From Actinomycetospora corticicola (lineage in GTDB: Bacteria; Actinomycetota; Actinomycetes; Mycobacteriales; Pseudonocardiaceae), in contig NZ_JACCBN010000001.1 in NCBI RefSeq assembly GCF_013409505.1, positions 2,666,001 to 2,730,000 on the forward strand: 64,000 nucleotides of DNA, in the 5' to 3' direction. Below, one piece after another: positions 1-64,000 of this stretch (the stretch's first letter is position 1; each line of letters starts with the position of its first letter). The translations under genes and the position numbers were made by a program. Under the pieces are notes generated by a model that was not told where the DNA came from, made no database searches, and saw nothing but the letters and a program-made list of their open reading frames with translations.

Positions 1-501
1 GACCTCCACGAACGCCAGCACCGGCGTCCCCGCCGGCACCCGCTCGCACGCCGCCGCGATCGCCGGCAGCGCGGCCTCGTCACCGATCAGCACGTGCGCG
101 TCCACGTCGGCCGCCGGTGCGTACGCCCCGCCCGGTCCGAGCAGGATCAGCTCGTCGCCCGGCTGCGCCGCGAGCGCCCACGGACCCGCCACCCCGGTGT
201 CGCCGTGCACCACGAAGTCGATCGTCATCTCGCCCGCGGCGTGGTCGAGCGCGCGCACCGTGTAGGTCCGCGAGATCGGCCACTCCTCGCGCGGGCGCTC
301 GGCCCGCACCGCCCCGACGTCGAGCGGCTCGTCGTAGACCACGCCCGGCCGCCGGAAGGCGAGCTTCACGTACCGGTCGGTGAACCCGTTGTCCTCGATG
401 CCCGCGAGCCCCGGTCCGCCGAGCACGACCCGCCGCAGATGCGGGGTCAACTGCTCGCTGCGCAGTACCTCGAGCCGATGCCCCGGTCCGCCCTTCGCCA
501 T
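1..501 (-). CDS. Siderophore-interacting protein (FAD/NAD(P)H ferric-siderophore reductase), 3' end off window
   Basis: The minus-strand ATG at 501 opens a frame beginning MAKGGPGHRLEVLRSEQLTP, with the beta-barrel FAD-binding signature around PISRTYTVRALD and later FVVHGDTGVAGPWA and LIGDEAALPAIAAACERVP. These are hallmarks of the SIP family, which releases iron from ferric siderophores in the cytoplasm. About 167 residues are visible and the C-terminus lies beyond base 1. A GGAGC ribosome-binding sequence precedes the ATG. An iron box sits about 25 bp upstream, so iron-dependent repression is likely. The family call is secure; the siderophore is unknown. Confidence 0.85.
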   Translation of the reverse strand, partial: MAKGGPGHRLEVLRSEQLTPHLRRVVLGGPGLAGIEDNGFTDRYVKLAFRRPGVVYDEPLDVGAVRAERPREEWPISRTYTVRALDHAAGEMTIDFVVHGDTGVAGPWALAAQPGDELILLGPGGAYAPAADVDAHVLIGDEAALPAIAAACERVPAGTPVLAFVEV

Positions 502-523
502 GCTCCACACCCCTCGTCGTGTC

Positions 524-542
524 AGGTAAGGCTCACCTTACT
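524..542 (-). promoter_or_regulatory. IdeR/DtxR-type iron box
   Basis: The 19-bp stretch AGGTAAGGCTCACCTTACT is a near-perfect palindrome that follows the actinobacterial iron-box pattern (TTAGGTNAGNCTNACCTAA). It lies just upstream of the siderophore-interacting protein gene, where an IdeR-Fe(II) repressor would be expected to bind. Confidence 0.75.
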
Positions 543-560
543 TCCTGACGTCGGGCGTGG

Positions 561-1352
561 TCACTCCCCTCGCTCGGCCGCCAGGGCCCGCGGGTGGACG
601 AGCAACCGGTCGACCCCGGCGCGGCAGGCGGCGAGGAAGGCCCCCGCCCGGGCGGGGGCGGCCGGGTCGGCGGGGTCGGCCACCGGTCGCGGCGTGCGCG
701 GGGCGCCCACGACCACCGGCACCCACGGCGGGAGCGTCGCGAGCAGGGAGGTCACCTCCCCCATGTCCACGGCGAGTTCGTCCGCGGGCACCCGGACGTA
801 CCCGAGCGCGTCCCCGGCCTCGACGATCAGCTCGGCCACCTCCTCGGGGTCGGCGACCGACGGCCGGACGTCGAACACGATCCCCGCGCGGGTCCCGGCG
901 ACGGCGGCGAGGGCCTCCCGCACCGGAACGCCGTCGGCCGGCACGAGGACGGGACGGACCCGGAACGACGCGGCCTGCGCGGTGAGCCCCGCGAGGGCGT
1001 CCCCGGTGTCGACCCCCTCCGTCGCCCGGACCGTGACGAACTGCGCCCCGAGCCGGGCCCCGAGGTCGAGCGTGCGGCGTCGCGGGTCGTCCGTCGCGTC
1101 CGTGGTCGGCTCGCCGAGGTCGATCCGCCCGACGTCGAGCGTGGTCACCCGGCTGACCAGAAGGACGTCCACGAGCGCCGCGAGCAGGGGCGTGCCCGCG
1201 CCGTGCCCCCAGGCGCGCTCGGCGTCGGGCTCGGCGGCCACGTGCAGTCCGACCGCGTCGAGCCCGCCCGCGCGGGCGGCCAGCACGCACGCGACGGGGT
1301 CGCGAGGGTCGAGGACCGAGTGGTGCACGGCGACGCGGTTCACGATCGCCAT
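561..1352 (-). CDS. TIM-barrel protein of uncertain function (xylose-isomerase-like), quinate module
   Basis: A 263-residue protein starting MAIVNRVAVHHSVLDPRD. Alternating hydrophobic strands and helices (VGLHVAAEPDAERAWG, LDLGARLGAQFVTVRA, AGIVFDVRPSVADPEEVAELI, WVPVVVGAP) suggest a sugar-phosphate-isomerase-like barrel, but I see no catalytic motif and do not recognise the family. It is not a clear type I or type II dehydroquinase. It diverges from the TetR gene, and its start codon is 3 nt from a copy of the shared operator motif. It therefore probably belongs to the quinate/shikimate regulon, perhaps as an accessory isomerase or dehydratase. Confidence 0.6.
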   Translation of the reverse strand: MAIVNRVAVHHSVLDPRDPVACVLAARAGGLDAVGLHVAAEPDAERAWGHGAGTPLLAALVDVLLVSRVTTLDVGRIDLGEPTTDATDDPRRRTLDLGARLGAQFVTVRATEGVDTGDALAGLTAQAASFRVRPVLVPADGVPVREALAAVAGTRAGIVFDVRPSVADPEEVAELIVEAGDALGYVRVPADELAVDMGEVTSLLATLPPWVPVVVGAPRTPRPVADPADPAAPARAGAFLAACRAGVDRLLVHPRALAAERGE

Positions 1353-1354
1353 GA

Positions 1355-1369
1355 TGTACTAGCCGGTGA
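1355..1369 (+). promoter_or_regulatory. Operator-like motif TGTACTAGCCGGTGA, copy 1
   Basis: Matches TGTACNNNCYGGTNA, which recurs before the transporter (2118-2132, minus strand) and the dehydrogenase (6470-6484). This copy lies in the 40-bp gap between the divergent TIM-barrel and TetR genes, so one bound repressor could control both. Confidence 0.55.
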
Positions 1370-1392
1370 GTCCACTGCGAGGAGGGCCATCC

Positions 1393-2043
1393 ATGACCGC
1401 GGAGTCCCAGCCCCGGCAGCGCGACGCCGAACGCACCCGGGCGGAGATCCTCGACGTCGCCACCGCCGAGTTCGCCGAACGGGGCCTCGCGGGCGCCCGC
1501 GTGGACGAGATCGCGGCCCGGACCCGCACCACCAAGCGGATGCTCTACTACTACTTCGGCAGCAAGCAGGGGCTCTACCTCGCCGTGCTGGAGCGCGCCT
1601 ACCTGGGCATCCGCTCGCTGGAGAGCCATCTCGAGGTCGACGAGCTCGCCCCCACGGCCGCGGTCCGCGCCGTCTGTGACCTCACCTTCGACCACCACGA
1701 GGCGAACCCCGAGTTCATCCGCCTCGTGAGCATCGAGAACATCCACCACGCCGAGCACCTGCGCGCCTCCCCCATCCGCGAGGGCCTCTCCGGCGCCACG
1801 CTCGCGGTGCTCGACCGGATCCTCGCGCGGGGTCGCGACGCCGGGCTCTTCCGCGACGACGTCGACGCGCTCGACATCCACCTGCTGATCAGCTCGTTCT
1901 GCATCTTCCGCACGGCCAACCGGCACACCGTCGCGGCCATCTTCGACCGCGACATGCTCGACCCCGCGATGCGCGACCACTACCGGCGGATGCTCTCCGA
2001 CCTGGTCGTCGAGTACCTCACCGCGCACGTCGGGAGACCCTGA
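1393..2043 (+). CDS. TetR-family regulator of the quinate/shikimate module
   Basis: A 216-residue TetR protein. The N-terminal helix-turn-helix is at about residues 17-62 (RTRAEILDVATAEFAERG, VDEIAARTRTTKRMLYYYFG), followed by a TetR-like C-terminal domain (NPEFIRLVSIENIHH, LLISSFCIFRTANRHTVAAIF). I chose the ATG at 1393 because GGAGGG precedes it by 6 nt; an in-frame GTG at 1366 is less likely. It sits between a divergent TIM-barrel gene and the downstream transporter. The operator-like motif at its own promoter recurs at the transporter and dehydrogenase promoters, so it is the likely specific repressor. The ligand is probably quinate, shikimate or protocatechuate (inference). Confidence 0.85.
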   Translation: MTAESQPRQRDAERTRAEILDVATAEFAERGLAGARVDEIAARTRTTKRMLYYYFGSKQGLYLAVLERAYLGIRSLESHLEVDELAPTAAVRAVCDLTFDHHEANPEFIRLVSIENIHHAEHLRASPIREGLSGATLAVLDRILARGRDAGLFRDDVDALDIHLLISSFCIFRTANRHTVAAIFDRDMLDPAMRDHYRRMLSDLVVEYLTAHVGRP

Positions 2044-2079
2044 GCACATCGAGGTCCGTGGTCGGGCCCACACAGACCC

Positions 2080-2132
2080 TTGACAGCGCCGCTCCCGGGA
2101 ACTCACTATCTGGTACGTAACCAGACGGTACA
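2080..2132 (+). promoter_or_regulatory. Transporter promoter with overlapping operator copy 2
   Basis: TTGACA at 2080-2085, an 18-nt spacer and CACTAT at 2104-2109 form a plausible sigma-70-type promoter. Immediately downstream, TGTACCGTCTGGTTA (minus strand, 2118-2132) matches the module operator TGTACNNNCYGGTNA. GGTAC also repeats directly at 2112 and 2127. A protein bound here would cover the transcription start. Confidence 0.55.
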
Positions 2133-2158
2133 TAAGCGCCACCCCGAGGAGCCCGACG

Positions 2159-3499
2159 ATGTCCTCCGCCCCCGCCGCGCCCGCCGGCGCGCAGCCCGCC
2201 CGGGCGGCACTCGCCGCCTGGATCGGCAGCGCCCTCGAGTACTACGACTTCTTCATCTACGGCACGGCGGCGGCGCTCGTGTTCAGCAAGGTGTTCTTCC
2301 CGTCGTCGAGCCCGACGGCCGGCACGCTGCTCGCGCTCGCCACCTTCGGCGTCGGCTACATCGCGCGGCCGCTCGGCGCGGTGGTGCTCGGCCACGTCGG
2401 CGACCGGGTCGGCCGCCGGCGCGTCCTCATCCTCACCCTGGTCCTCATGGGCACCGCGACCTTCGCGATCGGCTGCCTGCCCGACTACGCCACCGCCGGT
2501 GCGCTCGGCCCGATCCTGCTGGTGGTCTGCCGCCTGCTGCAGGGCTTCTCGGCCGGTGGCGAGCAGGCCGGCGCGAACTCCATGACCCTGGAGCACGCCC
2601 CCGACGACCGGCGCGCCTTCTTCTCCAGCTTCACCCTCGGCGGCACCCAGGCCGGCATGATCATCGCGACCTTCGTGTTCCTCCCGGTCGCCGCCCTGCC
2701 GCAGGAGCAGCTGCTCAGCTGGGGGTGGCGGGTGCCGTTCTGGCTGTCGGTCGTCGTCGTGGTGGCGGGCATCGTCATCCGCCGCACCCTCGCCGAGACC
2801 CCGGTCTTCGAGGAGCAGAAGGCCTCCGGCCGTACCGAGGGCCTGCCGATCGTCGTCCTGCTGCGCGACCACTGGGCCGCCGTGCTCCGCGTCGTCCTCG
2901 GCGCCCTGGTCTCCTCGGTCAGCACGTTGGTCAGCGTCTGGGGCCTCTCCTACGCCACGAGCACGCAGGGCCTCGACAAGACCGCGATGCTCTGGGTCTC
3001 GATCGCCGCGAACGCCGTCGCCCTCGCCGCGATCCCGCTCTTCGCCCGCTACGCCGACCGCGTCGGCCGCAAGCCGGTGTTCGTCTTCGGCTGCGTGGCC
3101 AGCGCCGTCGTCCTGGCCTTCTACCTCTGGTCGATCTCGACGGCGAGCTACGCGCTGATCTTCGTCTTCGGCGTCCTGCTCTCCGGGGTCGTCTACAGCG
3201 CCGCCAACGGCGTGTGGCCCGCCTTCTACGGCGAGATGTTCCCAGCCCGCGTGCGGCTGACCGGCATGGCCGTCGGCACCCAGATCGGCTTCGCCGTCGG
3301 CGGGTTCGTCCCGACGATCGCCGAGTCGCTGGTCGGCAAGGGCGCCGGCGGGTGGGTCCCGGTCGCGATCCTCGGCGCCGTCCTCTGCGGGCTCGCCGCG
3401 GTCGCCGCCCTCACCGCCCGCGAGACCGCCCACGTCCCGACCGCCGACCTCGACCGCGTCGCCGACCGCGGCACCCCGGTCGTCCCGGCCGCAGTCTGA
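2159..3499 (+). CDS. MHS-family MFS transporter, probable shikimate/quinate permease
   Basis: A 446-residue polytopic membrane protein of the metabolite:H+ symporter subfamily, close in length to E. coli ShiA. It shows the early WIGSALEYYDFFIYGTAAAL segment typical of the group and the loop signature GHVGDRVGRRRVLI between TM2 and TM3. Further segments include LSVVVVVAGIVIRR, ILGAVLCGLAAVAALTA and a second-half RYADRVGRKPVF loop. GAGGAG precedes the ATG. Dehydroshikimate dehydratase and quinate/shikimate dehydrogenase nearby suggest uptake of shikimate or quinate for conversion to protocatechuate. The family is firm; the substrate is inferred. Confidence 0.85.
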   Translation: MSSAPAAPAGAQPARAALAAWIGSALEYYDFFIYGTAAALVFSKVFFPSSSPTAGTLLALATFGVGYIARPLGAVVLGHVGDRVGRRRVLILTLVLMGTATFAIGCLPDYATAGALGPILLVVCRLLQGFSAGGEQAGANSMTLEHAPDDRRAFFSSFTLGGTQAGMIIATFVFLPVAALPQEQLLSWGWRVPFWLSVVVVVAGIVIRRTLAETPVFEEQKASGRTEGLPIVVLLRDHWAAVLRVVLGALVSSVSTLVSVWGLSYATSTQGLDKTAMLWVSIAANAVALAAIPLFARYADRVGRKPVFVFGCVASAVVLAFYLWSISTASYALIFVFGVLLSGVVYSAANGVWPAFYGEMFPARVRLTGMAVGTQIGFAVGGFVPTIAESLVGKGAGGWVPVAILGAVLCGLAAVAALTARETAHVPTADLDRVADRGTPVVPAAV

Positions 3500-3510
3500 C
3501 GCTCCTCCTT

Positions 3511-3551
3511 CCCGACGGCGGGTCCGGTCACCTCGACCGGGCCCGCCGTTC
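3511..3551. terminator. GC-rich hairpin after the transporter
   Basis: CGGCGGGTCCGGTC pairs with GACCGGGCCCGCCG across a short loop, 12 nt after the transporter stop. There is no T-tract, as is usual in high-GC actinobacteria. Confidence 0.6.
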
Positions 3552-3562
3552 GTCGTGCGTCG

Positions 3563-3687
3563 CCGAGGTGCACGTCCGGCATGCGCGCGAGCCCCGGAAG
3601 CTGGGTCGGGACGAATCGGCCTACCCGCCACCGAGATGCACACCAGACATCCCGCGAGGCCCGAGAACCTGCCCCACGTGCACCTCG
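3563..3687. repeat. Imperfect direct and inverted repeats between convergent genes
   Basis: A segment of about 41 bp at 3563-3603 (CCGAGGTGCACG...GAAGCTG) recurs imperfectly at 3631-3671 (CCGAGATGCACA...GAACCTG). A perfect 12-bp inverted pair, CGAGGTGCACGT at 3564-3575 and ACGTGCACCTCG at 3676-3687, brackets the region. No credible gene is seen here. It may be a folded transcript end or the debris of a duplication. Confidence 0.4.
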
Positions 3688-3751
3688 CGCCGGCAGAGGC
3701 CCCCGGACCACCCGCCCCGGAGACGCCAGGTCGACGGACGCCGTGAGCGAC

Positions 3752-5563
3752 CTAGCGTCGGGCGCGCCGGTGGGCCGCCATGCGGACGGGCGCGTCCGCG
3801 GCGCCGAACCCGGCGTAGTCGTCGACGCGCTGCACGGCCTCGAGGAACACCCGGCCCCCGAGCACGGGGGTCACGACGTGGCGGTACTGCGCCCCGGTCG
3901 GGTCGACGTCCACGAGGACCCGGTGCTCGGCGAGCACGTCGGCGTCCGCCACCCCCCGCGCGGCGAGGTCGGCGTAGTAGTTCGGCCCGACGTCGAGCAG
4001 GTCGAGCCCGGCGTCCAGCGCGGCCCGGGACGCGGCGAGCACGTCGGGCACCGCGAACGCCACGCTCTGCGGGGCGGGCACGCCCGGCGCCCACCCGCCG
4101 CGGCGGACGAGCGACGACGACAGCACCACCCGCACCGGGTCGGCCCCGGAGGAGGCGAACAGCCGCCCCCGGACCAGGCCGAACGGCGCGACGATGTCGG
4201 TGGGCTCCCCCACCGGCGCGAGCCCGACCACGGTGCGCAGGAACAGCTCCGCCTCGGCGACGAGGTCGAACGGCGGGCTCAACGCCACGTGGTCGACCCC
4301 CTCGACGCCGGTCCCGGGACGGGCGCCGGTGGGCCGGAAGTCGCCCGGCCAGAAGTCGTCGCGGCCCGGGTCGGGGCGCTCGGGGCAGCAGAACAGCAGC
4401 GTGCCGTCGGGCGCGGCGACCGCGCGCAGCTCCGCCTCGTCCCCGGCGTGGGGCAGCGGGACCCGGGGTGCGAGCAGCTCCACCCCACGGCGCGCGAGCG
4501 CCTCCGGGTCGGGCGTCCGCACGGCGAGCGCGGCGACGGCGGCCGGCACCGACCCGGCGTCCGGAAGAGCGTCCCGGACGACGACACGCGCGCCGCCCGC
4601 CTCCCACAGCGAGACCGCCTTCGAGCGGTGCTCGCCCGTGCGGGCGAAGCCGAACGCCGCGAGCGCGTCGGTCACCTCGGCGGACGTGCCCGGGTCGACG
4701 GCGAGCTCGACGAAGGCCGTCCCGTCCACCACGGGCCCGGCGGAACCGGCGAGCGACTCCTCGAGGCCGAGGAGCGAACGGCGGGCGTCGACGGCGGCGG
4801 GACCCGGGTCGGCCTGGCGGAAGACGTCGTTGAACACCTCGAGCGACCAGGGGCCGTCGTAGCCGGCGGCGTCGAGGTGGCCGACGAGGGCGGTGAGGTC
4901 GAAGTCGCCCTGGCCGGGGAAGAGGCGGTGGTGGCGGCTCCAGGGCAGGACGTCCATGTCCAGGCGCGGGGCGTCGGCGAGCTGGCAGAAGAACAGCTTG
5001 TCGGCCGGGACGGAGCGCAGCCCGGACGGATCGCCGCCGCGCGCGTAGAGGTGGAAGGAGTCGACGCAGAGGCCGAGCGCGGGGTGGTCGGCGAGCGACA
5101 CGATCCGCCACGAGTGGTCCCACGTGTTCACGTGCCGACCCCAGGCCAGGGCCTCGTAGGCGATCCGCAGCCCGCGGTCCGCGGCGCGCGCGGCGACCTC
5201 GGCGAGCTGCTCGGCGGCCAGGTCGTCGTCGTCGATCGCCCTGGGGTCGACCGAGGAACAGATCAGCGCCGTCGACGTCCCGAGCCGTTCCATGACGTCG
5301 AAGGCGTGCTCGACCCGCCGCAGCGACGCTGCGAACGCGTCGGGCGGGAGCGCCTCGACGTCCCGGATCGGCTGGTAGAGGTCGATCACGAGGCCGAGGT
5401 CGGCGCAGCGACGGGCGATGTCCTCGGGGGGTTCGGGCGAGCCGAGCAGGTCGGGTACGAAGATCTCGACACCGTCGAACCCCGCGGCGGCCGCCGCGGC
5501 GAGCTTGTCCTCGAGCAGCCCCGACAGACAGGCGGTGGCGATGCCGTGGCGCCGACCCGCCAC
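3752..5563 (-). CDS. qsuB: 3-dehydroshikimate dehydratase with C-terminal HPPD/VOC domain
   Basis: A 603-residue two-domain enzyme. Residues 1-250 form an AsbF/QuiC-type TIM barrel converting 3-dehydroshikimate to protocatechuate. The metal ligands of the bacterial family appear at Glu137 (YEALAWG), Asp168 (CVDSFH), Gln194 (FCQLAD) and Glu242 (SLEVFND). The C-terminal half (DHVALSPPFDLVAEAELFLR, PNYYADLAARG) is a vicinal-oxygen-chelate repeat as in 4-hydroxyphenylpyruvate dioxygenase, the usual fusion partner in QsuB/QuiC1. The GTG start at 5563 lies one base after the dehydrogenase stop, so the pair is translationally coupled. Frame upstream of 5563 is only an overlap with that gene. Confidence 0.9.
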   Translation of the reverse strand: MAGRRHGIATACLSGLLEDKLAAAAAAGFDGVEIFVPDLLGSPEPPEDIARRCADLGLVIDLYQPIRDVEALPPDAFAASLRRVEHAFDVMERLGTSTALICSSVDPRAIDDDDLAAEQLAEVAARAADRGLRIAYEALAWGRHVNTWDHSWRIVSLADHPALGLCVDSFHLYARGGDPSGLRSVPADKLFFCQLADAPRLDMDVLPWSRHHRLFPGQGDFDLTALVGHLDAAGYDGPWSLEVFNDVFRQADPGPAAVDARRSLLGLEESLAGSAGPVVDGTAFVELAVDPGTSAEVTDALAAFGFARTGEHRSKAVSLWEAGGARVVVRDALPDAGSVPAAVAALAVRTPDPEALARRGVELLAPRVPLPHAGDEAELRAVAAPDGTLLFCCPERPDPGRDDFWPGDFRPTGARPGTGVEGVDHVALSPPFDLVAEAELFLRTVVGLAPVGEPTDIVAPFGLVRGRLFASSGADPVRVVLSSSLVRRGGWAPGVPAPQSVAFAVPDVLAASRAALDAGLDLLDVGPNYYADLAARGVADADVLAEHRVLVDVDPTGAQYRHVVTPVLGGRVFLEAVQRVDDYAGFGAADAPVRMAAHRRARR

Positions 5564-5564
5564 C

Positions 5565-6470
5565 TCACGCCCCCGCGGCGACGAGAGCGGCGAAGTGGGC
5601 GAGCATCCGGTCGGCGTCCGGCTCCAGGCCGGTGAAGTGCCGGAAGGCGTCGACGGCCTGGAAGACCGCCATGCCCCCGCCGTCGAGGACCCGCAGGCCG
5701 CGGGCCCGGGCCGCCGTGACCAGCGCGGTCGCGAGCGGGCGGTAGACGACGTCGGCCACCCACATCCCGTGGTGCAGCGCGTCGGCCGCCACCGGCGAGC
5801 CCGGGTGGGCCGCCATGCCGGTGGGCGTGGCGTGCACCAGACCGTCGACGCCGGCCAGCGTCGCCTCGACGTCGGCGATCCCGACGACGGAGGTGCTCGC
5901 CGCACCGCTGTCGCGGACGGCGCCGGCGAGGGCCTCGGCCCGGGTCCGGTCGGCGTCGGCGACGAGGAGTTCGCCGACCCCGACGTCGGTCAGCGCGTGC
6001 GCGACGGCCGCCCCGGCGCCGCCGGCGCCGAGCAGCAGCACCCGCCCGACCGGCACGCCGGGGAGGCCGCGCCGGAAGGAGCGGGCGAAGCCGGAGCGGT
6101 CGGTGTTGTGGCCGACGGCGCCGTCCGGCCCGAACACCACGGTGTTGACCGCGCCGAGCGCCGCGGCGGCGGGGTCGATCCGGTCGAGGTGGGCGAGCAC
6201 GGTCTGCTTGGCCGGGTGGGTGACGTTGAGCCCGGAGAAGCCGGTGAGGCGCGCCGCGTCGAGCACCCGCCCGACGTCGTGGGCGCCCAGGCCGAGCACG
6301 TCGAGGTCGAGGCGGCGGTAGAGGTAGCGCAGGCCCTGGGCGTCGCCCTCGCGCTCGTGCAGCGCGGGCGTGAGCGACGGGCCGATGCCGGTGCCCACCA
6401 ACCCGACGAGGTGGCTCAGGGCCACCGGGGTGCGGGGGTCGGTCAGCGTCAGGGTCACCGGTGCCTCCAT
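5565..6470 (-). CDS. qsuD: Quinate/shikimate dehydrogenase
   Basis: A 301-residue AroE-fold dehydrogenase. Substrate-loop GIGPSLTPALHE is of the catabolic QsuD type; NVTHPAKQ carries the catalytic Lys and HNTDRSGF the Asp. The nucleotide fold is GAGGAGAAVAHAL, with VADADR after strand 2; an acidic residue there favours NAD+ over NADP+. It would oxidise quinate or shikimate to feed the dehydratase encoded directly downstream. The ATG at 6470 abuts the operator. GGAGG with a 5-nt gap before an in-frame GTG at 6458 makes the GTG a strong alternative start. No dehydroquinase gene is in the window. Confidence 0.88.
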   Translation of the reverse strand: MEAPVTLTLTDPRTPVALSHLVGLVGTGIGPSLTPALHEREGDAQGLRYLYRRLDLDVLGLGAHDVGRVLDAARLTGFSGLNVTHPAKQTVLAHLDRIDPAAAALGAVNTVVFGPDGAVGHNTDRSGFARSFRRGLPGVPVGRVLLLGAGGAGAAVAHALTDVGVGELLVADADRTRAEALAGAVRDSGAASTSVVGIADVEATLAGVDGLVHATPTGMAAHPGSPVAADALHHGMWVADVVYRPLATALVTAARARGLRVLDGGGMAVFQAVDAFRHFTGLEPDADRMLAHFAALVAAGA

Positions 6471-6517
6471 GTACGAACTGGTGAGTTCAGAGTAGGCACC
6501 GACCGGAGGACCGTCAA
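6470..6517 (-). promoter_or_regulatory. Dehydrogenase promoter with operator copy 3
   Basis: On the minus strand TTGACG (6517-6512), exactly 17 nt, then TACTCT (6494-6489) makes a good promoter. Operator copy TGTACGAACTGGTGA (plus strand, 6470-6484) lies at the expected start site and contains the perfect inverted repeat GAACT-GGTG-AGTTC. This geometry suits steric repression. Confidence 0.6.
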
Positions 6518-6524
6518 ACGACGA

Positions 6525-6557
6525 AGGGCGGACCGGCCTGCCCGCCGATCCGCCCCT
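6525..6557 (-). terminator. Hairpin after the serine protease gene
   Basis: GGGCGGACCGGC (6526-6537) pairs with GCCGATCCGCCC (6544-6555) around a 6-nt loop, with one G-U type mismatch. It lies downstream of the protease stop at 6605. Confidence 0.55.
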
Positions 6558-6604
6558 CGTGTCCCCCGTACCGGTCTGCCCTCCGACCCGGGATGCCCTG
6601 CCCC

Positions 6605-7513
6605 CTACGACGCGATCTGCTTCTCGATCAGCGCCGAGTTCGCCCCGACCCGCGTGTAGTAGCCGGGCTTGCCCGCGCGGGCACAGCCGTCGCCGAAGCT
6701 GGTGATCCCGATGAGCTTGCCGCCGGCCACCAGGGGCCCGCCGGAGTCGCCCTGGCAGGTGTCCACGCCGCCGGTGTCGAAGCCCGCGCAGGTGAGCAGC
6801 GTCGGGTCGAAGGACGACGCGGACGACTTGCAGTAGGAGTCCTCGCGGATCGGGACCGTCGCCCCCAACAGGTAGCGCGAGGCCGTGCCGTTCTCCGAGG
6901 TGGCCCCCCAGCCGTAGATGCGGGCGGCGGTGCCGGGCCCGTAGAGGGCGGTGTCGGACGCGGTCGCCAGCGGCAGGGTGGCGTTGGGGACCGACTCACC
7001 GAGCGTCAGCACCGAGACGTCGAGCCCGCTGCCGACCGCGGTGAACGAGGGGCTGACCCACGTCTTCGTCACGGCCACCGAGCGGCCGGCCTTGGAGCTC
7101 TTGTCGTCCCGCCCGACGACCGCGAAGATCTTCCGGTCGGGCGCCGAGGCGGTGCAGTGCGCCGCCGTGACCACCTTGGTCGGCGCGACGAGCGTGCCGC
7201 CGCAGAACTGGAAGCCCGAGGCGTCGGTCAGGTAGACCACCCACGGCTCGTCGGCCGTGCTCGTGCGCTCGCCCCCGACGATGCGCGCCTGCGCGACGCC
7301 GTCACTCCCGGCGCCGCCCGGGTCGTCGCCCGTGCCACCCGTGGTCACCGCCGAGCTCCGACCCCCGAAGCCGACCAGGCTCACCGCCACCACCGCGAGC
7401 ACCACCACCGCCGTCGAGGCGACCAGGGTCGCCCGCCGCACCAGCACCCCCGGTGCCGTCGCCGGATTCCGGGTCACCTCGGCACGGTGCCGTCCGTGCG
7501 ATCGCTCCCGCAT
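6605..7513 (-). CDS. Secreted or membrane-anchored trypsin-like serine protease (S1)
   Basis: A 302-residue protein. A short basic N-terminus is followed by a hydrophobic segment at 28-49 (signal anchor or signal peptide) and a Gly/Ser/Asp linker. The S1 domain begins at IVGG (78-81). The catalytic triad is visible: His119 (TAAHC), Asp165 (GLDVSVL), Ser257 (GDSGGP). Asp251, six residues before Ser257, predicts trypsin-like cleavage after Arg/Lys. Six cysteines fit three disulfides. IVGG after an Arg (QARIVGG) suggests zymogen activation. The start at MRERSHGRHR is preferred because it places the hydrophobic segment normally. Substrate unknown. Confidence 0.88.
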   Translation of the reverse strand: MRERSHGRHRAEVTRNPATAPGVLVRRATLVASTAVVVLAVVAVSLVGFGGRSSAVTTGGTGDDPGGAGSDGVAQARIVGGERTSTADEPWVVYLTDASGFQFCGGTLVAPTKVVTAAHCTASAPDRKIFAVVGRDDKSSKAGRSVAVTKTWVSPSFTAVGSGLDVSVLTLGESVPNATLPLATASDTALYGPGTAARIYGWGATSENGTASRYLLGATVPIREDSYCKSSASSFDPTLLTCAGFDTGGVDTCQGDSGGPLVAGGKLIGITSFGDGCARAGKPGYYTRVGANSALIEKQIAS

Positions 7514-7841
7514 CCCGCCTCCGCTCACGTACTGCAGTTCCGCCGGCCCCTCGCGGGGCCCGTCCGGCGTACCGCCCACCGTCCGTCGGAGCAGAGATGA
7601 CCAGAGACCGGCGGTCGTGAACAAGTCGGCGAGCGGGAGTTCGCCCCGCTGAGCGACGACGAACGGTCGATTTCGGACGGTAAACGACACCGCTGGGTGA
7701 GGAAGCCGCGATGAGCGGTCCGAGACGACCGCTCACCGGGCGCCGTCTCGACGATTACAGAGCGTTGTCGAGACGGAGGAGACAGTGCCGACCGTCCGAC
7801 GGGACGAGCCCGGACCGGCAGGGCTCAATACAGTGGGGCGC
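7514..7841. other. Divergent promoter region with two hairpins before mtr
   Basis: A 328-bp gap between divergent genes. It holds TGAGCGGT/ACCGCTCA (7713-7736, 8-bp stem) and CCGTCTCGAC (7743-7752)/GTCGAGACGG (7767-7776, perfect 10-bp stem, 14-nt loop). The second stem ends on the GGAGGAG sequence that precedes the upstream mtr start candidate GTG7785, so it could mask that ribosome-binding site. AATACAGT near 7826 could serve as a -10 for initiation near 7842. Confidence 0.4.
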
Positions 7842-9224
7842 GTGCCCCACCACGACCTCGTGATCATCGGCTCGGGATCGGGCAACTCGATCCTCGACCC
7901 CCGCTTCGACGACCTGGACGTCGCCATCGTCGAGCACGGCGTGTTCGGTGGGACGTGCCTCAACGTCGGGTGCATCCCGACGAAGATGTACGTCTACGCC
8001 TCGGACGTCGCCGAGACGATCCGGCGGGCCGGCACCTACGGCGTCGACGCGAGCATCGACAAGGTCCGGTGGCGCGACATCGTCGACCGCGTCTTCGGGC
8101 GGATCGACCCGATCTCGGCAGGCGGACTGCGCTACCGCGACCAGGAGTGCTCCAACATCACCGTGTACCAGGGGCACGCGGTGTTCACCGGTGAGCGGGA
8201 GCTGTCGATCACCCCGACCGCGGGGGGCGACGGCGAGACCGTCACCGCCGACCGCGTCGTCATCGCGGCCGGCTCGCGCCCGACGGTGCCGCCGGTGATC
8301 GCCGACTCCGGCGTGCCGTTCCACACCTCGGACGACGTCATGCGTCTCCCGGAACTCCCCCGCCGGCTCACGATCGTCGGCGGCGGCTACATCGCCTGCG
8401 AGTTCGCGCACGTGTTCTCCGCGCTGGGCACCGAGGTCACGATCGTCACCCGTGGCCCGGCCCTGCTCCGCGAGCAGGACGAGCTGGTCTCCGAGCGCTT
8501 CACCCGCCTCGCGCAGGAGCGCTGGAACGTCCACCTGAACGCCGAGCCGACCGCCGCCGAGCAGCGCGCCGACGGCACCATCGTCCTCACCTGCCCCGAG
8601 GGCTCGACGATCGAGGGCGACGCCCTCCTCGTGGCCACCGGCCGGAAGCCCAACGGCGACCGGCTCGACGTCGAGAAGACCGGCCTGCAGCTGACCACCG
8701 ACGGCCGGGTCGAGGTCGACGAGTACCAGCGCACGCCGGTCGAGGGCGTCTATGCGCTCGGGGACGTCAGCTCGCCCTTCCAGCTCAAGCACGTCGCCAA
8801 CCACGAGGCGAAGGTGGTGCAGCACAACCTGCTGCACCCCGACTCCCCACGCGCCACCAGCCACCGGTTCGTGCCCTCGGCCGTGTTCACCGACCCGCAG
8901 GTGGCCTCCGTCGGCGCCCGGGAGCAGGACCTGCGCGAGGCGGGAACCGCGTACGTCTCCAAGGTCCAGGCCTACGGCGACGTCGCCTTCGGCTGGGCGA
9001 TGGAGGACTCCACGGGCTTCGCCAAGGTGCTCGCCGCACCGTCCGGCGAGCTCCTCGGCGCGCATCTCATGGGGCCACAGGCGTCCTCGTTGATCCAGGT
9101 ACTCGTGCAGGCCATGGTGTTCGGCCAGACCGCACAGGAGATCGCCACCGGGCAGTACTGGATCCACCCGGCACTGCCCGAACTGATCGAGAACGTACTG
9201 CTGGGGCTCCCACTGTCGTCGTGA
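7842..9224 (+). CDS. mtr: Mycothione reductase
   Basis: A 460-residue class I flavoprotein disulfide reductase. The FAD fold is [12 protein letters not shown], the form characteristic of mycothione reductase. The redox disulfide is in GGTCLNVGC (Cys39/Cys44). The NAD(P)H fold is [15 protein letters not shown] and the C-terminal dimer-interface His-Glu is in [15 protein letters not shown]. It reduces mycothiol disulfide in the cytoplasm, the actinobacterial counterpart of glutathione reductase. Start at GTG 7842 matches the family length of about 459 residues. GTG 7785 has a better ribosome-binding site and would add 19 residues. Its 3' end overlaps the convergent hydrolase by 158 bp. Confidence 0.9.
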
Positions 9225-9969
9225 CGGTGTCCAGGGAGGCCCAGAACCGCCGGAGCACCTGGGCCGTCCGCACGGGGTAGCGGGCGGGCCACCAGTGCCC
9301 CACGCCCTCGAGGACCGCGACCTGCGCCCCGGCGCGGGCCGCGGCCTCCCGGCGTTGCGCGAGGGTCCCGACGACGGGGTCTCCCGTGGCGAGGACGGCC
9401 AGGCCCGGGCGCGCGGCGGCCCGCTCGAGACGCCGGCCGGCGCGCGCCATGGCGGGCTGGGCCGCCGCCCGGTACAGCGCGAGGATCGCGTGCGCCATCG
9501 ACGGGTCGTACCCGTCGATCACCCGCTCGGCGACCGCGAGCGGCATCCCCCGCCCGGCCAGGCGCGCCGCCCAGGCGTCCCGGTCCGCGAGGCCCGCGAG
9601 CTGCCGCTCCCCCGCGCCCGGCGTCTGCCACGTCACCGCGAGCTCGTGCCAGGCGTAGTCCGGGTGGAACACCCCCACCGCGTCGCTGACCCAGCTGCGC
9701 AGCAGGTCCGGGCGGTCCATCGCCACCCGTACGACGTGGGCGCCGCCCCAGTCGTGCCCGACGAGGTCGACCGGCCCGTCGAGGCACTCCAGCTCCCCGA
9801 CCAGCCAGTCGCGGTAGCCGTCGGGCGAGACGTCGAACCCGCCGGGCAGGGGCGCCCCGAACCCGGGCGGGGACAGGAGCCGGACGTCGTCGCGGCCGAG
9901 CTCGACGAGCAGCCCCTCCCAGACCGCCGCCGTCATGGGGTTGCCGTGCACGAACACCGTCGTCGTCAT
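9067..9969 (-). CDS. Alpha/beta hydrolase with HDWGG Asp nucleophile, C-terminally extended
   Basis: A 300-residue hydrolase. HGNP oxyanion loop near the N-terminus, GHDWGG with an Asp nucleophile as in epoxide hydrolases and haloalkane dehalogenases, and catalytic His in GVGHWW. A paralogue of the same make-up lies at 38576-39340 and ends right after FWRARAWSA. Here the homologous region ends at FWASLD, and a further 48 low-complexity residues are encoded antisense to mtr, suggesting loss of the ancestral stop. Start MTTTVF follows ACGAGGAC. It diverges from a TetR gene, with a 22-bp palindrome between them. Substrate unknown. Confidence 0.8.
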
Positions 9970-9986
9970 GTCCTCGTCCCTCACTT

Positions 9987-10008
9987 ACTTGTCAGTCGAC
10001 ACGCAAGT
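9987..10008. promoter_or_regulatory. TetR operator candidate, ACTTG-N12-CAAGT, site 1
   Basis: A 22-bp palindrome with ACTTG and CAAGT arms and a GTCGAC centre, in the 59-bp gap between the hydrolase and TetR starts. The same arms plus the ACACGCAAGTT half recur at 55090-55111. Confidence 0.65.
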
Positions 10009-10028
10009 TAGCACGATATGCTCCCGGC

Positions 10029-10622
10029 ATGGAACGGCGCACCCAGCAGGAACGGCGGGAGACGACCGAGCGGGCTCTCCTGACCGCGACCGCGGACCTC
10101 GTCGTGGAGTCCGGGCTGCGGTCGGTGACGCTCGCCGAGGTCGGACGCCGGGCGGGCTACAGCCGCGGGATCGTCACCCACCACTACGGGTCGAAGCAGG
10201 CGCTCGTCGAGGCCCTCGTGAAGGCCTCCCAGGCCGGCTTCGTCCCGGGGGTCGACGAGGTCGAGCCGGGCCTCGAGCGCGTCCTCGTCCTGGTGGAGGG
10301 CTACCTCGGGGCGGTCGGCGGGATCGGCTCGCTCTCCCGCGCGTTCCTCGTGCTCTGGGCCGAGTCGGTGGCCGACCCGGACCTCGGCCCGGTGTTCCGG
10401 GAGCGCGACGCGCTGTTCCGGGCCGACATCGTCGGCGACCTGGAGGCCGGCCGGGACGCCGGGGACGTGCGCGGGGACGTCGAGCCCGCGGTCGTGGCGG
10501 CGATCGTGGTGGCCGAGCTGCGCGGCCTCGCCCTGCAGTACCTCGTGGCGCCGGACTCGATCGATCCCGTGGCGGCCGGCCGGGCGCTGCGCGCGCACTG
10601 GCAGGCCGCCCTCGGCGTCTAG
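10029..10622 (+). CDS. TetR-family regulator beside the hydrolase
   Basis: A 197-residue TetR protein: HTH at about residues 12-58 (ERALLTATADLVVESGL, LAEVGRRAGYSRGIVTHHYG), then a TetR C-terminal domain with FLVLWAESVADPD and AIVVAELRGLALQYL. It probably represses itself and the divergent hydrolase through the palindrome at 9987-10008, and by the same logic the DUF1330-like gene at 55151. The stop overlaps the convergent CinA-like gene by 4 bp. Ligand unknown. Confidence 0.87.
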   Translation: MERRTQQERRETTERALLTATADLVVESGLRSVTLAEVGRRAGYSRGIVTHHYGSKQALVEALVKASQAGFVPGVDEVEPGLERVLVLVEGYLGAVGGIGSLSRAFLVLWAESVADPDLGPVFRERDALFRADIVGDLEAGRDAGDVRGDVEPAVVAAIVVAELRGLALQYLVAPDSIDPVAAGRALRAHWQAALGV

Positions 10623-11113
10623 CCCTGCGCGTGGGAGGCGGCGGTGTGCTCGCGCAGCGTGTGCAGGGCCTCGATCCGCGTCGCCTTCAGCACGTCCGGC
10701 GGGTCGCCCGGGAACTGCTTGACCCAGGCGTCGGTGCGGCCGTGGTCGCTCACCGCGAACCAGACCGTGCCGGGCGGCTGGTCGTCCTGCGGGTCGGGTC
10801 CGCCGGCGCCGCTCACGGCGACCACGACGTCCGCCCCGAACATCTCGGCGGCGTTCTCGGCCATGGCCCGCACCGCCGGCTCGGCCACGACGGGGCCGTC
10901 GGGCACCTTGAGTACGCCGTGCTTGGTCGTGCGGTCGTAGGCCACGACGCCGCCGCGGAACCACTCGCTCGATCCCGACGCGGCCGCGAGGTCGCTGGAG
11001 ACCAGTCCCCCGGTCAACGACTCCACCACCGCGATCCGGCGTCCGTCCCGGCTCGCACCTTCCGAGATCTCCTGAGCGAGCTGTTCGGGCTCCTCGTTGA
11101 CGGGCTCGTCCAC
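10619..11113 (-). CDS. CinA C-terminal-domain protein (nicotinamide-nucleotide amidohydrolase-like)
   Basis: A 164-residue stand-alone CinA C-terminal domain: VVESLTGGLVSSDLAAASG, FRGGVVAYDRTTKHGVL, VVVAVSGAGGPDPQDDQPPG and TVWFAV are family hallmarks. In other bacteria (PncC) this domain deamidates nicotinamide mononucleotide to the acid form in pyridine-nucleotide salvage. It lacks the CinA N-terminal MoCF domain. Here SGAGGPDPQDD replaces the common SG.AGPDG, so activity is plausible but not assured. Confidence 0.8.
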   Translation of the reverse strand: MDEPVNEEPEQLAQEISEGASRDGRRIAVVESLTGGLVSSDLAAASGSSEWFRGGVVAYDRTTKHGVLKVPDGPVVAEPAVRAMAENAAEMFGADVVVAVSGAGGPDPQDDQPPGTVWFAVSDHGRTDAWVKQFPGDPPDVLKATRIEALHTLREHTAASHAQG

Positions 11114-11303
11114 CGACTACCTCCCGGTCCACGTCCTCGATGACGACCGCGGCGGATGACCGCAGGGACCCGCCGTCGAAACCGCGAGGGTGGCGGTTGC
11201 GCGCCACGCGCTCGGGGACAGCTGGATCCTCGGCGGTGTGACCTGGATCATCGGCCGTTCCTCGGCGCCCACGGGCGCCGGACCGCCGGCGAGGGGGCGC
11301 ACG

Positions 11304-11765
11304 ATGACGACGACGGACGACCGCGACGCGATGTTGCACGAGGCCGGGCTCGACGGCCAGAACCGGACCACGCTCGGCCGGATGCTCGGCACCGGCCGGG
11401 TCGGCCACGCCGAGGAGGGCGCGGACGGCGTCATGCGGGCCACCGTCCGCATCCCCGAGGACGAGCTGGTGTGGGACCCGGCGATCCTCGTGTTCCCGCA
11501 CGGCGGCCAGGTCGAGCTGACGCTGATCAACGACGACAAGAACACGCACTGCGCGCTGCTGCCGAACAACGGCGACCCGAAGCTGATCTGGCTGGTGAAC
11601 CACTCGAAGGGCGTGGCCCGCCTCGATCTCGACGGTCCGGGCGCCTACTACTACGGCTCGACCACCGGCAACGACGAGGGCCGCGGGCTCACCGGCGCCC
11701 TCGTGATGGGCGGCGAGGTGCCCGACTCGGCGAAGCTCGACCGGCCACCGCAGCCGCGGCCCTAG
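11304..11765 (+). CDS. Cupredoxin-fold protein without signal peptide
   Basis: A 153-residue protein starting MTTTDDRDAMLHEAGLDG after GAGGGGG. The second half (FPHGGQVELTLINDDKNTHC, GPGAYYYGSTTGNDEGRGLTGALVMG) has the strand pattern and placement of a cupredoxin. The second-strand His (NTHC) fits a metal ligand, but the usual Cys...His...Met loop near the C-terminus is replaced by YYYGSTTGNDEGRG, so copper binding is doubtful. No signal peptide is visible. I do not recognise a specific function. An in-frame upstream start at 11190 lacks a ribosome-binding site. Confidence 0.65.
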   Translation: MTTTDDRDAMLHEAGLDGQNRTTLGRMLGTGRVGHAEEGADGVMRATVRIPEDELVWDPAILVFPHGGQVELTLINDDKNTHCALLPNNGDPKLIWLVNHSKGVARLDLDGPGAYYYGSTTGNDEGRGLTGALVMGGEVPDSAKLDRPPQPRP

Positions 11766-11780
11766 GTGGCCTCCGGCCCC

Positions 11781-11820
11781 GTGAGTACTTCTCCGTGTCC
11801 CAGCACGGAAAAGTACTCAC
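11781..11820. terminator. Strong bidirectional hairpin between convergent genes
   Basis: Arms GTGAGTACTTCTCCGTG and CACGGAAAAGTACTCAC form a 17-bp stem with one mismatch and a 6-nt loop. The TetR stop codon (11819-11817) is inside the right arm, so the hairpin forms at the end of both transcripts. Confidence 0.7.
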
Positions 11821-12458
11821 AGGCCGCAGGCACCTCCCGCCGTCCGGGCGACGTGGTCGAAGAAGGCGTCGCGGTCGACCACGACGTTCTCGTACTGCCC
11901 GAACAGCTCGAACCCGACCGTGCCGAACAGCTGGGTGAAGGCCGCGATCGCGGCCGGGGCGAGCTCGGGCGAGAGCCCGGGCAGCAGGTCGGGCACGAGG
12001 GCGTTCCGGACGGCGGGTCCGGGCTCGGCCACCGGCCCCGCGGCCTCGATCGCGATCCGCGCGAGCACCGTCGCCACCCGTCCGGCGGCCGGCAGCGTGT
12101 CCACCGGGGCCGCGTAGCCGGGCACCGGGGAGCCGTAGATCAGCGCGTACTGCGCCGCGTGCTCCCGCGCCCAGCCGCGGACCGCCCGCCACACCGCGAG
12201 CCAGCGCTCGAGCGGCGTCCCGCCCTCGTCGGCGTCCTCCGCGGCCTGCCCGACGGCGTCGTAGGCCTCGATGATGAGCGCCGTCAGCAGCTCGTCGCGG
12301 CTCGGGAAGTACCGGTAGACCGCCGAGGACACCATCCCGACCTCACGGGTCACCGCACGCAGCGACAACGCCGCGGCGCCGACCTCCGCGAGCTGTGCGC
12401 GGGCGGCCGCGAGGATCCGCTCGGTCGTCTCGGCGCGCTGCTCCTGACGAGTGGGCAT
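11817..12458 (-). CDS. TetR-family regulator with WHG-like C-terminal domain
   Basis: A 213-residue regulator. N-terminal HTH (TTERILAAARAQLAEVGAAA, LRAVTREVGMVSSAVYRYFP), then a C-terminal domain with WLAVWRAVRGWAREHAAQYA and LIYGSPVPGYAAP, typical of TetR_C WHG proteins. MPTRQEQRAE is chosen as the start because it sits just before the HTH. Three copies of a GAGAGCANTGCTCTC palindrome lie between it and the divergent Ddn-like gene, pointing to tight auto- and co-repression. Confidence 0.87.
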   Translation of the reverse strand: MPTRQEQRAETTERILAAARAQLAEVGAAALSLRAVTREVGMVSSAVYRYFPSRDELLTALIIEAYDAVGQAAEDADEGGTPLERWLAVWRAVRGWAREHAAQYALIYGSPVPGYAAPVDTLPAAGRVATVLARIAIEAAGPVAEPGPAVRNALVPDLLPGLSPELAPAAIAAFTQLFGTVGFELFGQYENVVVDRDAFFDHVARTAGGACGL

Positions 12459-12474
12459 GCCGGACAGCATTTCA

Positions 12475-12545
12475 GAGAGCAGTGCTCTTGACACGTCGAC
12501 CCGGTATGGAGAGCATTGCTCTCGTCCTTCGAGAGCAGTGCTCAC
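12475..12545. promoter_or_regulatory. Triple operator GAGAGCANTGCTCTC between TetR and Ddn-like genes
   Basis: Copies at 12475-12489 (GAGAGCAGTGCTCTT), 12509-12523 (GAGAGCATTGCTCTC, a perfect palindrome) and 12531-12545 (GAGAGCAGTGCTCAC). Centre spacings are 34 and 22 bp. A TTGACA at 12488-12493 overlaps copy 1, so repressor binding should block polymerase. Confidence 0.75.
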
Positions 12546-12560
12546 ACTCAGGAGTCGACC

Positions 12561-13028
12561 ATGACCGTGCACTACCAGCAGCCCGGCCTCATCACCCGTC
12601 GCGTGATGAACCCGCTGGTCAGCTTCCTCACCCGGCGCGGGCTCTCCCTCGCCGGCTCGGCCGTCCTCGGGGTGCGCGGCCGGACGAGCGGCGAGGTCCG
12701 CACGACCCCCGTCAACCCGCTACCCCTCGACGGCGCCCGCTACCTCGTGGCCGCGCGCGGGCAGACGCAGTGGGTCCGCAACATCCGGGTCGCCGGCGAG
12801 GCCGAGCTGACCGTCGGGCGCCGCACCGAGCGGATCACGGTGCGGGAGCTGACGGAGCCGGCGGAGGTCGTGCCGGTGCTGCGCGCGTACCTGAAGGTCT
12901 GGGCGTGGGAGGTGGGCGCGTTCTTCGAGGGCGTCGGCGCCGACTCGACCGACGCCGAACTCGCCGCGATCGCCCCGCGCCACCCCGTCTTCGTCGTCAC
13001 ATCGGCGGGCCCCACCTCCCGCCGATAA
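12561..13028 (+). CDS. F420/deazaflavin-dependent nitroreductase-family protein (Ddn-like)
   Basis: A 155-residue protein of the nitroreductase/deazaflavin-dependent family (PF04075): GVRGRTSGEVRTTPVNPLPL, YLVAARGQTQWVRNIRVAG and ITVRELTEPAEVVPVLRAYL are diagnostic. Members bind F420H2 or related cofactors and reduce quinones or other acceptors at the membrane. The ATG at 12561 gives the normal family length. It is under the triple operator and probably regulated by the divergent TetR. The following reductase gene starts 9 bp after its stop, suggesting an operon. Confidence 0.83.
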   Translation: MTVHYQQPGLITRRVMNPLVSFLTRRGLSLAGSAVLGVRGRTSGEVRTTPVNPLPLDGARYLVAARGQTQWVRNIRVAGEAELTVGRRTERITVRELTEPAEVVPVLRAYLKVWAWEVGAFFEGVGADSTDAELAAIAPRHPVFVVTSAGPTSRR

Positions 13029-13037
13029 CGTGCAGGG

Positions 13038-14264
13038 ATGAGCGAGCGCGAACACGACGTCGTCCTCTACGGAGCCACCAGCTTCGTCGGGGCCCTGGTC
13101 GCCGACTACCTGGCCCGGCACGCCCCGACCGGGACACGGATCGCGCTGGCCGGCCGGTCCCGGTCGAAGCTCGAGTCGGTGCGGGCCGGGCTGCCGGTCC
13201 CGGGGAGCGACTGGCCGCTGATCGTCGCCGACTCGACCGACCGCGCGGCACTCGACGCGATGGTCGCCTCCACCACGGCGATCGCGACGACCGTCGGGCC
13301 CTACGCCAGGTTCGGGCTGCCCCTGGTGGAGGCCGCCGCGTCGGCCGGCACCCACTACGCCGACCTGACCGGCGAGGTCACCTTCGCCCGCGAGGCCATC
13401 GACGCGACCGACGCGATCGCGCAGCGCACCGGCGCCCGGATCGTGCACTCCTGCGGCTACGACTCGGTCCCGTCCGACCTCGGTGTGCTGCTCCTGCACT
13501 CCCAGGTCCAGGCCGACGGCGAGGGCGACCTCACCGACGTCACGGCCGTCGCCCGGGTCCGCGGCGGCGTGTCCGGCGGCACGATCGACTCGATGCGCGG
13601 CCTGGCCGACGAGGTCAAGGCCGACCGCACGACGGTGAAGCTGCTGCGCGACCCCTACGGCCTCTCCCCCGACCGCGACGGCGAGCCGGACACCCGCCAG
13701 CCGAGCGACAGCCCGGCCCCGCACCGCCTGCCGGACGGCAAGTGGGCGGCCCCGTTCGTCATGGCCTCCTACAACACCCGCATCGTGCGGCGCTCCAACG
13801 CGATCGCCGGCTACTCCTACGGCAAGGGCCTGCGCTACGGCGAGGTCATGGCCACGGGCGCCGGCCCGGTCGGGGCGGTCACGGCGGGCGCGGTGACGGC
13901 GGGTCTCGGCGCGATGCTCGCGGGCTTCGCGACGCCGGGTGCGCGCCAGCTGCTCGACCGGGTGCTGCCGAAGCCGGGCGAGGGCCCGTCGGAGAAGACC
14001 CGGCGCACGGGCTGGTTCCGCCACGACCTCGACGCCGTCACGACGACGGGCGCGCACTACACCGCGCGCGTGTCCGGCTCCGGCGACCCGGGCTACGCCG
14101 CGACCGCGGTGATGCTCGGCGAGTCCGTGCTCTGCCTCGCCCTCGACGGCGATCGGCTCCCGTCGCGCACCGGGTCCCTCACCCCGGCCACCGCGATGGG
14201 CCCGGCCCTCGTCGAGCGCCTGCGGACCGCCGGCCACGTCTACGAGGCCTCGCGGGCGGCCTGA
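13038..14264 (+). CDS. Saccharopine-dehydrogenase-like / trans-acting enoyl-reductase-family protein
   Basis: A 408-residue protein with an N-terminal Rossmann fold (VVLYGATSFVGALVADYL, then AGRSRSKLESVRA) and the downstream pattern LVEAAASAGTHYADLTGEV and GARIVHSCGYDSVPSDLG. This is the actinobacterial Rv2449c/Rv2953-type family, some members of which act as trans enoyl reductases in complex-lipid synthesis. No polyketide synthase is nearby, so the substrate is open. It probably shares the Ddn-like gene's promoter. Confidence 0.83.
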   Translation: MSEREHDVVLYGATSFVGALVADYLARHAPTGTRIALAGRSRSKLESVRAGLPVPGSDWPLIVADSTDRAALDAMVASTTAIATTVGPYARFGLPLVEAAASAGTHYADLTGEVTFAREAIDATDAIAQRTGARIVHSCGYDSVPSDLGVLLLHSQVQADGEGDLTDVTAVARVRGGVSGGTIDSMRGLADEVKADRTTVKLLRDPYGLSPDRDGEPDTRQPSDSPAPHRLPDGKWAAPFVMASYNTRIVRRSNAIAGYSYGKGLRYGEVMATGAGPVGAVTAGAVTAGLGAMLAGFATPGARQLLDRVLPKPGEGPSEKTRRTGWFRHDLDAVTTTGAHYTARVSGSGDPGYAATAVMLGESVLCLALDGDRLPSRTGSLTPATAMGPALVERLRTAGHVYEASRAA

Positions 14265-14275
14265 CCCCCGACCCG

Positions 14276-14332
14276 TCCGAGCGAACGGCACTCTCGCGCA
14301 CGTCAACGTCGCGAACGGGCCGTTCGCTCGGA
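14276..14332. terminator. Long inverted repeat after the reductase gene
   Basis: TCCGAGCGAACGG (14276-14288) and CCGTTCGCTCGGA (14320-14332) are perfect 13-bp arms with a 31-nt loop that itself contains GCGAACG. It may end the upstream transcript. Confidence 0.5.
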
Positions 14333-14367
14333 ACCGCTGGCACCACTTCCGGCATAGTGTCTTGCCC

Positions 14368-14931
14368 GTGACGCACGACGACGGCCTGGACTCGCTGGTG
14401 CGGCACCGCATCCGGGCCCTCCGGGTCGCCCAGGGGTGGTCGCTGGACGACCTCGCCCGCCGGGCGAACCTCAGCCAGTCCTCGCTCAGCCGCATCGAGA
14501 ACGGGCAGCGTCGCCTCGCCCTCGACCAGCTCGTCACGCTCGCCCGCGCGCTGGACACCTCGCTCGACCAACTCGTCGAGAGCGACACCGAGGACGTCGT
14601 GTCGAACCCGATGATCGACGGCACACACGGCTCACGGCGCTGGTCGATCCGGGCCGACCCGGGGATGTCGGTCGTGCGCCGACGTCTCACCGACCCGCCC
14701 CCGGAGAACGCCGCGACGCTGCGCGCGCACCCGGGCCGGGAGTGGTTCGTCGTGCTCTCCGGGGCGGCGATCCTGCTCCTGGGCGACCGCCGGATCCGCG
14801 TGGAGGCCGACCAGGCGGCGGAGTTCCCGACGATGCTGCCGCACGCCGTCGGGACCGCGGGCGGGCCGTGCGACCTGCTCGGCTTCTTCGACCGTGAGGC
14901 CCGCCGGGGCCATCGGGACGACCAGGCCTGA
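14368..14931 (+). CDS. XRE-family HTH plus cupin sensor regulator
   Basis: A 187-residue regulator. N-terminal lambda-repressor-like HTH (VRHRIRALRVAQGWSLDDLA, NLSQSSLSRIENGQRRL) and a C-terminal double-stranded beta-helix (HPGREWFVVLSGAAILLLGD, RVEADQAAEFPTMLPHAV). The cupin likely binds a small effector. GTG at 14368 is chosen as the start because the HTH begins soon after; TTG 14362 is also open. Targets are unknown, though the adjacent methyltransferase is a candidate. Confidence 0.83.
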   Translation: MTHDDGLDSLVRHRIRALRVAQGWSLDDLARRANLSQSSLSRIENGQRRLALDQLVTLARALDTSLDQLVESDTEDVVSNPMIDGTHGSRRWSIRADPGMSVVRRRLTDPPPENAATLRAHPGREWFVVLSGAAILLLGDRRIRVEADQAAEFPTMLPHAVGTAGGPCDLLGFFDREARRGHRDDQA

Positions 14932-15011
14932 CGAGCATCGTCGGGAACGATCTCCTTGCCGGAGGCGCAAGAGGCCGCGCTCCAGACGCATCCGCTGGAT
15001 ACGGTGATCGC

Positions 15012-15881
15012 ATGAGTGAGGCACACGGGCACGGCCACGGACATGGCCACGGGCACGACGTCGGGGGCGGCGCGGACATGGCGGAGGTCCTCGACCTCGA
15101 CGCCGAGGTGTTCGGCGGGTACCTCGCCGACCTGGTCTCGTGGCTCCCGGTGCAGGACACCCCGCGCGAGATCGTGGACCTCGGCGCCGGGACCGGCGTC
15201 GGCACGTTCGCCCTGCTCGACCGGTTCCCCGAGGCACACGTGACCGCCCTCGACGCGTCGTCGGCGCACCTGCGGCGGCTGCAGGAGAAGGCGGACGGGG
15301 CCGGGCTCGCGGGGCAGGTCGACGTCGTCCCCTGCGACCTCGACGCCGAACCCCTCCCCCTCGGCTCGCCGGACCTGGTCTGGGCGTCGGCGTCGCTGCA
15401 CCACCTCGCCGACCCGGAGCGGGTCCTGCGCCGGGTGCGCGACGCGCTCGCTCCCGGGGGCCTGCTCGTCGTCGTGGAGATCGACGGCTTCCCGCGGTTC
15501 CTGCCCGCGGACGCCCCCGAGGACCGTCCGGGGCTCGAGGAGCGCTGCGCCGCCGTCGCCGACCGGCGGGCCGAGGAGCACCTGCCCCACCGTCGGGCGG
15601 ACTTCGGGCCGATGCTGGAGGCCGCCGGCCTGCGCGTCGAGGCGCAGCGCACGGACGACCTGGAGATCGACGGCGCCGGGTCCGCGACCGTCGGGCGGTA
15701 CGCGCTCGAGGGCCTCCGGAGGCTGCGGGCCGGGATCGCCGACGAGCTCTCCGCCGAGGACCTGGCCGCCCTCGACCGGCTGCTCGACGAGGACGGGCCG
15801 CAGAGTCTGCTCCGTCGGGACGATGTGCAGGTGCGGACGACCCGACGCGCCTGGGCCGTCCGGCCCACCGCGCGCGATTGA
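15012..15881 (+). CDS. Class I SAM-dependent methyltransferase with His-rich N-terminus
   Basis: A 289-residue methyltransferase. Motif I is VDLGAGTGVGTFALL; the acidic end of strand 2 is VTALDASSAHLRRL; motif IV region is LVWASASLHHLADPERVLRR; GGLLVVVEIDGFPRF follows. The first 15 residues are a Gly-His repeat (AHGHGHGHGHGHD), which could bind Ni, Zn or Cu ions. A start at the Met in ADMAEV would omit it, but no ribosome-binding site supports that. Substrate unknown. Confidence 0.82.
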   Translation: MSEAHGHGHGHGHGHDVGGGADMAEVLDLDAEVFGGYLADLVSWLPVQDTPREIVDLGAGTGVGTFALLDRFPEAHVTALDASSAHLRRLQEKADGAGLAGQVDVVPCDLDAEPLPLGSPDLVWASASLHHLADPERVLRRVRDALAPGGLLVVVEIDGFPRFLPADAPEDRPGLEERCAAVADRRAEEHLPHRRADFGPMLEAAGLRVEAQRTDDLEIDGAGSATVGRYALEGLRRLRAGIADELSAEDLAALDRLLDEDGPQSLLRRDDVQVRTTRRAWAVRPTARD

Positions 15882-15975
15882 GACGCGCACGATCAGGGCA
15901 CGCTCCCTCCGTCGACCGGTCGTGTGACGCGCACGGTCCGGTCCGTCCCATCGACGCGATACCGGAAGGACCTTC

Positions 15976-16452
15976 GTGAGCGACCAGATTCAGGTCAGCA
16001 AGACCGTGGACGCCAGCCCGGAGCAGATGTTCGCGCTGCTCTCGCAGCCCTCGCGGCACACCGAGTTCGACGGCGCCGGCATGCTCCGCGGCGTCGAGCC
16101 CGGGGGCGAGAACGTCTCGGGCACCGGCGACGAGTTCATCATGAACATGAACCAGGACGCGCTCGGCGACTACCAGATGAAGAACGTCGTCACGGCCTAC
16201 GAGGAGAACCGGAAGATCGGCTGGGCGCCGTCGCTCCACCCGCTCGACGGCTACAAGGACAAGGTCGGGGACGCGCAGGCCACCGGCCACACGTACACGT
16301 GGGAGCTCGAGCCCGCGGGCTCCGGCACCAAGGTCACGCAGACCTACGACTGGTCCGGTGTCGAGGACGAGGCCTTCCGCGGCTTCTTCCCGATGCTCAC
16401 CGAGGACCAGCTCTCGGAGTCGATCGACAAGGTGGCCAACGCCGCCAAGTAG
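15976..16452 (+). CDS. SRPBCC-family protein (polyketide cyclase/dehydrase-like)
   Basis: A 158-residue START-like domain: VSKTVDASPEQMFALLSQPS opening, central MKNVVTAYEENRKIGWAPS, and HTYTWELEPAGSGTKVTQTY. Such proteins bind hydrophobic ligands in a helix-grip cavity. GTG start follows GGAAGGA. The stop lies 4 bp from the convergent cobQ stop. Confidence 0.8.
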   Translation: MSDQIQVSKTVDASPEQMFALLSQPSRHTEFDGAGMLRGVEPGGENVSGTGDEFIMNMNQDALGDYQMKNVVTAYEENRKIGWAPSLHPLDGYKDKVGDAQATGHTYTWELEPAGSGTKVTQTYDWSGVEDEAFRGFFPMLTEDQLSESIDKVANAAK

Positions 16453-16456
16453 CCGT

Positions 16457-17980
16457 TCAGGGAGCGCCGGCCGGCGGCACGATCCGCAGCCCGACCGGCG
16501 CCCCCTGCTCGATCAGCCGGATCAGCGCCGCCGTGTCGAGGTGGGCCTCCACGAGGTCGGCGAGCAGGTCGAGCTGCGCGGTGCGGGTGACCGCGAACGA
16601 GGTCGTCCTCGAGATCGTGACGTCCCGGCCGGACAGCGACGCGACCCGCGCCAGCACCCGGCGTCGGAAACCGTCGTTCTCCAGCAGCCCGTGCCAGTGC
16701 GTCCCCAGCACGTTCCCGATGTCGAGCCCTTCCGCGGCTCCGTCGGACGTCCGCACCAACGCCGGCAGCCCGGGGTCCCGGAGCTCGCGTCCGTGGTGGA
16801 TCTCGTAGCCGGCCACGTCCTCGCCGAGCGCGGTGCCGTGCGGGTTGCCGAGGTGCTTGTCGGGGTCGAAGACGACGTCGAAGGCGCCCAACCCGAGGCC
16901 CTCGTGGTGGCCGGGGGCGGCCTCGACGCCGTGCGGGTCGTCGATGGTGCGGGCCAGCATCTGGTAGCCGCCGCAGATGCCGAGCAGGGGCCGGCCGGCG
17001 CGGGCGTGGGCCAGCACGGCGTCGGCGAGCCCGGTCGAGCGCAGCCACGCGAGGTCGGAGACCGTCGCCTTCGAGCCGGGCAGGACGACGAGGTCGGCGC
17101 CGACGAGGTCCGACGGGGCGGTCACGTAGCGCACCGACACGCCGGGCTCGCAGGCCAGCGCGTCGACGTCGGTGCCGTTGGAGACCCGCGGCAGTCGCAC
17201 CACCGCGACCCGCAGCCAGTCCCGGCCGAGGGGCGCTCCGGGGCGACCGACGGTGCCGTCGTGCCCGAGGGAGTCCTCCGCGTCGATCCAGAGGTCGGGG
17301 GCGAACGGGACGACGCCGAGCGTCGGCCGCCCGGTCAGGCGTTCCAGCTGTGCGAGCCCGGGTTCGAGCAGGGCCGGGTCGCCGCGGAACTTGTTGACGA
17401 CGAACCCGCTGACCAGCGCCTGATCGGCGGGTTCGAGCACCGCGACCGTGCCGAACAGGTGCGCCAGCACGCCCCCGCGGTCGATGTCGCCGACGACGAT
17501 CGTCGGCAGCGACCCGGCGCGCGCGAGACCCATGTTGGCGATGTCGGTGGCCCGCAGGTTGATCTCGGCCGGGGAACCGGCGCCCTCGCAGATCACGACG
17601 TCGTGCTCGGCGCGCAGTCGCGCGAGACCTGCCGTCACGATCTCGAGCAGGGCGGGTTTGCGCTCGCGGTAGGACAGCGCGCTGACGCTGCCGTCGACCC
17701 GGCCGTGCACCACGACCTGGCTGGTCCGGTCCGACTCGGGCTTGAGCAGCACCGGGTTGAACGCGACGCTCGGCTCGAGCCCGCACGCCGCCGCCTGCAG
17801 CGCCTGCGCGCGGCCGATCTCCCCGCCGTCGGTGGTGACGACGGAGTTGTTGCTCATGTTCTGCGCCTTGAAGGGGGCGACGTCGACGCCCTGCCGGGCC
17901 AGCCACCGGCAGATCCCGGCGACGAGGACGCTCTTGCCGGCGTCGCTGGTGGTCCCCGCGATAAGGAGGGCGCCGTGCAC
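16457..17980 (-). CDS. cobQ: Cobyric acid synthase CobQ
   Basis: A 507-residue glutamine-dependent amidotransferase that amidates adenosylcobyrinic acid a,c-diamide in cobalamin synthesis. N-terminal ATPase: [20 protein letters not shown] (P-loop-like), [32 protein letters not shown]-terminal class I glutaminase with the Cys nucleophile in [11 protein letters not shown] and a later His in [10 protein letters not shown]. Length is typical for CobQ. No other cobalamin genes are in the window. Confidence 0.93.
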
Positions 17981-18013
17981 GGTCCGAGCCTAGGCGCCCG
18001 CCGGTGCCCACGA

Positions 18014-18442
18014 TCAGCGCGCTCGGGTACCGGCCTCGTCGCCCGACGGTCGGAGGTGTCCGAGGGCCACCACGGGGACGGGCGCGTCCTCGACGAGGCC
18101 GCGCTCGACGGCTTCGACGTCGGGGGCCAGCCGGACGTGGAGGGCGCGGCCGCGATCGCTGAGCGAGACCCGGACCCGCCGTCGGTCCGCCGGATCGACC
18201 CCGCGGTAGACGAGGCCCGACGTCGCCAGCCGGTCGACGACCCGCGTGAGCGTGGAGTCGTTGAGCCCGGTCCCCGCGACGAGGTCCCCCATGGCGAGGT
18301 CGCCGTCGGCGGCGAGCGCGGCGAGGACCAGCCAGTGCGGTAGCGGCACGCCCTCGCGGGCGGTGATCGCCTCGACCTGCGCGCCGACCAGGGCCAGCGC
18401 CCGGTGCAGGGAGAGCGCGAGCGATCCCACGTCCTCGGCCAT
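18014..18442 (-). CDS. MarR-family regulator
   Basis: A 142-residue MarR protein: LPHWLVLAALAADGDLAMGD, LVAGTGLNDSTLTRVVDRLA recognition helix and wing YRGVDPADRRRVRVSLSDRG. ATG 18442 follows a GAGGCTC sequence. It diverges from the amide-sensor-like gene and formamidase. An ATATTC-type sequence lies in the 82-bp gap (around 18474-18481), so it may regulate that module. Confidence 0.84.
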   Translation of the reverse strand: MAEDVGSLALSLHRALALVGAQVEAITAREGVPLPHWLVLAALAADGDLAMGDLVAGTGLNDSTLTRVVDRLATSGLVYRGVDPADRRRVRVSLSDRGRALHVRLAPDVEAVERGLVEDAPVPVVALGHLRPSGDEAGTRAR

Positions 18443-18524
18443 CGAGCCTCCTCGCCCGTCGCTCCCACGTGAGAATATCCCGACGGTGGCCGCGCCGGAC
18501 GAGCCGTGGCCCGACGGAGGCCCC

Positions 18525-19592
18525 ATGGACGCGAACCCGTTCCGCGTGACCATGGTGCTGCCCCTGCGTGGCCCCGCCGGCCTGTTCGCACCGTCCTGCG
18601 AGGCCGTGATCGCGCTCGCCGTGGCCCAGATCAACGCGCGGGGCGGCATCCGCGGCCGCGAGGTGGTGGCCGAGGTGCTCGACGGCGGGCGGGACCCGAC
18701 GGTGGTCGCCGCGGACGTCGCCGGCCGGATCGCCCGGGGCCGGGTCGACGCGGTGAGTGGATGGCACATCTCGTCGGTCCGCCGGGCGCTGGTGCCCGTC
18801 GTCGCCGGCCGGGTCCCGTACGCCTACCCGTCGCTGTACGAGGGCGGCGAGGACCGGGCCGGCGTCTTCTGCTGCGGCGAGACCCCGGACCAGCAGATCG
18901 CCCCCGCCCTGCGCTGGCTGCGCGACGAGGTCGGTGCCCGACGCTGGTACGTGGTCGGGGACGACTACGTCTGGCCCCGCGTGTCCGCCCGGGCGGTGCG
19001 CACCTTCGCCCACGAGCTGGGGCTCGACGTCGTCGGGCAGTCCTTCGTGCCGCTGGGGACGGGTGAGGTCGGGCGGCTGGTGGACCGGGTCGAGGCCTCC
19101 GCGTGCGACGGCGTGCTCATGCTCCTCGTGGGCCAGGACGCGGTGGAGTTCAACCGCGAGTTCGCCCGGCGGGGCCTCGCCGGCCGACTCGTGCGCTTCA
19201 GCCCGCTGATGGAGGAGAACATGCTCCTCGCCAGTGGCGCCGACGCGACCACGGACCTGTTCGTCGCCTCGGCCTACTTCCGGTCCCTCGCGACGACGGG
19301 GGCGCTCGACCTGCTCGGCGACTACGTGCGGGCCCACGGCCCCGACGCACCGGCGCTGAGCAGCGCGGCCGAGAGCTGCTACGAGGGCCTGCGCACGCTC
19401 GCCGCCCTCGCCGACCGGGCCGCCGACGACCGGCCGGAGGCCTGGGACGCGGTCGTCGACGGGACGGCGTGGGAGGGGCCCCGGGGCACCGTGGAGTTCC
19501 GGGGACGGCAGGCCAGCCAGTCGGTGCACCTCGCCGTCGCCGACGGCGTCGACTTCGACGTGCTCACCGCGCTGCCGGCCGTCGCCCCTTGA
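18525..19592 (+). CDS. Cytoplasmic type 1 periplasmic-binding-protein-fold sensor (AmiC/FmdD-like)
   Basis: A 355-residue Leu/Ile/Val-binding-protein fold: FRVTMVLPLRGPAGLFAPSC, VAQINARGGIRGREVVAEVL, VDAVSGWHISSVRRALVPVV, RWYVVGDDYVWPRVSARAVR. There is no signal peptide or lipobox, so it should be cytoplasmic like AmiC, the amide sensor of the P. aeruginosa amidase operon. A formamidase gene lies 57 bp downstream. CGGAGG precedes ATG 18525. It probably senses formamide or another short amide. Its output partner is unclear since no AmiR-like antiterminator is visible. Confidence 0.75.
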   Translation: MDANPFRVTMVLPLRGPAGLFAPSCEAVIALAVAQINARGGIRGREVVAEVLDGGRDPTVVAADVAGRIARGRVDAVSGWHISSVRRALVPVVAGRVPYAYPSLYEGGEDRAGVFCCGETPDQQIAPALRWLRDEVGARRWYVVGDDYVWPRVSARAVRTFAHELGLDVVGQSFVPLGTGEVGRLVDRVEASACDGVLMLLVGQDAVEFNREFARRGLAGRLVRFSPLMEENMLLASGADATTDLFVASAYFRSLATTGALDLLGDYVRAHGPDAPALSSAAESCYEGLRTLAALADRAADDRPEAWDAVVDGTAWEGPRGTVEFRGRQASQSVHLAVADGVDFDVLTALPAVAP

Positions 19593-19611
19593 CGCGACTC
19601 CCCCGACGGTA

Positions 19612-19625
19612 TTCCCATATGGGAA
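19612..19625. promoter_or_regulatory. Perfect palindrome before formamidase
   Basis: TTCCCATATGGGAA is a perfect 14-bp palindrome, an AT-containing island in the 57-bp gap between the sensor and formamidase genes and about 25 bp before the GTG start. It is a candidate operator for the adjacent MarR or another regulator. Confidence 0.5.
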
Positions 19626-19649
19626 CAACTCGTCGATGGGGAGGCCGTC

Positions 19650-20900
19650 GTGCCCGACACCGTGTTCCGTGTGGACCAGTCGAAGTCGATGCGGGAGCAG
19701 GAGGTCCCGGGCCACAACCGCTGGCACCCCGACATCCCGCCGGCGGCCTCGGTCCGGCCCGGCGACGTGTTCCGGATCGAGTGCAAGGACTGGACCGACG
19801 GTCAGGTCCGCAACGACGACTCCGCGAACGACATCCGCGACATGGTCCTCGACCACAACCACATGCTCTCCGGCCCGATCGAGATCGAGGGGGCGGAACC
19901 GGGCGACCTGCTCGTCGTCGACTACCTCGACCTCGGACCCACCCACGGCGGCGCTCCCGGGATCGGGTCGCAGGCCGGCCAGGGCTGGGGCTACACCGGC
20001 ATCTTCGCGAAGAGCAACGGCGGCGGGTTCCTCACCGACCACTTCCCCGACCCGGGCAAGGCCATCTGGGACTTCGAGGGCAAGTACGCCACCTCCCGGC
20101 ACCTGCCCGGCGTCCGGATCGCCTCGAACGTGCACGCAGGGCTGGCCGGCTGCGCACCGTCCGCCGAGCTGCTCGCCGAGTGGAACCGCCGCGAGCAGGC
20201 CCTCATCGACACCGACCCGGACCGGGTGCCGCCGCTCGCCCTGCCGCCGCTGCCCGAGCACGCGCTGCTGGGCACGATGGCGAGCGGCGACGTCGAGCGT
20301 GCCGCCCGGGAGGCCGCCCGCACGGTGCCGCCGCGCGAGCACGGCGGGAACGTCGACATCAAGAACCTCTCGATCGGCTCCCGCGTGCTCTACCCGGTCT
20401 ACGTCCCGGGCGCGAAGTTCTCGATCGGCGACCTGCACTTCGCCCAGGGCGACGGTGAGATCAGCTTCTGCGGTGCGGTGGAGATGGGCGGTTACGCCGA
20501 CGTCCACGTCGACCTGATCAAGGACGGCGTCGCGAAGTACAAGGCCACGATGCCGATCTTCCAGCCCGGTCGGCACGAGCCCCGCTACGACGACTTCGTC
20601 TCCTTCATCGGCATCTCGGTCGACGAGGCGGGCGACCAGCACTACATGAACGCGACGATCGCCTACCGTCGGGCCTGTCTCCAGGCGATCGACTACCTGA
20701 CCCAGTTCGGCTACACCGGCGAGCAGGCGTACCTGATCCTGTGCGCCGCGCCCGTCGAGGGCCGCGTCAGCGGCATCGTCGACATCCCGAACGCCTGTTG
20801 CTCGCTCTACGTCCCGACCGGCATCTTCGACGTCGACATCCGCCCCGGCCACGACGGTCCCGCGCGCGTCGACCGCGGCCAGTGCGCCACCGCGAGCTGA
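19650..20900 (+). CDS. fmdA: Formamidase (acetamidase/formamidase family)
   Basis: A 416-residue FmdA-type enzyme hydrolysing formamide to formate and ammonia: GHNRWHPDIPPAASVRPGDV, ANDIRDMVLDHNHMLSGPIE, GCAPSAELLAEWNRRE, VPGAKFSIGDLHFAQGDGEI, CGAVEMGGYADVHVDLI are characteristic. Length matches known formamidases (about 400-410). GTG start follows GGGGAGG. An amide-sensor-like gene precedes it and a MetX-like hydrolase follows 9 bp after the stop, suggesting one operon for nitrogen acquisition from small amides. Confidence 0.92.
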   Translation: MPDTVFRVDQSKSMREQEVPGHNRWHPDIPPAASVRPGDVFRIECKDWTDGQVRNDDSANDIRDMVLDHNHMLSGPIEIEGAEPGDLLVVDYLDLGPTHGGAPGIGSQAGQGWGYTGIFAKSNGGGFLTDHFPDPGKAIWDFEGKYATSRHLPGVRIASNVHAGLAGCAPSAELLAEWNRREQALIDTDPDRVPPLALPPLPEHALLGTMASGDVERAAREAARTVPPREHGGNVDIKNLSIGSRVLYPVYVPGAKFSIGDLHFAQGDGEISFCGAVEMGGYADVHVDLIKDGVAKYKATMPIFQPGRHEPRYDDFVSFIGISVDEAGDQHYMNATIAYRRACLQAIDYLTQFGYTGEQAYLILCAAPVEGRVSGIVDIPNACCSLYVPTGIFDVDIRPGHDGPARVDRGQCATAS

Positions 20901-20909
20901 GGAGCCACG

Positions 20910-21944
20910 ATGCCCGCCCCGACCGACTTCGAGGTGTTCGACCTCGGTGACGTGGTCCTGCAGCACGGTGCGACGCTGCGCGGCGCCCACCTGGCCTACC
21001 GGACCTACGGCACGCTCAACGCCGACAAGAGCAACGCGATCGTCTACCCGACCTGGTACTCCGGGCGGCACACCGACAACGAGTGGCTGATCGGGGCGGA
21101 CAAGGCCCTGGACCCCGACGAGTGGTTCATCATCGTGCCGAACATGCTCGGCAACGGGTTGTCCTCCTCGCCGAGCAACACGCCGCCGCCCTACGACCGC
21201 GCGCGGTTCCCGCACGTGACGTTCCACGACCAGGTCGAGTGCCAGTACCGCCTCGTCACCGAGCACTTCGGCATCGGAACGCTGCCGCTGGTGACGGGCT
21301 GGTCGATGGGCGCCGGCCAGACCTACCAGTGGGCCGTGAGCCACCCGGAGATGGTCCAGCGGGCCGTGCCGTTCTGCGGGTCGAGCCGGACCGCGCCGCA
21401 CAACCAGGTCTTCCTCGAATCGATCTCCGCCGCGCTGCGCGCCGACGCCGCCTTCGCCGGCGGGTGGTACCGCGACGACGCATGGCCGACGACGGGGCTC
21501 CGGGCGTTCGCCCGGGTCTACGCCGGGTGGGGCTTCTCGCAGGCGTTCTACTGGCAGGAGGAGTGGCGGAAGCTGGGGTTCTCCTCGCTCGAGGACTTCC
21601 TGATCGGCTTCTGGGAGGCGTTCTTCCTCGACGAGCGGGACCCGAACAACCTGCTCGCCATGGCGTGGACGTGGTTCCACGGGGACGTCGGGCAGACCCC
21701 CGGGTTCGACGGCGACACCGTCGCCGCGCTCGCCTCCATCCGCTGCCCCGTCCTCGCGATGCCGGCCGAGAAGGACCTGTACTTCCCGCCCGAGGACGAG
21801 CAGTGGGCCTCCCAGCACATCCCCGACGGCGAGGTCCGGGTCATCCCCGGGGTCTGGGGCCACTTCGCGGGCGGCGGACAGAACCCCGACGACACCGCGT
21901 TCATCGACCAGGGCATCCGCGACATGCTCGCCCGGGAGGTCTGA
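20910..21944 (+). CDS. Alpha/beta hydrolase of homoserine-acetyltransferase-like type
   Basis: A 344-residue protein related to MetX: LRGAHLAYRTYGTLNADKSN, IVPNMLGNGLSSSPSNT, nucleophile elbow TGWSMGAGQTYQWAVSHPEM (Ser), Asp in PAEKDLYFPPEDE, His in WGHFAGGGQNPDDT. It lies 9 bp downstream of formamidase, so it is probably co-transcribed and may hydrolyse an ester or amide that feeds formamide. MetX itself makes O-acetylhomoserine, but nothing here points to methionine synthesis. Confidence 0.78.
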   Translation: MPAPTDFEVFDLGDVVLQHGATLRGAHLAYRTYGTLNADKSNAIVYPTWYSGRHTDNEWLIGADKALDPDEWFIIVPNMLGNGLSSSPSNTPPPYDRARFPHVTFHDQVECQYRLVTEHFGIGTLPLVTGWSMGAGQTYQWAVSHPEMVQRAVPFCGSSRTAPHNQVFLESISAALRADAAFAGGWYRDDAWPTTGLRAFARVYAGWGFSQAFYWQEEWRKLGFSSLEDFLIGFWEAFFLDERDPNNLLAMAWTWFHGDVGQTPGFDGDTVAALASIRCPVLAMPAEKDLYFPPEDEQWASQHIPDGEVRVIPGVWGHFAGGGQNPDDTAFIDQGIRDMLAREV

Positions 21945-21966
21945 GCGCCCCTCACCAGCAGTCGGG

Positions 21967-22209
21967 TCAGCAACCCGGCCGGTCGCCCTCGGCGTGCCAC
22001 GGCACCACCCCGATGAGCACGTCCGGGAGGTCCGCCACGTCGAACTCGAGGCGCCGCCAGAAGGCGCGCTCCCGGGCCTGCGCCTCGTCGTCGTAGGGGC
22101 CGTAGCAGTCGGCGTGGCCCGTGACGGGATCGATGACCAGGACCATGTACCCGTCCGCACCGGACGTCCCGCCCTCGCCGTTCGCCCGCGCCGTCTCCTC
22201 GGTGAACAT
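21967..22209 (-). CDS. Small hypothetical protein
   Basis: An 80-residue acidic protein, MFTEETARANGEGGTSGADG then YMVLVIDPVTGHADCYGPYD and FWRRLEFDVADLPDVLIGVV. GGAGGAGACGGTC precedes ATG 22209, a strong ribosome-binding site. Coding character looks genuine, but I recognise no family. A related in-frame start at 22305 lacks support. Confidence 0.6.
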   Translation of the reverse strand: MFTEETARANGEGGTSGADGYMVLVIDPVTGHADCYGPYDDEAQARERAFWRRLEFDVADLPDVLIGVVPWHAEGDRPGC

Positions 22210-22360
22210 GACCGTCTCCTCCGCGTGATCGGCGGGGACCCGTGCCCGCGCCGTTGAGGAGAAGCGTCGTCCGGTCGGTGGGGATGCGGTGTCCGCCGGA
22301 CGCACGGTGGCGTGGAGGACGCACGTGTCCCCCGATCATCCGACCCCGACTGCGGCGTCG

Positions 22361-23656
22361 TCATGGTCCGGCTCGGCTGGTGTAGGTGTGGCCGGTCGGG
22401 GTGGTGGTCTGGACGGTGTGCGGCTGGTCGCCGAGCCCGTCGTGGACGACCCGGTGACGCCAGCCGGGCAGTTCCTTGTCCTGGTTGTGGCGCACGCAGC
22501 CGCCGCGGCCGTTCCCGAAACTGGTCGGCCCGCCGGCTTTGGAGCCCGTGATGTGGTCGATGTGGCGGATGGGGGCGGTGCAGAACGCCTCACGGCACCA
22601 GCCGTGGTCGCGCCAGGTGATCAGCTTGGTGAGGAACCCGTCGAACAGGCGCCGCTGGGTCTCCCCGCCGATCAGGGTGCCGTGGGCGGGGTGGGTGAAC
22701 AGTCGCCGCCACCACCGCCGCCCCTTGGAGCTGGACAGGATGTCGCGGACGATGCCGGCGGGGAGCGGCCCGTGCCCGATGAGTTCCCCGGTGCCCGCGT
22801 CCTGGAAGTCGGTGAGCGTGTCGAGGGGCAGGACGATCCCGACCTCGACGTTCACGTCCTCCGCGCGGGCCTGTCCGGTGAGGCGTTCGACGAGGGTGTC
22901 GGCGACGATCTGGTCGCGGTTGCGGCCGTCGGTGTCGCCGGTGGCGATCAACGAGTCGGCGTGTTTCCGCAGCGCGGCCAGGCAGGCGACGCCCTGTTCG
23001 ACCGGCAACAGCCCGGAGAGCACGCTCATGGTGTCCGGCGCGGGGCGCAGGGTGACCCGCCGGTCCTTGCGCGTTGCGCGGGCGCGGGCGACGAACCCGG
23101 CGGGATCGGCCTGATAGGCCAGCTTCTTCACGGCCGCCAGCGCCTGCTTGCGGCCCAGCTCGTCGAGCCCGGCCTCGGCGCACTGCTGGTCCACGAGGGC
23201 GCGGAGTTCGGGGTCGAGGTGGTCGGTCAGCGACACGATCTGCTCGGCGAGGGACTCGCTGATCCGCCCGGCGACCAGGGCGGCCCGGGTGCAGGGCAGG
23301 TCGGTCGCCAGCGCCCGCGCGACGGACAGGCGTCGGTCGGCGACGTGCGGGGAGACGTGCGCGGCGAGGGCGATCTGGTCGGCGATACCGCGGCTCAATT
23401 CCTCCGGGTCCAGCGAGCCGTCGTGGATGTGGGCGATCTGTGCTTCGACCTGGGCGCGGCCGAAGGTGACCATCGCGGTGTGCTGGGCGGCGGCGACGGT
23501 GGAGCGCAGCTGTTCGAGGACCGCGATCCGATCCACGCACCCGGCGCCCTGATCGCCAAGAGCGGGCTCGGTGGGCAGCGAGGCGAGCTCGACCAGGCGG
23601 GCGTGGATCGCGGTCAGCTCGGCGCTGACCGCGTCCACCACCCGGTTCGAACTCAT
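22361..23656 (-). CDS. DUF222 / HNH endonuclease-domain protein (13E12-type)
   Basis: A 431-residue protein of the actinobacterial 13E12 family: N-terminal helical DUF222 (ELTAIHARLVELASLPTEPA, RISESLAEQIVSLTDHLDPE) and C-terminal HNH nuclease motif (DHGWCREAFCTAPIRHIDHI, GRGGCVRHNQDKELPGWRHR). The family occurs in many copies in actinobacterial genomes and its role is unproven. It has no transposon ends or partner genes here, so I do not call it mobile. Confidence 0.85.
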   Translation of the reverse strand: MSSNRVVDAVSAELTAIHARLVELASLPTEPALGDQGAGCVDRIAVLEQLRSTVAAAQHTAMVTFGRAQVEAQIAHIHDGSLDPEELSRGIADQIALAAHVSPHVADRRLSVARALATDLPCTRAALVAGRISESLAEQIVSLTDHLDPELRALVDQQCAEAGLDELGRKQALAAVKKLAYQADPAGFVARARATRKDRRVTLRPAPDTMSVLSGLLPVEQGVACLAALRKHADSLIATGDTDGRNRDQIVADTLVERLTGQARAEDVNVEVGIVLPLDTLTDFQDAGTGELIGHGPLPAGIVRDILSSSKGRRWWRRLFTHPAHGTLIGGETQRRLFDGFLTKLITWRDHGWCREAFCTAPIRHIDHITGSKAGGPTSFGNGRGGCVRHNQDKELPGWRHRVVHDGLGDQPHTVQTTTPTGHTYTSRAGP

Positions 23657-23802
23657 GTTCGCACGCTAGCAGCGACCCCCGACAATCACGGCTGCCTCGA
23701 GGCTCCCACCTGCGACGATGCGGCGAACCTGTCACTGGACGCCAGCAACGACGCTTCGCTGCCACAGGGACAGGACTGCCAACCGGATACGAGGACCCGC
23801 CG

Positions 23803-24255
23803 TCAGGACGACGGGGCCAGCTGCGCGGCGAGGCCCTCGAGGCACCACTCCCACCCGGTCCGCATGCCCTCCACCGCCGCCTGCCCGGAGAGCCCGTCGA
23901 CGGTCAGCTCGAGCCGCGTCCCGTCGTCGACCGGCACGAGCAGGACCGTGCACCGGGAGGACTCGTTCATGTCCTCCCCCTCGGTGCGCACGTCCATCAC
24001 GAGCCGCTCCACCGGCTCGAAGACGACGTAGGTCGCCGTCTCGCGGTAGGCGTCACCGGCCGGGCGGGGGCCGAAGCGGATCCGGTAGCCGCCGTCGGTC
24101 CGCGCGTCCACCTCGCAGCTCGACACGAGCCACTCCGGGTCGGGGCAGACCCAGCGCTCCAGCAGGTCCGCGCGGGCGAACGCGGCCCAGACGCGGTCGG
24201 GTGCCGCGGCGTAGGTGCGGTCGAGATCGAACGAGAGCAGCGGCGTGGGGGTCAT
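23803..24255 (-). CDS. AHSA1/SRPBCC-family protein paired with ArsR
   Basis: A 150-residue START-like protein: DLDRTYAAAPDRVWAAFARA, WVCPDPEWLVSSCEVDARTD, YVVFEPVERLVMDVRTEGED, MRTGWEWCLEGLAAQLA. Its ATG (24255) overlaps the ArsR stop by 4 bases (ATGA), the classic arrangement of ArsR plus AHSA1 pairs. The ligand is unknown. Confidence 0.84.
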   Translation of the reverse strand: MTPTPLLSFDLDRTYAAAPDRVWAAFARADLLERWVCPDPEWLVSSCEVDARTDGGYRIRFGPRPAGDAYRETATYVVFEPVERLVMDVRTEGEDMNESSRCTVLLVPVDDGTRLELTVDGLSGQAAVEGMRTGWEWCLEGLAAQLAPSS

Positions 24256-24557
24256 GTCTCCTCCAGGAGGGTGCCGAGGGCGTCGAGCCGGGTCGACCAG
24301 AGCGCCCGTTGGTGCGCGGTCCACGTGGCCACCTCGACCAGCGCGTCGTCGCGCAGCCGGCACTCGCGCACCCGACCCCGCTTGACGGTGGCGATCAACC
24401 CCGCCTCCTCGAGCACGCGGACGTGCTTGAGGACGGCCGGCAACGACATCGCCGTCGGGGCCACGAGGTCCCCGACCGCGACCGGGCCGCGGGCGAGCTG
24501 CTCGACGAAGGCGATGCGGGTGGGATCGCCCAGCGCCGCGAACTGTTGGTGAACCAC
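24252..24557 (-). CDS. ArsR-family regulator (SRPBCC-linked)
   Basis: A 101-residue winged-helix repressor: FAALGDPTRIAFVEQLARGP, TAMSLPAVLKHVRVLEEAGL recognition helix, wing VKRGRVRECRLRD, and WTAHQRALWSTRLDALGTLL. No metal-binding cysteines, consistent with the non-metal subgroup. GTG 24557 is preferred. A -35-like TTGACG (24593-24588) and GACAGT (24570-24565) fit a nearly leaderless transcript. A TTG start at 24593 is possible. The palindrome at 24549-24566 overlaps the start, implying autorepression. Confidence 0.82.
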   Translation of the reverse strand: MVHQQFAALGDPTRIAFVEQLARGPVAVGDLVAPTAMSLPAVLKHVRVLEEAGLIATVKRGRVRECRLRDDALVEVATWTAHQRALWSTRLDALGTLLEET

Positions 24558-24566
24558 ACGGTTAAC
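24549..24566. promoter_or_regulatory. ArsR operator candidate GTGAACC-N4-GGTTAAC
   Basis: An 18-bp palindrome with one arm mismatch, covering the proposed GTG start and the base of the -10. Such GTTAACC/GGTTAAC arms suit autoregulatory ArsR proteins. Confidence 0.55.
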
Positions 24567-24589
24567 TGTCGTGCTCGGAGAGGCTTCCG

Positions 24590-26323
24590 TCAACCCCTGC
24601 CCGGGGACCCGGCCACCCAGGCGGGCAGCACGAACTCCCCGTCCGCGTACGTGGCGGGGCTGACCACCCGCTGCCGCCCGCCCTGGATCTGGTGGACGAG
24701 GTGCGCCTGCGCCAGCGACGGGTCGCCCGCGCCGCCCGTCCACGTCTGCGCGGTCTGGCCGGGGGCGTCGAAGCAGTAGGCGCCGTTCACACCGCGGTGG
24801 ACCGAGCGGCGGAGGTGACCCGCGACGGCGGCGAAGTCACGGAAGTCGGTCGTCGCCCAGGCTCCGGCGACGAGGTGCACCCGGTCATAGGCGATGCCCG
24901 CGTGGGACCGGCCGGGGACGGCACCGAACCGTCGGGCGTACCGGGCCGCGAACGCCCGACCGAGGCGGTCCGGGTAGGTCCCGGTGGTGGTGGCCCACAG
25001 GATGCCGTCGGCGAGCGCCCCGAGCCGCACCCGGAGCTCCGGGACGGACGGCGCGTAGATCCCGTAGAGCAGCCCTGCGCCACCCGCGCCCCGGAACCCC
25101 TCCACGAACGCGACGTGGTCGTCGACGAGGTAACTGCCCATCATCACCGCCGCGGGGTCGTCCGCCGCAGCGCGTGCCCCGGCCGCATGCCAGCCGCCCG
25201 CCGTGGGGGCATCCACGGCCAGCTCCCAGCCGCGGTCGGCGGCGTGCTGCGCGGCCTGCTGCAGGCCCAGGTCGACCAGCTCCCAGGCGGGCTGGCGCAC
25301 CGCGAGCAGGCGGCGGGAGTCCGGCCGCCAGGCGCCGCGGTCACGCAGGCCGCTGAGGTAGTCGACGAAGTGTGGCCCGTAGTGCACGTCGCTCGGGCAG
25401 ACCTGGAAGACGCGCGCGTACCGGCCGGGATCGTCCGCGGCTCGTCGCTCCATCACGCCGGAGGTCGCGGCGTGCAGGTAGGGCACGCCGACCCCCGCCG
25501 CCAGCTCGTGCGCGAGGTCCTGGCAGGCGAGGTAGCCCGACGTCAGGACGTCGACATCCGCGGCGAGCAGCACCTCGAAGCCCCGGTCGATCGTGGCCGC
25601 GTCCTGCGGGTCCACGTCCGCCGCCCGCAGCTCGAGCGGGCGACCGGCCACTCCGCCGACCGCGTTGATCTCCTCGATCGCGAGCCGCGCCCCCTGCTCC
25701 ATCTCCCGGGCGTCGGCGGTGGCCGCGCCGGTGAGCGGGAGCAGCGCTCCCACCCGCAGCGGTCGACGACGTGGCGCCCGCACGGGCGGTCGTCCCGACG
25801 GCGGGCGCTCCGCGGCCGCCAGCGCCCGCCCCAGCCGGAGTTGCTCGAAGCCCCCGGCACCGCCCGGCGGCGGGACCACCACCAGACCCTCGTCGAGCGC
25901 ACGGGCCGCCGCGGCGCCGCGCGAGGCGACGCCGAGTTTGCTCAGGACCCGGTCGACGTGCGTCCCGACCGTCCGCGCCCCGATCGCGAGCCGCTCCGCG
26001 ATCCGCGCGTTGGTCAACCCGGCGACGAGCAGGGTCGTGACCTCGAGCTCGCGGCGGCTGAGGCCGTACGGGAGTGCCTCGAGCGGTTCGACGGCGACCG
26101 TCGCCGACGTCTCGTCCGCCCGCACGTGCACCCGGGTCGGCACCTCGTCGAGCCGGAGCACGCGGAGTTCGCCCACCCCGGCGAGCAACACGCCGGCCGC
26201 GAGCCGACGGAGCACCGGGGGGACGTCGTCGGCCACGCCGTCCTCGACCACCGCGACCGCGGCTCGGACGTCGACCCGCAGCGTCGCACGGCCGGGTACT
26301 CCCGACGACGTGGTCAGGTCCAT
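24590..26323 (-). CDS. LuxR-type HTH fused to a periplasmic-binding-protein-fold ligand sensor
   Basis: A 577-residue fusion. Residues 1-80 are unassigned. Residues 87-145 are a complete LuxR/GerE HTH (YGLSRRELEVTTLLVAGLTN, ARIAERLAIGARTVGTHVDR). Residues 188-565 are a type 1 ligand-binding domain of the Leu/Ile/Val or AmiC type (LRVGALLPLTGAATADAREM, AIEEINAVGGVAGRPLELRA, GVGVPYLHAATSG, RSHAGIAYDRVHLVAGAWAT). No signal peptide or membrane segment, so it is a soluble one-component regulator. Divergent RutA-like and S45 amidase genes are the obvious targets. Related fusions (FmdD-like) occur beside amidase genes. Confidence 0.83.
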   Translation of the reverse strand: MDLTTSSGVPGRATLRVDVRAAVAVVEDGVADDVPPVLRRLAAGVLLAGVGELRVLRLDEVPTRVHVRADETSATVAVEPLEALPYGLSRRELEVTTLLVAGLTNARIAERLAIGARTVGTHVDRVLSKLGVASRGAAAARALDEGLVVVPPPGGAGGFEQLRLGRALAAAERPPSGRPPVRAPRRRPLRVGALLPLTGAATADAREMEQGARLAIEEINAVGGVAGRPLELRAADVDPQDAATIDRGFEVLLAADVDVLTSGYLACQDLAHELAAGVGVPYLHAATSGVMERRAADDPGRYARVFQVCPSDVHYGPHFVDYLSGLRDRGAWRPDSRRLLAVRQPAWELVDLGLQQAAQHAADRGWELAVDAPTAGGWHAAGARAAADDPAAVMMGSYLVDDHVAFVEGFRGAGGAGLLYGIYAPSVPELRVRLGALADGILWATTTGTYPDRLGRAFAARYARRFGAVPGRSHAGIAYDRVHLVAGAWATTDFRDFAAVAGHLRRSVHRGVNGAYCFDAPGQTAQTWTGGAGDPSLAQAHLVHQIQGGRQRVVSPATYADGEFVLPAWVAGSPGRG

Positions 26324-26520
26324 GGCCGTCCGTCTCCCGCCGCGCCGACCCCCGACGACCGCTCTCCCCGGCGGACTGTAACCCCGCACCACCGGGAGCA
26401 GTGGCGACGTGACGAGATGGCCCCACGGCCGAAACACGGGGTCCGTCGTTCTACGGATTCGCGACGACGGGCGCGGACCTAGCGTCCTGCCACCGGATTC
26501 CCGACATCGTGGAGGCAGGC
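26324..26520. promoter_or_regulatory. Divergent promoter region, LuxR-PBP regulator / RutA-like gene
   Basis: 197 bp between divergent starts, where the LuxR-PBP regulator should bind. GGACCTAGCGTCC (26476-26488) lies about 35 bp before the GTG and is a candidate -10/start area. I see no long perfect palindrome. Confidence 0.35.
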
Positions 26521-27573
26521 GTGCGCCTCGGCATCTTCGCTCCGACCCTCAGTGGCGGCTGGGTGATCTCGACCGCGGCCCCGTGGTGGAAGCCCGACTG
26601 GTTCCTCATGCAGGAGACCGCCCTCAAGGCGGAGAACTACGGCTTCGACTTCCTGCTCGCCCCGAACAAGTACAAGGGCATGGACGGAGAGATCCACTTC
26701 TGGAACTACGCGCTGGACTCCTTCACGACGATGGCCGCCCTCGCGGCCGTCACGCGGAAGGTCATGCTGATCCCGTCGATCTCACTGCTCTCGGTGCCGC
26801 CCGTCTACGCGGCCAAGCAGTGCAAGACGATCTCCGACATCGCCGGGCCCGGCCGCTTCGGCGTCAACATCATCACCGGCTGGGAGAAGCCGGAGTGGGA
26901 GTCGATGGGTCTGTGGCCCGGTGACGAGTACTTCGGCTACCGCTACGACTACGCCGCGGAGTACATGACGGTGATGCGGGAGCTCTGGGAGACCGGGCAG
27001 ACCGACTTCGACGGCCAGTTCTTCCACATGAAGGACGCGCGGCTCGAGCCGTGGTTCGACAACGGGGTGATGCCCAAGGTGATCTGCGCGGGCCAGTCCG
27101 ACCGGGGCATGGCGTTCACCGCCGAGCACGCCGACTACCAGTTCATGGGCGGCAAGCTCGACATCGGCGAGCTGACCGAGCAGATGGGACGCGTCCGCGC
27201 CGCCTCGGACCGGGCCGGCCGCCCGATGGAGGCGTTCCCGCTCTACCAGTGCGTGGTGCGCGACAGCCTCGCCGAGTGCGACGACGTGATCGGGCAGTGG
27301 CGGGAGAACCAGGAGCTCGAGGTCGTGAAGACGATGACCGGGCACGCGTCCATGGACTCCGAGGCCGACCAGAACTCCCTGCACGCGACCCTGCTCGGCA
27401 ACGACAACTTCATGCTCTGGGAGATCATCAAGGGCGACCCGAAGAGCGTGGCCGAGCAGCTGCGCGCCATCGACGACGTCGAGGGCGTCAGCGGCGTGAT
27501 GTTCACCTTCCAGGACTACCTGACCGACATCGACCGCTTCGGCACGCAGGTCATGCCGCTGCTCGCCGACTGA
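26521..27573 (+). CDS. RutA-type flavin-dependent monooxygenase (LLM class)
   Basis: A 350-residue luciferase-like flavoenzyme with strong RutA character: LGIFAPTLSGGWVISTAAPW, ALKAENYGFDFLLAPNKYKG, AGPGRFGVNIITGWEKPEWE, GLWPGDEYFGYRYDYAAEYM, VICAGQSDRGMAFTAEHADY. RutA opens the uracil ring at the amide using FMNH2 and O2. The other rut genes are absent, so the substrate here may be another cyclic amide. GTG 26521 follows GGAGG by 5 nt. An S45 amidase begins 31 bp after its stop. Confidence 0.88.
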   Translation: MRLGIFAPTLSGGWVISTAAPWWKPDWFLMQETALKAENYGFDFLLAPNKYKGMDGEIHFWNYALDSFTTMAALAAVTRKVMLIPSISLLSVPPVYAAKQCKTISDIAGPGRFGVNIITGWEKPEWESMGLWPGDEYFGYRYDYAAEYMTVMRELWETGQTDFDGQFFHMKDARLEPWFDNGVMPKVICAGQSDRGMAFTAEHADYQFMGGKLDIGELTEQMGRVRAASDRAGRPMEAFPLYQCVVRDSLAECDDVIGQWRENQELEVVKTMTGHASMDSEADQNSLHATLLGNDNFMLWEIIKGDPKSVAEQLRAIDDVEGVSGVMFTFQDYLTDIDRFGTQVMPLLAD

Positions 27574-27604
27574 GTTCGAGCCGACCGCATCCCGAGGAGG
27601 GTCG

Positions 27605-29878
27605 ATGCCCGCGCTGCCGAGCACCGCGTTCGCGGTCGAGGGCCTCGACGACGAGGTCGAGGTGCTCGTCGACCGGTGGGGCGTGCCGCACGTCTACGCC
27701 GGCTCGCGGCACGACGCCTTCCTCGCCCAGGGCTTCCAGGCGGCGCGGGACCGGCTCTTCCAGATCGACCTGTGGCGACGGCGGGGCCTCGGTCGCCTCG
27801 CCGAGGCGCTCGGCCCCCGCTACCTCGCGCAGGACCGGGCGCGTCGGTTGCTCCTCTACCGCGGCGACATGGACGCCGAGTGGGCCGCGTACCCGGCGGG
27901 GGCCCGCGACGTCGTCACGGCCTTCGTCGACGGCGTGAACGCCTACGTCCGGTGGACGCTGGAGGCGGCGGACGAGCGCCTGCCCCCGGAGTTCGCGGCC
28001 CTCGGCCACCTCCCGGCCGTGTGGCACCCCGACGACGTCGTCCGCATCCGCACGCACGGGCTGTTCTACAACGCCGAGCAGGAGCTGGCCCGGGCGCTGA
28101 CGGTGCGCGATCTCGGGCCCGCCGCCGAGGAGCTGCGGGCGGTCCGGGAGCCCGCCGGGCCGCTCGTCGTGCCCGACCCCGCCGTCCTGGAGGGCCTGGG
28201 CGAGGAGGTCCTCGACGTCTACCGGCTGGCGTTCTCGCCGGTCGATCTCGCGGGGGCGGCCGCCCCCGGATCCGGGAGCAACAACTGGGTGGCCTCCGCG
28301 AGCCGGTCCGGGACGGGGCGGCCCGTGCTGGCGAACGACCCGCACCGCGCGATCACGGTCCCCTCGCTGCGCTACCTCGCCCACCTCGAAGCCCCCGGCC
28401 TCAGTGTCATCGGCGCCGGGGAGCCGAACCTCCCGGGCATCTCGATCGGCCACAACGGCCGGGTCGCGTTCGGCCTGACGATCTGGCCGATCGACCACGA
28501 GGACCTGTACGTCCTCGAGCTGCACCCCACCGACGACGGGCGCTACGCCCACGACGGCGGGTGGGAGGACCTCGTCGTCGTCGACGAGCGGACCGCGGTC
28601 GCCGGAGGGGACGACGCCGGGCTGCGGCTCACGTTCTCCCGCCACGGCCCGGTCGTGCACGTCGACACCGGGGCGCGGGTCGCCGTCGCGCTCCGCGCCA
28701 CCTGGCTGGAGCCCGGGATGGCGCCCTATCTCGGGAGTCTCGGCTACCAGGACGCCGCCGACACCGAGGACTTCCGGGCGGCGCTCGGCCGCTGGGGAGC
28801 ACCCGGCGTCAACCAGGTGTTCGCCGACGTCGGCGGCGCGATCGGGATGCAGACCTGCGGCCGCGTCCCCCGCCGGGCCGGATGGGACGGCGCCCTGCCC
28901 GTCCCCGGGGACGGCCGGTTCACCGAGGACGGCGTGGTGCCGTTCGAGGAGCTCCCCGGCGAGCGGGACCCGTCGTCGGGATGGTGCACCACGTCGAACC
29001 AGTGGAACGTGCCCGCGGACGCGGGCTTCGTCGCGACCACCGACTGGTACTCCCGTGCCCGGCACGAACGACTGTCGGCCTGGCTGGGCAGCGACGCGAC
29101 CGTCGATGTCGACACGAGCCTGCGGATGCAGTCCGACGCGACGAACCTCCACGCCCGGACGATCCTCGACCGGCTCGCGTCCGTCGTGGTCGCGGAGGAC
29201 GTCGGCGCGCTGTGGGCCGAACTGCAGGCGTGGGACGGCGTCGAGGACGCCGGGTCCCGGGCGGCGCTCGTCGTCCAGGTGTGGCTGCGACGGCACTGGC
29301 GGCCCTGGCTGGTCGAGCGGTGTCTCGACCGGCTCGGGGCGCCGGCCGACCCGGTCGCGCGTGCCCGTCTCGTCCGCGAGGACGCGCTGTTCTCCGACCT
29401 CCGGCCGGACCTGCGGATGCTCGACGTCGTCAGCGACGCCGAGACCCTGGCCGTGGGGCTCGGCGCGACGCTCCGCGCGGCCGTCGCGGAGATCGCGGAA
29501 CGGCTCGGTCCGGACCGGGCGGGCTGGACGTGGGGTTCCCTGCACCGCACCGAGCTCCGACACGCCGCACCCGGCGGCCGCTCGCTCCCGCCGCGGGCCC
29601 GGCCGGGCAGTGGCGACACGGTCGGGCTGTCCGGCCACGACGGGACGTTCAACGCGGTGATGGGTTCCAGCTTCCGGATGGTGCTCGACGTCGGCGCGTG
29701 GGACGCCGGCCGGGTGATCAACTCGCCCGGCCAGTCCGGTGACCCCCGCTCCGAGCACTACGACGACCTGCTCGACCTCTGGGCCGACGACGGGTCCTTC
29801 CCGCTGCTCTACACCCGCGCCGCGGTCGAGGCGGCGGCGACGGGACGCGTCGTCCTGCGCCCCGCCGACCAACCGTGA
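27605..29878 (+). CDS. Penicillin-acylase-family amidase (S45 Ntn-hydrolase), no signal peptide
   Basis: A 757-residue Ntn-hydrolase precursor. Residues 1-223 are the alpha chain (VEVLVDRWGVPHVYAG, QGFQAARDRLFQIDLWRRRG). The autoproteolytic site is G224/S225 in PGSGSNNWVASASRSGTGRP, whose Ser225 becomes the N-terminal nucleophile. The beta-chain Asn region is TTSNQWNVP, with late SLHRTELRHAAPGG and MGSSFRMVLDVG. Most secreted relatives have signal peptides; this starts MPALPSTAFAVEGLDDEVEV and should be cytosolic. Paired with RutA-like monooxygenase, it probably cleaves an acyl-amide or N-acyl product. Confidence 0.87.
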   Translation: MPALPSTAFAVEGLDDEVEVLVDRWGVPHVYAGSRHDAFLAQGFQAARDRLFQIDLWRRRGLGRLAEALGPRYLAQDRARRLLLYRGDMDAEWAAYPAGARDVVTAFVDGVNAYVRWTLEAADERLPPEFAALGHLPAVWHPDDVVRIRTHGLFYNAEQELARALTVRDLGPAAEELRAVREPAGPLVVPDPAVLEGLGEEVLDVYRLAFSPVDLAGAAAPGSGSNNWVASASRSGTGRPVLANDPHRAITVPSLRYLAHLEAPGLSVIGAGEPNLPGISIGHNGRVAFGLTIWPIDHEDLYVLELHPTDDGRYAHDGGWEDLVVVDERTAVAGGDDAGLRLTFSRHGPVVHVDTGARVAVALRATWLEPGMAPYLGSLGYQDAADTEDFRAALGRWGAPGVNQVFADVGGAIGMQTCGRVPRRAGWDGALPVPGDGRFTEDGVVPFEELPGERDPSSGWCTTSNQWNVPADAGFVATTDWYSRARHERLSAWLGSDATVDVDTSLRMQSDATNLHARTILDRLASVVVAEDVGALWAELQAWDGVEDAGSRAALVVQVWLRRHWRPWLVERCLDRLGAPADPVARARLVREDALFSDLRPDLRMLDVVSDAETLAVGLGATLRAAVAEIAERLGPDRAGWTWGSLHRTELRHAAPGGRSLPPRARPGSGDTVGLSGHDGTFNAVMGSSFRMVLDVGAWDAGRVINSPGQSGDPRSEHYDDLLDLWADDGSFPLLYTRAAVEAAATGRVVLRPADQP

Positions 29879-29885
29879 GCGACCT

Positions 29886-30584
29886 TCACACCTCGAGTCC
29901 CGCCGGGGAACCGGCGAGCGCCTGCTTGAGCCCCCGGCTCGGAGCGTCGGCCAGGACCTCCTCCGCACCCGCCTCGACGCCGTCCACGATCTGAGCCGCG
30001 ACCGACGACGCGGTGATCTTCGGGACGTCGAGGTGGGCGACCATGTCGGTGTCCATGAAGCCGAGGTGGACACCGACCACGTGCGTGCCCTGCTCGCGCA
30101 GCTCCACCCGCACGCCGTTGGTGAACGACCACGCCGCGGCCTTGGTCGCCGCGTAGGAGCCGGCCCACGGGGCGGCCGCCCACGACAGCGCCGAGAGCAC
30201 GGTCACCACCGTGCCCCCGCCACGTCGGGCGAGCACCGGGGCGAAGGCCCGCACCATCGCGACCGGCCCCCAGTAGTTGGTCTCCATCTCGGCGCGGGCG
30301 TGCTCCGGGTCGCCGGTCAGCAGCGACCCCGCGCCGCTGAGCCCGGCGTTGTTGATCAGCAGGTCGACGTCGCCGGCTCGGGCTGCGGCGTCCCGGATCG
30401 TCGCGAGATCGGTGACGTCCAGCCGCAGCGGCACGACCCGGGGATCGGCGTGGACCACCGACCGCGGGTCGCGCGCCGCGGCGTACACCGTCCCCGCCCC
30501 GCGGGCGAGCAGTTCCTCGACCAGCGCGGCGCCCAGCCCGCGGTTGGCTCCGGTGACCAGCGCGTTCGCTCCCGAGAGGTTCAT
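29886..30584 (-). CDS. Short-chain dehydrogenase/reductase
   Basis: A 232-residue classical SDR. Cofactor motif GANRGLGAALVEELL, VDLLINNAGLSG, and the active site Ser (TVLSALSWAAAP) and Tyr-x3-Lys (GSYAATKAAA). AARDP after strand 2 suggests NADP(H). Its ATG overlaps the thiolase stop by 4 bp (ATGA), so the two are co-translated. It may act on the 3-hydroxy or keto intermediate of the same pathway, though substrate is unproven. Confidence 0.86.
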   Translation of the reverse strand: MNLSGANALVTGANRGLGAALVEELLARGAGTVYAAARDPRSVVHADPRVVPLRLDVTDLATIRDAAARAGDVDLLINNAGLSGAGSLLTGDPEHARAEMETNYWGPVAMVRAFAPVLARRGGGTVVTVLSALSWAAAPWAGSYAATKAAAWSFTNGVRVELREQGTHVVGVHLGFMDTDMVAHLDVPKITASSVAAQIVDGVEAGAEEVLADAPSRGLKQALAGSPAGLEV

Positions 30585-31792
30585 CGTCCGAGCCGCTCGA
30601 CGATCGTGGCGTTCGCGGTGCCGCCGGCCTCGCACATCGTCTGGAGGCCGTAGCGCCCACCGGTCTGCTCGAGCACGCCGAGCAGCGTCGTCGCGATCCG
30701 CGCCCCGCTGGCACCGAGCGGATGACCGATCGAGATCGCCCCGCCGTTGACGTTGACCCGCGTCGGGTCGGCCCCGGTCTCGGCCAGCCAGGCCAGGACC
30801 ACCGAGGCGAACGCCTCGTTGACCTCGAACGCGTCGATGTCGCCGAGGGAGAGCCCGGACCGGGCGAGGACCTTCGCGGTGGCCGGGATGATGCCGGTGA
30901 GCATGTAGACGGGGTCGTCGCCGGTCACCGTGGCCGTGTGGACCCGGGCGCGGGGCGTCCAGCCGTGGGCCGCCGCGATCTCGGAGGTCGTCACCAGCAG
31001 CGCGGCGGCACCGTCGTTGTAGGGGCTCGCGTTGCCGGCGGTGACCGTCCAGTCGATGTCCCCGAAGCGCTCGGCCCAGCGCGGGTCCGCGAACGGCGTG
31101 CGCAGGCCGGCGAGCGCCTCGGCGGTGGTGCCCGGCCGGATCGTCTCGTCGGTCTCCAGCTGGCCGACGGAGCCGTCGGGGCGGGTGGTCTTGAGCGGGG
31201 CGACCTCACGGGCGAAGCGCCCGTCGGCCCACGCGGCGGCGGCCCGCTGGTGACTGGTCAGGGCGAACTCGTCGAGCCGGGTCCGCGAGAAACCCCAGCG
31301 CCGCGCGATCAGCTCGGCGCTCACGCCCTGCGGGATCAGCCCCGGCACGTACCGCCCCGCGACCGACGGGCCCGCCACGTCCTGGGCGATGCCGTCGACC
31401 CGCGTCTGACTGCCGATCGGGATGCGCGACATCGACTCGACACCCGATGCGATCGCGATGTCGTAGGCGCCCGCCACCACGCCCTGGGCCGCGAACGACA
31501 GCGCCTGCTGGCTCGACCCGCACTGCCGGTCCACCGTGGTACCCGGCACCGACTCCGGGAAGCCCGCCGCCAGGGCGGCGAAGCGGGTCGTGTTGCCGCT
31601 CTGCTCGCCGACCTGACCGACCGCACCCCCGATGACGTCGTCGATCTCGGCGGGGTCGAGCTCCACGCGGTCGACCAGCGTCCGCAGCACGTGCGCGTGC
31701 AGCTCGACGGGATGCACCCCGGCGTAGGCCCCGTCGGCCTTGCCCTTCGCCACCGGCGTCCGGACCGCCTCGACGATCACCGCGTCTCTCAT
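30581..31792 (-). CDS. Acetyl-CoA acetyltransferase (thiolase)
   Basis: A 403-residue thiolase. Acyl-enzyme Cys91 in TTVDRQCGSSQQALSF, His in SIGHPLGASGARIA, and the second Cys in MCEAGGTANATIVERL. VIVEAVRTPVAKGKADGAYA opens the family domain. It cleaves or condenses 3-ketoacyl-CoA. GGAGGAGAGACC precedes ATG 31792. A tandem palindrome sits 20 bp upstream, implying TetR-type control of the thiolase-SDR operon. Confidence 0.92.
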   Translation of the reverse strand: MRDAVIVEAVRTPVAKGKADGAYAGVHPVELHAHVLRTLVDRVELDPAEIDDVIGGAVGQVGEQSGNTTRFAALAAGFPESVPGTTVDRQCGSSQQALSFAAQGVVAGAYDIAIASGVESMSRIPIGSQTRVDGIAQDVAGPSVAGRYVPGLIPQGVSAELIARRWGFSRTRLDEFALTSHQRAAAAWADGRFAREVAPLKTTRPDGSVGQLETDETIRPGTTAEALAGLRTPFADPRWAERFGDIDWTVTAGNASPYNDGAAALLVTTSEIAAAHGWTPRARVHTATVTGDDPVYMLTGIIPATAKVLARSGLSLGDIDAFEVNEAFASVVLAWLAETGADPTRVNVNGGAISIGHPLGASGARIATTLLGVLEQTGGRYGLQTMCEAGGTANATIVERLGR

Positions 31793-31811
31793 GGTCTCTC
31801 CTCCACGTTGC

Positions 31812-31840
31812 GGACCGATCGGTCCCGGACCGATCGGTCC
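31812..31840. promoter_or_regulatory. Tandem operator GGACCGATCGGTCC x2
   Basis: Two identical perfect 14-bp palindromes at 31812-31825 and 31827-31840, centre-to-centre 15 bp. They lie 20 bp before the thiolase start codon, the expected position for TetR-type co-operative repression. The nearest TetR gene is 31995-32579; a distant regulator is also possible. Confidence 0.7.
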
Positions 31841-31994
31841 GCCATGGTGCGCTCGTCCCGCGAGGAGGTCAACGTCGGCCGGAGTGCTCCGACACACACT
31901 CGTCCGCTGCCTCCGGGGTGCCCGTCCGGACAGACGCCAGCGAGGTTCACCTACGTCGCATCAGCGACACCGCCCCGAGGAGAGCGACCCGACG

Positions 31995-32579
31995 TCACGG
32001 TCGCCGCGCGAGGAACCCCTCCGCGAGCCACCGGGCCTGGACCGCCGCGAGGTCCGGTCCGGTCGGCTGCGTGGCGTGGCTGATGACCAGCCGGACGAGC
32101 GCGTCGGCCAGCCGCGGGAGGTCCGGGTCCGGGCCGTGCACGGCGGCGAGCTCCGCCCCGAGGACGCCGACGCCGCGCTCGAGCACCACCTCGGGACGCG
32201 CGGTGACCACCGGGAGCAGGCTCTCCCCGCCGTCGGCGGTCAGGATCGCCTTGAGCAGGTCGTTCGACGAGCCGAAGTCCAGCGCGGCCCCGACACCCGC
32301 GATCGCCCCCGTGACGAGGTCACCCGGGTGCGCCCGCAGCTCGCGGCACACGACGTCGAGGAACGCGTCGGTCTCGCGCGCGACCAGGGCGTCGCCCAGC
32401 GCCCGCTTGGTGCCGATCGCGTTGTAGAGGTGCTGGCGGCTGATCCCGGCCCGCCCCGCCACCGCTCCCATCGTCAGCGCCGACCAGCCCTGCGCCGTGG
32501 TGAGCTCCCGGGCCGCGTCGAGCAGCCGGGCGAGCAGCTCGGCCCGCGTGTCCTCGCGGAACGAGCCACCCGTCGTCAT
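31995..32579 (-). CDS. TetR-family regulator beside the desaturase fusion
   Basis: A 194-residue TetR protein: LDAARELTTAQGWSALTMGA, VAGRAGISRQHLYNAIGTKR recognition helix, then a C-terminal domain (DAFLDVVCRELRAHPGDLVT, ADALVRLVISHATQPTGPDL) similar in style to AlkX-type regulators of alkane hydroxylation genes. It diverges from the desaturase-reductase fusion. A 27-bp inverted repeat overlies the latter's -35 element. Confidence 0.85.
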   Translation of the reverse strand: MTTGGSFREDTRAELLARLLDAARELTTAQGWSALTMGAVAGRAGISRQHLYNAIGTKRALGDALVARETDAFLDVVCRELRAHPGDLVTGAIAGVGAALDFGSSNDLLKAILTADGGESLLPVVTARPEVVLERGVGVLGAELAAVHGPDPDLPRLADALVRLVISHATQPTGPDLAAVQARWLAEGFLARRP

Positions 32580-32617
32580 GAACCCGACCTTACAGAACCG
32601 GTCGAGGCGACAACGCC

Positions 32618-32644
32618 GTTGACAACGGGCAGGCAGATGTCAAC
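32618..32644. promoter_or_regulatory. Inverted repeat GTTGACA-N13-TGTCAAC over the fusion gene promoter
   Basis: Perfect 7-bp arms separated by 13 nt. The left arm contains the TTGACA -35 (32619-32624), and AACGAT (32642-32647) sits 17 nt on. The arrangement suits repression of the downstream fusion gene. Confidence 0.6.
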
Positions 32645-32655
32645 GATCGGACGGC

Positions 32656-34674
32656 ATGACGACGACCGCGGAACCGGCCGACGAGGACCGGGTGCTCAGC
32701 GAGGAGGAGTCGCGCGCGATCCGGCGCGGCGTGCCCCACCCGCGGGTGCCGATGCCCGTGGTCGCCCTGCCGACGCTCGCGCTGTTCCTCGGGTCCCTGG
32801 CGGCCTGGATCGGCGCGACGTGGTGGGTGCTCGCCGGCGAGGACCCGTGGCGCTACGCCGTGACGATCCCGGTCCACGCGGTCGTCACCTTCACGATGTT
32901 CACGGTGCTCCACGAGACGATCCACCTCGCGGGCGGGCGGTCGCGCCGGGTCAACGAGCTCCTCGGGCGCCTCGCCATGCCGTTCGTCGTGGCCTGGGCG
33001 GCGTTCCCGCTCGTGCGCTACCTGCACATCGAGCACCACCGGAACACCAACGAGGACGTGGCGACCGACCCCGACGCGTGGTCCTCCGCCGGACCCGCGT
33101 GGCTCTGGCCGCTGCGGTGGCTGACCCTCGACCTCTGGTACCTGCGCTTCTACGCGCCGCGCATCCCGGGCCGCCCGCGCGCGGAGCTCGCGGAGCAGGC
33201 CGCCGTGTTCGCCGTCGTGATCGGCGGCTTCGTCACGCTCGCGCTCACCGGGCACGGCTGGGAGCTGCTGATGATCTACCTGATCCCCCAGCGGATCGGC
33301 GTCGGCATCCTCGTCTGGTGGTTCGACTGGCTGCCCCACCACGACCTCGAGGCCACCGCGCGGTCCGACCGCTTCCACGCCACCCGCATCCGCGTCGGGT
33401 GGGAGCGCGTGATGAACCCGCTGATGCTCTACCAGAACTACCACCTGGTGCATCACATCCACCCGACGATCCCGTTCTACCGGTACGTGCAGGTCTGGCG
33501 GCGGTCCGAGTCCGACTGGCTCGAGCGCGACGTCCCGATCGTCACCGCCTGGGGCACCGAGCTCGACGCCTCCGAGTACCGCGCGTGGCGGAACATCATC
33601 GCCACCTACGACCGCGACGCCGACCTCCCGCGTCTCCCCCACCGCCTGCGCGTCGAGGAGGTCCGTCGCCTCACCCCGGACGCGGTGTCGATCACCTTCG
33701 CGGTGCCCGACGAGCTCCGCGAGGCCTTCCGGTTCGCCCCCGGGCAGAACGTCACGGTGGCCGCGGAGATCGACGGGGAGACGGTCCGCCGGAACTACTC
33801 GATCTGCACCGCGGCCGGGTCGGGAGTCCTGCGCGTCGCCGTGCGCCGCATCGAGGGCGGGGCCTTCTCCACCTGGGCCAACACCGAGCTGCGCGCCGGG
33901 GACGAGCTCGAGGTGACCCCGCCGGCCGGAGCCTTCACCGTCGCGACCGACCGACGGAACGCCCGCCACGTGGCCGCGGTCGCCGCCGGCAGCGGCATCA
34001 CGCCCGTCATCTCCATCCTCACCAGCACGCTCGACGCCGAGCCGCGCTCGCGCGCCACGCTGCTCTACGCCAACCGCGACGCCGAGCACACGATGTTCGC
34101 CGACGAGCTCGCCATGCTCGTCCGCCGCTACGAGGGTCGGCTCTCCGTGGTCCACCACCACTCACGTGCCACGGCGGAGGATTCCCGACGACGGGTCGTG
34201 CCCGGCCGGCTCGACGCCGCGCAGCTCTCCGAGCACCTGGCGGACCCGGCCCTGCGCGCGGCGGACTGGTTCCTGTGCGGGCCCGCCGCGATGCTCGACG
34301 ACCTGGAGCCGGTCCTGCGCGGGCACGGCGTCGACGAGGTGCGCCGCGAGCTCTTCGTGGCTCCCGACGACGAGCCGGGCGACCTCGGCGACATCGTCCC
34401 CGCGACCGTCGCGGTGACCCGCGGCGGGGAGACGACCGAGGTCGCGAGCACCGGCACCGCGTCGCTGCTGGAGAGCACCCTCGCCGCCGGCGTCGACGTG
34501 CCCTACCTGTGCACCGGCGGCATCTGCGGCACCTGCGTGGCCACCGTGACCCGCGGCGAGGTCCACATGCAGCAGAACTACGCCCTCTCCCCCACCGAGA
34601 TCGAGGCCGGGCGTGTGCTGACCTGTCAGGCGCGCCCGACGACCCCGGAGGTCGCGGTCGACTACGACCGCTGA
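32656..34674 (+). CDS. Single-chain membrane fatty-acid desaturase/hydroxylase-reductase-ferredoxin fusion
   Basis: A 672-residue three-part enzyme. Residues 1-290 are a membrane di-iron domain with His boxes HETIH (86-90), HIEHH (124-128), WLPHHD (225-230) and HLVHHIHP (263-270), and TM segments around 36-60, 70-86, 182-215. Residues 325-560 are a ferredoxin-NADP reductase-like FAD/NAD domain (FAPGQNVTVAAEIDGETVRR, NYSICTA, AAGSGITPVISIL). The last 85 residues are a plant-type [2Fe-2S] domain (CTGGICGTC, later TCQ). All electron carriers are fused to the oxygenase, so it should be self-sufficient with NAD(P)H. It probably desaturates or hydroxylates acyl or alkyl chains. Confidence 0.86.
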   Translation: MTTTAEPADEDRVLSEEESRAIRRGVPHPRVPMPVVALPTLALFLGSLAAWIGATWWVLAGEDPWRYAVTIPVHAVVTFTMFTVLHETIHLAGGRSRRVNELLGRLAMPFVVAWAAFPLVRYLHIEHHRNTNEDVATDPDAWSSAGPAWLWPLRWLTLDLWYLRFYAPRIPGRPRAELAEQAAVFAVVIGGFVTLALTGHGWELLMIYLIPQRIGVGILVWWFDWLPHHDLEATARSDRFHATRIRVGWERVMNPLMLYQNYHLVHHIHPTIPFYRYVQVWRRSESDWLERDVPIVTAWGTELDASEYRAWRNIIATYDRDADLPRLPHRLRVEEVRRLTPDAVSITFAVPDELREAFRFAPGQNVTVAAEIDGETVRRNYSICTAAGSGVLRVAVRRIEGGAFSTWANTELRAGDELEVTPPAGAFTVATDRRNARHVAAVAAGSGITPVISILTSTLDAEPRSRATLLYANRDAEHTMFADELAMLVRRYEGRLSVVHHHSRATAEDSRRRVVPGRLDAAQLSEHLADPALRAADWFLCGPAAMLDDLEPVLRGHGVDEVRRELFVAPDDEPGDLGDIVPATVAVTRGGETTEVASTGTASLLESTLAAGVDVPYLCTGGICGTCVATVTRGEVHMQQNYALSPTEIEAGRVLTCQARPTTPEVAVDYDR

Positions 34675-34690
34675 CCTCCGGGGCCCGGCG

Positions 34691-36853
34691 TCAGGCGCTC
34701 GCCTTGGCCTTGCGCCGCCACTGGGTGAGGGCGCGCTCGGTGTAGCCGTTGGGCTCGGTCCCGCCGGTGAAGACCAGTTCGAGGGCGGCCTGGAACGACT
34801 CGCTGCCCTCCAGGTCCGGCGCCATCGGCGGGTAGTCGTCCTGGCCCTCGTTCTGCTCGTCGACCAGGGCCGCCATGCGGGCGAACGTGTCGCGGACGGT
34901 CTGCTCGTCGACGACGCCGTGCTCGAGCCAGTTCGCGATGAGCTGGCTGGAGATCCGCAGCGTGGCGCGGTCCTCCATGAGGCCGACGCCGTCGAGGTCC
35001 GGCACCGTCGAGCAGCCGATGCCCATGCCGACCCAGCGGACGACGTAACCGAGGATCGACTGGGCGTTGGTCTCCAGCTCGTGGCGCACGTCGGACTCGG
35101 AGAGCGTGCCCGGGTCGGAGAGCGGGAGCTCGAGCAGGTTGCGGCGGTCGGCCACGGGCCGCCGCGCGATCTCGTCCTGGACGGCGTGCACGTCGACGCG
35201 CAGGTAGTGCAACGCGTGCAGCGTCGCCGCGGTCGGCGAGGGCACCCAGGCCGTGTTCGCGCCCGCCTTCGGGTGGCCGATCTTCTGCTCGAGCATCTCG
35301 GCCATGGCGGCGGGCTTGGCCCACATGCCCTTGCCGACCTGCGCGTGGTGCTCGAAGCCCGCCGCCAGGGCGACGTCGACGTTGCGGTCCTCGTAGGTCT
35401 GCAGCCACGTCGTCGACTTCATGTCGCCCTTGCGCAGCACCGGCCCGGCGGCGAAGCAGGTGTGGATCTCGTCGCCGGTGCGGTCGAGGAACCCGGTGTT
35501 GACGAAGATGACGCGGTGCGCGGCCGCGCCGATGCAGGCCGACAGGTTCGCCGTCGTCCGCTTCTCCTCGTCCATGATGCCGATCTTGAGCGTGTTCGCC
35601 TCGAGCCCGAGGGCCTCCTCGACCGCCGCGAACAGCTCGACGGTGAGCGCGACCTCGTCGGGACCGTGCTGCTTGGGCTTGACGAGGTAGAGACTCCCGG
35701 CGCGGGAATTGGTGTGCGGGCCGAGGCCGCGCAGGTCGTACAGGCCGGCGACGGCGCACACGAGCGCGTCGAGGACGCCCTCGTTGGTCTCGGCGCCGTC
35801 CGCGGTGAGCACCGCGTTCGTCGTCATGTGGTGCCCGCACGTCCGCACGAGCATGAGCGAGCGACCCGGCAGCGTGAGCGCCGATCCGTCGGCGGCGGTG
35901 TACTCGCGGTCGGGGTGGACCCGCCGGGTGACGGTCTCCCCGCCCTTCGAGAACTCCGCGACCAGGTCGCCGGTCATCAGCCCGAGCCAGGTGCGGTAGG
36001 CCAGGGCCTTGTCTTCGCCGTCGACGGTCGCGACCGAGTCCTCGAGGTCGACGATCGTGGTCACCGCCGACTCCAGCACGACGTCGCTGACGTCGGCGTG
36101 GTGCTGGCGGCCGACCTGGGTGGACGGGTCGATCACGAGGTCGACGTGCAGGCCGTTGCGGACGAGCAGGACGCTGCCCTTCCCCTCGCCGTCGGGGGCG
36201 TTGAAGCCCGCGTACGACGACGGGTCCGCGAGGCCGACGCTGCCGTCGGCGGTGTCCGCGGCGAGCCCGTCGGTCGACGGACGGTAGGCGGTCACGTCGG
36301 CGTGGCTGCCGCGCTCGAGCGGGAACAGCTCGTCGAGCAGGGCGTCGGCGGCCTCGATGACCTGGGCGCCGCGCTTCTCGTCGTAGCCCTTCGCGAGCTC
36401 GTGGTCCTGCGGGAGCGCGTCGGTGCCGTAGAACGCGTCGAACAGCGAGCCCCAGCGCGCGTTCGCGGCGTTGAGCGCGAACCGCGCGTTCGTCGAGGGC
36501 ACCACCAGCTGCGGCCCCGGGATCTCGGCGATCTCCGGGTCGACCCGGTCGACCTCGATCGTGGGCACGCTCGACGGCTCCGGCGCGAGGTAGCCCAGGT
36601 CGGTCAGCAGCTGCTCGTAATCGTCCCGCGAGCCCGCGCCGTGCTCCTTGTGCCAGGCGTCGATCTTGTCCTGCAGGTCGTCACGCTCGGCCAGCGCCGT
36701 CGCGATGCGGGGCGTGAACCGCTCCTGCAGGTCGGCCAGGGTCGACCAGAACTGCTCGGGGGTGATCTCCACCTGGGCGAGCAGCTCGTCCTCGACGAAC
36801 GCTCGCAGGTGCTCGTCGACCTGCAGCCCGGACCGTTCGGACATCTCGGACAC
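34691..36853 (-). CDS. glcB: Malate synthase G
   Basis: A 720-residue protein, the usual length of isoform G, condensing glyoxylate and acetyl-CoA to malate. Diagnostic stretches: NARWGSLFDAFYGTDALPQD, VVLESAVTTIVDLEDSVATV, GSLYLVKPKQHGPDEVALTV, LKIGIMDEEKRTTANLSACI, INTGFLDRTGDEIHT-like VNTGFLDRTGDEIHTCF. GTG 36853 is preferred (GAAGGGCGG upstream); ATG 36844 is an alternative. The glyoxylate shunt would help growth on acetyl-CoA made by neighbouring acyl-chain pathways. No isocitrate lyase gene is in view. Confidence 0.94.
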   Translation of the reverse strand: MSEMSERSGLQVDEHLRAFVEDELLAQVEITPEQFWSTLADLQERFTPRIATALAERDDLQDKIDAWHKEHGAGSRDDYEQLLTDLGYLAPEPSSVPTIEVDRVDPEIAEIPGPQLVVPSTNARFALNAANARWGSLFDAFYGTDALPQDHELAKGYDEKRGAQVIEAADALLDELFPLERGSHADVTAYRPSTDGLAADTADGSVGLADPSSYAGFNAPDGEGKGSVLLVRNGLHVDLVIDPSTQVGRQHHADVSDVVLESAVTTIVDLEDSVATVDGEDKALAYRTWLGLMTGDLVAEFSKGGETVTRRVHPDREYTAADGSALTLPGRSLMLVRTCGHHMTTNAVLTADGAETNEGVLDALVCAVAGLYDLRGLGPHTNSRAGSLYLVKPKQHGPDEVALTVELFAAVEEALGLEANTLKIGIMDEEKRTTANLSACIGAAAHRVIFVNTGFLDRTGDEIHTCFAAGPVLRKGDMKSTTWLQTYEDRNVDVALAAGFEHHAQVGKGMWAKPAAMAEMLEQKIGHPKAGANTAWVPSPTAATLHALHYLRVDVHAVQDEIARRPVADRRNLLELPLSDPGTLSESDVRHELETNAQSILGYVVRWVGMGIGCSTVPDLDGVGLMEDRATLRISSQLIANWLEHGVVDEQTVRDTFARMAALVDEQNEGQDDYPPMAPDLEGSESFQAALELVFTGGTEPNGYTERALTQWRRKAKASA

Positions 36854-37037
36854 TGACGGACCGCCCTTCTCGCCTGCTGAACTCATCACCGGTCCTGTTC
36901 CCCGCTGGCGGCCCTCGCTACTCGGCCACGTCCGTCCACCCGGTCCGACCGGACGGGGGCGCATCGTCGGCGGCACCGGACCCATCCCGCGCTTTCCGTG
37001 CTTGTCCCCCGCGAGGACGGGCAGCACGGTGACGGGT

Positions 37038-38579
37038 ATGGCCGAGCAGACCGCGACCGGACCCACGACGACGGACGCTCCCGGGACGTCCTCGGTCGAC
37101 CGGGTCGTGGCGGCCCTGGAGGCCGCGGGCGAGCGGGTGGTGCTGGTGCACCCCGACGGGGAGACGACCGGCGCGGAGCTGCTCGCAGCGGTCCGCCGCT
37201 ACGCCCGGGCGCTGGACGGGCTGGGCATCGTCCCCGGGGACCTGGTCGCGCAGTACGCGCCGAACCGCCCCGACGCGCTCGCGGTCCGCTACGCCACCCA
37301 CCTGATCGGCGCCGCGGCGGTGTACCTCTCCGCGCCGCCCGGGGCCGACCGACGGGCCCGCCAGCTCGAGCAGATCGACCCGCGGCTGGTGGTGGTGTTC
37401 CCGCGGACCGCGCAGTGGCTGCCGGTCACGACGGCGCCGGTCGCCGCCGTCGGGTCGGTCGAGGGCGTGCCGCTGCGCCTCGACGAGCTCGCCGCCGGGC
37501 AGTCCACGGAGCCGTTCGCGTCGCGGTCCCGGCCCGGCGACCTGGGCACGGTGCTCTCCTCGGGCGGCACCACCGGAATCCCGAAGGCCAGCATCCGGGA
37601 CGTCGCCGCGTGGGCGGCCGCCGTCGCGACACCACCTCGCCCGGAGCGCCGCCAGCTCGCGTCGGGCGCCGAGGCCTACCTGACCCAGATCCTCGTCGCC
37701 CAGACCCTCATCGGCGGCGGCACGGTCGTCCTGCGCGACGACTCCGAGCCCGCCGCACTGCTCGAGGCGATCGAATCCGAGCGGATCACCGACCTGTTCC
37801 TCGTCGAACCGCAGCTGGCCGCCCTGATCGACCATCCCGACGTCGGGCGCCGGGACCTCTCGAGCCTGCGCACGCTGACCCACATCGGCGCCTCGGCGCC
37901 GCCGGCGCTGCGCCGCCGGGCGTACGAGCGGCTCGGTCCCGTGCTGCAGCACACCTACGGCGCGAGCGAGATGGGGATCGTCAGCGCGCTGCGCCCCGAG
38001 GAGTACGACCCCACCGACCCGGCGCGCGCCACCAGTGCGGGTCGCATCCTGCCCGGGGTCGAGGTCCGCTTCCGCGCCGCGGACGGGAGGCTCGACCCGG
38101 CGTCCGGAAGCATGGAGGTCCGCTCGGCGGCGATGGCGCACGGCTACCGCAACCGCCCCGAGGAGCAGGCCGAGCACTTCGTCGACGGCTGGTACCGCAC
38201 CGGCGACCTCGGCCGCCTCGACCCGGACGGCCTCCTGCACGTGCTCGGACGGGCGGCCGACTGCGCGGTCGTCGACGGCAGACTCGTCACCCCGACCGGG
38301 ATCGAGGACGTGCTGATGGGGCTGCCGTCGGTGCGCTACGCCGTCGTCGTCGCCGACCTCGCCCACCACCGCCGGGTCGCCGCGGTCCTGCCCCCGACCG
38401 ACCGCGAGTCCGACCCGGCAGCGTGCCGGGCCGCGGTCGAGGCCGAGTACGGCGCGGGCGTGGCCGCAGGCCTCGTCGTCGTGCCGATGACCGACCTCCC
38501 GCTCACCGAACAGGGCAAGCCCGACCGCGCCGCCGTCCTCGCCGCCGCCTCCACGAGGGAGGAGGATGCCGGGGCATGA
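37038..38579 (+). CDS. AMP-dependent acyl-CoA synthetase/ligase
   Basis: A 513-residue adenylating enzyme. P-loop-like LSSGGTTGIPKASIRD, aromatic/ATP motif QHTYGASEMG, hinge Asp in YRTGDLGRLDPDGLLHVLGR, and C-terminal Lys in LTEQGKPDRAAVLAA. It activates a carboxylate with ATP and usually CoA. ATG 37038 has weak ribosome-binding support; GTG 37029 is better spaced from GAGGACGGG. The stop overlaps the next gene by 4 bp, so the hydrolase is co-translated. Confidence 0.87.
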   Translation: MAEQTATGPTTTDAPGTSSVDRVVAALEAAGERVVLVHPDGETTGAELLAAVRRYARALDGLGIVPGDLVAQYAPNRPDALAVRYATHLIGAAAVYLSAPPGADRRARQLEQIDPRLVVVFPRTAQWLPVTTAPVAAVGSVEGVPLRLDELAAGQSTEPFASRSRPGDLGTVLSSGGTTGIPKASIRDVAAWAAAVATPPRPERRQLASGAEAYLTQILVAQTLIGGGTVVLRDDSEPAALLEAIESERITDLFLVEPQLAALIDHPDVGRRDLSSLRTLTHIGASAPPALRRRAYERLGPVLQHTYGASEMGIVSALRPEEYDPTDPARATSAGRILPGVEVRFRAADGRLDPASGSMEVRSAAMAHGYRNRPEEQAEHFVDGWYRTGDLGRLDPDGLLHVLGRAADCAVVDGRLVTPTGIEDVLMGLPSVRYAVVVADLAHHRRVAAVLPPTDRESDPAACRAAVEAEYGAGVAAGLVVVPMTDLPLTEQGKPDRAAVLAAASTREEDAGA

Positions 38580-39340
38580 CGGTGGTACTGGTGCACGGCA
38601 ATCCGGAGAGCGCAGCCATCTGGGACCCGCTGGTCGGCGAGCTGGCCCGCGCGGGCGTGGAGGACGTCGTCCGGCTCTCCCCGCCCGGGTTCGGCGTGCC
38701 GCTGCCGCCCGACTTCCCCGCTACGGTCACCGCGTACCGCGACTGGCTGATCGGCGAGCTCGAACGCTTCGACCGGCCCGTCGACCTGCTCGGCCACGAC
38801 TGGGGTGGCGGCCACGTCGTGACCACGCTGATGGAACGCCCCGAGCTGGTGCGGAGCTGGGCCGACGACGCGCTGAGCCTGTTCGAGCCAGACTACGTGT
38901 GGCACGACCTCGCGCAGATCTGGCAGACACCCGGCGACGGCGAGGCCAACCTCGACGAGATGTTCGGCGGCACCCCCGCCGAGCGCGCCGCACGGATGGA
39001 GTCCTTCGGCATCGGTCACGCCGAGGCCCTGCAGATCGCGGGCGTGCAGGGTGCGGAGATGAAGCGGGCGGTCCTCGCGCTCTACCGGTCCGCCGCCCAG
39101 CCGGCCATGGCCGAGCTCGGCAGGGCCCTCCCGACGTTGGCCGGTCGCCCCGGCCTCGCGGTGCTCGCGACGGCGGACCCCTTCGGAGGCTCCGAGGACC
39201 TCCGACGTCGCGCCGCGCAGCGGGCCGGCGCCGAGGTCGCCGTGCTCGACGGCCTGGGCCACTGGTGGATGGCCGAGGACCCGGCGCGTGCGGCCCGCGT
39301 CCTCACCGCCTTCTGGCGCGCCCGCGCGTGGAGCGCCTGA
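38576..39340 (+). CDS. Alpha/beta hydrolase with HDWGG Asp nucleophile, coupled to acyl-AMP ligase
   Basis: A 254-residue hydrolase: VVLVHGNPESAAIWDPL, LLGHDWGGGHVVTTLMERP with Asp nucleophile, WADDALSLFEPDYVWHDLAQ, catalytic His in DGLGHWWMAED. It is clearly paralogous to the gene at 9067-9969 (shared [35 protein letters not shown]). ATG overlaps the ligase TGA (ATGA). The coupling suggests it makes or cleaves the ligase's acid substrate. True substrate unknown. Confidence 0.82.
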   Translation: MTVVLVHGNPESAAIWDPLVGELARAGVEDVVRLSPPGFGVPLPPDFPATVTAYRDWLIGELERFDRPVDLLGHDWGGGHVVTTLMERPELVRSWADDALSLFEPDYVWHDLAQIWQTPGDGEANLDEMFGGTPAERAARMESFGIGHAEALQIAGVQGAEMKRAVLALYRSAAQPAMAELGRALPTLAGRPGLAVLATADPFGGSEDLRRRAAQRAGAEVAVLDGLGHWWMAEDPARAARVLTAFWRARAWSA

Positions 39341-39358
39341 GCCACTCAGAGCTCGCGG

Positions 39359-40206
39359 TCAGGAGGGGCGCCGGAGGTCGGAGAGCACGGCGTCCGCGAA
39401 GGACGTGGCCGGCCGGCCGAGCAGCCAGCCGAGCACGTTCGCGTTGCCCGGCAGCCCGTGGGCGTCGTACTCGGCGCGCATCGCCTCCACCGCGTCCGCC
39501 TCCGGGGAACCTCGTTCGAACAGGCCCCAATCGCCGGGCCCCAGACGCCGGGTGCGCAGCGTGCGCCCCGTGACCCGAGCGACGGTCGCGATCATCGCGC
39601 TCAGCCCGAGACGCTCGGGGCCGGCCAACTCGTAGGTCGCAGCGTGGTGCCCGTCCTCGGTGAGGACCGTGGCCGCGACCTCCGCGACGTCACCGAGGTG
39701 GACGGCTGCCATGGGCGCCTCGGGGTCCCACGGGACCCCGACCTCGTCGTCCGGACCGACGATCATCCGGCTCACCGTCTGCGCGTAGATCGCCGGCTGC
39801 AGGATCGTCCACGCGACGCCGCACCGGCGCACGGCCTCCTCGCCGGCCGCCTTGCGCATGTGGTGCGGCAGCGCCGGCGTGTGGGGGTGGATGACCGAGT
39901 GCAGGACGACCCGTCCGACACCGGCCCGTACCGCGGCCCCGACCGCGTTGGCGATCAGCCGGTCCTCGTCGACCCGGAAGGGCGGCGGGACGAAGTGGAC
40001 CGCGCGCCCTCGAGAGCCGCGACGAGCGAGTCCTCGTCCCCGAGCTCGGCGGTCCGGGCCTCGTGAGCTGCGGGCGGCACGGCGGACGTACGCGTGATGC
40101 CACGCACCGCGCACCCGCGGGCCGCCAGCGCTTCCACGATCCGCGATCCCGTCCGGCCGGCAGCTCCGATCACGGCGACCGGCCCGCCGAGAACGTCACC
40201 GGCCAT
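39359..40206 (-). pseudogene. NmrA-like NAD(P)-binding protein, frameshifted
   Basis: ATG 40206 opens MAGDVLGGPVAVIGAAGRTG (Rossmann GAAGRTG) and runs to about SLVAALEGA near 40002. The homologous continuation, AVHFVPPPFRVDEDRLIANA to the C-terminus (SFADAVLSDLRRPS), is in another frame. The shift falls in a GC-rich run around 40000-40010 (CGCGCGCC on the plus strand) and equals one lost base, or one lost base plus whole codons. Joined, the product would be an atypical SDR of about 280 residues. It is a recent frameshift, a sequencing error or programmed slippage; the last is least likely. Confidence 0.78.
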
Positions 40207-40363
40207 GCTGACAACCCCGTCCCGTGCGCACGAGCGCCGATCCTCCCCCGGATCGGCCGTCGGCGCCCACGCTCCCGGTCGCGTCGTCGGCTGCCGCCCC
40301 TCCGTCCGTCCGCACGACCGACGCACCCGCGACCGTCGGTCGGGCACGGATCGTGCACGGCCG

Positions 40364-41296
40364 TCAGACGATCTCCGTCAGCTCCGGCAGCTCGTACCGA
40401 CGGACCTCGCGCAACGCGGCGAGGCCGGCCGCGATCCCGGGCTGCTCGGCCGCTCCGCGACGCACGGCGGTGACGACGTGGCGGGTGGGCACCGAGGCCC
40501 CCGCGATCGGGATGCGCCGGGTGTCGGCGGTGGCGGGGAGGTCGACCAGGCGCGGGATCAGGGCGACCCCGAAGCCACGGGCGACGAGCGCGGCCCCGGT
40601 GTCCCAGGTGTCGGCGTGGTGCTCGACGGCGGGGTCGAACCCGGCGCCGGTGCAGGCCAGGGTCACGAGCTGGTGGTACGCGCGGCCCGGCGACCCCATC
40701 ACCCACGGGTCGCCCGCGAGCTCGTCCAGGGACACCGAACTGCGGGCGGCGTGCGGGTGGTCGGGCCCGACCAGGACGTCGAGCGGCTCCTGGTAGAGCG
40801 GGAACTGTTCGAAGGCGGTGTCCGTGCGCGGCGGGATGCTCGGCGTCGCCACCACCACCGCGACGTCGGTGTCCCCCGCCGCGAGCAGGTCGAAGGCGCG
40901 CGCCGGCTCGATCTCGCGCAGGCGAACCCGCAGGCCGGGATGCCGCTGCCGCAGCAGGGCCAACGCCCGTGGCGCGACGACGGCGGCCGCGGTGGAGAAG
41001 GCCGCGAACCGCAGCGTGCCGGCGAGCTCGGTGCGCTCCTGGTAGGCGGCGAGGTCGGCCTGCGCCCGCTCCCACTGCGCGGTGAGCGTCGCGGCGTGCT
41101 CGAGCAGGGTGTGCGCGGCCGCGGTCAACCGGACCGTGCGCCCGGTCGGTTCCAGCAGCACGACGTCGAGCTCGCGCGCCAGGGCCTGCATCTGGTGCGA
41201 GACCGCCGACGGGGTCAGGCGGCACACCTCGGCGGCGGCCGTGACGGTGCCGTGCCGGGCGATCGCCTGGAGGACCCGGAGACGGCGATCGATCAT
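40364..41296 (-). CDS. LysR-family regulator of the betaine operon
   Basis: A 310-residue LysR protein: N-terminal HTH (IDRRLRVLQAIARHGTVTAA, AEVCRLTPSAVSHQMQALAR) and an effector-binding domain (GTLRFAAFSTAAAVVAPRAL, DVAVVVATPSIPPRTDTAFE, GFGVALIPRLVDLPATADTR). It diverges from the SolA-like oxidase gene 131 bp away, the standard layout for a LysR activator of a catabolic operon. The effector is probably a betaine or N-methylated amino acid (inference). Confidence 0.88.
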   Translation of the reverse strand: MIDRRLRVLQAIARHGTVTAAAEVCRLTPSAVSHQMQALARELDVVLLEPTGRTVRLTAAAHTLLEHAATLTAQWERAQADLAAYQERTELAGTLRFAAFSTAAAVVAPRALALLRQRHPGLRVRLREIEPARAFDLLAAGDTDVAVVVATPSIPPRTDTAFEQFPLYQEPLDVLVGPDHPHAARSSVSLDELAGDPWVMGSPGRAYHQLVTLACTGAGFDPAVEHHADTWDTGAALVARGFGVALIPRLVDLPATADTRRIPIAGASVPTRHVVTAVRRGAAEQPGIAAGLAALREVRRYELPELTEIV

Positions 41297-41427
41297 GTAC
41301 CGATCGTACAAGGTCACGTGTACGAACCTTCGATGGACGGAATGAATTGATCTCCGCACACTGAGCGTGCACCTCGGGGTGACGGCGCCGCTCCCCGGAA
41401 ACCGCACTGTTCTCCTGGAGTCCGGCC
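41297..41427. promoter_or_regulatory. LysR/oxidase divergent promoter region
   Basis: Contains GTACCGATCGTAC (41297-41309) and a second GTACGAAC (41321-41328) with an intervening CACGTG. The repeated GTAC half-sites near the LysR start are candidate LysR contacts. GGAG precedes the downstream ATG. Confidence 0.4.
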
Positions 41428-42612
41428 ATGTTCACGTATCGCGCCGTCGTCATCGGCCTCGGCGGACTGGGTTCCGCCGCCCTGTACCGCCTCGCCACCG
41501 AACTCGGACCCGGCGTCCTCGGGCTCGAGCAGTTCGAGCTGGGCCATTCCCGCGGCGCCTCGCAGGACCATTCCCGGATCATCAGACTCGCTCAGCACCA
41601 GCCGCAGTACGCCGCGCTCGCCTCGGCCGCGTACAAGGCCTGGGACGAGGTGGAGGGCGAGTCGGGCCAGCAGATCGTCACCCGCACCGGCGGCCTCGTC
41701 ATCGAGGACCGGGCCGCTCGCCGCGGCGCCGCGACCGGATCGCGCAACATCGAGGGTTACACCGCGATGTTCGACCGCTTCGGCTACGCCTACGAGGTCC
41801 TCGACGCCGACGAGCTGGTCGCCCGGTGGCCCCAGTTCACCGTCACCGGCGACGTGCAGGCGCTCTACCAGCACGAATCCGGGATCGTCGACGCCGCTCG
41901 CGCCAACGCCGTGCACCTCGCGCTGGCCCGGGCGCACGGTGCCGAGGTCCGGGCGAACACCCCGGTGCGGTCCGTCCGTCCCGACGGCGAGGGCGTCGTC
42001 GTCGAGACCGACACCGCCACGATCCGGGCCGAACGCGTGGTCGTGGCCGCGGACGCCTGGACCAACCAGGTGCTCGCCGACACCGGGCTGCAGCTACCGC
42101 TGACGGTGCTGCGCGAGCAGGTCACCTACTACTCCACCCCGCACCTCGCCGAATTCGCGCCGTCACGGTTCCCGGTGTTCATGTGGCACGGGGCGCACAA
42201 CTTCTACGGGTTCCCGGTGTACGGCGAGGTCGCGACGAAACTCGGTCAGCACATGGGCGGCGAGGAGACCACCGCCGACACCCGCAGTTTCGTGCCCGAC
42301 GACGTGCGACGGGAACGGTACGCCGCATTCCTGTCCCACCACGTCCCGCGATTCCTCGGCCCGGAGCTGTACTCGAAGACCTGCCTCTACACGGTGCCAC
42401 CGGACCAGAACTTCATCCTCGACCGGCTGCCCGACCATCCACAGATCGTGGTCGCGAACGGCGCCGGACACGCCTACAAGTTCGCCGCCCTGATCGGGTC
42501 GCTGCTCGCCGACCTCGCGCTCGACCGCGGCCCCTCGCAGCCGATCGACGCCTTCACCCTCGACCGGCCGGCGCTGACCGACCCGTCGTTCCCCCGCAGC
42601 TTCCATGTCTGA
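41428..42612 (+). CDS. Sarcosine/N-methylamino-acid oxidase-like flavoprotein (SolA/MSOX family)
   Basis: A 394-residue FAD enzyme. N-terminal VVIGLGGLGSAALYRLA, RGASQDHSRIIRLAQHQPQY typical of the MSOX family, and KTCLYTVPPDQNFILDRLPD, whose Cys matches the residue that binds FAD covalently in monomeric sarcosine oxidase. C-terminal GAGHAYKFAALIGSLLADLA. It would oxidise an N-methyl amino acid (for example N-methylproline) releasing formaldehyde and H2O2. It is the first gene of the betaine operon. Confidence 0.88.
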   Translation: MFTYRAVVIGLGGLGSAALYRLATELGPGVLGLEQFELGHSRGASQDHSRIIRLAQHQPQYAALASAAYKAWDEVEGESGQQIVTRTGGLVIEDRAARRGAATGSRNIEGYTAMFDRFGYAYEVLDADELVARWPQFTVTGDVQALYQHESGIVDAARANAVHLALARAHGAEVRANTPVRSVRPDGEGVVVETDTATIRAERVVVAADAWTNQVLADTGLQLPLTVLREQVTYYSTPHLAEFAPSRFPVFMWHGAHNFYGFPVYGEVATKLGQHMGGEETTADTRSFVPDDVRRERYAAFLSHHVPRFLGPELYSKTCLYTVPPDQNFILDRLPDHPQIVVANGAGHAYKFAALIGSLLADLALDRGPSQPIDAFTLDRPALTDPSFPRSFHV

Positions 42613-42685
42613 GCCCTGGTTCGTCACCGAACGCGCCGCCGTCCCGACCCGCACCCCCACCCCACCGCTGGAGGGAGTCCCCGCG

Positions 42686-43990
42686 ATGACCGAGACCGTC
42701 GACCGGCCCACCGACCCCTACGCCGCGCTCCCGGCCCGCCCGATCGACCCGGCCCGGTTCTCGGACGAGGACACCTACGCCCAGACCCGGCTCCCGGTCG
42801 ATCTCGCCTCGACCCTGATCCCCGACGCCTACAGCTCGCCGGAGTTCTTCGCGCAGGAGCAGGACAAGGTCTTCACCTCCAGCTGGGTCGCGGTCGGCCT
42901 GGTCGGCGACCTGGACAAGCCGGGCCGCTGCGTCGTCGTGGAGGTCGCGGGGCGGTCGATCCTGATCACCCGCAACCGCCACGGCGAGCTGCGCGGCTTC
43001 CACAACCTCTGCCGCCACCGCGCCACGAAGCTGCTCGACGACGACGCCCGCGAGGTCGGCCACCGCAACCGCATCCGCTGCCCGTACCACAACTGGACCT
43101 ACGACACGGACGGCGCGTGCCTGGGCACCCCGCTCTTCGAGGGCTCCGACGTCCCGGCCGGCGAGGAGACCATCTTCGACCAGACGGCCAAGGGCTTCGA
43201 CAAGGCCGACTACGGCCTGCTCCCCGTATCCGTGGACAGCTGGGGCTTCTTCCTGTTCGTCACCCTCGCGCACGATCCCGAGCCCCTGACGACGGCCCTG
43301 GGCGACCTGCCCGAGCGATTCGCCGACTACCGCCTCGACGAGTGGACCGCGCAGCGTCGGCTGACCTACGACGTCGCCGCGAACTACAAGCTCATCGGCG
43401 AGAACTTCATGGAGTACTACCACCTGCCCTGGGTCCACCCCGAGCTCAACCAGGTCTCCAAGTTCTCCGACCACTACCGCTGGCAGGGCCCCGGCCTCTA
43501 CACCGGCATGTGCACCACCCCGGTCTCGGGCAACACCGAGGCCGGCGGCTGGGACGGGCTCTCCCCCCTGCGCACCCTCGGACCGCAGGACGCCGACGCC
43601 GGCCGCTTCGTGTGGCTGTTCCCGTCCACCGCCCTGGTGGTGCTGCCCAACCACGCCTTCGTGCTGTTCAACCGGCCGGTCGCCGCGAACCGCACCGTCG
43701 AGACCGCGGTCCTGCTCACCCACCCCGAGGCCGCCGACGACGCGGACGCCGAGGCCGGGATCGAGCAGCTGGCGAAGTTCTGGGACCTGGTGAACCGGCA
43801 GGACCTCGAGATCGTCGAGCGCGTGCAGGAGGGGCTGGAGAACCCCGCCTACCGTGGCGGGCGGATGTGCTTCCGCTTCGAGGAGCCGCTGCACCGCTTC
43901 CAGAACATGGTCATCGACAAGATGGTCGGCCTCGACCGGGTCCCCGCCGGCGACGAGGACACCATGACCCGGATGTTCCCCGACCCGTGA
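42686..43990 (+). CDS. Rieske-type oxygenase alpha subunit (betaine demethylase-like)
   Basis: A 434-residue ring-hydroxylating-type oxygenase. Rieske [2Fe-2S] ligands Cys109, His111 (CRHRATKLL) and Cys132, His135 (CPYHNWTYD). Mononuclear iron site NFMEYYHLPWVHPELNQVS (two His and a conserved bridging acid upstream). It resembles glycine-betaine/stachydrine/carnitine demethylases (GbcA-like) that remove an N-methyl as formaldehyde. ATG 42686 follows GGAGGGA; the 42605 ATG inside the previous gene lacks a site. Its partner reductase is encoded at 45705. Confidence 0.9.
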   Translation: MTETVDRPTDPYAALPARPIDPARFSDEDTYAQTRLPVDLASTLIPDAYSSPEFFAQEQDKVFTSSWVAVGLVGDLDKPGRCVVVEVAGRSILITRNRHGELRGFHNLCRHRATKLLDDDAREVGHRNRIRCPYHNWTYDTDGACLGTPLFEGSDVPAGEETIFDQTAKGFDKADYGLLPVSVDSWGFFLFVTLAHDPEPLTTALGDLPERFADYRLDEWTAQRRLTYDVAANYKLIGENFMEYYHLPWVHPELNQVSKFSDHYRWQGPGLYTGMCTTPVSGNTEAGGWDGLSPLRTLGPQDADAGRFVWLFPSTALVVLPNHAFVLFNRPVAANRTVETAVLLTHPEAADDADAEAGIEQLAKFWDLVNRQDLEIVERVQEGLENPAYRGGRMCFRFEEPLHRFQNMVIDKMVGLDRVPAGDEDTMTRMFPDP

Positions 43991-45411
43991 CCGCGACCCT
44001 GCCCGTCCCTCCGGCCCCGGCAGCCCTCGACGGACGCACGCTGCCCGTCGAGGACCCGGCCACCGAGGAGACCATCGCCCACATCGCCCGGGGCGGCGCC
44101 GCCGAGGTCGACCGGGCCATCGCCGCAGCCCGGTCGGCCACGCGCACGATGCGCGACACGGCCCCTCTCGAGCGCGGCCGCGCGCTGCGCCGGCTCGCCG
44201 CCGAGGTCGACGGCGCCGCGGAGGAGCTCGCGCGGCTGGAGTCGCTGGACACCGGCAAGCCGCTCTCGCTGGCCCGTGGCGAGGTCGCCGGCTGCGTGAG
44301 CTACCTGGACTACTACGCCGGGGCGGCCGGCACGCTGCAGGGCGAGAGCATCCCGCTCGGACCCGGGTCGCTGGCCTGGACGGTGCCCGAGCCGGTCGGG
44401 GTCAGCGCGCACATCGTGCCGTGGAACGCGCCGCTGTCGATGCTGTGCCGCAGCGTCGCGCCCGCCCTCGCAGCCGGCAACACCGCGGTGGTCAAACCGG
44501 CCGAGCAGACGCCGCTCACCGCCCTGCGCTTCGCCGGGCTCGTCGAGGCCGCAGGCTTCCCGACCGGCACCTATGAGGTGGTGACGGGGCTCGGTGCGGA
44601 GGCCGGGGCCGCGCTGGCCGCCCACGGCGGGATCGGGTCCCTGACGTTCACCGGCTCGGTCGTCACCGGCCGGGCGGTCCTGCGCGCCGCCGCCGAGCAC
44701 ATCACCCCCGTGGTCACCGAGCTCGGCGGCAAGTCCCCGCAGATCGTGTTCGCCGACGCCGACCTCGACGACGTCGCCCGCCAGGTCGTCACCGGGTTCA
44801 CGGCGAACTCCGGCCAGTACTGCGACGCCGGGTCGCGACTGCTGGTCGACCGGGCCGTCGCGGCCGAGCTCGTCGAGCGCATCCGCGCCCGCGCGGGCGC
44901 ACTGACCCTCGGGGCCGGCGTCGACGACCCGGACCTCGGGCCGATGGTGTCCGCGCCGCACCGGCGACGGGTGTCTGAGTACGTCGACCTGGGCCGCGCC
45001 GAGGGCGCCGACGCCCCGACCCCGCCGCAGGCGCTGCCCGGCGTCGGGCACTTCGTGGCCCCGACCGTGTTCACCGGCGTCACGCCGGACATGCGGATCG
45101 CCCGCGAGGAGATCTTCGGGCCGGTCCTCGCGGTGCTGGAGTTCGGCACCGAGGACGAGGCCCTCGAGCTGGCCGACGCCACGGACTACGGGCTCGGGGT
45201 CGGCATCCACACCGCCGACATCGACCGGGCGCTGCGCGTGGCCGACCGGGTCGACGCCGGCTACGTGATGATCAACGAGTACTTCGGCGGAGGGGTGGCG
45301 GTCCCCTTCGGCGGCACGAAGCTCTCCGGCACCGGCCGGGAACGCGGCCTGGTCGCGCTCGAGAGCTACCTGACCCGCAAGACCGTCGTCGCCCGGAGGA
45401 GGGCCTCGTGA
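43987..45411 (+). CDS. Aldehyde dehydrogenase (betaine-aldehyde-dehydrogenase-like)
   Basis: A 474-residue NAD(P)+-dependent ALDH: VVKPAEQTPLTALRFAGLVE, catalytic Glu in VTELGGKSPQIVF, catalytic Cys in FTANSGQYCDAGSRLLVD, and REEIFGPVLAVLEFGTEDEA. GTG start overlaps the Rieske stop (GTGA), and its own stop overlaps the next reading frame in the same way. It might oxidise an aldehyde from demethylation or a later semialdehyde; the exact substrate is open. Confidence 0.9.
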   Translation: MTATLPVPPAPAALDGRTLPVEDPATEETIAHIARGGAAEVDRAIAAARSATRTMRDTAPLERGRALRRLAAEVDGAAEELARLESLDTGKPLSLARGEVAGCVSYLDYYAGAAGTLQGESIPLGPGSLAWTVPEPVGVSAHIVPWNAPLSMLCRSVAPALAAGNTAVVKPAEQTPLTALRFAGLVEAAGFPTGTYEVVTGLGAEAGAALAAHGGIGSLTFTGSVVTGRAVLRAAAEHITPVVTELGGKSPQIVFADADLDDVARQVVTGFTANSGQYCDAGSRLLVDRAVAAELVERIRARAGALTLGAGVDDPDLGPMVSAPHRRRVSEYVDLGRAEGADAPTPPQALPGVGHFVAPTVFTGVTPDMRIAREEIFGPVLAVLEFGTEDEALELADATDYGLGVGIHTADIDRALRVADRVDAGYVMINEYFGGGVAVPFGGTKLSGTGRERGLVALESYLTRKTVVARRRAS

Positions 45412-45671
45412 GCACCCCGACCACCACCTCCGCCGAGGTCGTCGTCATCGGCGGCGGCCTGGAGGGCTGCTCCGCGGCCTGGGCCCTGACCCGCCGCGGC
45501 GTCACCGACGTCGTCATCGTCGAACGCCTGGGAGGCGTCGCGGACCTCGGCGTGGACGGCAAGAGCTCCGACGACGACATCCCCGCCACCGACTTCCGGC
45601 TGTCCCGGTTCGCCGAGGGGGCGCTGCTCACCAGCCCGCACCCCTACGTCGGCGCCGGCCAGGTGCGCTGA
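45408..45671 (+). pseudogene. Collapsed FAD-dependent oxidoreductase (internal deletion remnant)
   Basis: An 87-residue frame, GTG overlapping the ALDH stop. The first about 45 residues are a dinucleotide-binding start (EVVVIGGGLEGCSAAWALTR, DVVIVERLGG) as in sarcosine-oxidase-beta-like proteins. The last about 30 (TDFRLSRFAEGALLTSPHPY, VGAGQVR) resemble the C-terminus of the same family. The roughly 300 catalytic residues in between are missing while the frame is intact. This suggests a precise internal deletion that keeps translational coupling with its neighbours. Confidence 0.65.
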
Positions 45672-45704
45672 GCACCCGCACCCGTCCGACCGAGGGAGGT
45701 TCCC

Positions 45705-46649
45705 GTGGAACTGATCGTCCGTGACCGCCGCGACGAGGCCGACGGCGTCGTCTCGCTGACCCTGGCCGACCCCGAGGGCCACGACCTGCCCGTCTGGACG
45801 GCGGGGGCGCACGTGGACCTGACCGTCGACCTCGGCGACGACGCCCACGTCGTCCGCCAGTACTCGCTGTCCTCGGACCCGGCCGACCGCGCGGCGTGGC
45901 GCCTCGGCGTCCTGCGCGAACCCGCGGGCCGCGGCGGGTCCGAGTTCGTCTGCACCAAGCTCGACGTGGGCGACCTCGTCGAGGTCTCCGCGCCCCGCAA
46001 CCACTTCGAGCTGGCCCCGGCCACGGACTACCTGTTCGTCGCCGGCGGCATCGGGATCACCCCGATCCTCGCCATGATCGCCCACGCCCGGGCCGTCGGC
46101 GCCCGCTGGTCGTTGGTCTACGGCGGGCGCACCCGGTCCTCGATGGCCTTCCTCGACGAGCTCGCCGTGTACGGCGAGCGCGTCACCGTCGTCCCGCAGG
46201 ACGAGCAGGGGCTGCTCCCGCTCGCGGCCGTCCTCGGCGATCTCGACCCGCGCACCGCCGTCTACGCCTGCGGGCCCGAGGCGATGCTCGCCGCGGTCGA
46301 GGCGACCGTCCCGCACCGGGCCGCCCTGCACCTCGAGCGGTTCACGCCGAAGGTGATCGAGGTCGAAGGTCCCGACGAGGCCTTCCAGGTCGAGTTCGCG
46401 ACCTCCGGGCTCACCGCGACCGTCCCGGCCGAGAGCACCGTCCTCGCCGTCGCGGAGGAGCTCGGTCTGCCCGTCGACTTCTCCTGCCGCGAGGGCACCT
46501 GCGGCAGCTGCGAGACCCCGATCCTCACCGGCCGCGCCGAACACCGGGACTCCGTGCTCGACGAGGCCGAACAGGCGGAGAACACCTGCCTGATGATCTG
46601 CGTGTCCCGCGCCGAGCGCGGCTGCACGACGCTGCGGCTGGACCTCTAG
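45705..46649 (+). CDS. Rieske-oxygenase reductase (FMN/NAD/[2Fe-2S], phthalate-dioxygenase-reductase type)
   Basis: A 314-residue reductase. FMN-binding HVVRQYSLSSDPADRAAWRL, NAD-binding FVAGGIGITPILAMIAHARA, and C-terminal plant-type ferredoxin CREGTCGSCETPILTG with a final Cys in TCLMICVSRAERGC. It passes NAD(P)H electrons to the Rieske oxygenase encoded three genes upstream. GTG 45705 follows GGGAGG. The next gene's ATG directly follows its TAG, so the pair is coupled. Confidence 0.92.
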   Translation: MELIVRDRRDEADGVVSLTLADPEGHDLPVWTAGAHVDLTVDLGDDAHVVRQYSLSSDPADRAAWRLGVLREPAGRGGSEFVCTKLDVGDLVEVSAPRNHFELAPATDYLFVAGGIGITPILAMIAHARAVGARWSLVYGGRTRSSMAFLDELAVYGERVTVVPQDEQGLLPLAAVLGDLDPRTAVYACGPEAMLAAVEATVPHRAALHLERFTPKVIEVEGPDEAFQVEFATSGLTATVPAESTVLAVAEELGLPVDFSCREGTCGSCETPILTGRAEHRDSVLDEAEQAENTCLMICVSRAERGCTTLRLDL

Positions 46650-47756
46650 ATGAAGATCGAGCGCATCCACGTCCACCAGGCCCTGCTCCCGGTCGTCGGC
46701 GAGCCCTACCGCATGTCCCACACGACGGTGCACGAGCTCGACAGCACGCTGGTCGAGGTCGTCACCGCCGACGGCCGGCACGGGTGGGGCGAGACCTGCC
46801 CGCTCGGGCCGGTGTACCAGCCCCACCACGCCCTCGGCGCCCGCGCCGCACTCGAGCAGATCGCCCCCGGCCTCGTCGGGACGGAGATCGACTCACCCCG
46901 GCGTCTCGCGCAGCGGATGGACGAGCTGCTCGCGGGCCACGGCTACGCCAAGGCCGCCCTCGACGCCGCCGTCCTCGACCTCCTCGGGCAGGAACTCGGC
47001 GTCCCGGTCTCGACGCTGCTCGGAGGCGCACTCGTCGACCGCGTGCCCTCCTACTACTCGGTGATCGTCGGGACCCCCGAGGACAGCGCCCGCAGCGCGG
47101 CGGCGGCCGTCGCGGCGGGCTACCCCCGGGTGCAGGTGAAGATCGGCGGACGGGACCTCGAGCAGGACGTCGAGACCGTGCACCGCGTGTGGGAGGCGGT
47201 CGGGTACCGGGCCCGGCTCGCCGTCGACGCGAACCGCGCGATGACCGCGGCCCACGCCCTGCAGTTCGACCGGCTCACCGCCGACGTCCCGTTCGTCCTC
47301 GAGCAGCCGTGCAACACGCTCGGGGAGATGGCGCTGCTGCGCGGGCGGCTGACGCACCCGGTCGCGCTGGACGAGAACACCGAGGACGTCGACACCGTGC
47401 TCCGCGCGGTCACGGAGGGCCTCGCCGACGCGTTCTCGTTCAAGGTGACGCGGCTGGGCGGCCCGACGCGGGCGGCGCAGGCGCGCGACCTCTGCGCCCT
47501 GCGCTCGGTCCCCCACACCGTCGACGACGCCTGGGGAGGCTCGGTCGTCGCCGCCGCGTGCCTGCACCTCGCCGCGACCGTCGAGCCGCACCTGCTCGAG
47601 GGCGTCTGGATCGCACAGGACTACATCGAGGGGCACCACGACCCGCAGCGACCCGTCGTGGTGCAGGACGGGCACCTCGCCGTGCCGCAGGGGCCGGGCC
47701 TCGGGGTGACGCCCGATCCGGCGTCGCTGACCCCGCTCGCGACCTACGGCGGCTGA
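46650..47756 (+). CDS. hpbD: HpbD-like (hydroxy)proline-betaine 2-epimerase, enolase superfamily
   Basis: A 368-residue mandelate-racemase-subgroup enzyme. It carries stretches I recall as distinctive of hydroxyproline-betaine epimerase HpbD: GWGETCPLGPVYQPHHALGA, GYAKAALDAAVLDLLG, VPFVLEQPCNTLGEM, VDDAWGGSVVAAACLHLA and LLEGVWIAQDYI. Catalytic lysines are in VQVKIGG and FSFKVTRLGG; metal ligands in AVDANR, LEQPC and LDENTED. It would invert the C2 centre of proline betaine or 4-hydroxyproline betaine before demethylation by the Rieske system in the same operon. Confidence 0.83.
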   Translation: MKIERIHVHQALLPVVGEPYRMSHTTVHELDSTLVEVVTADGRHGWGETCPLGPVYQPHHALGARAALEQIAPGLVGTEIDSPRRLAQRMDELLAGHGYAKAALDAAVLDLLGQELGVPVSTLLGGALVDRVPSYYSVIVGTPEDSARSAAAAVAAGYPRVQVKIGGRDLEQDVETVHRVWEAVGYRARLAVDANRAMTAAHALQFDRLTADVPFVLEQPCNTLGEMALLRGRLTHPVALDENTEDVDTVLRAVTEGLADAFSFKVTRLGGPTRAAQARDLCALRSVPHTVDDAWGGSVVAAACLHLAATVEPHLLEGVWIAQDYIEGHHDPQRPVVVQDGHLAVPQGPGLGVTPDPASLTPLATYGG

Positions 47757-47768
47757 GCCCGGCCCCGG

Positions 47769-49358
47769 TCACTCGGGTCCCGGTGCCCCCGTCAGGCCGA
47801 GCTCCTCGTTGTCGAGCTCGGCCTGCACCCGGAGCACCACCTCGTCGTCGATGTCCCCGTCGTCGCGCAGCGCGACGAGCACCCGGCGTCGTTCGCGGAC
47901 CAGCGCGAGCCGCACCGCCGTCTCGACGTCGTCGTCGCGTCGCCGGCGCTCGTCGTCGAGGACCGCGCCCTGGCGGGCCCGGCGGTCCTCGTGCTCGGCC
48001 CGGAGCCTGTCGACGAGGGCGTCGGGTGCGCCGTGGTCGGCGGCGGCGCGCGGGAGGACCGCGAGGGCCCCGTCGAGGGTGCGGGTGTGGGCCAGGGCCA
48101 TCTCCTCCTCGGCGGCGGTGTCGGGGCCGTAGCGCGCGACGCGGACGACGGCGGGGAGGGTCAGTCCCTGCACGACGAGCGTCACGAGGATGACCCCGCA
48201 GGTGATGACGAGGAGCAGGTCGCGGTCCGGGAAGGGCGACCCGTCGGCGGTGGTGAGCGGCACGGCGAGGGCGATCGCGAGCGAGACGGCCCCGCGGAAC
48301 CCGGACCACGCGAGCGGCAGCCGTTCCCGCGTCGACATCCGCCGGGCCCGCTGGCTCGCGCGCCGGTCGACCAGCCGGATCACGTAGGGCACCACGTTCA
48401 GCCACGCGAGGCGGGTGAGGATCACCGCGACCGAGACGAGCACCGCCGCGAGCACCCCGAACCCGAGCGTGCGCGACGACAGCCCGGACACCGCGGCCGG
48501 GAGCTCCAACCCGACGAGGAGGAAGAGCGTCGCGTTGAGCAGGAAGGTCGTGATCCGCCAGAACGCGTGCGCCTGGACCCGGGTGCGCGCGCCGATCGTC
48601 CGTGGCCCGACCCTCCCGAGGGCGAGCCCGCAGACCACCACCGCGAGCACCCCGGAGGCATGGATCTCCTCGGCGAGCAGGAAGGCGACGAACGGGGTCA
48701 GCACGCTGATGACGCTCTCGAGCAACGGGTCCCGCGCGGCGCGCCGGACCCGCGTCGCGACCCAGGCCAGGACGAGCCCGATCGCGATCCCGCCGAGGTA
48801 GGACACCGCGAAGTCGCCGAGCACCGGGAGCGCCTCGAACGCCTCGGTCTTGGTCGCCACGCCGACGGCCACCCCGAAGAGCACGAGCGCGGTCCCGTCG
48901 TTGACCAGGCTCTCGGCCCGCAGCATCGTCAGCGGCCGCCGCGGGAGACCGCGCGCGACGGCGGTCACCGCGGTCGCGTCCGTCGGCGCGAGGATCGCCC
49001 CGAGGACGAACCCGACCGGCCAGCTCAGCCCGAGCACGAGGTGCGCGGTCGCCGCCACCGCGGCCGCGGTCGCCACGACGAGGAAGACCGAGGACAGCAC
49101 GAGGGTCCGCAGGTCGTTGCGGATCGACCGCAGCGAGGTCGTCAGCGCCTCCCAGTACAGCAGCGCCGGCAGGAACAGCAGCACCACGAGCTCAGGCGGC
49201 ACCCGGATCTCCGAGGTGAACGGCACGAACCCGAGCCCCACGCCGCCGACGATGAGCAGGACGGGCCCGTTGAAGCCGGTGCGCTTCGCGAGCATCTCCG
49301 CCACGACCACCGCGACTCCGCAGAACACGAGCACCGCGAGGCCCGTGATGTCGTACAT
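47769..49358 (-). CDS. CPA1-family Na+/H+ antiporter
   Basis: A 529-residue protein with 12 or so TM segments (ITGLAVLVFCGVAVVVAEML, LVVLLFLPALLYWEALTTSL, VGFVLGAILAPTDATAVTAV) and the antiporter signature RAESLVNDGTALVLFGVAVG with the ND pair. The last about 100 residues (DALVDRLRAEHEDRRARQGA, VRLALVRERRRVLVALRDDG) are a charged cytoplasmic tail. It exchanges Na+ or K+ for protons. ATG 49358 gives a normal first TM segment. Confidence 0.9.
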   Translation of the reverse strand: MYDITGLAVLVFCGVAVVVAEMLAKRTGFNGPVLLIVGGVGLGFVPFTSEIRVPPELVVLLFLPALLYWEALTTSLRSIRNDLRTLVLSSVFLVVATAAAVAATAHLVLGLSWPVGFVLGAILAPTDATAVTAVARGLPRRPLTMLRAESLVNDGTALVLFGVAVGVATKTEAFEALPVLGDFAVSYLGGIAIGLVLAWVATRVRRAARDPLLESVISVLTPFVAFLLAEEIHASGVLAVVVCGLALGRVGPRTIGARTRVQAHAFWRITTFLLNATLFLLVGLELPAAVSGLSSRTLGFGVLAAVLVSVAVILTRLAWLNVVPYVIRLVDRRASQRARRMSTRERLPLAWSGFRGAVSLAIALAVPLTTADGSPFPDRDLLLVITCGVILVTLVVQGLTLPAVVRVARYGPDTAAEEEMALAHTRTLDGALAVLPRAAADHGAPDALVDRLRAEHEDRRARQGAVLDDERRRRDDDVETAVRLALVRERRRVLVALRDDGDIDDEVVLRVQAELDNEELGLTGAPGPE

Positions 49359-49485
49359 CACGCCATCTTCACACCGAACCGGGCGGACCGTCCGCAGGAA
49401 CCGACCCGTCAAGGTCTCCCGCGTCGCCGTCAACGAGGCGTCAAGGTCCGGCGCCGATCCCGGCCCGCCGCGCCACGCTGCTCCG

Positions 49486-50214
49486 ATGACGGAGCGGGGA
49501 CGCACGACCACCAGGGTGGCCGCGGTGGTGGCGCCGTTCGTCGTCGCCTGGATCGCGGGGCTGCTGCACGACGTCCTCGCCAACACCGACGCGACGCTGG
49601 TGCTCGTCCTGGTCGTGGTCGCGGCGGCGGCCCTCGGGGACCGGCTCGCCGGTGTCCTCGCCGCCCTCGCCTCGGCCGCGGCATTCGACTTCTTCCTCAC
49701 CGCCCCGGTCGACAGCTTCGCGATCGTCGGGCGGGAGGACGTCGAGACCGCGGTCCTGCTGCTCACGATCGGCGTCGCGGTCAGCGAGATCGCGTCGTGG
49801 GGACGGCGGCAGCAGGTCACGTCGGGACAGCGGGCCGACTACCTGGACGGCGTCGCCCGCGCGACGCGCCTCGCCGCGGAGGGCTCGCCGTTGGTGGCCG
49901 ACACGATCACCCGCATGATCAGTGAGGTGCTCGACCTCGACGCGTGCCGGTACGACCCGTTCGCGGTGCCCGGCGCGACGCCGGACCGCCCCGTCCTGCA
50001 CCGCGACGGCTCGATCTCGCAGAACGGTCACGCCGTGGACGTCCGCCGCGAGGGCCTGCCGGGGATGGACGTGATCGAACTGGCCGCCGGGCACGACGCC
50101 GGGTGCTTCCTCCTGACGGCGAGTACCGAGGTCCGGCGTCCGGAGCCCGAGCAGCTGCTCGTCGCCGTGACCCTGGCCGAGCAGCTGCCCGCGGCGCGCC
50201 GAACCTCGTCCTGA
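49486..50214 (+). CDS. DUF4118 membrane protein (KdpD-like sensor domain, no kinase)
   Basis: A 242-residue protein with four close TM segments (VVAPFVVAWIAGLLHDVLA, LVLVLVVVAAAALGDRLAG, AALASAAAFDFFLTAPVDS, AVLLLTIGVAVSEIASWG) matching DUF4118 of KdpD-type kinases. A GAF-like tail of about 100 residues follows. There is no histidine-kinase domain. It diverges from the antiporter gene (127 bp), hinting at a shared role in ion or osmotic response. Confidence 0.82.
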   Translation: MTERGRTTTRVAAVVAPFVVAWIAGLLHDVLANTDATLVLVLVVVAAAALGDRLAGVLAALASAAAFDFFLTAPVDSFAIVGREDVETAVLLLTIGVAVSEIASWGRRQQVTSGQRADYLDGVARATRLAAEGSPLVADTITRMISEVLDLDACRYDPFAVPGATPDRPVLHRDGSISQNGHAVDVRREGLPGMDVIELAAGHDAGCFLLTASTEVRRPEPEQLLVAVTLAEQLPAARRTSS

Positions 50215-50252
50215 CGACGGGTACGGGCGCCCGTGTCCGCGGGGCGGAGCGG

Positions 50253-51518
50253 TCAGCCGGTGGCGATGTCGCCGGTGGTGAGCGTCCCGGTGACGGTGCT
50301 CCCGCCGATCTGCACGCTGACCTGGTCCCTCCCGCCGGCCCGGTCGACCACGGTCATCGTGAACGGCACGACCTGGCCGCGGCTGGTGACCGCGGTGCCG
50401 GAGACGGTGCTGCCCGTCGCGGTCCTGGTGACCTGGGTGACGGTGCGGGAGCTCGCGGTGGTGTCGGCGCCGCCGCCGGCGAGCGCGAACTTGCCGGACG
50501 GCTGCCCGGCGGCGGTGGCCCGGGCGTCGACCGAGATCGAGAACCGCTGCCCGTCGATGGTGGTGAGGGTGCCGCCGCCCCTCACCGTCACGGCCCCCGC
50601 GACCGGCGCGGTGTAGGAGATGGTCGCGCTGCCTGCCGTGTTGCCGGCCGCGAGGCTCGACGTCCCTCCGGGCAGTGCCGAGCTCGTGCCGCCGGCACCT
50701 CCGCCGCCGCTGCCGTTGCTCGGATTGATGGAGCCACCGCCGCCGCCGGCGAGGCCGCCGCCCCCACCGCCGGACGCGTTGTCGATGATTTTCGGGTTCG
50801 GGGTGAACTGACCGTCGCCGCCGTCGCGGCCGTCGCCGGCTCCGACCGCGCCGCCCCCCACCCCGAACCGGTCCCCCGGTCCGGGTTGGCCGGCGTCGCC
50901 TCCCGCGGGGCTCGAACCTCGATCGCCCGACGGCGCACCGCCACCGGCGCCGGCGAGCGCGAGCAGCGACGAACCCGACGAGAGCGCGGTCCCGCCTCCG
51001 CCCCCACCCCCGCTTCCCTGCACCTGTCCGACCCGCGTCGGCGCATCGGCGGTCGACCCGGCACCTCCGCGGCCCTCCCCGGTCCCGCCGGTGCCCGGCG
51101 TCGGGGCAGCGCCAGAGCCCTCGACGCCGTTCTGGCCGTCGCCGCCCCGGGCCCCCACCGACAGAGCCAAGGGGGATCCGGTGACCGACAGCGCCCCGGT
51201 GATCACCGCCCCGCGCCCTCCGGTCCCGCCCGGGGTGATGTCCCGAGCGCCCGGGCCGTTGCCGCTCGGTACGGACTGGGCGCCGCCGTTGCCGCCCCCA
51301 CCGCCCGCGAGGGTCACCTGGACGGTCTGCACGCCGGCGGGCGGCGTGACGGTGTAGGTCCCGGGACCGTAGGTACACGTGACCGTGCTCCCCGCCTGTG
51401 CGCAGTTCGACGGCAACGCCGCCGTCGCCGCCGGCGCGACGAGCGCCGCCCCACCGACCGTCAGCGCGCCCGCCAACACGGCTGCCAGCACGGACCCATG
51501 ACCCACGACCACAACCAC
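50253..51518 (-). CDS. Secreted glycine-rich surface protein
   Basis: A 421-residue protein. The signal peptide at 1-34 is hydrophobic with AxA-type cleavage (VGGAALVAPAATAA). The next Cys pair (SNCAQAGSTVTCTYG) leads to PAGVQTVQVTLAGGGGG and a Gly-rich middle of about 200 residues (GGTGGRGAVITGALSVTGSP, ASGGGGGGLAGGGGG). The C-terminus is beta-rich (GAVTVRGGGTLTTIDGQRFS). Such proteins are found on cell surfaces; there is no LPXTG or anchor here. Function unknown. GTG 51518 follows AGGCAGGGAC. Confidence 0.8.
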   Translation of the reverse strand: MVVVVGHGSVLAAVLAGALTVGGAALVAPAATAALPSNCAQAGSTVTCTYGPGTYTVTPPAGVQTVQVTLAGGGGGNGGAQSVPSGNGPGARDITPGGTGGRGAVITGALSVTGSPLALSVGARGGDGQNGVEGSGAAPTPGTGGTGEGRGGAGSTADAPTRVGQVQGSGGGGGGGTALSSGSSLLALAGAGGGAPSGDRGSSPAGGDAGQPGPGDRFGVGGGAVGAGDGRDGGDGQFTPNPKIIDNASGGGGGGLAGGGGGSINPSNGSGGGGAGGTSSALPGGTSSLAAGNTAGSATISYTAPVAGAVTVRGGGTLTTIDGQRFSISVDARATAAGQPSGKFALAGGGADTTASSRTVTQVTRTATGSTVSGTAVTSRGQVVPFTMTVVDRAGGRDQVSVQIGGSTVTGTLTTGDIATG

Positions 51519-51678
51519 GTCCCTGCCTCTGTACGGGTGAACCGCGGCGGACGCTAACTGGCACGCCGCGGCAGCAACCTGGGTAAAACCCCTAGGTCCG
51601 CCCGGGTGGTCGCTCCGGGACGACGGGATGTCCGGGAGCAGCGCCTCGTCGTCGTCCCGGTCCGGCCCGGCCGGTCAC

Positions 51679-51838
51679 GTCCGCACCGGGACGATCGGCG
51701 TCAACCGCTACGACATCGACCTCGGGGCCCCTTCGCCGGGATGAAGGACTCCGGGATCGCTCGTGAGCTCGGGCCGGAAAGATCAACAACTACCTCGAGC
51801 ACACGTCGATCTACGCCCCGAGCAGCTACCTGCGCTGA
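51679..51838 (+). pseudogene. Aldehyde dehydrogenase C-terminal relic, two frameshifts
   Basis: Reading through three frames gives VRTGTIGVNRYDIDLGA, then FAGMKDSGIARELGPE, then KINNYLEHTSIYAPSSYLR followed by TGA, unmistakably the C-terminal end of an ALDH. Each junction needs one missing base, near 51729-51731 (in GGGGCCCC) and near 51778-51781 (in GGAAAG). The upstream 430 residues are gone. It is of a different ALDH subfamily from the gene at 43987. The rest of the 51519-52087 gap holds a hairpin and the mosB promoter area; I see no other gene. Confidence 0.8.
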
Positions 51839-51845
51839 TCGGCCT

Positions 51846-51884
51846 TCCCGACGACGGGTCCGCCCGGCGGACCCGTCGTCGGGA
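51846..51884. terminator. Perfect 19-bp palindromic hairpin upstream of mosB
   Basis: Arms TCCCGACGACGGGTCCGCC and its exact complement flank a single central C. Only slightly different from the hairpin at 53705-53745. It follows the ALDH relic, so it is probably that lost gene's terminator. Confidence 0.65.
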
Positions 51885-52087
51885 CCGTGTCACCGAGATC
51901 ACCCGGTCGGACCTCGGTCCCGTCGACGCGGAGCCACGTACGGGAGCCGACCGATCCTGCGGCCGACCGGACGAACCCCGACCGCAGACGGGCGTCGGTG
52001 CTGGTCAGCGAGCTGTGGCGATGCTCGGTTGTACGCCGCTAGATTCGCGCCCGCCCTCGACGATCACGGGGGCGGAGAGGAACCGTC

Positions 52088-52900
52088 GTGACCGCCCCGA
52101 CCAGCAGTGACCTGGCGTCGCTGCTCCGGACCCGCTCGTACGACGACGCCGCGCTGGCCGCGGCGAGCGTCGACGCCCCCGACCACGCCGTGCTGCCCGA
52201 GGCCACCGTGGTGAAGGTGGGCGGCCAGAGCCTGATGGACCGGGGCGCCGACGCGGTGCTCCCCGTCGTCGAGGAGCTGCTGGCGGCCCGGGGGCAGCAC
52301 CAGCTGCTCATCGGCACCGGCGGCGGCACGCGCGCCCGGCACGCCTACTCCCTCGCCGCCGAGCTCGGCCTCCCGACCGGTGTGCTGAGCGACGTCGGCT
52401 CCGCGGTCGCCGGCCAGAACGCCACGATGCTGGGCTACCTGCTGGCCCGCCACGGCATCCCGGTCGTCGCGCCGAACGCCTTCGCCTCGCTCCCCCTGCA
52501 GGTCGCCGAGGTCGGCGCCGCGATCTTCGCCGGCATGCCCCCCTACGGCATGTGGCAGCGCGTGCCCGGCGAGGGCGTGATCCCGCCCTACCGCACCGAC
52601 GCCGGCTGCTTCCTGGTCGCCGAGACCTACGGCTGCAAGCAGATGATCTACATCAAGGACGAGGACGGCCTGTTCACGGCCAACCCGAAGAACGACTCCT
52701 CGGCCACCTTCATCCCCGAGATCACCGTCGACGAGCTGCTCGCCCGCGACCTGCCCGACCTCGTGCTGGAGCGCGGCATGCTCGAGCTGCTGCGCGACGC
52801 GCGCCGCGTGCGGTCCGTCCAGGTGATCAACGGGCTCGTGCCCGGCCGGATCACCGCCGCCCTCGCCGGCGAGCACGTCGGCACCATCATCTCGGCGTAG
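52088..52900 (+). CDS. mosB: Molybdenum storage protein beta-type subunit
   Basis: A 270-residue amino-acid-kinase-fold protein, the length I recall for Azotobacter MosB. It matches MosB throughout: LPEATVVKVGGQSLMDRGAD, LLIGTGGGTRARHAYSLAAE, FAGMPPYGMWQ, GEGVIPPYRTDAGCFLVAE, GCKQMIYIKDEDGLFTANPK, VINGLVPGRITAALAGEHVG. The ATP-contacting Lys (VVKVGG) and DGLFTANP loop are kept. In Azotobacter, MosA and MosB form a cage that packs polyoxomolybdate using ATP. GTG start follows GGAGAGGAA. mosA starts 11 bp after its stop. Confidence 0.88.
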   Translation: MTAPTSSDLASLLRTRSYDDAALAAASVDAPDHAVLPEATVVKVGGQSLMDRGADAVLPVVEELLAARGQHQLLIGTGGGTRARHAYSLAAELGLPTGVLSDVGSAVAGQNATMLGYLLARHGIPVVAPNAFASLPLQVAEVGAAIFAGMPPYGMWQRVPGEGVIPPYRTDAGCFLVAETYGCKQMIYIKDEDGLFTANPKNDSSATFIPEITVDELLARDLPDLVLERGMLELLRDARRVRSVQVINGLVPGRITAALAGEHVGTIISA

Positions 52901-52911
52901 CGGAGACCACC

Positions 52912-53700
52912 ATGAGCGACACCAAGGACGTCCCCTCGGCGCTGATGCGCCAGACCCTGCTCGACCGCGAGCTCGTCCGCTCCGCCACCGGGGTCGAGCA
53001 CGGCCCGGTCCGGCTGCTGCCCTGGCTCGACGTCGTCGTGCTCGGTGGCTCCACGATCATCGACGGCGGCCGCGACACGCTGCTCCCGGTCATCGACGAG
53101 ATCCGCTCGCTGCTCGGGTCCCGCCGGATGCTGATCCTCACCGGGGCCGGCGTCCGCGCCCGTCACGTGCTCGGCGTCGGGCTCGACCTCGGCCTGCCGA
53201 CCGGCGCGCTCGCCGGGCTCGCCGCCACGGAGGCCGAGCAGAACGGCCACCTGGTCGCGGCGCTCCTCGCGAGCGAGGGCGTCTCGTACCTGCCGCACGG
53301 CGCGGTCGCCGGTCAGCTCTCGGTGCACCTGGCCGCCGCCCCCGCCGTCGTCTCGAACGGCTACCCGCCCTACGGCGTGCACGAGTTCACCTCGCAGCAG
53401 ACCAAGCTGCCGCGCCACCGCGCCGACGCGGGTTCGCTGCTGCTCGCCGACGCCCTCGGCGCGCGCTCGGTCACCTACGTCCGCGACGCGGACGCGCTGT
53501 CCCGCTTCGCCGGGGCGGACCGGGTCGCGGCCAAGGAACTGCGGACCACCGACGCCGACCTGCCGCTCGACCGCATCGTCGGCGAACTGCTCGAGCACGC
53601 CAAGCACGTGCGGGAGGTGCGCGTCGTCGACGGCACCACCCCGGGCCAGATCGGCAGCGCGATGGCGGGCGAGCCGGCGGGCGTCACCGTCCACGCCTGA
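52912..53700 (+). CDS. mosA: Molybdenum storage protein alpha-type subunit, degenerate nucleotide site
   Basis: A 262-residue partner resembling MosA: QTLLDRELVRS, GPVRLLPWLDVVVLGG, LILTGAGVRARHVLGVGLDL, EAEQNGHLVAALLASEGVSY, YPPYGVHEF then PRHRADAGSLLLADALGA. The family Lys (VVKIGG) reads VVVLGG here, and the usual DG.YTADP loop is replaced by DADALSRFAGAD, so nucleotide turnover on this subunit is probably lost. The His of HEF, near the Azotobacter cluster-binding His, is kept. Likely a cage partner for mosB in the same operon. It is about 14 residues shorter than Azotobacter MosA. Confidence 0.84.
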   Translation: MSDTKDVPSALMRQTLLDRELVRSATGVEHGPVRLLPWLDVVVLGGSTIIDGGRDTLLPVIDEIRSLLGSRRMLILTGAGVRARHVLGVGLDLGLPTGALAGLAATEAEQNGHLVAALLASEGVSYLPHGAVAGQLSVHLAAAPAVVSNGYPPYGVHEFTSQQTKLPRHRADAGSLLLADALGARSVTYVRDADALSRFAGADRVAAKELRTTDADLPLDRIVGELLEHAKHVREVRVVDGTTPGQIGSAMAGEPAGVTVHA

Positions 53701-53704
53701 TCTC

Positions 53705-53745
53705 TTCCCGACGACGGGTCCGCGCGGCGGACCCGTCGTCGGGAA
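53705..53745. terminator. 19-bp hairpin after mosA
   Basis: Perfect arms TTCCCGACGACGGGTCCGC (53705-53723) and its complement (53727-53745) with loop GCG, starting 4 nt after the mosA stop. Confidence 0.8.
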
Positions 53746-53803
53746 CTGCGGCGGAGTGCGTCACCCGTGACGCACATCGCCGCACTCCCGCGCGGGCCGT
53801 GGA

Positions 53804-54286
53804 TCAGCCCTCGGAGGTGACCGGCCAGCACATCCGGACGGTCGTGCCCTGCTCACCGGCCTCGATCGAGCTGCGCTGGGCGAGGCGCCCGATGAGGTCG
53901 ATCCCGCGTCCCCGGAAGCCGGGGTCGCCGCGCGGCTTCCACACCCCGTTGTCGGAGACGAGCACGGAGACCCCGCCGCCACAGGCGCGGGGGCCGGCCA
54001 CGAGTCGCACGGCGCAGTCCCAGTCCGGGCAGGCGTGCTCCACGGCGTTCGTCACCGCCTCGTCGACGACCAGCAGGATCGACTCCGCGATCTCCTCGTC
54101 GATCTCGCCGCCGTCGAGCCACGCCCGCACCCGGCGGCGGAACGCGCGCACGGTGTCCGGGACCGCGTCGTGCCGCTCCTGCACGCCGTTCCACCCCGCC
54201 TGACCGGGGTCGGGCCAGCACACGCAGGCCGGACCCTCGGTGCTCGGCGCGTCGTCGGCGGCGCTCACACGCTCCCGCCGGTCCAT
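53804..54286 (-). CDS. RsbW-like anti-sigma-factor histidine-kinase-fold ATPase
   Basis: A 160-residue GHKL ATPase: N box LLVVDEAVTNAVEHACPDW, G1 VLVSDNGVWKPRGDPG, G2 FRGRGIDLIGRLA. Stand-alone proteins of this kind are Ser/Thr kinases acting on anti-sigma antagonists. An N-terminal segment of about 40 residues (PACVCWPDPGQAG) is not conserved. No sigma factor or antagonist gene is adjacent. Confidence 0.8.
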   Translation of the reverse strand: MDRRERVSAADDAPSTEGPACVCWPDPGQAGWNGVQERHDAVPDTVRAFRRRVRAWLDGGEIDEEIAESILLVVDEAVTNAVEHACPDWDCAVRLVAGPRACGGGVSVLVSDNGVWKPRGDPGFRGRGIDLIGRLAQRSSIEAGEQGTTVRMCWPVTSEG

Positions 54287-54404
54287 GCCGTGCACTCCGC
54301 CATGGTCCGTGGCTACCCGCAATCGGCTGTTCACACCGTTCTCCGGCGGTCGTCACGTCCGGGGTGGCGCAGGACTCGTCCTAGAGGAGGCCCCGACCGC
54401 GGGC

Positions 54405-54608
54405 GTTGGTGATCACCTGGGCGCGGTTCCGGGCGTCCTGCACGCCCGGCTGCGCCGCGTCGGGGACGACGCCGGCGTGGTGATCGACCGCGTGCCCGAC
54501 GGCGCCCGCCTGCTCCTCGACGGACAGGAGCTTCCGACGACGGGCCGGGGCACCATCACCGTCGACGTCCCCGCCGGGCCCGCCCACGACCTCGAGCTCG
54601 CGCCGTGA
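54405..54608 (+). pseudogene. Coding-like segment coupled to the SCO1 gene, no visible start
   Basis: In frame: VLHARLRRVGDDAGVVIDRV, PDGARLLLDGQELPTTGRGT, ITVDVPAGPAHDLELAP and a TGA that overlaps the SCO1 GTG (GTGA). The codon pattern looks real and the overlap is typical of an operon. However, no ATG/GTG/TTG lies in frame after the AGAGGAGG at 54382. It may be the 3' end of a truncated gene, or need a base correction. I do not recognise it. Confidence 0.4.
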
Positions 54609-55102
54609 GCGCGCCCACCGCCATCGCCTTCGACCTCGTCGACCAGGACGGCGCCCCCGTCGACGCCGGGTCCTACGGCGGCTCCTGGCTGCTCGTGCAG
54701 TTCGGCTTCACGTCCTGCCGCGTCGTCTGCCCCCGCGCCCTGACCAAGCTGACCGCGGCCCTCGACGGCCTCGGGGACGACGCCCGGCGCGTCCGGCCCC
54801 TCTACGTGACCGTCGATCCCGACCGCGATACCCCCGACGTCATGAAGGCCTTCCTGACGACGTCCTACCCGCGCTTCACCGGCCTGACCGGCACCCCGGA
54901 GCAGGTCGAGGCCGCGAAGGCGGCCTTCCGGGTGTTCGCCCGGCGGCGGGCCGACCCGGAGGACCCGGACGGCTACGCCGTCCCGCACACGGCGATCACC
55001 TACCTCGTGGACCCCGACGGCCGCCTCGCCCGGCACTGGCCGGACACCTCCGAGGCGTCGGCGATCACGGCCGACCTCGAGGTGCACCTACTTGCTCGCT
55101 GA
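54605..55102 (+). CDS. SCO1/SenC-family thioredoxin-fold protein, soluble
   Basis: A 165-residue SCO domain: GFTSCRVVCPRALTKL with the CxxxC pair (Cys38, Cys42), VTVDPDRDTPDVMKAFLTTS and His128 (VPHTAITYLVDPDG), the third copper ligand. These proteins deliver copper to cytochrome oxidase or act as thiol reductases. There is no signal peptide, lipobox or TM segment, unusual for the family. The 3' end overlaps the operator at 55090-55111. Confidence 0.85.
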   Translation: MSAPTAIAFDLVDQDGAPVDAGSYGGSWLLVQFGFTSCRVVCPRALTKLTAALDGLGDDARRVRPLYVTVDPDRDTPDVMKAFLTTSYPRFTGLTGTPEQVEAAKAAFRVFARRRADPEDPDGYAVPHTAITYLVDPDGRLARHWPDTSEASAITADLEVHLLAR

Positions 55103-55111
55103 CACGCAAGT
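55090..55111. promoter_or_regulatory. TetR operator candidate, ACTTG-N12-CAAGT, site 2
   Basis: 22 bp with the same ACTTG and CAAGT ends as 9987-10008 and a shared GACACGCAAGTT right side (CGACACGCAAGTT at site 1, TGACACGCAAGTT here). It lies 40 bp before the DUF1330-like ATG, at the promoter position. Confidence 0.6.
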
Positions 55112-55150
55112 TGGTTGGATGGCGGCATCGACCTCGAAGGAGCGCGCCCG

Positions 55151-55561
55151 ATGCCGTACACCCACCTCGACCCGCGCCGGCTCCACGCCATCGACGGCGT
55201 CCCGACCGGCGAGCCCGTGACGATGCTCAACCTGGTGCGCTTCCGGGAGCAGGCGGACTACGGCCCGGACTCGTCGCACGAGCCGTGCTCGGGCCGGACC
55301 GCCTACCTGGAGCGCTACGTGCCGGCCTTCCGGGCGATCGCCCCGACGTTCGGGGGTGCCTCGCCCGTGTACCTGGGCGACGCGCACGACCTCCTCGTCG
55401 GTCCCGACGACGAGCGGTGGGACCTCGTGGCCCTGATGCGCTACCCGGACCTGCCCAGCCTCCAGGCGTTCCTCGACGACGAGCGCTACCTGCGCGAGGC
55501 GGCCCCGCACCGGGTCGCCGCCCTCGCGGACTGGCGGTTCCAGGTCACCTCCGCGCGGTGA
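55151..55561 (+). CDS. DUF1330-like small protein
   Basis: A 136-residue dimeric alpha-beta-barrel candidate: PTGEPVTMLNLVRFREQADY, SGRTAYLERYVPAFRAIAPT, GDAHDLLVGPDDERWDLVAL, MRYPDLPSLQAFLDDERYLR. The pattern matches DUF1330/YciI-like ferredoxin folds. ATG 55151 follows GAAGGAG. The upstream operator ties it to the TetR at 10029, so it may be part of a stress or xenobiotic response with the 9067 hydrolase. Confidence 0.72.
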   Translation: MPYTHLDPRRLHAIDGVPTGEPVTMLNLVRFREQADYGPDSSHEPCSGRTAYLERYVPAFRAIAPTFGGASPVYLGDAHDLLVGPDDERWDLVALMRYPDLPSLQAFLDDERYLREAAPHRVAALADWRFQVTSAR

Positions 55562-55567
55562 GTCCTC

Positions 55568-55735
55568 TCAGGGCGTAGCCGGCCGGTGGCGGAGTTCGGT
55601 GCTCACCTCGTGCAGCGCCTGTGGCGCCGAACGGCAGACGGTGGGCAGGCTCAGGTAGCCGTGCGGCATGCCGACGTACTCGGTGAACCGCACCGGCACC
55701 CCGGCCGCGCGGAGCGCCTCGGCGTAGCGCACCAC
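55568..55735 (-). pseudogene. Alpha/beta hydrolase (esterase) C-terminal fragment
   Basis: Reads VVRYAEALRAAGVPVRFTEY, VGMPHGYLSLPTVCRSAPQA, LHEVSTELRHRPATP then TGA. This is the last about 55 residues of an HSL-type esterase, including the catalytic-His region (GMPHGYL). The N-terminal 250 residues with the Ser nucleophile are missing. GGAGG happens to precede a GTG, so a peptide could still be made. Confidence 0.68.
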
Positions 55736-55854
55736 CGGTCTGCCTCCTCCGCACGTCGTCGTCCGCCCCGCGACGCTACGCGCCGACGAGGTCCACGCCC
55801 CCCGACGTCGAGCTGGCCGAGGTGCCGGCCGGGCCGGGTGGGACCATCCCCGCG

Positions 55855-57063
55855 ATGAGCGAGCCGGGCTGGGTCCACCACGCGATCTTCTGGCACGTCT
55901 ACCCGCTGGGGGCCGTGGGCGCGTACCCCGCCGACGAGCCGCCCGGCCCCGACGAGCACCGGCTGCGGCGCCTCGTCGGGTGGCTGGACCACGTGCAACG
56001 CCTCGGCACCAACGGCGTCCTGCTCGGGCCCGTCTTCGCGTCGTCGACCCACGGCTACGACACGACCGACCACCTCCGCGTCGACCCCCGGCTCGGCGAC
56101 ACCGGGGACCTCGACGCGCTGATCGCCGAGGCGCACGACCGCGGCCTGCGGATCGTGCTCGACGGCGTGTTCTCGCACGTCGGGCCGGAGCACCCGCGGG
56201 TGCTCGCCGTCCGTGCCGACCCGGCGGGTCCGGACGCGCGCTGGTTCCGCCACGACGACGACGGCGGGCTCGCGACCTTCGAGGGCCACCCCGGTCTACT
56301 CGCCCTGGACCACGGGCGTGCCGAGGTCCGCGACCACGTCGTCGAGGTCATGGGCCACTGGCTCGACCACGGCGTCGACGGCTGGCGGCTCGACGCCGCG
56401 TACGCCGTCCCGGCCGACTTCTGGGCGGAGGTCCTCCCCCGGGTCCGCGAACGCCACCCTGACGCCTGGTTCCTGGGCGAGGTCCTCCACGGCGACCACG
56501 CGGAGATCGCCCGGGCGACGACGATCGACTCGCTCACGCAGTACGAGCTGTGGAAGGCGGTCTGGTCGAGCCTCAACGACCGCAACCCGCACGAGCTGGC
56601 CCACGCCCTGCGCCGCCACGAGGGCTTCCTCGCCGCCGAGGTCCCCGCGACGTTCGTCGGCAATCACGACGTCACCCGCCTCGCCAGCCGTCTCACCGAC
56701 CGCCGCACGCTGCCGCTGGCGCTCGCGGTGCTGTTCACCGTCGCCGGCACGCCCACGGTCTACGCCGGCGACGAGTTCGGGCTGACCGGGATCAAGGAGG
56801 ACCGCTTCGGCGGGGACGACGCCGTGCGCCCGGAGTTGGCCGAGGACCCGCCCCCGGGCGCCGACCTCGACGTCCTGCACCACCACCAGGAGCTGATCGG
56901 CCTGCGCCGCCGGCACGACTGGCTCCACCGGGCCCACGTGGAGATCGTCCACGTCGACCACGAGCGGCTCACCTATCGCAGCCACCTCGACGACCACGCC
57001 CTGACGGTCACCCTCGACTACGGCGACGACCACCGCGCGCCGGACTGGCGGCTCGAGGCCTGA
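55855..57063 (+). CDS. GH13 alpha-amylase-family glycoside hydrolase
   Basis: A 402-residue GH13 barrel: ATNGV-like LGTNGVLLGPVFASSTHGYD, RIVLDGVFSHVGPEHP, catalytic Asp180 (GWRLDAAYAVP), Glu209 (FLGEVLHGD) and Asp272 (VGNHDVTRLAS). It is shorter than secreted amylases (about 450-500) and has no signal peptide, so it is probably cytoplasmic. The end overlaps a convergent gene by 46 bp. Glucan or trehalose-related substrate likely. Confidence 0.9.
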   Translation: MSEPGWVHHAIFWHVYPLGAVGAYPADEPPGPDEHRLRRLVGWLDHVQRLGTNGVLLGPVFASSTHGYDTTDHLRVDPRLGDTGDLDALIAEAHDRGLRIVLDGVFSHVGPEHPRVLAVRADPAGPDARWFRHDDDGGLATFEGHPGLLALDHGRAEVRDHVVEVMGHWLDHGVDGWRLDAAYAVPADFWAEVLPRVRERHPDAWFLGEVLHGDHAEIARATTIDSLTQYELWKAVWSSLNDRNPHELAHALRRHEGFLAAEVPATFVGNHDVTRLASRLTDRRTLPLALAVLFTVAGTPTVYAGDEFGLTGIKEDRFGGDDAVRPELAEDPPPGADLDVLHHHQELIGLRRRHDWLHRAHVEIVHVDHERLTYRSHLDDHALTVTLDYGDDHRAPDWRLEA

Positions 57064-57470
57064 CGGGCGGCACGGTCCCGGATCGACCGTCGGGCGCCGA
57101 GCTGCTTGCTGTGGAGCAGCGCCGCGTCGATCCGGCGGTGGGTCAGGTGGGGCTCGTCGACGTCGAGCACCACCCGGTGGAAGGGCCGACCGCTCAGGTA
57201 GACGACCACGAGGTGCGCGCCGTCGTGCACGCCCCAGAACTGGCGGCGCTCACCGACGCCCCAGCAGCCGACCCGCAGCCGGCGCGGCCACCACAGGGCG
57301 GGGGCGGCGAGGCGGGGACTCGAGGCGAGGGCGTCCGTCCGCGTCATGACCCGCGCACCGAGGACCCGCTCGTAGGGCACGAACAGCTCCCGCCGACCAC
57401 CCGCGACGACGTCGAGCCCGGACAGCCGCACCGTGAACCCGGTCGAGTCGACGTCGAGCCGGACCGCCAT
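57018..57470 (-). CDS. Hypothetical protein, possible PH-like domain
   Basis: A 150-residue basic protein: VRLDVDSTGFTVRLSGLDVV, RRELFVPYERVLGARVMTRT, LRVGCWGVGERRQFWGVHDG, AHLVVVYLSGRPFHRVVLDV. The beta-strand pattern resembles bacterial PH domains, and the tail RQASSRQSGARWSSP is antisense to the amylase gene. Function unknown. Confidence 0.65.
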   Translation of the reverse strand: MAVRLDVDSTGFTVRLSGLDVVAGGRRELFVPYERVLGARVMTRTDALASSPRLAAPALWWPRRLRVGCWGVGERRQFWGVHDGAHLVVVYLSGRPFHRVVLDVDEPHLTHRRIDAALLHSKQLGARRSIRDRAARQASSRQSGARWSSP

Positions 57471-57635
57471 GGGGCACCTCACGGAGATCGGGGAACGGAG
57501 ACGCCGTCCACGGGGCCTCCCCCCGCCGGATCGAGGAGCGAACCTTCTGCGCCCCGTGTCGGGACCGCCCCCCGCGCAGTTACCCCGACACGCCGACCCG
57601 CCGTGAAGTTGGGCCGCTCGGCGGCGCCGATCCGC

Positions 57636-58769
57636 TCAGTCGGACGCCGGGGCACCTCCCCCGGGAGTCTCGCGCCACCAGGGCGACCCACGCCCGGCGT
57701 CGGGACGGGAGAGCTCGAGGCGCTGCCCGGGGCGTGGCAGCGCGAGCCCGACGCCGTCGGCCTCCGCCGCGCGCACCGTGCGCTCCGCCGGCTCGGCCCA
57801 GCCGTGGAAGCCGAGGGCGAAGGTCGCCCAGTGCACCGGCAGCATCGTCGAGCCCCGCAGCGCGACGTGGGCCGCGACGGCCTCCTCGGGGGTCGTGTGG
57901 ATGTCCGGCCACAGCTCGGCGTACGCCCCGACCGGGACGAGGGTGAGGTCGAACGGGCCGTGCTCGGCGCCGGTCCGGGCGTGCACGGCGCTCGCCCCGG
58001 TGTCCCCCGCGACGTACACGGCGCGCGTCGGACCGGCCACCTTCCACGCGGCCCACTGCGTGGTGTTGCGCCGGAACCCGCGGCCGGAGAAGTGCCGGGC
58101 CTCCAGGCAGGTGAACGTCAGCCCGGTGAGCACCGCGGCCTCGTTCCAGTCCCGCTCGACGATGCGGTCCGACGCGACACCCCAGGTCCGCAGGTGGGCA
58201 CCGACCCCGAGCGGCACGACGAAGGTCGCGGCGGTGCGGCGGGCCAGCGCGACGACCGTCGGGCGGTCGAGGTGGTCGTAGTGGTCGTGACTGACCAGGA
58301 CGACGTCGACCTCGCCCAGCGCCGTCAAGGCGACCGGCGGCTCGTGCAGGCGGCGCGGCCCGAAGCCGGGGACGGGCGACGTGCGCCGCGACCACAGCGG
58401 GTCGGTGAGGACCCGCCGTCCGTCGATCTCGAGGAGCACACTCGTGTGCCCGAACCAGGTCGCGGCGAGCGGGGCGCGCCCGGACGTCGTGTCCGGGACG
58501 TCGAGCGGGACCGGGCCCGACGGCATCCCCCGCTCCCGGCGGCGCAGCAGCATCGTCGCGATCTGACGCGCCGTCAGGTCCGGTCGTGGCAGGCCCGGCT
58601 CGCGGTTGGCGAAGGTGCCCCCGGGCGCGTGCGGCGAGGCCGCCGCGATCCGGCGCAGCGCCGACGGCCACGCCCCCATGTTCCGGCGGACGTGGAGGCC
58701 GAACCCGGCCACGCCGAGGGCGAGCGGGGCACCGAGACCGACCACGACCGCGCGGGGGGAGCGACGCAC
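57636..58769 (-). CDS. Metallo-beta-lactamase-fold hydrolase (NAPE-PLD/UlaG-like)
   Basis: A 377-residue protein. N-terminal hydrophobic segment at 7-25 (anchor), then RAPLAATWFGHTSVLLEIDG, RVLTDPLWSRRTSPVPGFGP, metal motif LVSHDHYDHLDRPTVVALAR, AVYVAGDTGAS and TMLPVHWATFALGFHGWAEP. It matches MBL proteins that hydrolyse N-acylphosphatidylethanolamine or related phosphodiesters. Membrane-linked; substrate unknown. Confidence 0.88.
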   Translation of the reverse strand: MRRSPRAVVVGLGAPLALGVAGFGLHVRRNMGAWPSALRRIAAASPHAPGGTFANREPGLPRPDLTARQIATMLLRRRERGMPSGPVPLDVPDTTSGRAPLAATWFGHTSVLLEIDGRRVLTDPLWSRRTSPVPGFGPRRLHEPPVALTALGEVDVVLVSHDHYDHLDRPTVVALARRTAATFVVPLGVGAHLRTWGVASDRIVERDWNEAAVLTGLTFTCLEARHFSGRGFRRNTTQWAAWKVAGPTRAVYVAGDTGASAVHARTGAEHGPFDLTLVPVGAYAELWPDIHTTPEEAVAAHVALRGSTMLPVHWATFALGFHGWAEPAERTVRAAEADGVGLALPRPGQRLELSRPDAGRGSPWWRETPGGGAPASD

Positions 58770-58875
58770 GGCGTCAGCCTCCCGTGCCGGCGTCCGACCC
58801 GCTCCCCCGGTCCCCGGCGTGCGTGCCGCCTCACGAGGGCGGGAGACCGGCCCCGCACGGGGGTAACCGGGCGGT

Positions 58876-59325
58876 ATGGCACCTCGAGCGGCGCGTGACG
58901 CCGGCGTCCTGTTCCGTCGGATCGCGGTGACGATCGTCGGCGTCGCCCTCGTCGTGGTCGGCGTCGTCCTGCTCGTCCTGCCCGGGCCCGGCCTGCTGCT
59001 CGTGCTCGCCGGACTGATCGTGCTCGCGAACGAGTACCCCTGGGCGCAGCGCTACGTCGCGCCGGTCCGGCGGCAGGCGATCACGGCCGCGCAGTTCAGT
59101 GTCGCGTCGCGGCTGCGCATCGCCTGGACCGCCGCCGTCGGCCTGGCGCTGGTCATCGGCGGGATCGTGTGGATGACCGTGCCGTCCCTGCCCTTCGCCG
59201 GGGTCGGCACCGGGTCGAGCCTGATCCTCTCCGGGGTCATCCTGCTCGGCCTGCTGGGCTACAGCGTCCACCGCTGGGGCGGCCGCGCCGCGACGCCGGA
59301 GCCTTCCCGACGACGGGTGGTGTGA
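58876..59325 (+). CDS. PGPGW/TIGR02611-type two-plus-two TM protein
   Basis: A 149-residue membrane protein with four TM segments in pairs (IAVTIVGVALVVVGVVLLVL, GLLLVLAGLIVLANEYPWAQ, IAWTAAVGLALVIGGIVWMT, SLILSGVILLGLLGYSVHRW) around LPGPGLLLVLAG. This conserved actinobacterial family has no known function. Confidence 0.85.
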   Translation: MAPRAARDAGVLFRRIAVTIVGVALVVVGVVLLVLPGPGLLLVLAGLIVLANEYPWAQRYVAPVRRQAITAAQFSVASRLRIAWTAAVGLALVIGGIVWMTVPSLPFAGVGTGSSLILSGVILLGLLGYSVHRWGGRAATPEPSRRRVV

Positions 59326-59344
59326 GTCCGTCGTCCGGCCGCGC

Positions 59345-59704
59345 TCAGTTCAGCTGCGACGTCCAGTCCCGCGGGACGCGGTCGGCCGGGCCGGGCACGG
59401 TCTGCTCCGTGGGGTGGTGCCGCGGGTCCGCCAGGTCGGGACCCTCGCCGGCGGCACCGGTCCGGTCGTCGTAGAACCAGTACTCGCCGGGCTCGTAGCT
59501 GGTGAGGATCGGGTGGCCCGCCTCGCGGGCGTGCCGGGTGGCGTGCTGCGACGGCGAGGAGTCGCAGCAGCCGACGTGACCGCACGCGGCGCAGCGCCGG
59601 AGGTGGAACCACCAGCCGCCGTTCCGGTCGCACTCCAGGCAGCCCGCGCCGGACGGGGCGGCGGCGGGGTCGATCTCGCTCGGGGTCTCGTCCACGCGCG
59701 ACAT
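59345..59704 (-). CDS. UBP-type zinc-finger protein
   Basis: A 119-residue protein: GAGCLECDRNGGWWFHLRRC, AACGHVGCCDSSPSQHATRH, AREAGHPILTSYEPGEYWFY. The Cys/His pattern matches the UBP zinc finger of eukaryotic deubiquitinases, also common as a small stand-alone domain in actinobacteria. It likely binds a protein C-terminus or zinc; partner unknown. Confidence 0.85.
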   Translation of the reverse strand: MSRVDETPSEIDPAAAPSGAGCLECDRNGGWWFHLRRCAACGHVGCCDSSPSQHATRHAREAGHPILTSYEPGEYWFYDDRTGAAGEGPDLADPRHHPTEQTVPGPADRVPRDWTSQLN

Positions 59705-59757
59705 CCTGCGCGCACCACCGCCACGCCCGCATCGGTCGTTCGGCCGTACCGCCGCGT

Positions 59758-60801
59758 TCAGCGCGCGGCGCCCCCACCCGCCGTCGGGAACCAGTCCGAG
59801 GCGACGGCGAGATCGTGCTCGGCCCGGAGGATCCGGTCGTGCTCGGCCTGCGTCTCGCCCGCCGGCAGGGCCACGAGCACCGGGTCGGTCGCCCCGCGGT
59901 GGCAGGACAGGTCGTCGATCGGCCACCCCGCCCGGGACGCGCCGGCGCGGTAGGCGCTCTCGTAGAAGTCGAGGACCGCCCCGCGCGGGTCGGCTGCCGC
60001 GCGGGCGTCGGCGTAGGTCAGGACCGCGAGGTGCGCGCCGTTCTGCTCCTGCCACCGCGCCGCGGGCGGGACGAGCGGCGCATCGGTGATCCCGGCGGGT
60101 TCGGGCGCGGTGTACGAGTAGAACGCCGGCTCGGGGGTGACGGGGTCGCCGAACCAGAACCCGAAGCTGACCACCTCCCGTGAGTACGCCTCCCGCGTCA
60201 CCGGGTCGGTGTCGGCGCCGTGCTCGACCACCCGGTCGGAGAACCGGGTGAGTGCGATGTCGAAGGTGTGCCAGAAGTGGTGGACCGGGCTGGTCTTGCC
60301 GCTGTAGCGCCCGGCGAACTCCTCGAGGAGCAGATTGACCTGGCCGAGGATGCGCCAGTACCGGGTGACGGCCTCCGGGTCGTAGGTCGCGTGCTCGGTG
60401 TCCGCGGCGAACGGACGCGCGGCGTCGGGGAGGTCGAACGGACGGGGGTCGGCGATCACGACGGGGAGGCCGAGCGCGGCGAGCCCGGCCGTGAGGTCGG
60501 CGTGGAACGCGGCGACCGAGCGGCCCGCGAGCGGGAAGGACCACCGCCCGCCGTCGGCGGTGCTCAGGTCGAGCCGGTGGTCGAGCAGGTCGAGGTCGAT
60601 CGCGAAGGCCCGGACCCCGTCGACGCTCATCGGCCGGGTCGTCAGGCCGCGCCCGGTGAGGTGCAGGGGCACGTTCCACCAGTGGTTGCGGCGCGGGCTG
60701 GCCGCCAGCCGGACCTTGCCGACGATCTGCAGGAAGCGGTGCACCGTCTCCCGGGTCGGCCGCCAGTCCGCGTAGCGGAGCTCGGGGAACAGCTCGGTCA
60801 T
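59758..60801 (-). CDS. DUF5996 protein
   Basis: A 347-residue protein: MTELFPELRYADWRPTRETV, HRFLQIVGKVRLAASPRRNH, WWNVPLHLTGRGLTTRPMSV, KTSPVHHFWHTFDIALTRFS, EVVSFGFWFGDPVTPEPAFY. The sequence is typical of the DUF5996 family, whose role is unknown. GGAGGCCGGA precedes ATG 60801. Confidence 0.83.
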   Translation of the reverse strand: MTELFPELRYADWRPTRETVHRFLQIVGKVRLAASPRRNHWWNVPLHLTGRGLTTRPMSVDGVRAFAIDLDLLDHRLDLSTADGGRWSFPLAGRSVAAFHADLTAGLAALGLPVVIADPRPFDLPDAARPFAADTEHATYDPEAVTRYWRILGQVNLLLEEFAGRYSGKTSPVHHFWHTFDIALTRFSDRVVEHGADTDPVTREAYSREVVSFGFWFGDPVTPEPAFYSYTAPEPAGITDAPLVPPAARWQEQNGAHLAVLTYADARAAADPRGAVLDFYESAYRAGASRAGWPIDDLSCHRGATDPVLVALPAGETQAEHDRILRAEHDLAVASDWFPTAGGGAAR

Positions 60802-60934
60802 TCCGGCCTCCGGGGAGCGGGTCGTGGGCTCCGCCCATGGCACCAGGAACGCGTGCCGCGCGCATCGGTCGGACGACCGTGCCGGATCTCCTGTTCTCAC
60901 AGGGTCCACTCGGATCGCGCGCTACCGTTCCGCC

Positions 60935-61732
60935 ATGGCGGAGGGACCCTGGCCGGACGAGCTCGATCTCAGCCGTCCCAACGGGGCGCGGGTCTACGAC
61001 CACCTCCTCGGCGGGGCGCACAACTTCGAGGTCGACCGGGACCACGCCCGGCGGCTCCTCGCCGCGAACCCCGACCAGCAGTTCGGGGCGCACGCGAACC
61101 GGTCGTTCCTGCGCCGCGTGGTGCAGTGGTGTCTCGCCCGCGGGGTGCGGCAGTTCCTCGACCTGGGCTCGGGCATCCCCACCGTCGGCAACGTGCACGA
61201 GATCGCGCTCGCCCCGGACCCGTCCGTGCGCGTCGCCTACGTCGACTGCGACCCGATCGCCGTCGCGCACAGCGCGAGCATCGTCGCCGACCTGGACACC
61301 GTCACCGTGACCCGTGCCGACCTCACCGACGCCGCCGGCGTGCTCGGCGCGGACTCCGTCGCCGGGCTGCTGGCCTTCGACGAGCCCGTCGCCGTGCTCG
61401 CGGTCGCGTGCCTGCACTTCGTCATCGGCGACGCGGAGCGCTTCATGTCCGTCTACCGCGACCGGCTCGCGCCGGGCAGCGTCCTCGCGATCAGCCACGG
61501 CAGCGACGACGTCGAGGACCCCGACCACGCGGCCCGCATGCGGGCCGTGGCGGACAGCTTCGCCGACACCGCGTCGCCGGTGACGTTGCGCTCCCGCGCC
61601 GAGGTCCGGGGGCTGCTCGGCGACTTCACGGTGGCCGACCCCGGCGTCGTCGACATCACCGACTGGCCGCAGGCGGGCCTGGCGCCCCGCGCGGCCGCCA
61701 CCTGGGCCGCGGTCGGGGTGAAGGGCGGCTAG
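60935..61732 (+). CDS. DUF574 SAM-dependent methyltransferase
   Basis: A 265-residue protein of the actinobacterial PF04672 family: ELDLSRPNGARVYDHLLGGA, HNFEVDRDHARRLLAANPDQ, RQFLDLGSGIPTVGNVHEIA, VAYVDCDPIAVAHSASIVAD, VLAVACLHFVIGDAERF. It binds S-adenosylmethionine. The family is amplified in actinomycetes and mostly uncharacterised. Confidence 0.9.
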   Translation: MAEGPWPDELDLSRPNGARVYDHLLGGAHNFEVDRDHARRLLAANPDQQFGAHANRSFLRRVVQWCLARGVRQFLDLGSGIPTVGNVHEIALAPDPSVRVAYVDCDPIAVAHSASIVADLDTVTVTRADLTDAAGVLGADSVAGLLAFDEPVAVLAVACLHFVIGDAERFMSVYRDRLAPGSVLAISHGSDDVEDPDHAARMRAVADSFADTASPVTLRSRAEVRGLLGDFTVADPGVVDITDWPQAGLAPRAAATWAAVGVKGG

Positions 61733-61747
61733 GTCCGGCCGTGCCCG

Positions 61748-62248
61748 TCAGCGGGGGTCGCCCCGCTGCGCGACGAGGTCGGAGACCGCCTTCGGGATCG
61801 TGGTCTCGAAGTCGTGCAGCACGACGTGGTCGGGCCTGATCGTCAGGACCGCCGTCTGCCGGTAGAGCGCCCGCACCCCGGCCTCCCAGGCCGGCATCGC
61901 CTCGGCCGGCGTGATCTTGCGGGACGCGGCCACGAACTCGTCCCGCACCCCGTCGACGATCTCGATCTCCGCCCGGCCGCGGATCAGCAGGGAGCGCGGC
62001 GGCATGCCCGGCCGGTCGACGGCGAGGGCGACCCGCGGGTGGGCCGTGATCGCGGCGACCTTGGCCGAGTGCACGACGGTGGTGATCACGATCGCGGTGC
62101 CGTTCCACCAGAACGCCGTCGGCACCACGCGCGGGTCGCCGTCGAGGCCGACGTAGGACAGGCGGGCGGGGACGTCGGAGAACAGCAGCTCCTGGGCGAC
62201 GGGGTGCGCGAGGGTCTCGGTGACGGTGCGGGCGTCCATGGTGCTCAT
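61748..62248 (-). CDS. Pyridoxamine-5'-phosphate-oxidase-family flavin/F420-binding protein
   Basis: A 166-residue split-barrel protein: PVAQELLFSDVPARLSYVGL, PRVVPTAFWWNGTAIVITTV, HSAKVAAITAHPRVALAVDR, SLLIRGRAEIEIVDGVRDEF, DHVVLHDFETTIPKAVSDLV. Members bind FMN or F420 and act on varied substrates. The start at MSTMDARTVT has CAGGAGCACCCCG upstream. Confidence 0.83.
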   Translation of the reverse strand: MSTMDARTVTETLAHPVAQELLFSDVPARLSYVGLDGDPRVVPTAFWWNGTAIVITTVVHSAKVAAITAHPRVALAVDRPGMPPRSLLIRGRAEIEIVDGVRDEFVAASRKITPAEAMPAWEAGVRALYRQTAVLTIRPDHVVLHDFETTIPKAVSDLVAQRGDPR

Positions 62249-62492
62249 CGGGGTGCTCCTGGCGATCGGGGGTCGGTCATCCCCGGGACGGAGCCGGATC
62301 GCGGTTCTCGACATCGCCGCGCGACGGTGTGGAATTCCTGTCGCTGGGTGCAAGCAGTGACGCACTACGTTCACCCGGGCTCGCGGCCGCCGTCGAGAGC
62401 CGTTCCTCTCCCGGACCGCGGTTCACGACCACAGCGTGTGAACAGCAGTCGCTCAGGCGTGTCTGCTGCCGAGAATGTGCAAGAGTAGGGCG

Positions 62493-63029
62493 ATGACCGT
62501 CGCCGTCGGGAAGCCGACCGTGCGCCCCGCCGGGGTCGAGGACCTGCCCGCCGTCGAGCTGCACATGCGCGCGATGCTCGTGGAGCTCGGCGGGCACGAC
62601 CCGCGGTTCCACACCGACGTGGACGACCTCGCCGCCGCGTACCTCGGTCAGCCCGACCGGGTGCTGCTCGTGTCCTACGCCGAGGACGGGACGGTGGCCG
62701 GCACCGCGTCGGTGCGGCCCGGTGGGCCCCAGGCCGAGTACGTCCCGGAGTGGCTGGCGGCGCGCTACGCGTCGGCCTCGGTCGGCCAGATCTGCCGGGT
62801 GTGGGTGGCGCCGTCGGCCCGGCGCGGCGGGTACGGGCGGACCCTCGCGCAGGCCGCCGTGGACTGGGCGGTGGACCGCTTCGACGTCGTCTGCCTGCAC
62901 ACGAACGCCTCCGTGCCGGGCGCGCTCGCCTTCTGGCGGGCCTTCCCCGGGCTCGTCGAGGTGTACGACGCCCGGCCGGACCCGTGGTCGACGGTGCACT
63001 TCGAGGTGGCTTCGCCAGGTGAGCACTAA
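62493..63029 (+). CDS. GNAT-family N-acetyltransferase
   Basis: A 178-residue acetyltransferase: VRPAGVEDLPAVELHMRAML, VGQICRVWVAPSARRGGYGR with the acetyl-CoA loop RRGGYGRTLAQAA, and VCLHTNASVPGALAFWRAFP. The substrate is unknown. The TAA is inside a hairpin shared with the convergent RibD-like gene. Confidence 0.85.
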   Translation: MTVAVGKPTVRPAGVEDLPAVELHMRAMLVELGGHDPRFHTDVDDLAAAYLGQPDRVLLVSYAEDGTVAGTASVRPGGPQAEYVPEWLAARYASASVGQICRVWVAPSARRGGYGRTLAQAAVDWAVDRFDVVCLHTNASVPGALAFWRAFPGLVEVYDARPDPWSTVHFEVASPGEH

Positions 63030-63061
63030 AGAGCGTTATAGCCCCACTTAGTGCTCACCTG
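63016..63061. terminator. Bidirectional hairpin shared by two stop codons
   Basis: Perfect 14-bp arms CAGGTGAGCACTAA (63016-63029) and TTAGTGCTCACCTG (63048-63061), 18-nt loop. The GNAT TAA is in the left arm and the RibD-like TGA in the right. Confidence 0.75.
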
Positions 63062-64000
63062 CGCGTAGCGCACCTGATCGCCAGCGGCTCCCACCGCGGG
63101 AGCTGCATGACCTCGACACCGACCGCCTCGAGCTGGGCGCTCCCGCTCGGCGCGGTGACGAAGTCCGGCGGCTCGCTCCACGCGTGGACCACCCGCGGGA
63201 TCCCGGCGCGGGCGATCAGGGCGGCGCACGGGTCGGGCCGCGACGCCCGCTCCCCGCACGGCTCCAAGGAGCTGTACAGCGTGGCCCGACGCAGCCGCGG
63301 GTCGTTGCCCAACGCCCGCAGCACCCCCTCCTCGGCGTGGTCGAGCGGATGATCCCGCCGCGACCACCCGGCACCGAGCACCGTGCCGTCGTCGGCGACC
63401 ACCACGCACCCCACGCTGAACGCGGTCGCCGACGGCGGGCAGTGCTCAGCGAGCAGACACGCCTCGGCCAGGTGCCGGTCGTCGGCCTCGCCGAAGCGGT
63501 GGCGCAGCAGGACGTCGCCACCGATCGTGCGGGTCTCCACCAGGTGCGGGGCCCGGCCGCCGCCGGTGAACCGCGGACCGTCGCCCACCAGCTGCGGGGC
63601 CAGGACCAGCTGCAGCTCGTCGACCAGACCCGCCGTCAGGAACTCGCGCAGCACCGCCGCGCCGCCCTCGATCATCAGCCGCACCACACCCTGTGCCCCG
63701 AGCGCGTCGAGCACCTCACCGGGGCTGCCGGCGAGCGTGATGGTCTCGGCCCCGGGCTCGGCCTGGACGCGGGCGGACGGGTCGATCGCACCCGTCGTCA
63801 GGACCACCCGCAGCGGACTCGGCGGGAGCCCGCGGGCGACCCGGGCCGCCCGGCGCTCCGGGGCGCGGACCAGCAGCCGCGGGTCGTCCGCGCGGACGGT
63901 GCCCGCCCCGACCAGGATCGCGTCGACCCCCGCCCGCTCCTGGTCGACCCGGTCGAGATCGGCGGGACCGGACAGGATGCGGCGCTGCGGGGTCGCATCG
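63055..64000 (-). CDS. RibD-like protein with reductase domain first, deaminase second (5' end off window)
   Basis: At least 314 residues; the start is beyond 64000. The first part is a RibD C-terminal/DHFR-like reductase (VDAILVGAGTVRADDPRLLV, PPSPLRVVLTTGAIDPSARV, GVVRLMIEGGAAVLREFLTA, DELQLVLAPQLVGDGPRFTG). The last about 140 residues are a cytidine-deaminase-type domain with zinc ligands His-Ala-Glu (DHPLDHAEEGVLRALG) and EPCGERASRPDPC. Standard RibD has these domains in the opposite order. It probably takes part in riboflavin or modified-pyrimidine metabolism. Confidence 0.82.
   Translation of the reverse strand, partial: DATPQRRILSGPADLDRVDQERAGVDAILVGAGTVRADDPRLLVRAPERRAARVARGLPPSPLRVVLTTGAIDPSARVQAEPGAETITLAGSPGEVLDALGAQGVVRLMIEGGAAVLREFLTAGLVDELQLVLAPQLVGDGPRFTGGGRAPHLVETRTIGGDVLLRHRFGEADDRHLAEACLLAEHCPPSATAFSVGCVVVADDGTVLGAGWSRRDHPLDHAEEGVLRALGNDPRLRRATLYSSLEPCGERASRPDPCAALIARAGIPRVVHAWSEPPDFVTAPSGSAQLEAVGVEVMQLPRWEPLAIRCATRR

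What the first reader, a model, noticed from the sequence alone, without database searches (positions are those of the whole stretch)
52088..53700. Molybdenum storage protein (MosA/MosB-like) pair in an actinobacterium
Both proteins align along their whole length with the Azotobacter MoSto subunits I recall, not with UMP kinase: PPYRTDAG, PHRADAG-like and EGVIPPYR stretches. The pair is an isolated operon between hairpins, with no nitrogenase or Mo-transport gene in view. A Mo or W store in a non-diazotrophic-looking actinomycete would be notable.
Basis: partly seen in the sequence, partly recalled or inferred. Interest (0 to 1): 0.7.

Follow-up and report, generated by a model that had tools for sequence, protein, structure and literature searches.

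The report
Molybdenum storage cage in an actinobacterium
This bacterium carries the two genes of a protein cage that hoards molybdenum in a nitrogen-fixing relative-by-gene, yet no nitrogen-fixing genes were found in it, and one half of its cage lacks parts that hold the metal and the fuel molecule in the known version.

Summary
Window 52088-52900 encodes a homologue of MoSto subunit beta (MosB; E 5.6e-108) and 52912-53700 one of subunit alpha (MosA; E 3.3e-71), in the Azotobacter gene order. A tree puts both outside bacterial UMP kinases (100/100), and the genome has its own pyrH. The host looks like an Actinomycetospora; 0 of 390 genomes of its family has a nitrogenase-component match above cut-off, while 45 of 390 have a relative of the pair. 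In 7 of 29 related actinobacterial loci molybdate-transport or TOBE-regulator genes lie nearby. It is not a plain copy: in this clade MosA lacks the two ligands of the covalent Mo8 cluster (positions 129 and 156; kept in 0 of 27, against Glu/Asp and His in 50 of 50 others) and the nucleotide-site Lys45 (0 of 27 against 50 of 50), and in Actinomycetospora the alpha nucleotide loop is lost; MosB's site and MosA His140 are kept. Best reading: a beta-driven molybdate or tungstate store serving molybdopterin enzymes, with different cage chemistry. Metal content and activity are untested.

The parts
52088..52900 (+). mosB-like gene, MoSto subunit beta homologue, 270 aa; keeps the nucleotide-site Lys (A. 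vinelandii beta Lys42), the loop KDEDGLFTANPK and Met149
52912..53700 (+). mosA-like gene, MoSto subunit alpha homologue, 262 aa; AlphaFold2 model matches MoSto alpha chains best
53038..53040 (+). MosA codon 43 (Val) where A. vinelandii alpha has Lys45 (nucleotide-site lysine column; role recalled for the kinase family)
   Evidence: codon place computed from the gene start
53293..53295 (+). MosA codon 128 (Pro) where A. vinelandii alpha has Glu129, a ligand of the covalent Mo8 cluster
   Evidence: ligand role from passages of PMC8154434
53326..53328 (+). MosA codon 139 (His), equivalent of alpha His140, ligand of the W3 cluster; kept
   Evidence: ligand role from passages of PMC8154434
53374..53376 (+). 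MosA codon 155 (Gly) where A. vinelandii alpha has His156, the other ligand of the covalent Mo8 cluster
   Evidence: ligand role from passages of PMC8154434
53482..53517 (+). degenerate alpha nucleotide loop (RDADALSRFAGA in place of ENVDGIYTADPNG)
51847..51883 (.). upstream hairpin, perhaps the terminator of whatever precedes
   Evidence: terminator role inferred
53707..53743 (.). downstream hairpin, one base different from the upstream one, probable operon terminator
   Evidence: terminator role inferred
52040..52045 (+). TAGATT, promoter -10-like hexamer in a stretch largely conserved in five genomes (window, L004-L007; L007 differs by one base just before it)
   Evidence: promoter role inferred
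52074..52082 (+). GGAGAGGAA ribosome-binding site of mosB, conserved in the same five genomes

Best explanation
The two genes encode an actinobacterial form of the molybdenum storage protein, expected to be an (alpha beta)3 cage. The beta subunit keeps the nucleotide site and is the likely motor: it binds ATP and molybdate (or tungstate) and pushes the oxyanion into the cage. The alpha subunit has become a wall that probably no longer uses ATP: it keeps the N-terminal arm residues and His140 but has lost the nucleotide-site lysine, the nucleotide loop and both ligands of the covalent Mo8 cluster. The cage should still collect Mo or W, but as different or fewer clusters, and feed molybdopterin enzymes rather than nitrogenase. 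Shown here: homology, tree, residues kept and lost, gene neighbours, no nitrogenase match. Inferred: hexamer, ATP-driven loading, metal, and the enzymes served.
For: MoSto chains are the best matches for both proteins: beta 5.6e-108 against 1.9e-08 for the best uridylate kinase; alpha 3.3e-71, and all 11 PDB sequences under E 0.001 are MoSto. The alpha model (pLDDT 81, pTM 0.81) matches MoSto first, 6rkd_A E 1.8e-28; the best non-MoSto fold is at 3.0e-08. Tree: 15 PyrH on one side, all 53 MoSto-type rows on the other, 100/100. MosB Lys42, Met149 and the loop residues K189, D190, E191, G193, L194, N198, P199, K200 are invariant in 77 of 77; MosA S13, Q18, T19, L20, D22 and His140 are invariant in 77 of 77. 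Among five close genomes NG86 omega is 0.12-0.20 for MosA and 0.07-0.16 for MosB. Molybdate-type transporter or TOBE-regulator genes lie nearby in 7 of 29 clade loci (334 kb) and, by the same queries, ModB-like genes in 6 of 51 other loci; none in 115.7 kb of control. All 18 genomes of the genus have molybdopterin enzyme genes; own genome 7 PF00384 and 12 PF20256 matches.
Against: The covalent Mo8 ligands and the alpha nucleotide site of the studied MoSto are missing, so capacity may be much lower. No transporter or Mo regulator is next to this locus. Only 9 of 18 genomes of the genus have the pair, and genomes with and without it have similar numbers of molybdopterin enzyme genes, so no enzyme class is seen to demand it. 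One further relative, L142, has Phe at 140. That beta is the motor and the alpha arm locks it is recalled from Bruenle et al. 2019, a paper not held here.
Confidence: 0.72

Rival explanations
1. The cage has been repurposed: it keeps the fold and the beta ATP site but handles another oxyanion (for example vanadate or phosphate), or is a molybdate buffer or sensor that holds few atoms, not a bulk store.
For: Mo8 ligands absent in 27 of 27 clade MosA, together with changes at beta 129 (Ala in 50 of 50 others, in 0 of 27 of the clade) and beta 132 (Ser in 49 of 50 others, in 1 of 27 of the clade).
Against: Molybdate-type transporter or TOBE-regulator genes adjoin the pair in 7 of 29 clade loci; His140, ligand of the W3 cluster, is kept in 27 of 27.
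Confidence: 0.17
2. Ordinary UMP kinase or another enzyme of the amino-acid-kinase family that happens to resemble MoSto.
For: Pfam AA_kinase matches; beta has a weak match to archaeal UMP kinase, 57 bits against a cut-off of 158. Azospirillum plasmid records name such genes uridine kinase or uridine monophosphate kinase.
Against: PDB matches and tree; a separate pyrH in the genome scores 285 bits, over its cut-off of 243.9; alpha lacks the nucleotide-site lysine.
Confidence: 0.03
3. Decaying relic: alpha is on the way to loss and the complex no longer works.
For: Graded loss of the alpha nucleotide loop, from intact in several MAG lineages through partial in Pseudonocardia to lost in Actinomycetospora; pair absent from 9 of 18 genomes of the genus, three of them under 90% complete; higher omega against the more distant L008 and L009.
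Against: Open frames and low omega for both genes among five close genomes; alpha arm residues invariant; beta sites intact.
Confidence: 0.08

Closest known systems
Molybdenum storage protein (MoSto, MosA/MosB) of Azotobacter vinelandii, PDB 2ogx, 4f6t, 6rkd
   Same: Two paralogous subunits in the same gene order, near whole-length alignment, beta nucleotide site, alpha arm residues, alpha His140
   Different: Alpha lacks Lys45, Glu129, His156 and the nucleotide loop; no nitrogenase-component match above cut-off in the host or its family
Bacterial and archaeal UMP kinase (PyrH)
   Same: Amino-acid-kinase fold
   Different: Bacterial PyrH form a separate clade (archaeal ones were not in the tree); the host has its own pyrH
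Mop/Tub TOBE-domain molbindins, for example Eubacterium limosum Tub (PMC11980592, passages)
   Same: Mo or W store, by proposed role
   Different: Different domain (TOBE); here TOBE domains were seen in neighbouring regulators and transporters of some relatives

Membership tests
MoSto (MosA/MosB) | Both subunits closest to MoSto chains over nearly their whole length | tested here: met
MoSto (MosA/MosB) | Tree position with MosA and MosB, apart from PyrH | tested here: met
   53 MoSto-type rows against 15 PyrH, 100/100; MosB one clade 100/99; MosA not resolved as one clade because L142 MosA falls nearer MosB (82/93)
MoSto (MosA/MosB) | Adjacent paired genes | tested here: met
MoSto (MosA/MosB) | Beta nucleotide-site residues (Lys42, loop) and Met149 | tested here: met
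   their roles are recalled, apart from the Kb42S entry title
MoSto (MosA/MosB) | Alpha Glu129 and His156, ligands of the covalent Mo8 cluster (PMC8154434 and PMC4504029, passages) | tested here: not met
   Pro and Gly in the window. A feature of the studied protein, not known to be needed for storage, so it lowers the claim of a standard MoSto, not that of family membership
MoSto (MosA/MosB) | Alpha nucleotide site (Lys45, DVDGxYTxDP-type loop) | tested here: not met
MoSto (MosA/MosB) | Alpha His140, ligand of the W3 cluster | tested here: met
MoSto (MosA/MosB) | (alpha beta)3 hexamer with ATP-dependent Mo or W loading | not testable with these tools
   needs purified protein
UMP kinase (PyrH) | Score over a UMP kinase equivalog cut-off | tested here: not met
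   first protein 57 bits against 158 (archaeal model) and 29.6 against 243.9 (bacterial model); second protein 17.5 against 158

The most novel reading that the evidence does not exclude
A subtype of MoSto in which one subunit is a dead kinase used only as wall and lid, the covalent Mo8 site is absent, and metal is held only at the threefold axis or as clusters not seen in Azotobacter, serving molybdopterin enzymes in a family without nitrogenase.
Probability: 0.4. Interest if true: 0.6.

Novelty: new variant of a known kind. Interest (0 to 1): 0.45.

Why it matters
In the passages seen here MoSto is described from Azotobacter vinelandii, as a protein of some N2-fixing bacteria (PMC9769095, PMC11980592), and one paper calls it without known homologues (PMC6448029, passage). 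A natural form without the Mo8 ligands and without the alpha nucleotide site, in a family where 0 of 390 genomes has a nitrogenase-component match above cut-off, would separate the parts needed for pumping from those for cluster building and suggests that Mo hoarding can also serve molybdopterin enzymes.

Tried and rejected
UMP kinase identity: rejected by tree and scores. A known riboswitch or other Rfam RNA near the genes: no match at E up to 1 in 50500-54500. A conserved operon partner across the clade: beyond mosB and mosA the clusters I read were wrong-frame copies, neighbours shared within a genus or sister group, or the mod/TOBE genes. Link between having the pair and having more molybdopterin enzyme genes in the genus: not seen; PF00384 matches average 6.4 in the 9 genomes with it and 7.3 in the 6 without it that are at least 90% complete, PF20256 matches 12.8 against 11.2 (counted by hand). 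First tree: its outgroup rows were taken as the longest frame; at least the pyrH row (L116) was a wrong frame and the others look so; replaced. A NifH family search of the own genome gave 6 short partial matches, best 30 bits, four over the cut-off by themselves, and it also matched in all 14 control genomes, so it does not tell nitrogenase from relatives; PF00148 was used instead. In one search, 102 of 390 genomes had weak partial matches under the family cut-off and 0 of 390 were over it. Structural second look by VIA-align: not available.

Rows and limits: one search found 355 relatives and kept the best 80, so counts lean to close relatives. Left out of the residue counts: L002 (same as the window), L013 and L031 (cut by contig ends), L021 and L032 (MosA frame broken). 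L017 and L022, and L018 and L019, are identical MosA rows, so the 27 are 25 distinct sequences. I assigned clades by hand after seeing the alignment; MosB alone, in the tree (27 clade rows, 90/88; 22 others, 99/94), gives the same split for the rows it held. L142 came later: it keeps Lys45 and the loop, lacks Glu129 and His156, and has Phe at 140. L029 and L143 hold the same MosA sequence.

Full report
What is there. Two ORFs, 52088-52900 and 52912-53700, lie 11 bases apart on the plus strand. Each has a ribosome-binding site readable in the sequence, GGAGAGGAA before the first and GGAG before the second. The first protein matches MoSto subunit beta (2ogx_B, E 5.6e-108, residues 5-270) and the second subunit alpha (6h6w_A, E 3.3e-71, residues 4-260). 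By tblastn, A. vinelandii MosB (L067) is 62% and its MosA 49% identical to the window proteins, in the same gene order. Two 37-base hairpins, 51847-51883 and 53707-53743, bound the operon.

Not UMP kinase. The genome has a separate pyrH at C1:2761988-2762680, 285 bits against a cut-off of 243.9, while the window proteins score far below UMP kinase cut-offs. In a 68-row tree 15 PyrH form one clade and all 53 MoSto-type proteins lie on the other side, 100/100. MosB is one clade, 100/99. MosA is not resolved as one clade: L142 MosA falls with MosB and three deep relatives (L140, L141) at 82/93. Archaeal UMP kinases, the better-scoring kind for the beta homologue, were not in the tree. The AlphaFold2 model of the alpha homologue (34-row alignment, pLDDT 81, pTM 0.81) has MoSto chains as its 15 best folds, alpha chains first (E 1.8e-28); the best other fold, an aspartate kinase, is at 3.0e-08.

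What differs from Azotobacter. Passages of PMC8154434 and PMC4504029 say that the Mo8 cluster is held by His156 and Glu129 of alpha, and PMC8154434 names HisA140 for the W3 cluster. In the window these are Gly, Pro and His. Among 77 full-length pairs (the 80 best of 355 relatives plus the window, less L013, L021, L031 and L032), the 27 of the actinobacterial clade all lack both Mo8 ligands, while all 50 others have His156 and Glu (47) or Asp (3) at 129; His140 is kept in 77 of 77. The Lys45 column is Lys in 50 of 50 others and in 0 of 27 of the clade; the matching MosB column is Lys in 82 of 82 rows. The alpha loop of the type DVDGxYTxDP is intact or nearly so in several Pseudonocardiales and Solirubrobacterales MAGs, partial in Pseudonocardia and lost in Actinomycetospora. 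L142, outside the 77, keeps Lys45 and the loop but lacks Glu129 and His156 and has Phe at 140. So lack of the Mo8 ligands reaches further than loss of the alpha nucleotide site, and whether the ligands were lost here or gained in the other clade is open. The other clade is mainly Proteobacteria, with three actinobacterial MAGs (L034, L035, L038; one named Acidimicrobiia) and one Chloroflexota MAG (L077).

Beta residues 129 and 132 also differ between the clades. PDB titles show variants made near these places: alpha H156A (6h6w), L131H (6h74) and Kb42S (6ris). The window thus carries a natural change at the position altered in 6h6w.

Is it alive? Among the window and L004-L007, NG86 omega is 0.12-0.20 for MosA and 0.07-0.16 for MosB. 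Against the more distant L008 and L009 it is 0.40-0.61 and 0.33-0.39; GC-rich third positions make these values rough. The last 50 or so bases before mosB, with TAGATT (TACATT in L007) and the ribosome-binding site, are largely conserved in the five genomes.

Context. The window locus has no Mo gene nearby. Neighbours with a Pfam match are a Na/H exchanger, a DUF4118 protein, a HATPase_c_2 protein, SCO1/SenC, an alpha-amylase and a metallo-beta-lactamase-fold protein, and tblastn with Mod and TOBE queries finds nothing in the 64 kb. In relatives it does: L014, L021, L023, L026 and L029 have molybdate-type transporter genes and a TOBE-HTH regulator, L032 and L039 the regulator alone, within the fetched flanks: 7 of 29 clade loci. 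Pfam and NCBIfam bear this out for the five loci scanned, L014, L023, L026, L029 and L039, though most NCBIfam scores lie below the curated cut-offs; ModB of L014 and L029 and ModA of L029 pass theirs. The solute-binding protein of L023 resembles tungstate WtpA more than ModA, below cut-off. L021, L023 and L026 are close kin, so independent cases are fewer than seven. Among the 51 other loci, ModB queries also hit in L034, L035, L037, L038, L070 and L079. Control: no hit in 115,720 bases of window and pyrH loci.

Distribution. 9 of 18 genomes of the genus, 45 of 390 of the family in 3 of 46 genera at E 1e-30 (in a few, such as G283 and G288, only a weaker, MosA-like match), and 5 of 396 sampled phylum genomes including the own one have a relative. 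The nitrogenase-component family PF00148 gives no match at E 0.001 in 18 genus genomes, and in 390 family genomes 102 weak partial matches and none over the cut-off. All 18 genus genomes have molybdopterin enzyme genes and TOBE domains.

How it most likely works. Recalled, not read: in A. vinelandii ATP and molybdate bind beta, the alpha N-terminal arm closes over them, and molybdate is driven inward past Met beta149. The window keeps the beta lysine, loop and Met149 and the alpha arm residues, so the pump could work from beta alone. With Mo8 ligands gone and His140 kept, I expect clusters on the threefold axis and non-covalent ones only. That metal binding to MoSto needs ATP hydrolysis and that it can take W is from PMC6448029 (passages).

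Literature. Library searches for molybdenum storage protein, MoSto, mosA with mosB, combinations with Pseudonocardia and Actinomycetospora, and molybdate pump listed no paper whose title or start of abstract describes an actinobacterial MoSto. Searches listed 30 of 475 and 15 of 61 papers, and the library lacks most subscription journals, so this does not prove novelty.

Noticed in passing
own genome C1:5876224-5877483, 5904457-5905842, 6156226-6157590 (outside the window): Molybdopterin oxidoreductase (PF00384) matches that read through exactly one TGA each, as do many in the other genomes of the genus: probable selenocysteine enzymes such as formate dehydrogenase.
   Followed up: no
L140 (G602) 966-2674 and L141 (G695) 830-1657: Deep MoSto-like proteins, 42-53% identical to MosB, in two other families of the phylum; L140 has two adjacent genes; all three group with MosB in the tree.
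   Followed up: partly
Azospirillum plasmid records H1-H8: MosB homologues at 60-62% identity are named uridine kinase or uridine monophosphate kinase in the records, probably misnamed.
   Followed up: no
L023 4128-5057, L026 724-1659: Solute-binding protein beside the mos pair resembles tungstate WtpA more than molybdate ModA in L023 (L026 has a 92% identical copy by tblastn), a hint that tungstate may be the cargo in that lineage.
   Followed up: no
window 51847-51883 and 53707-53743: Two nearly identical 37-base hairpins flank the operon and have no further copy in the window at up to 3 mismatches; a shared terminator type or a small duplicated element.
   Followed up: partly
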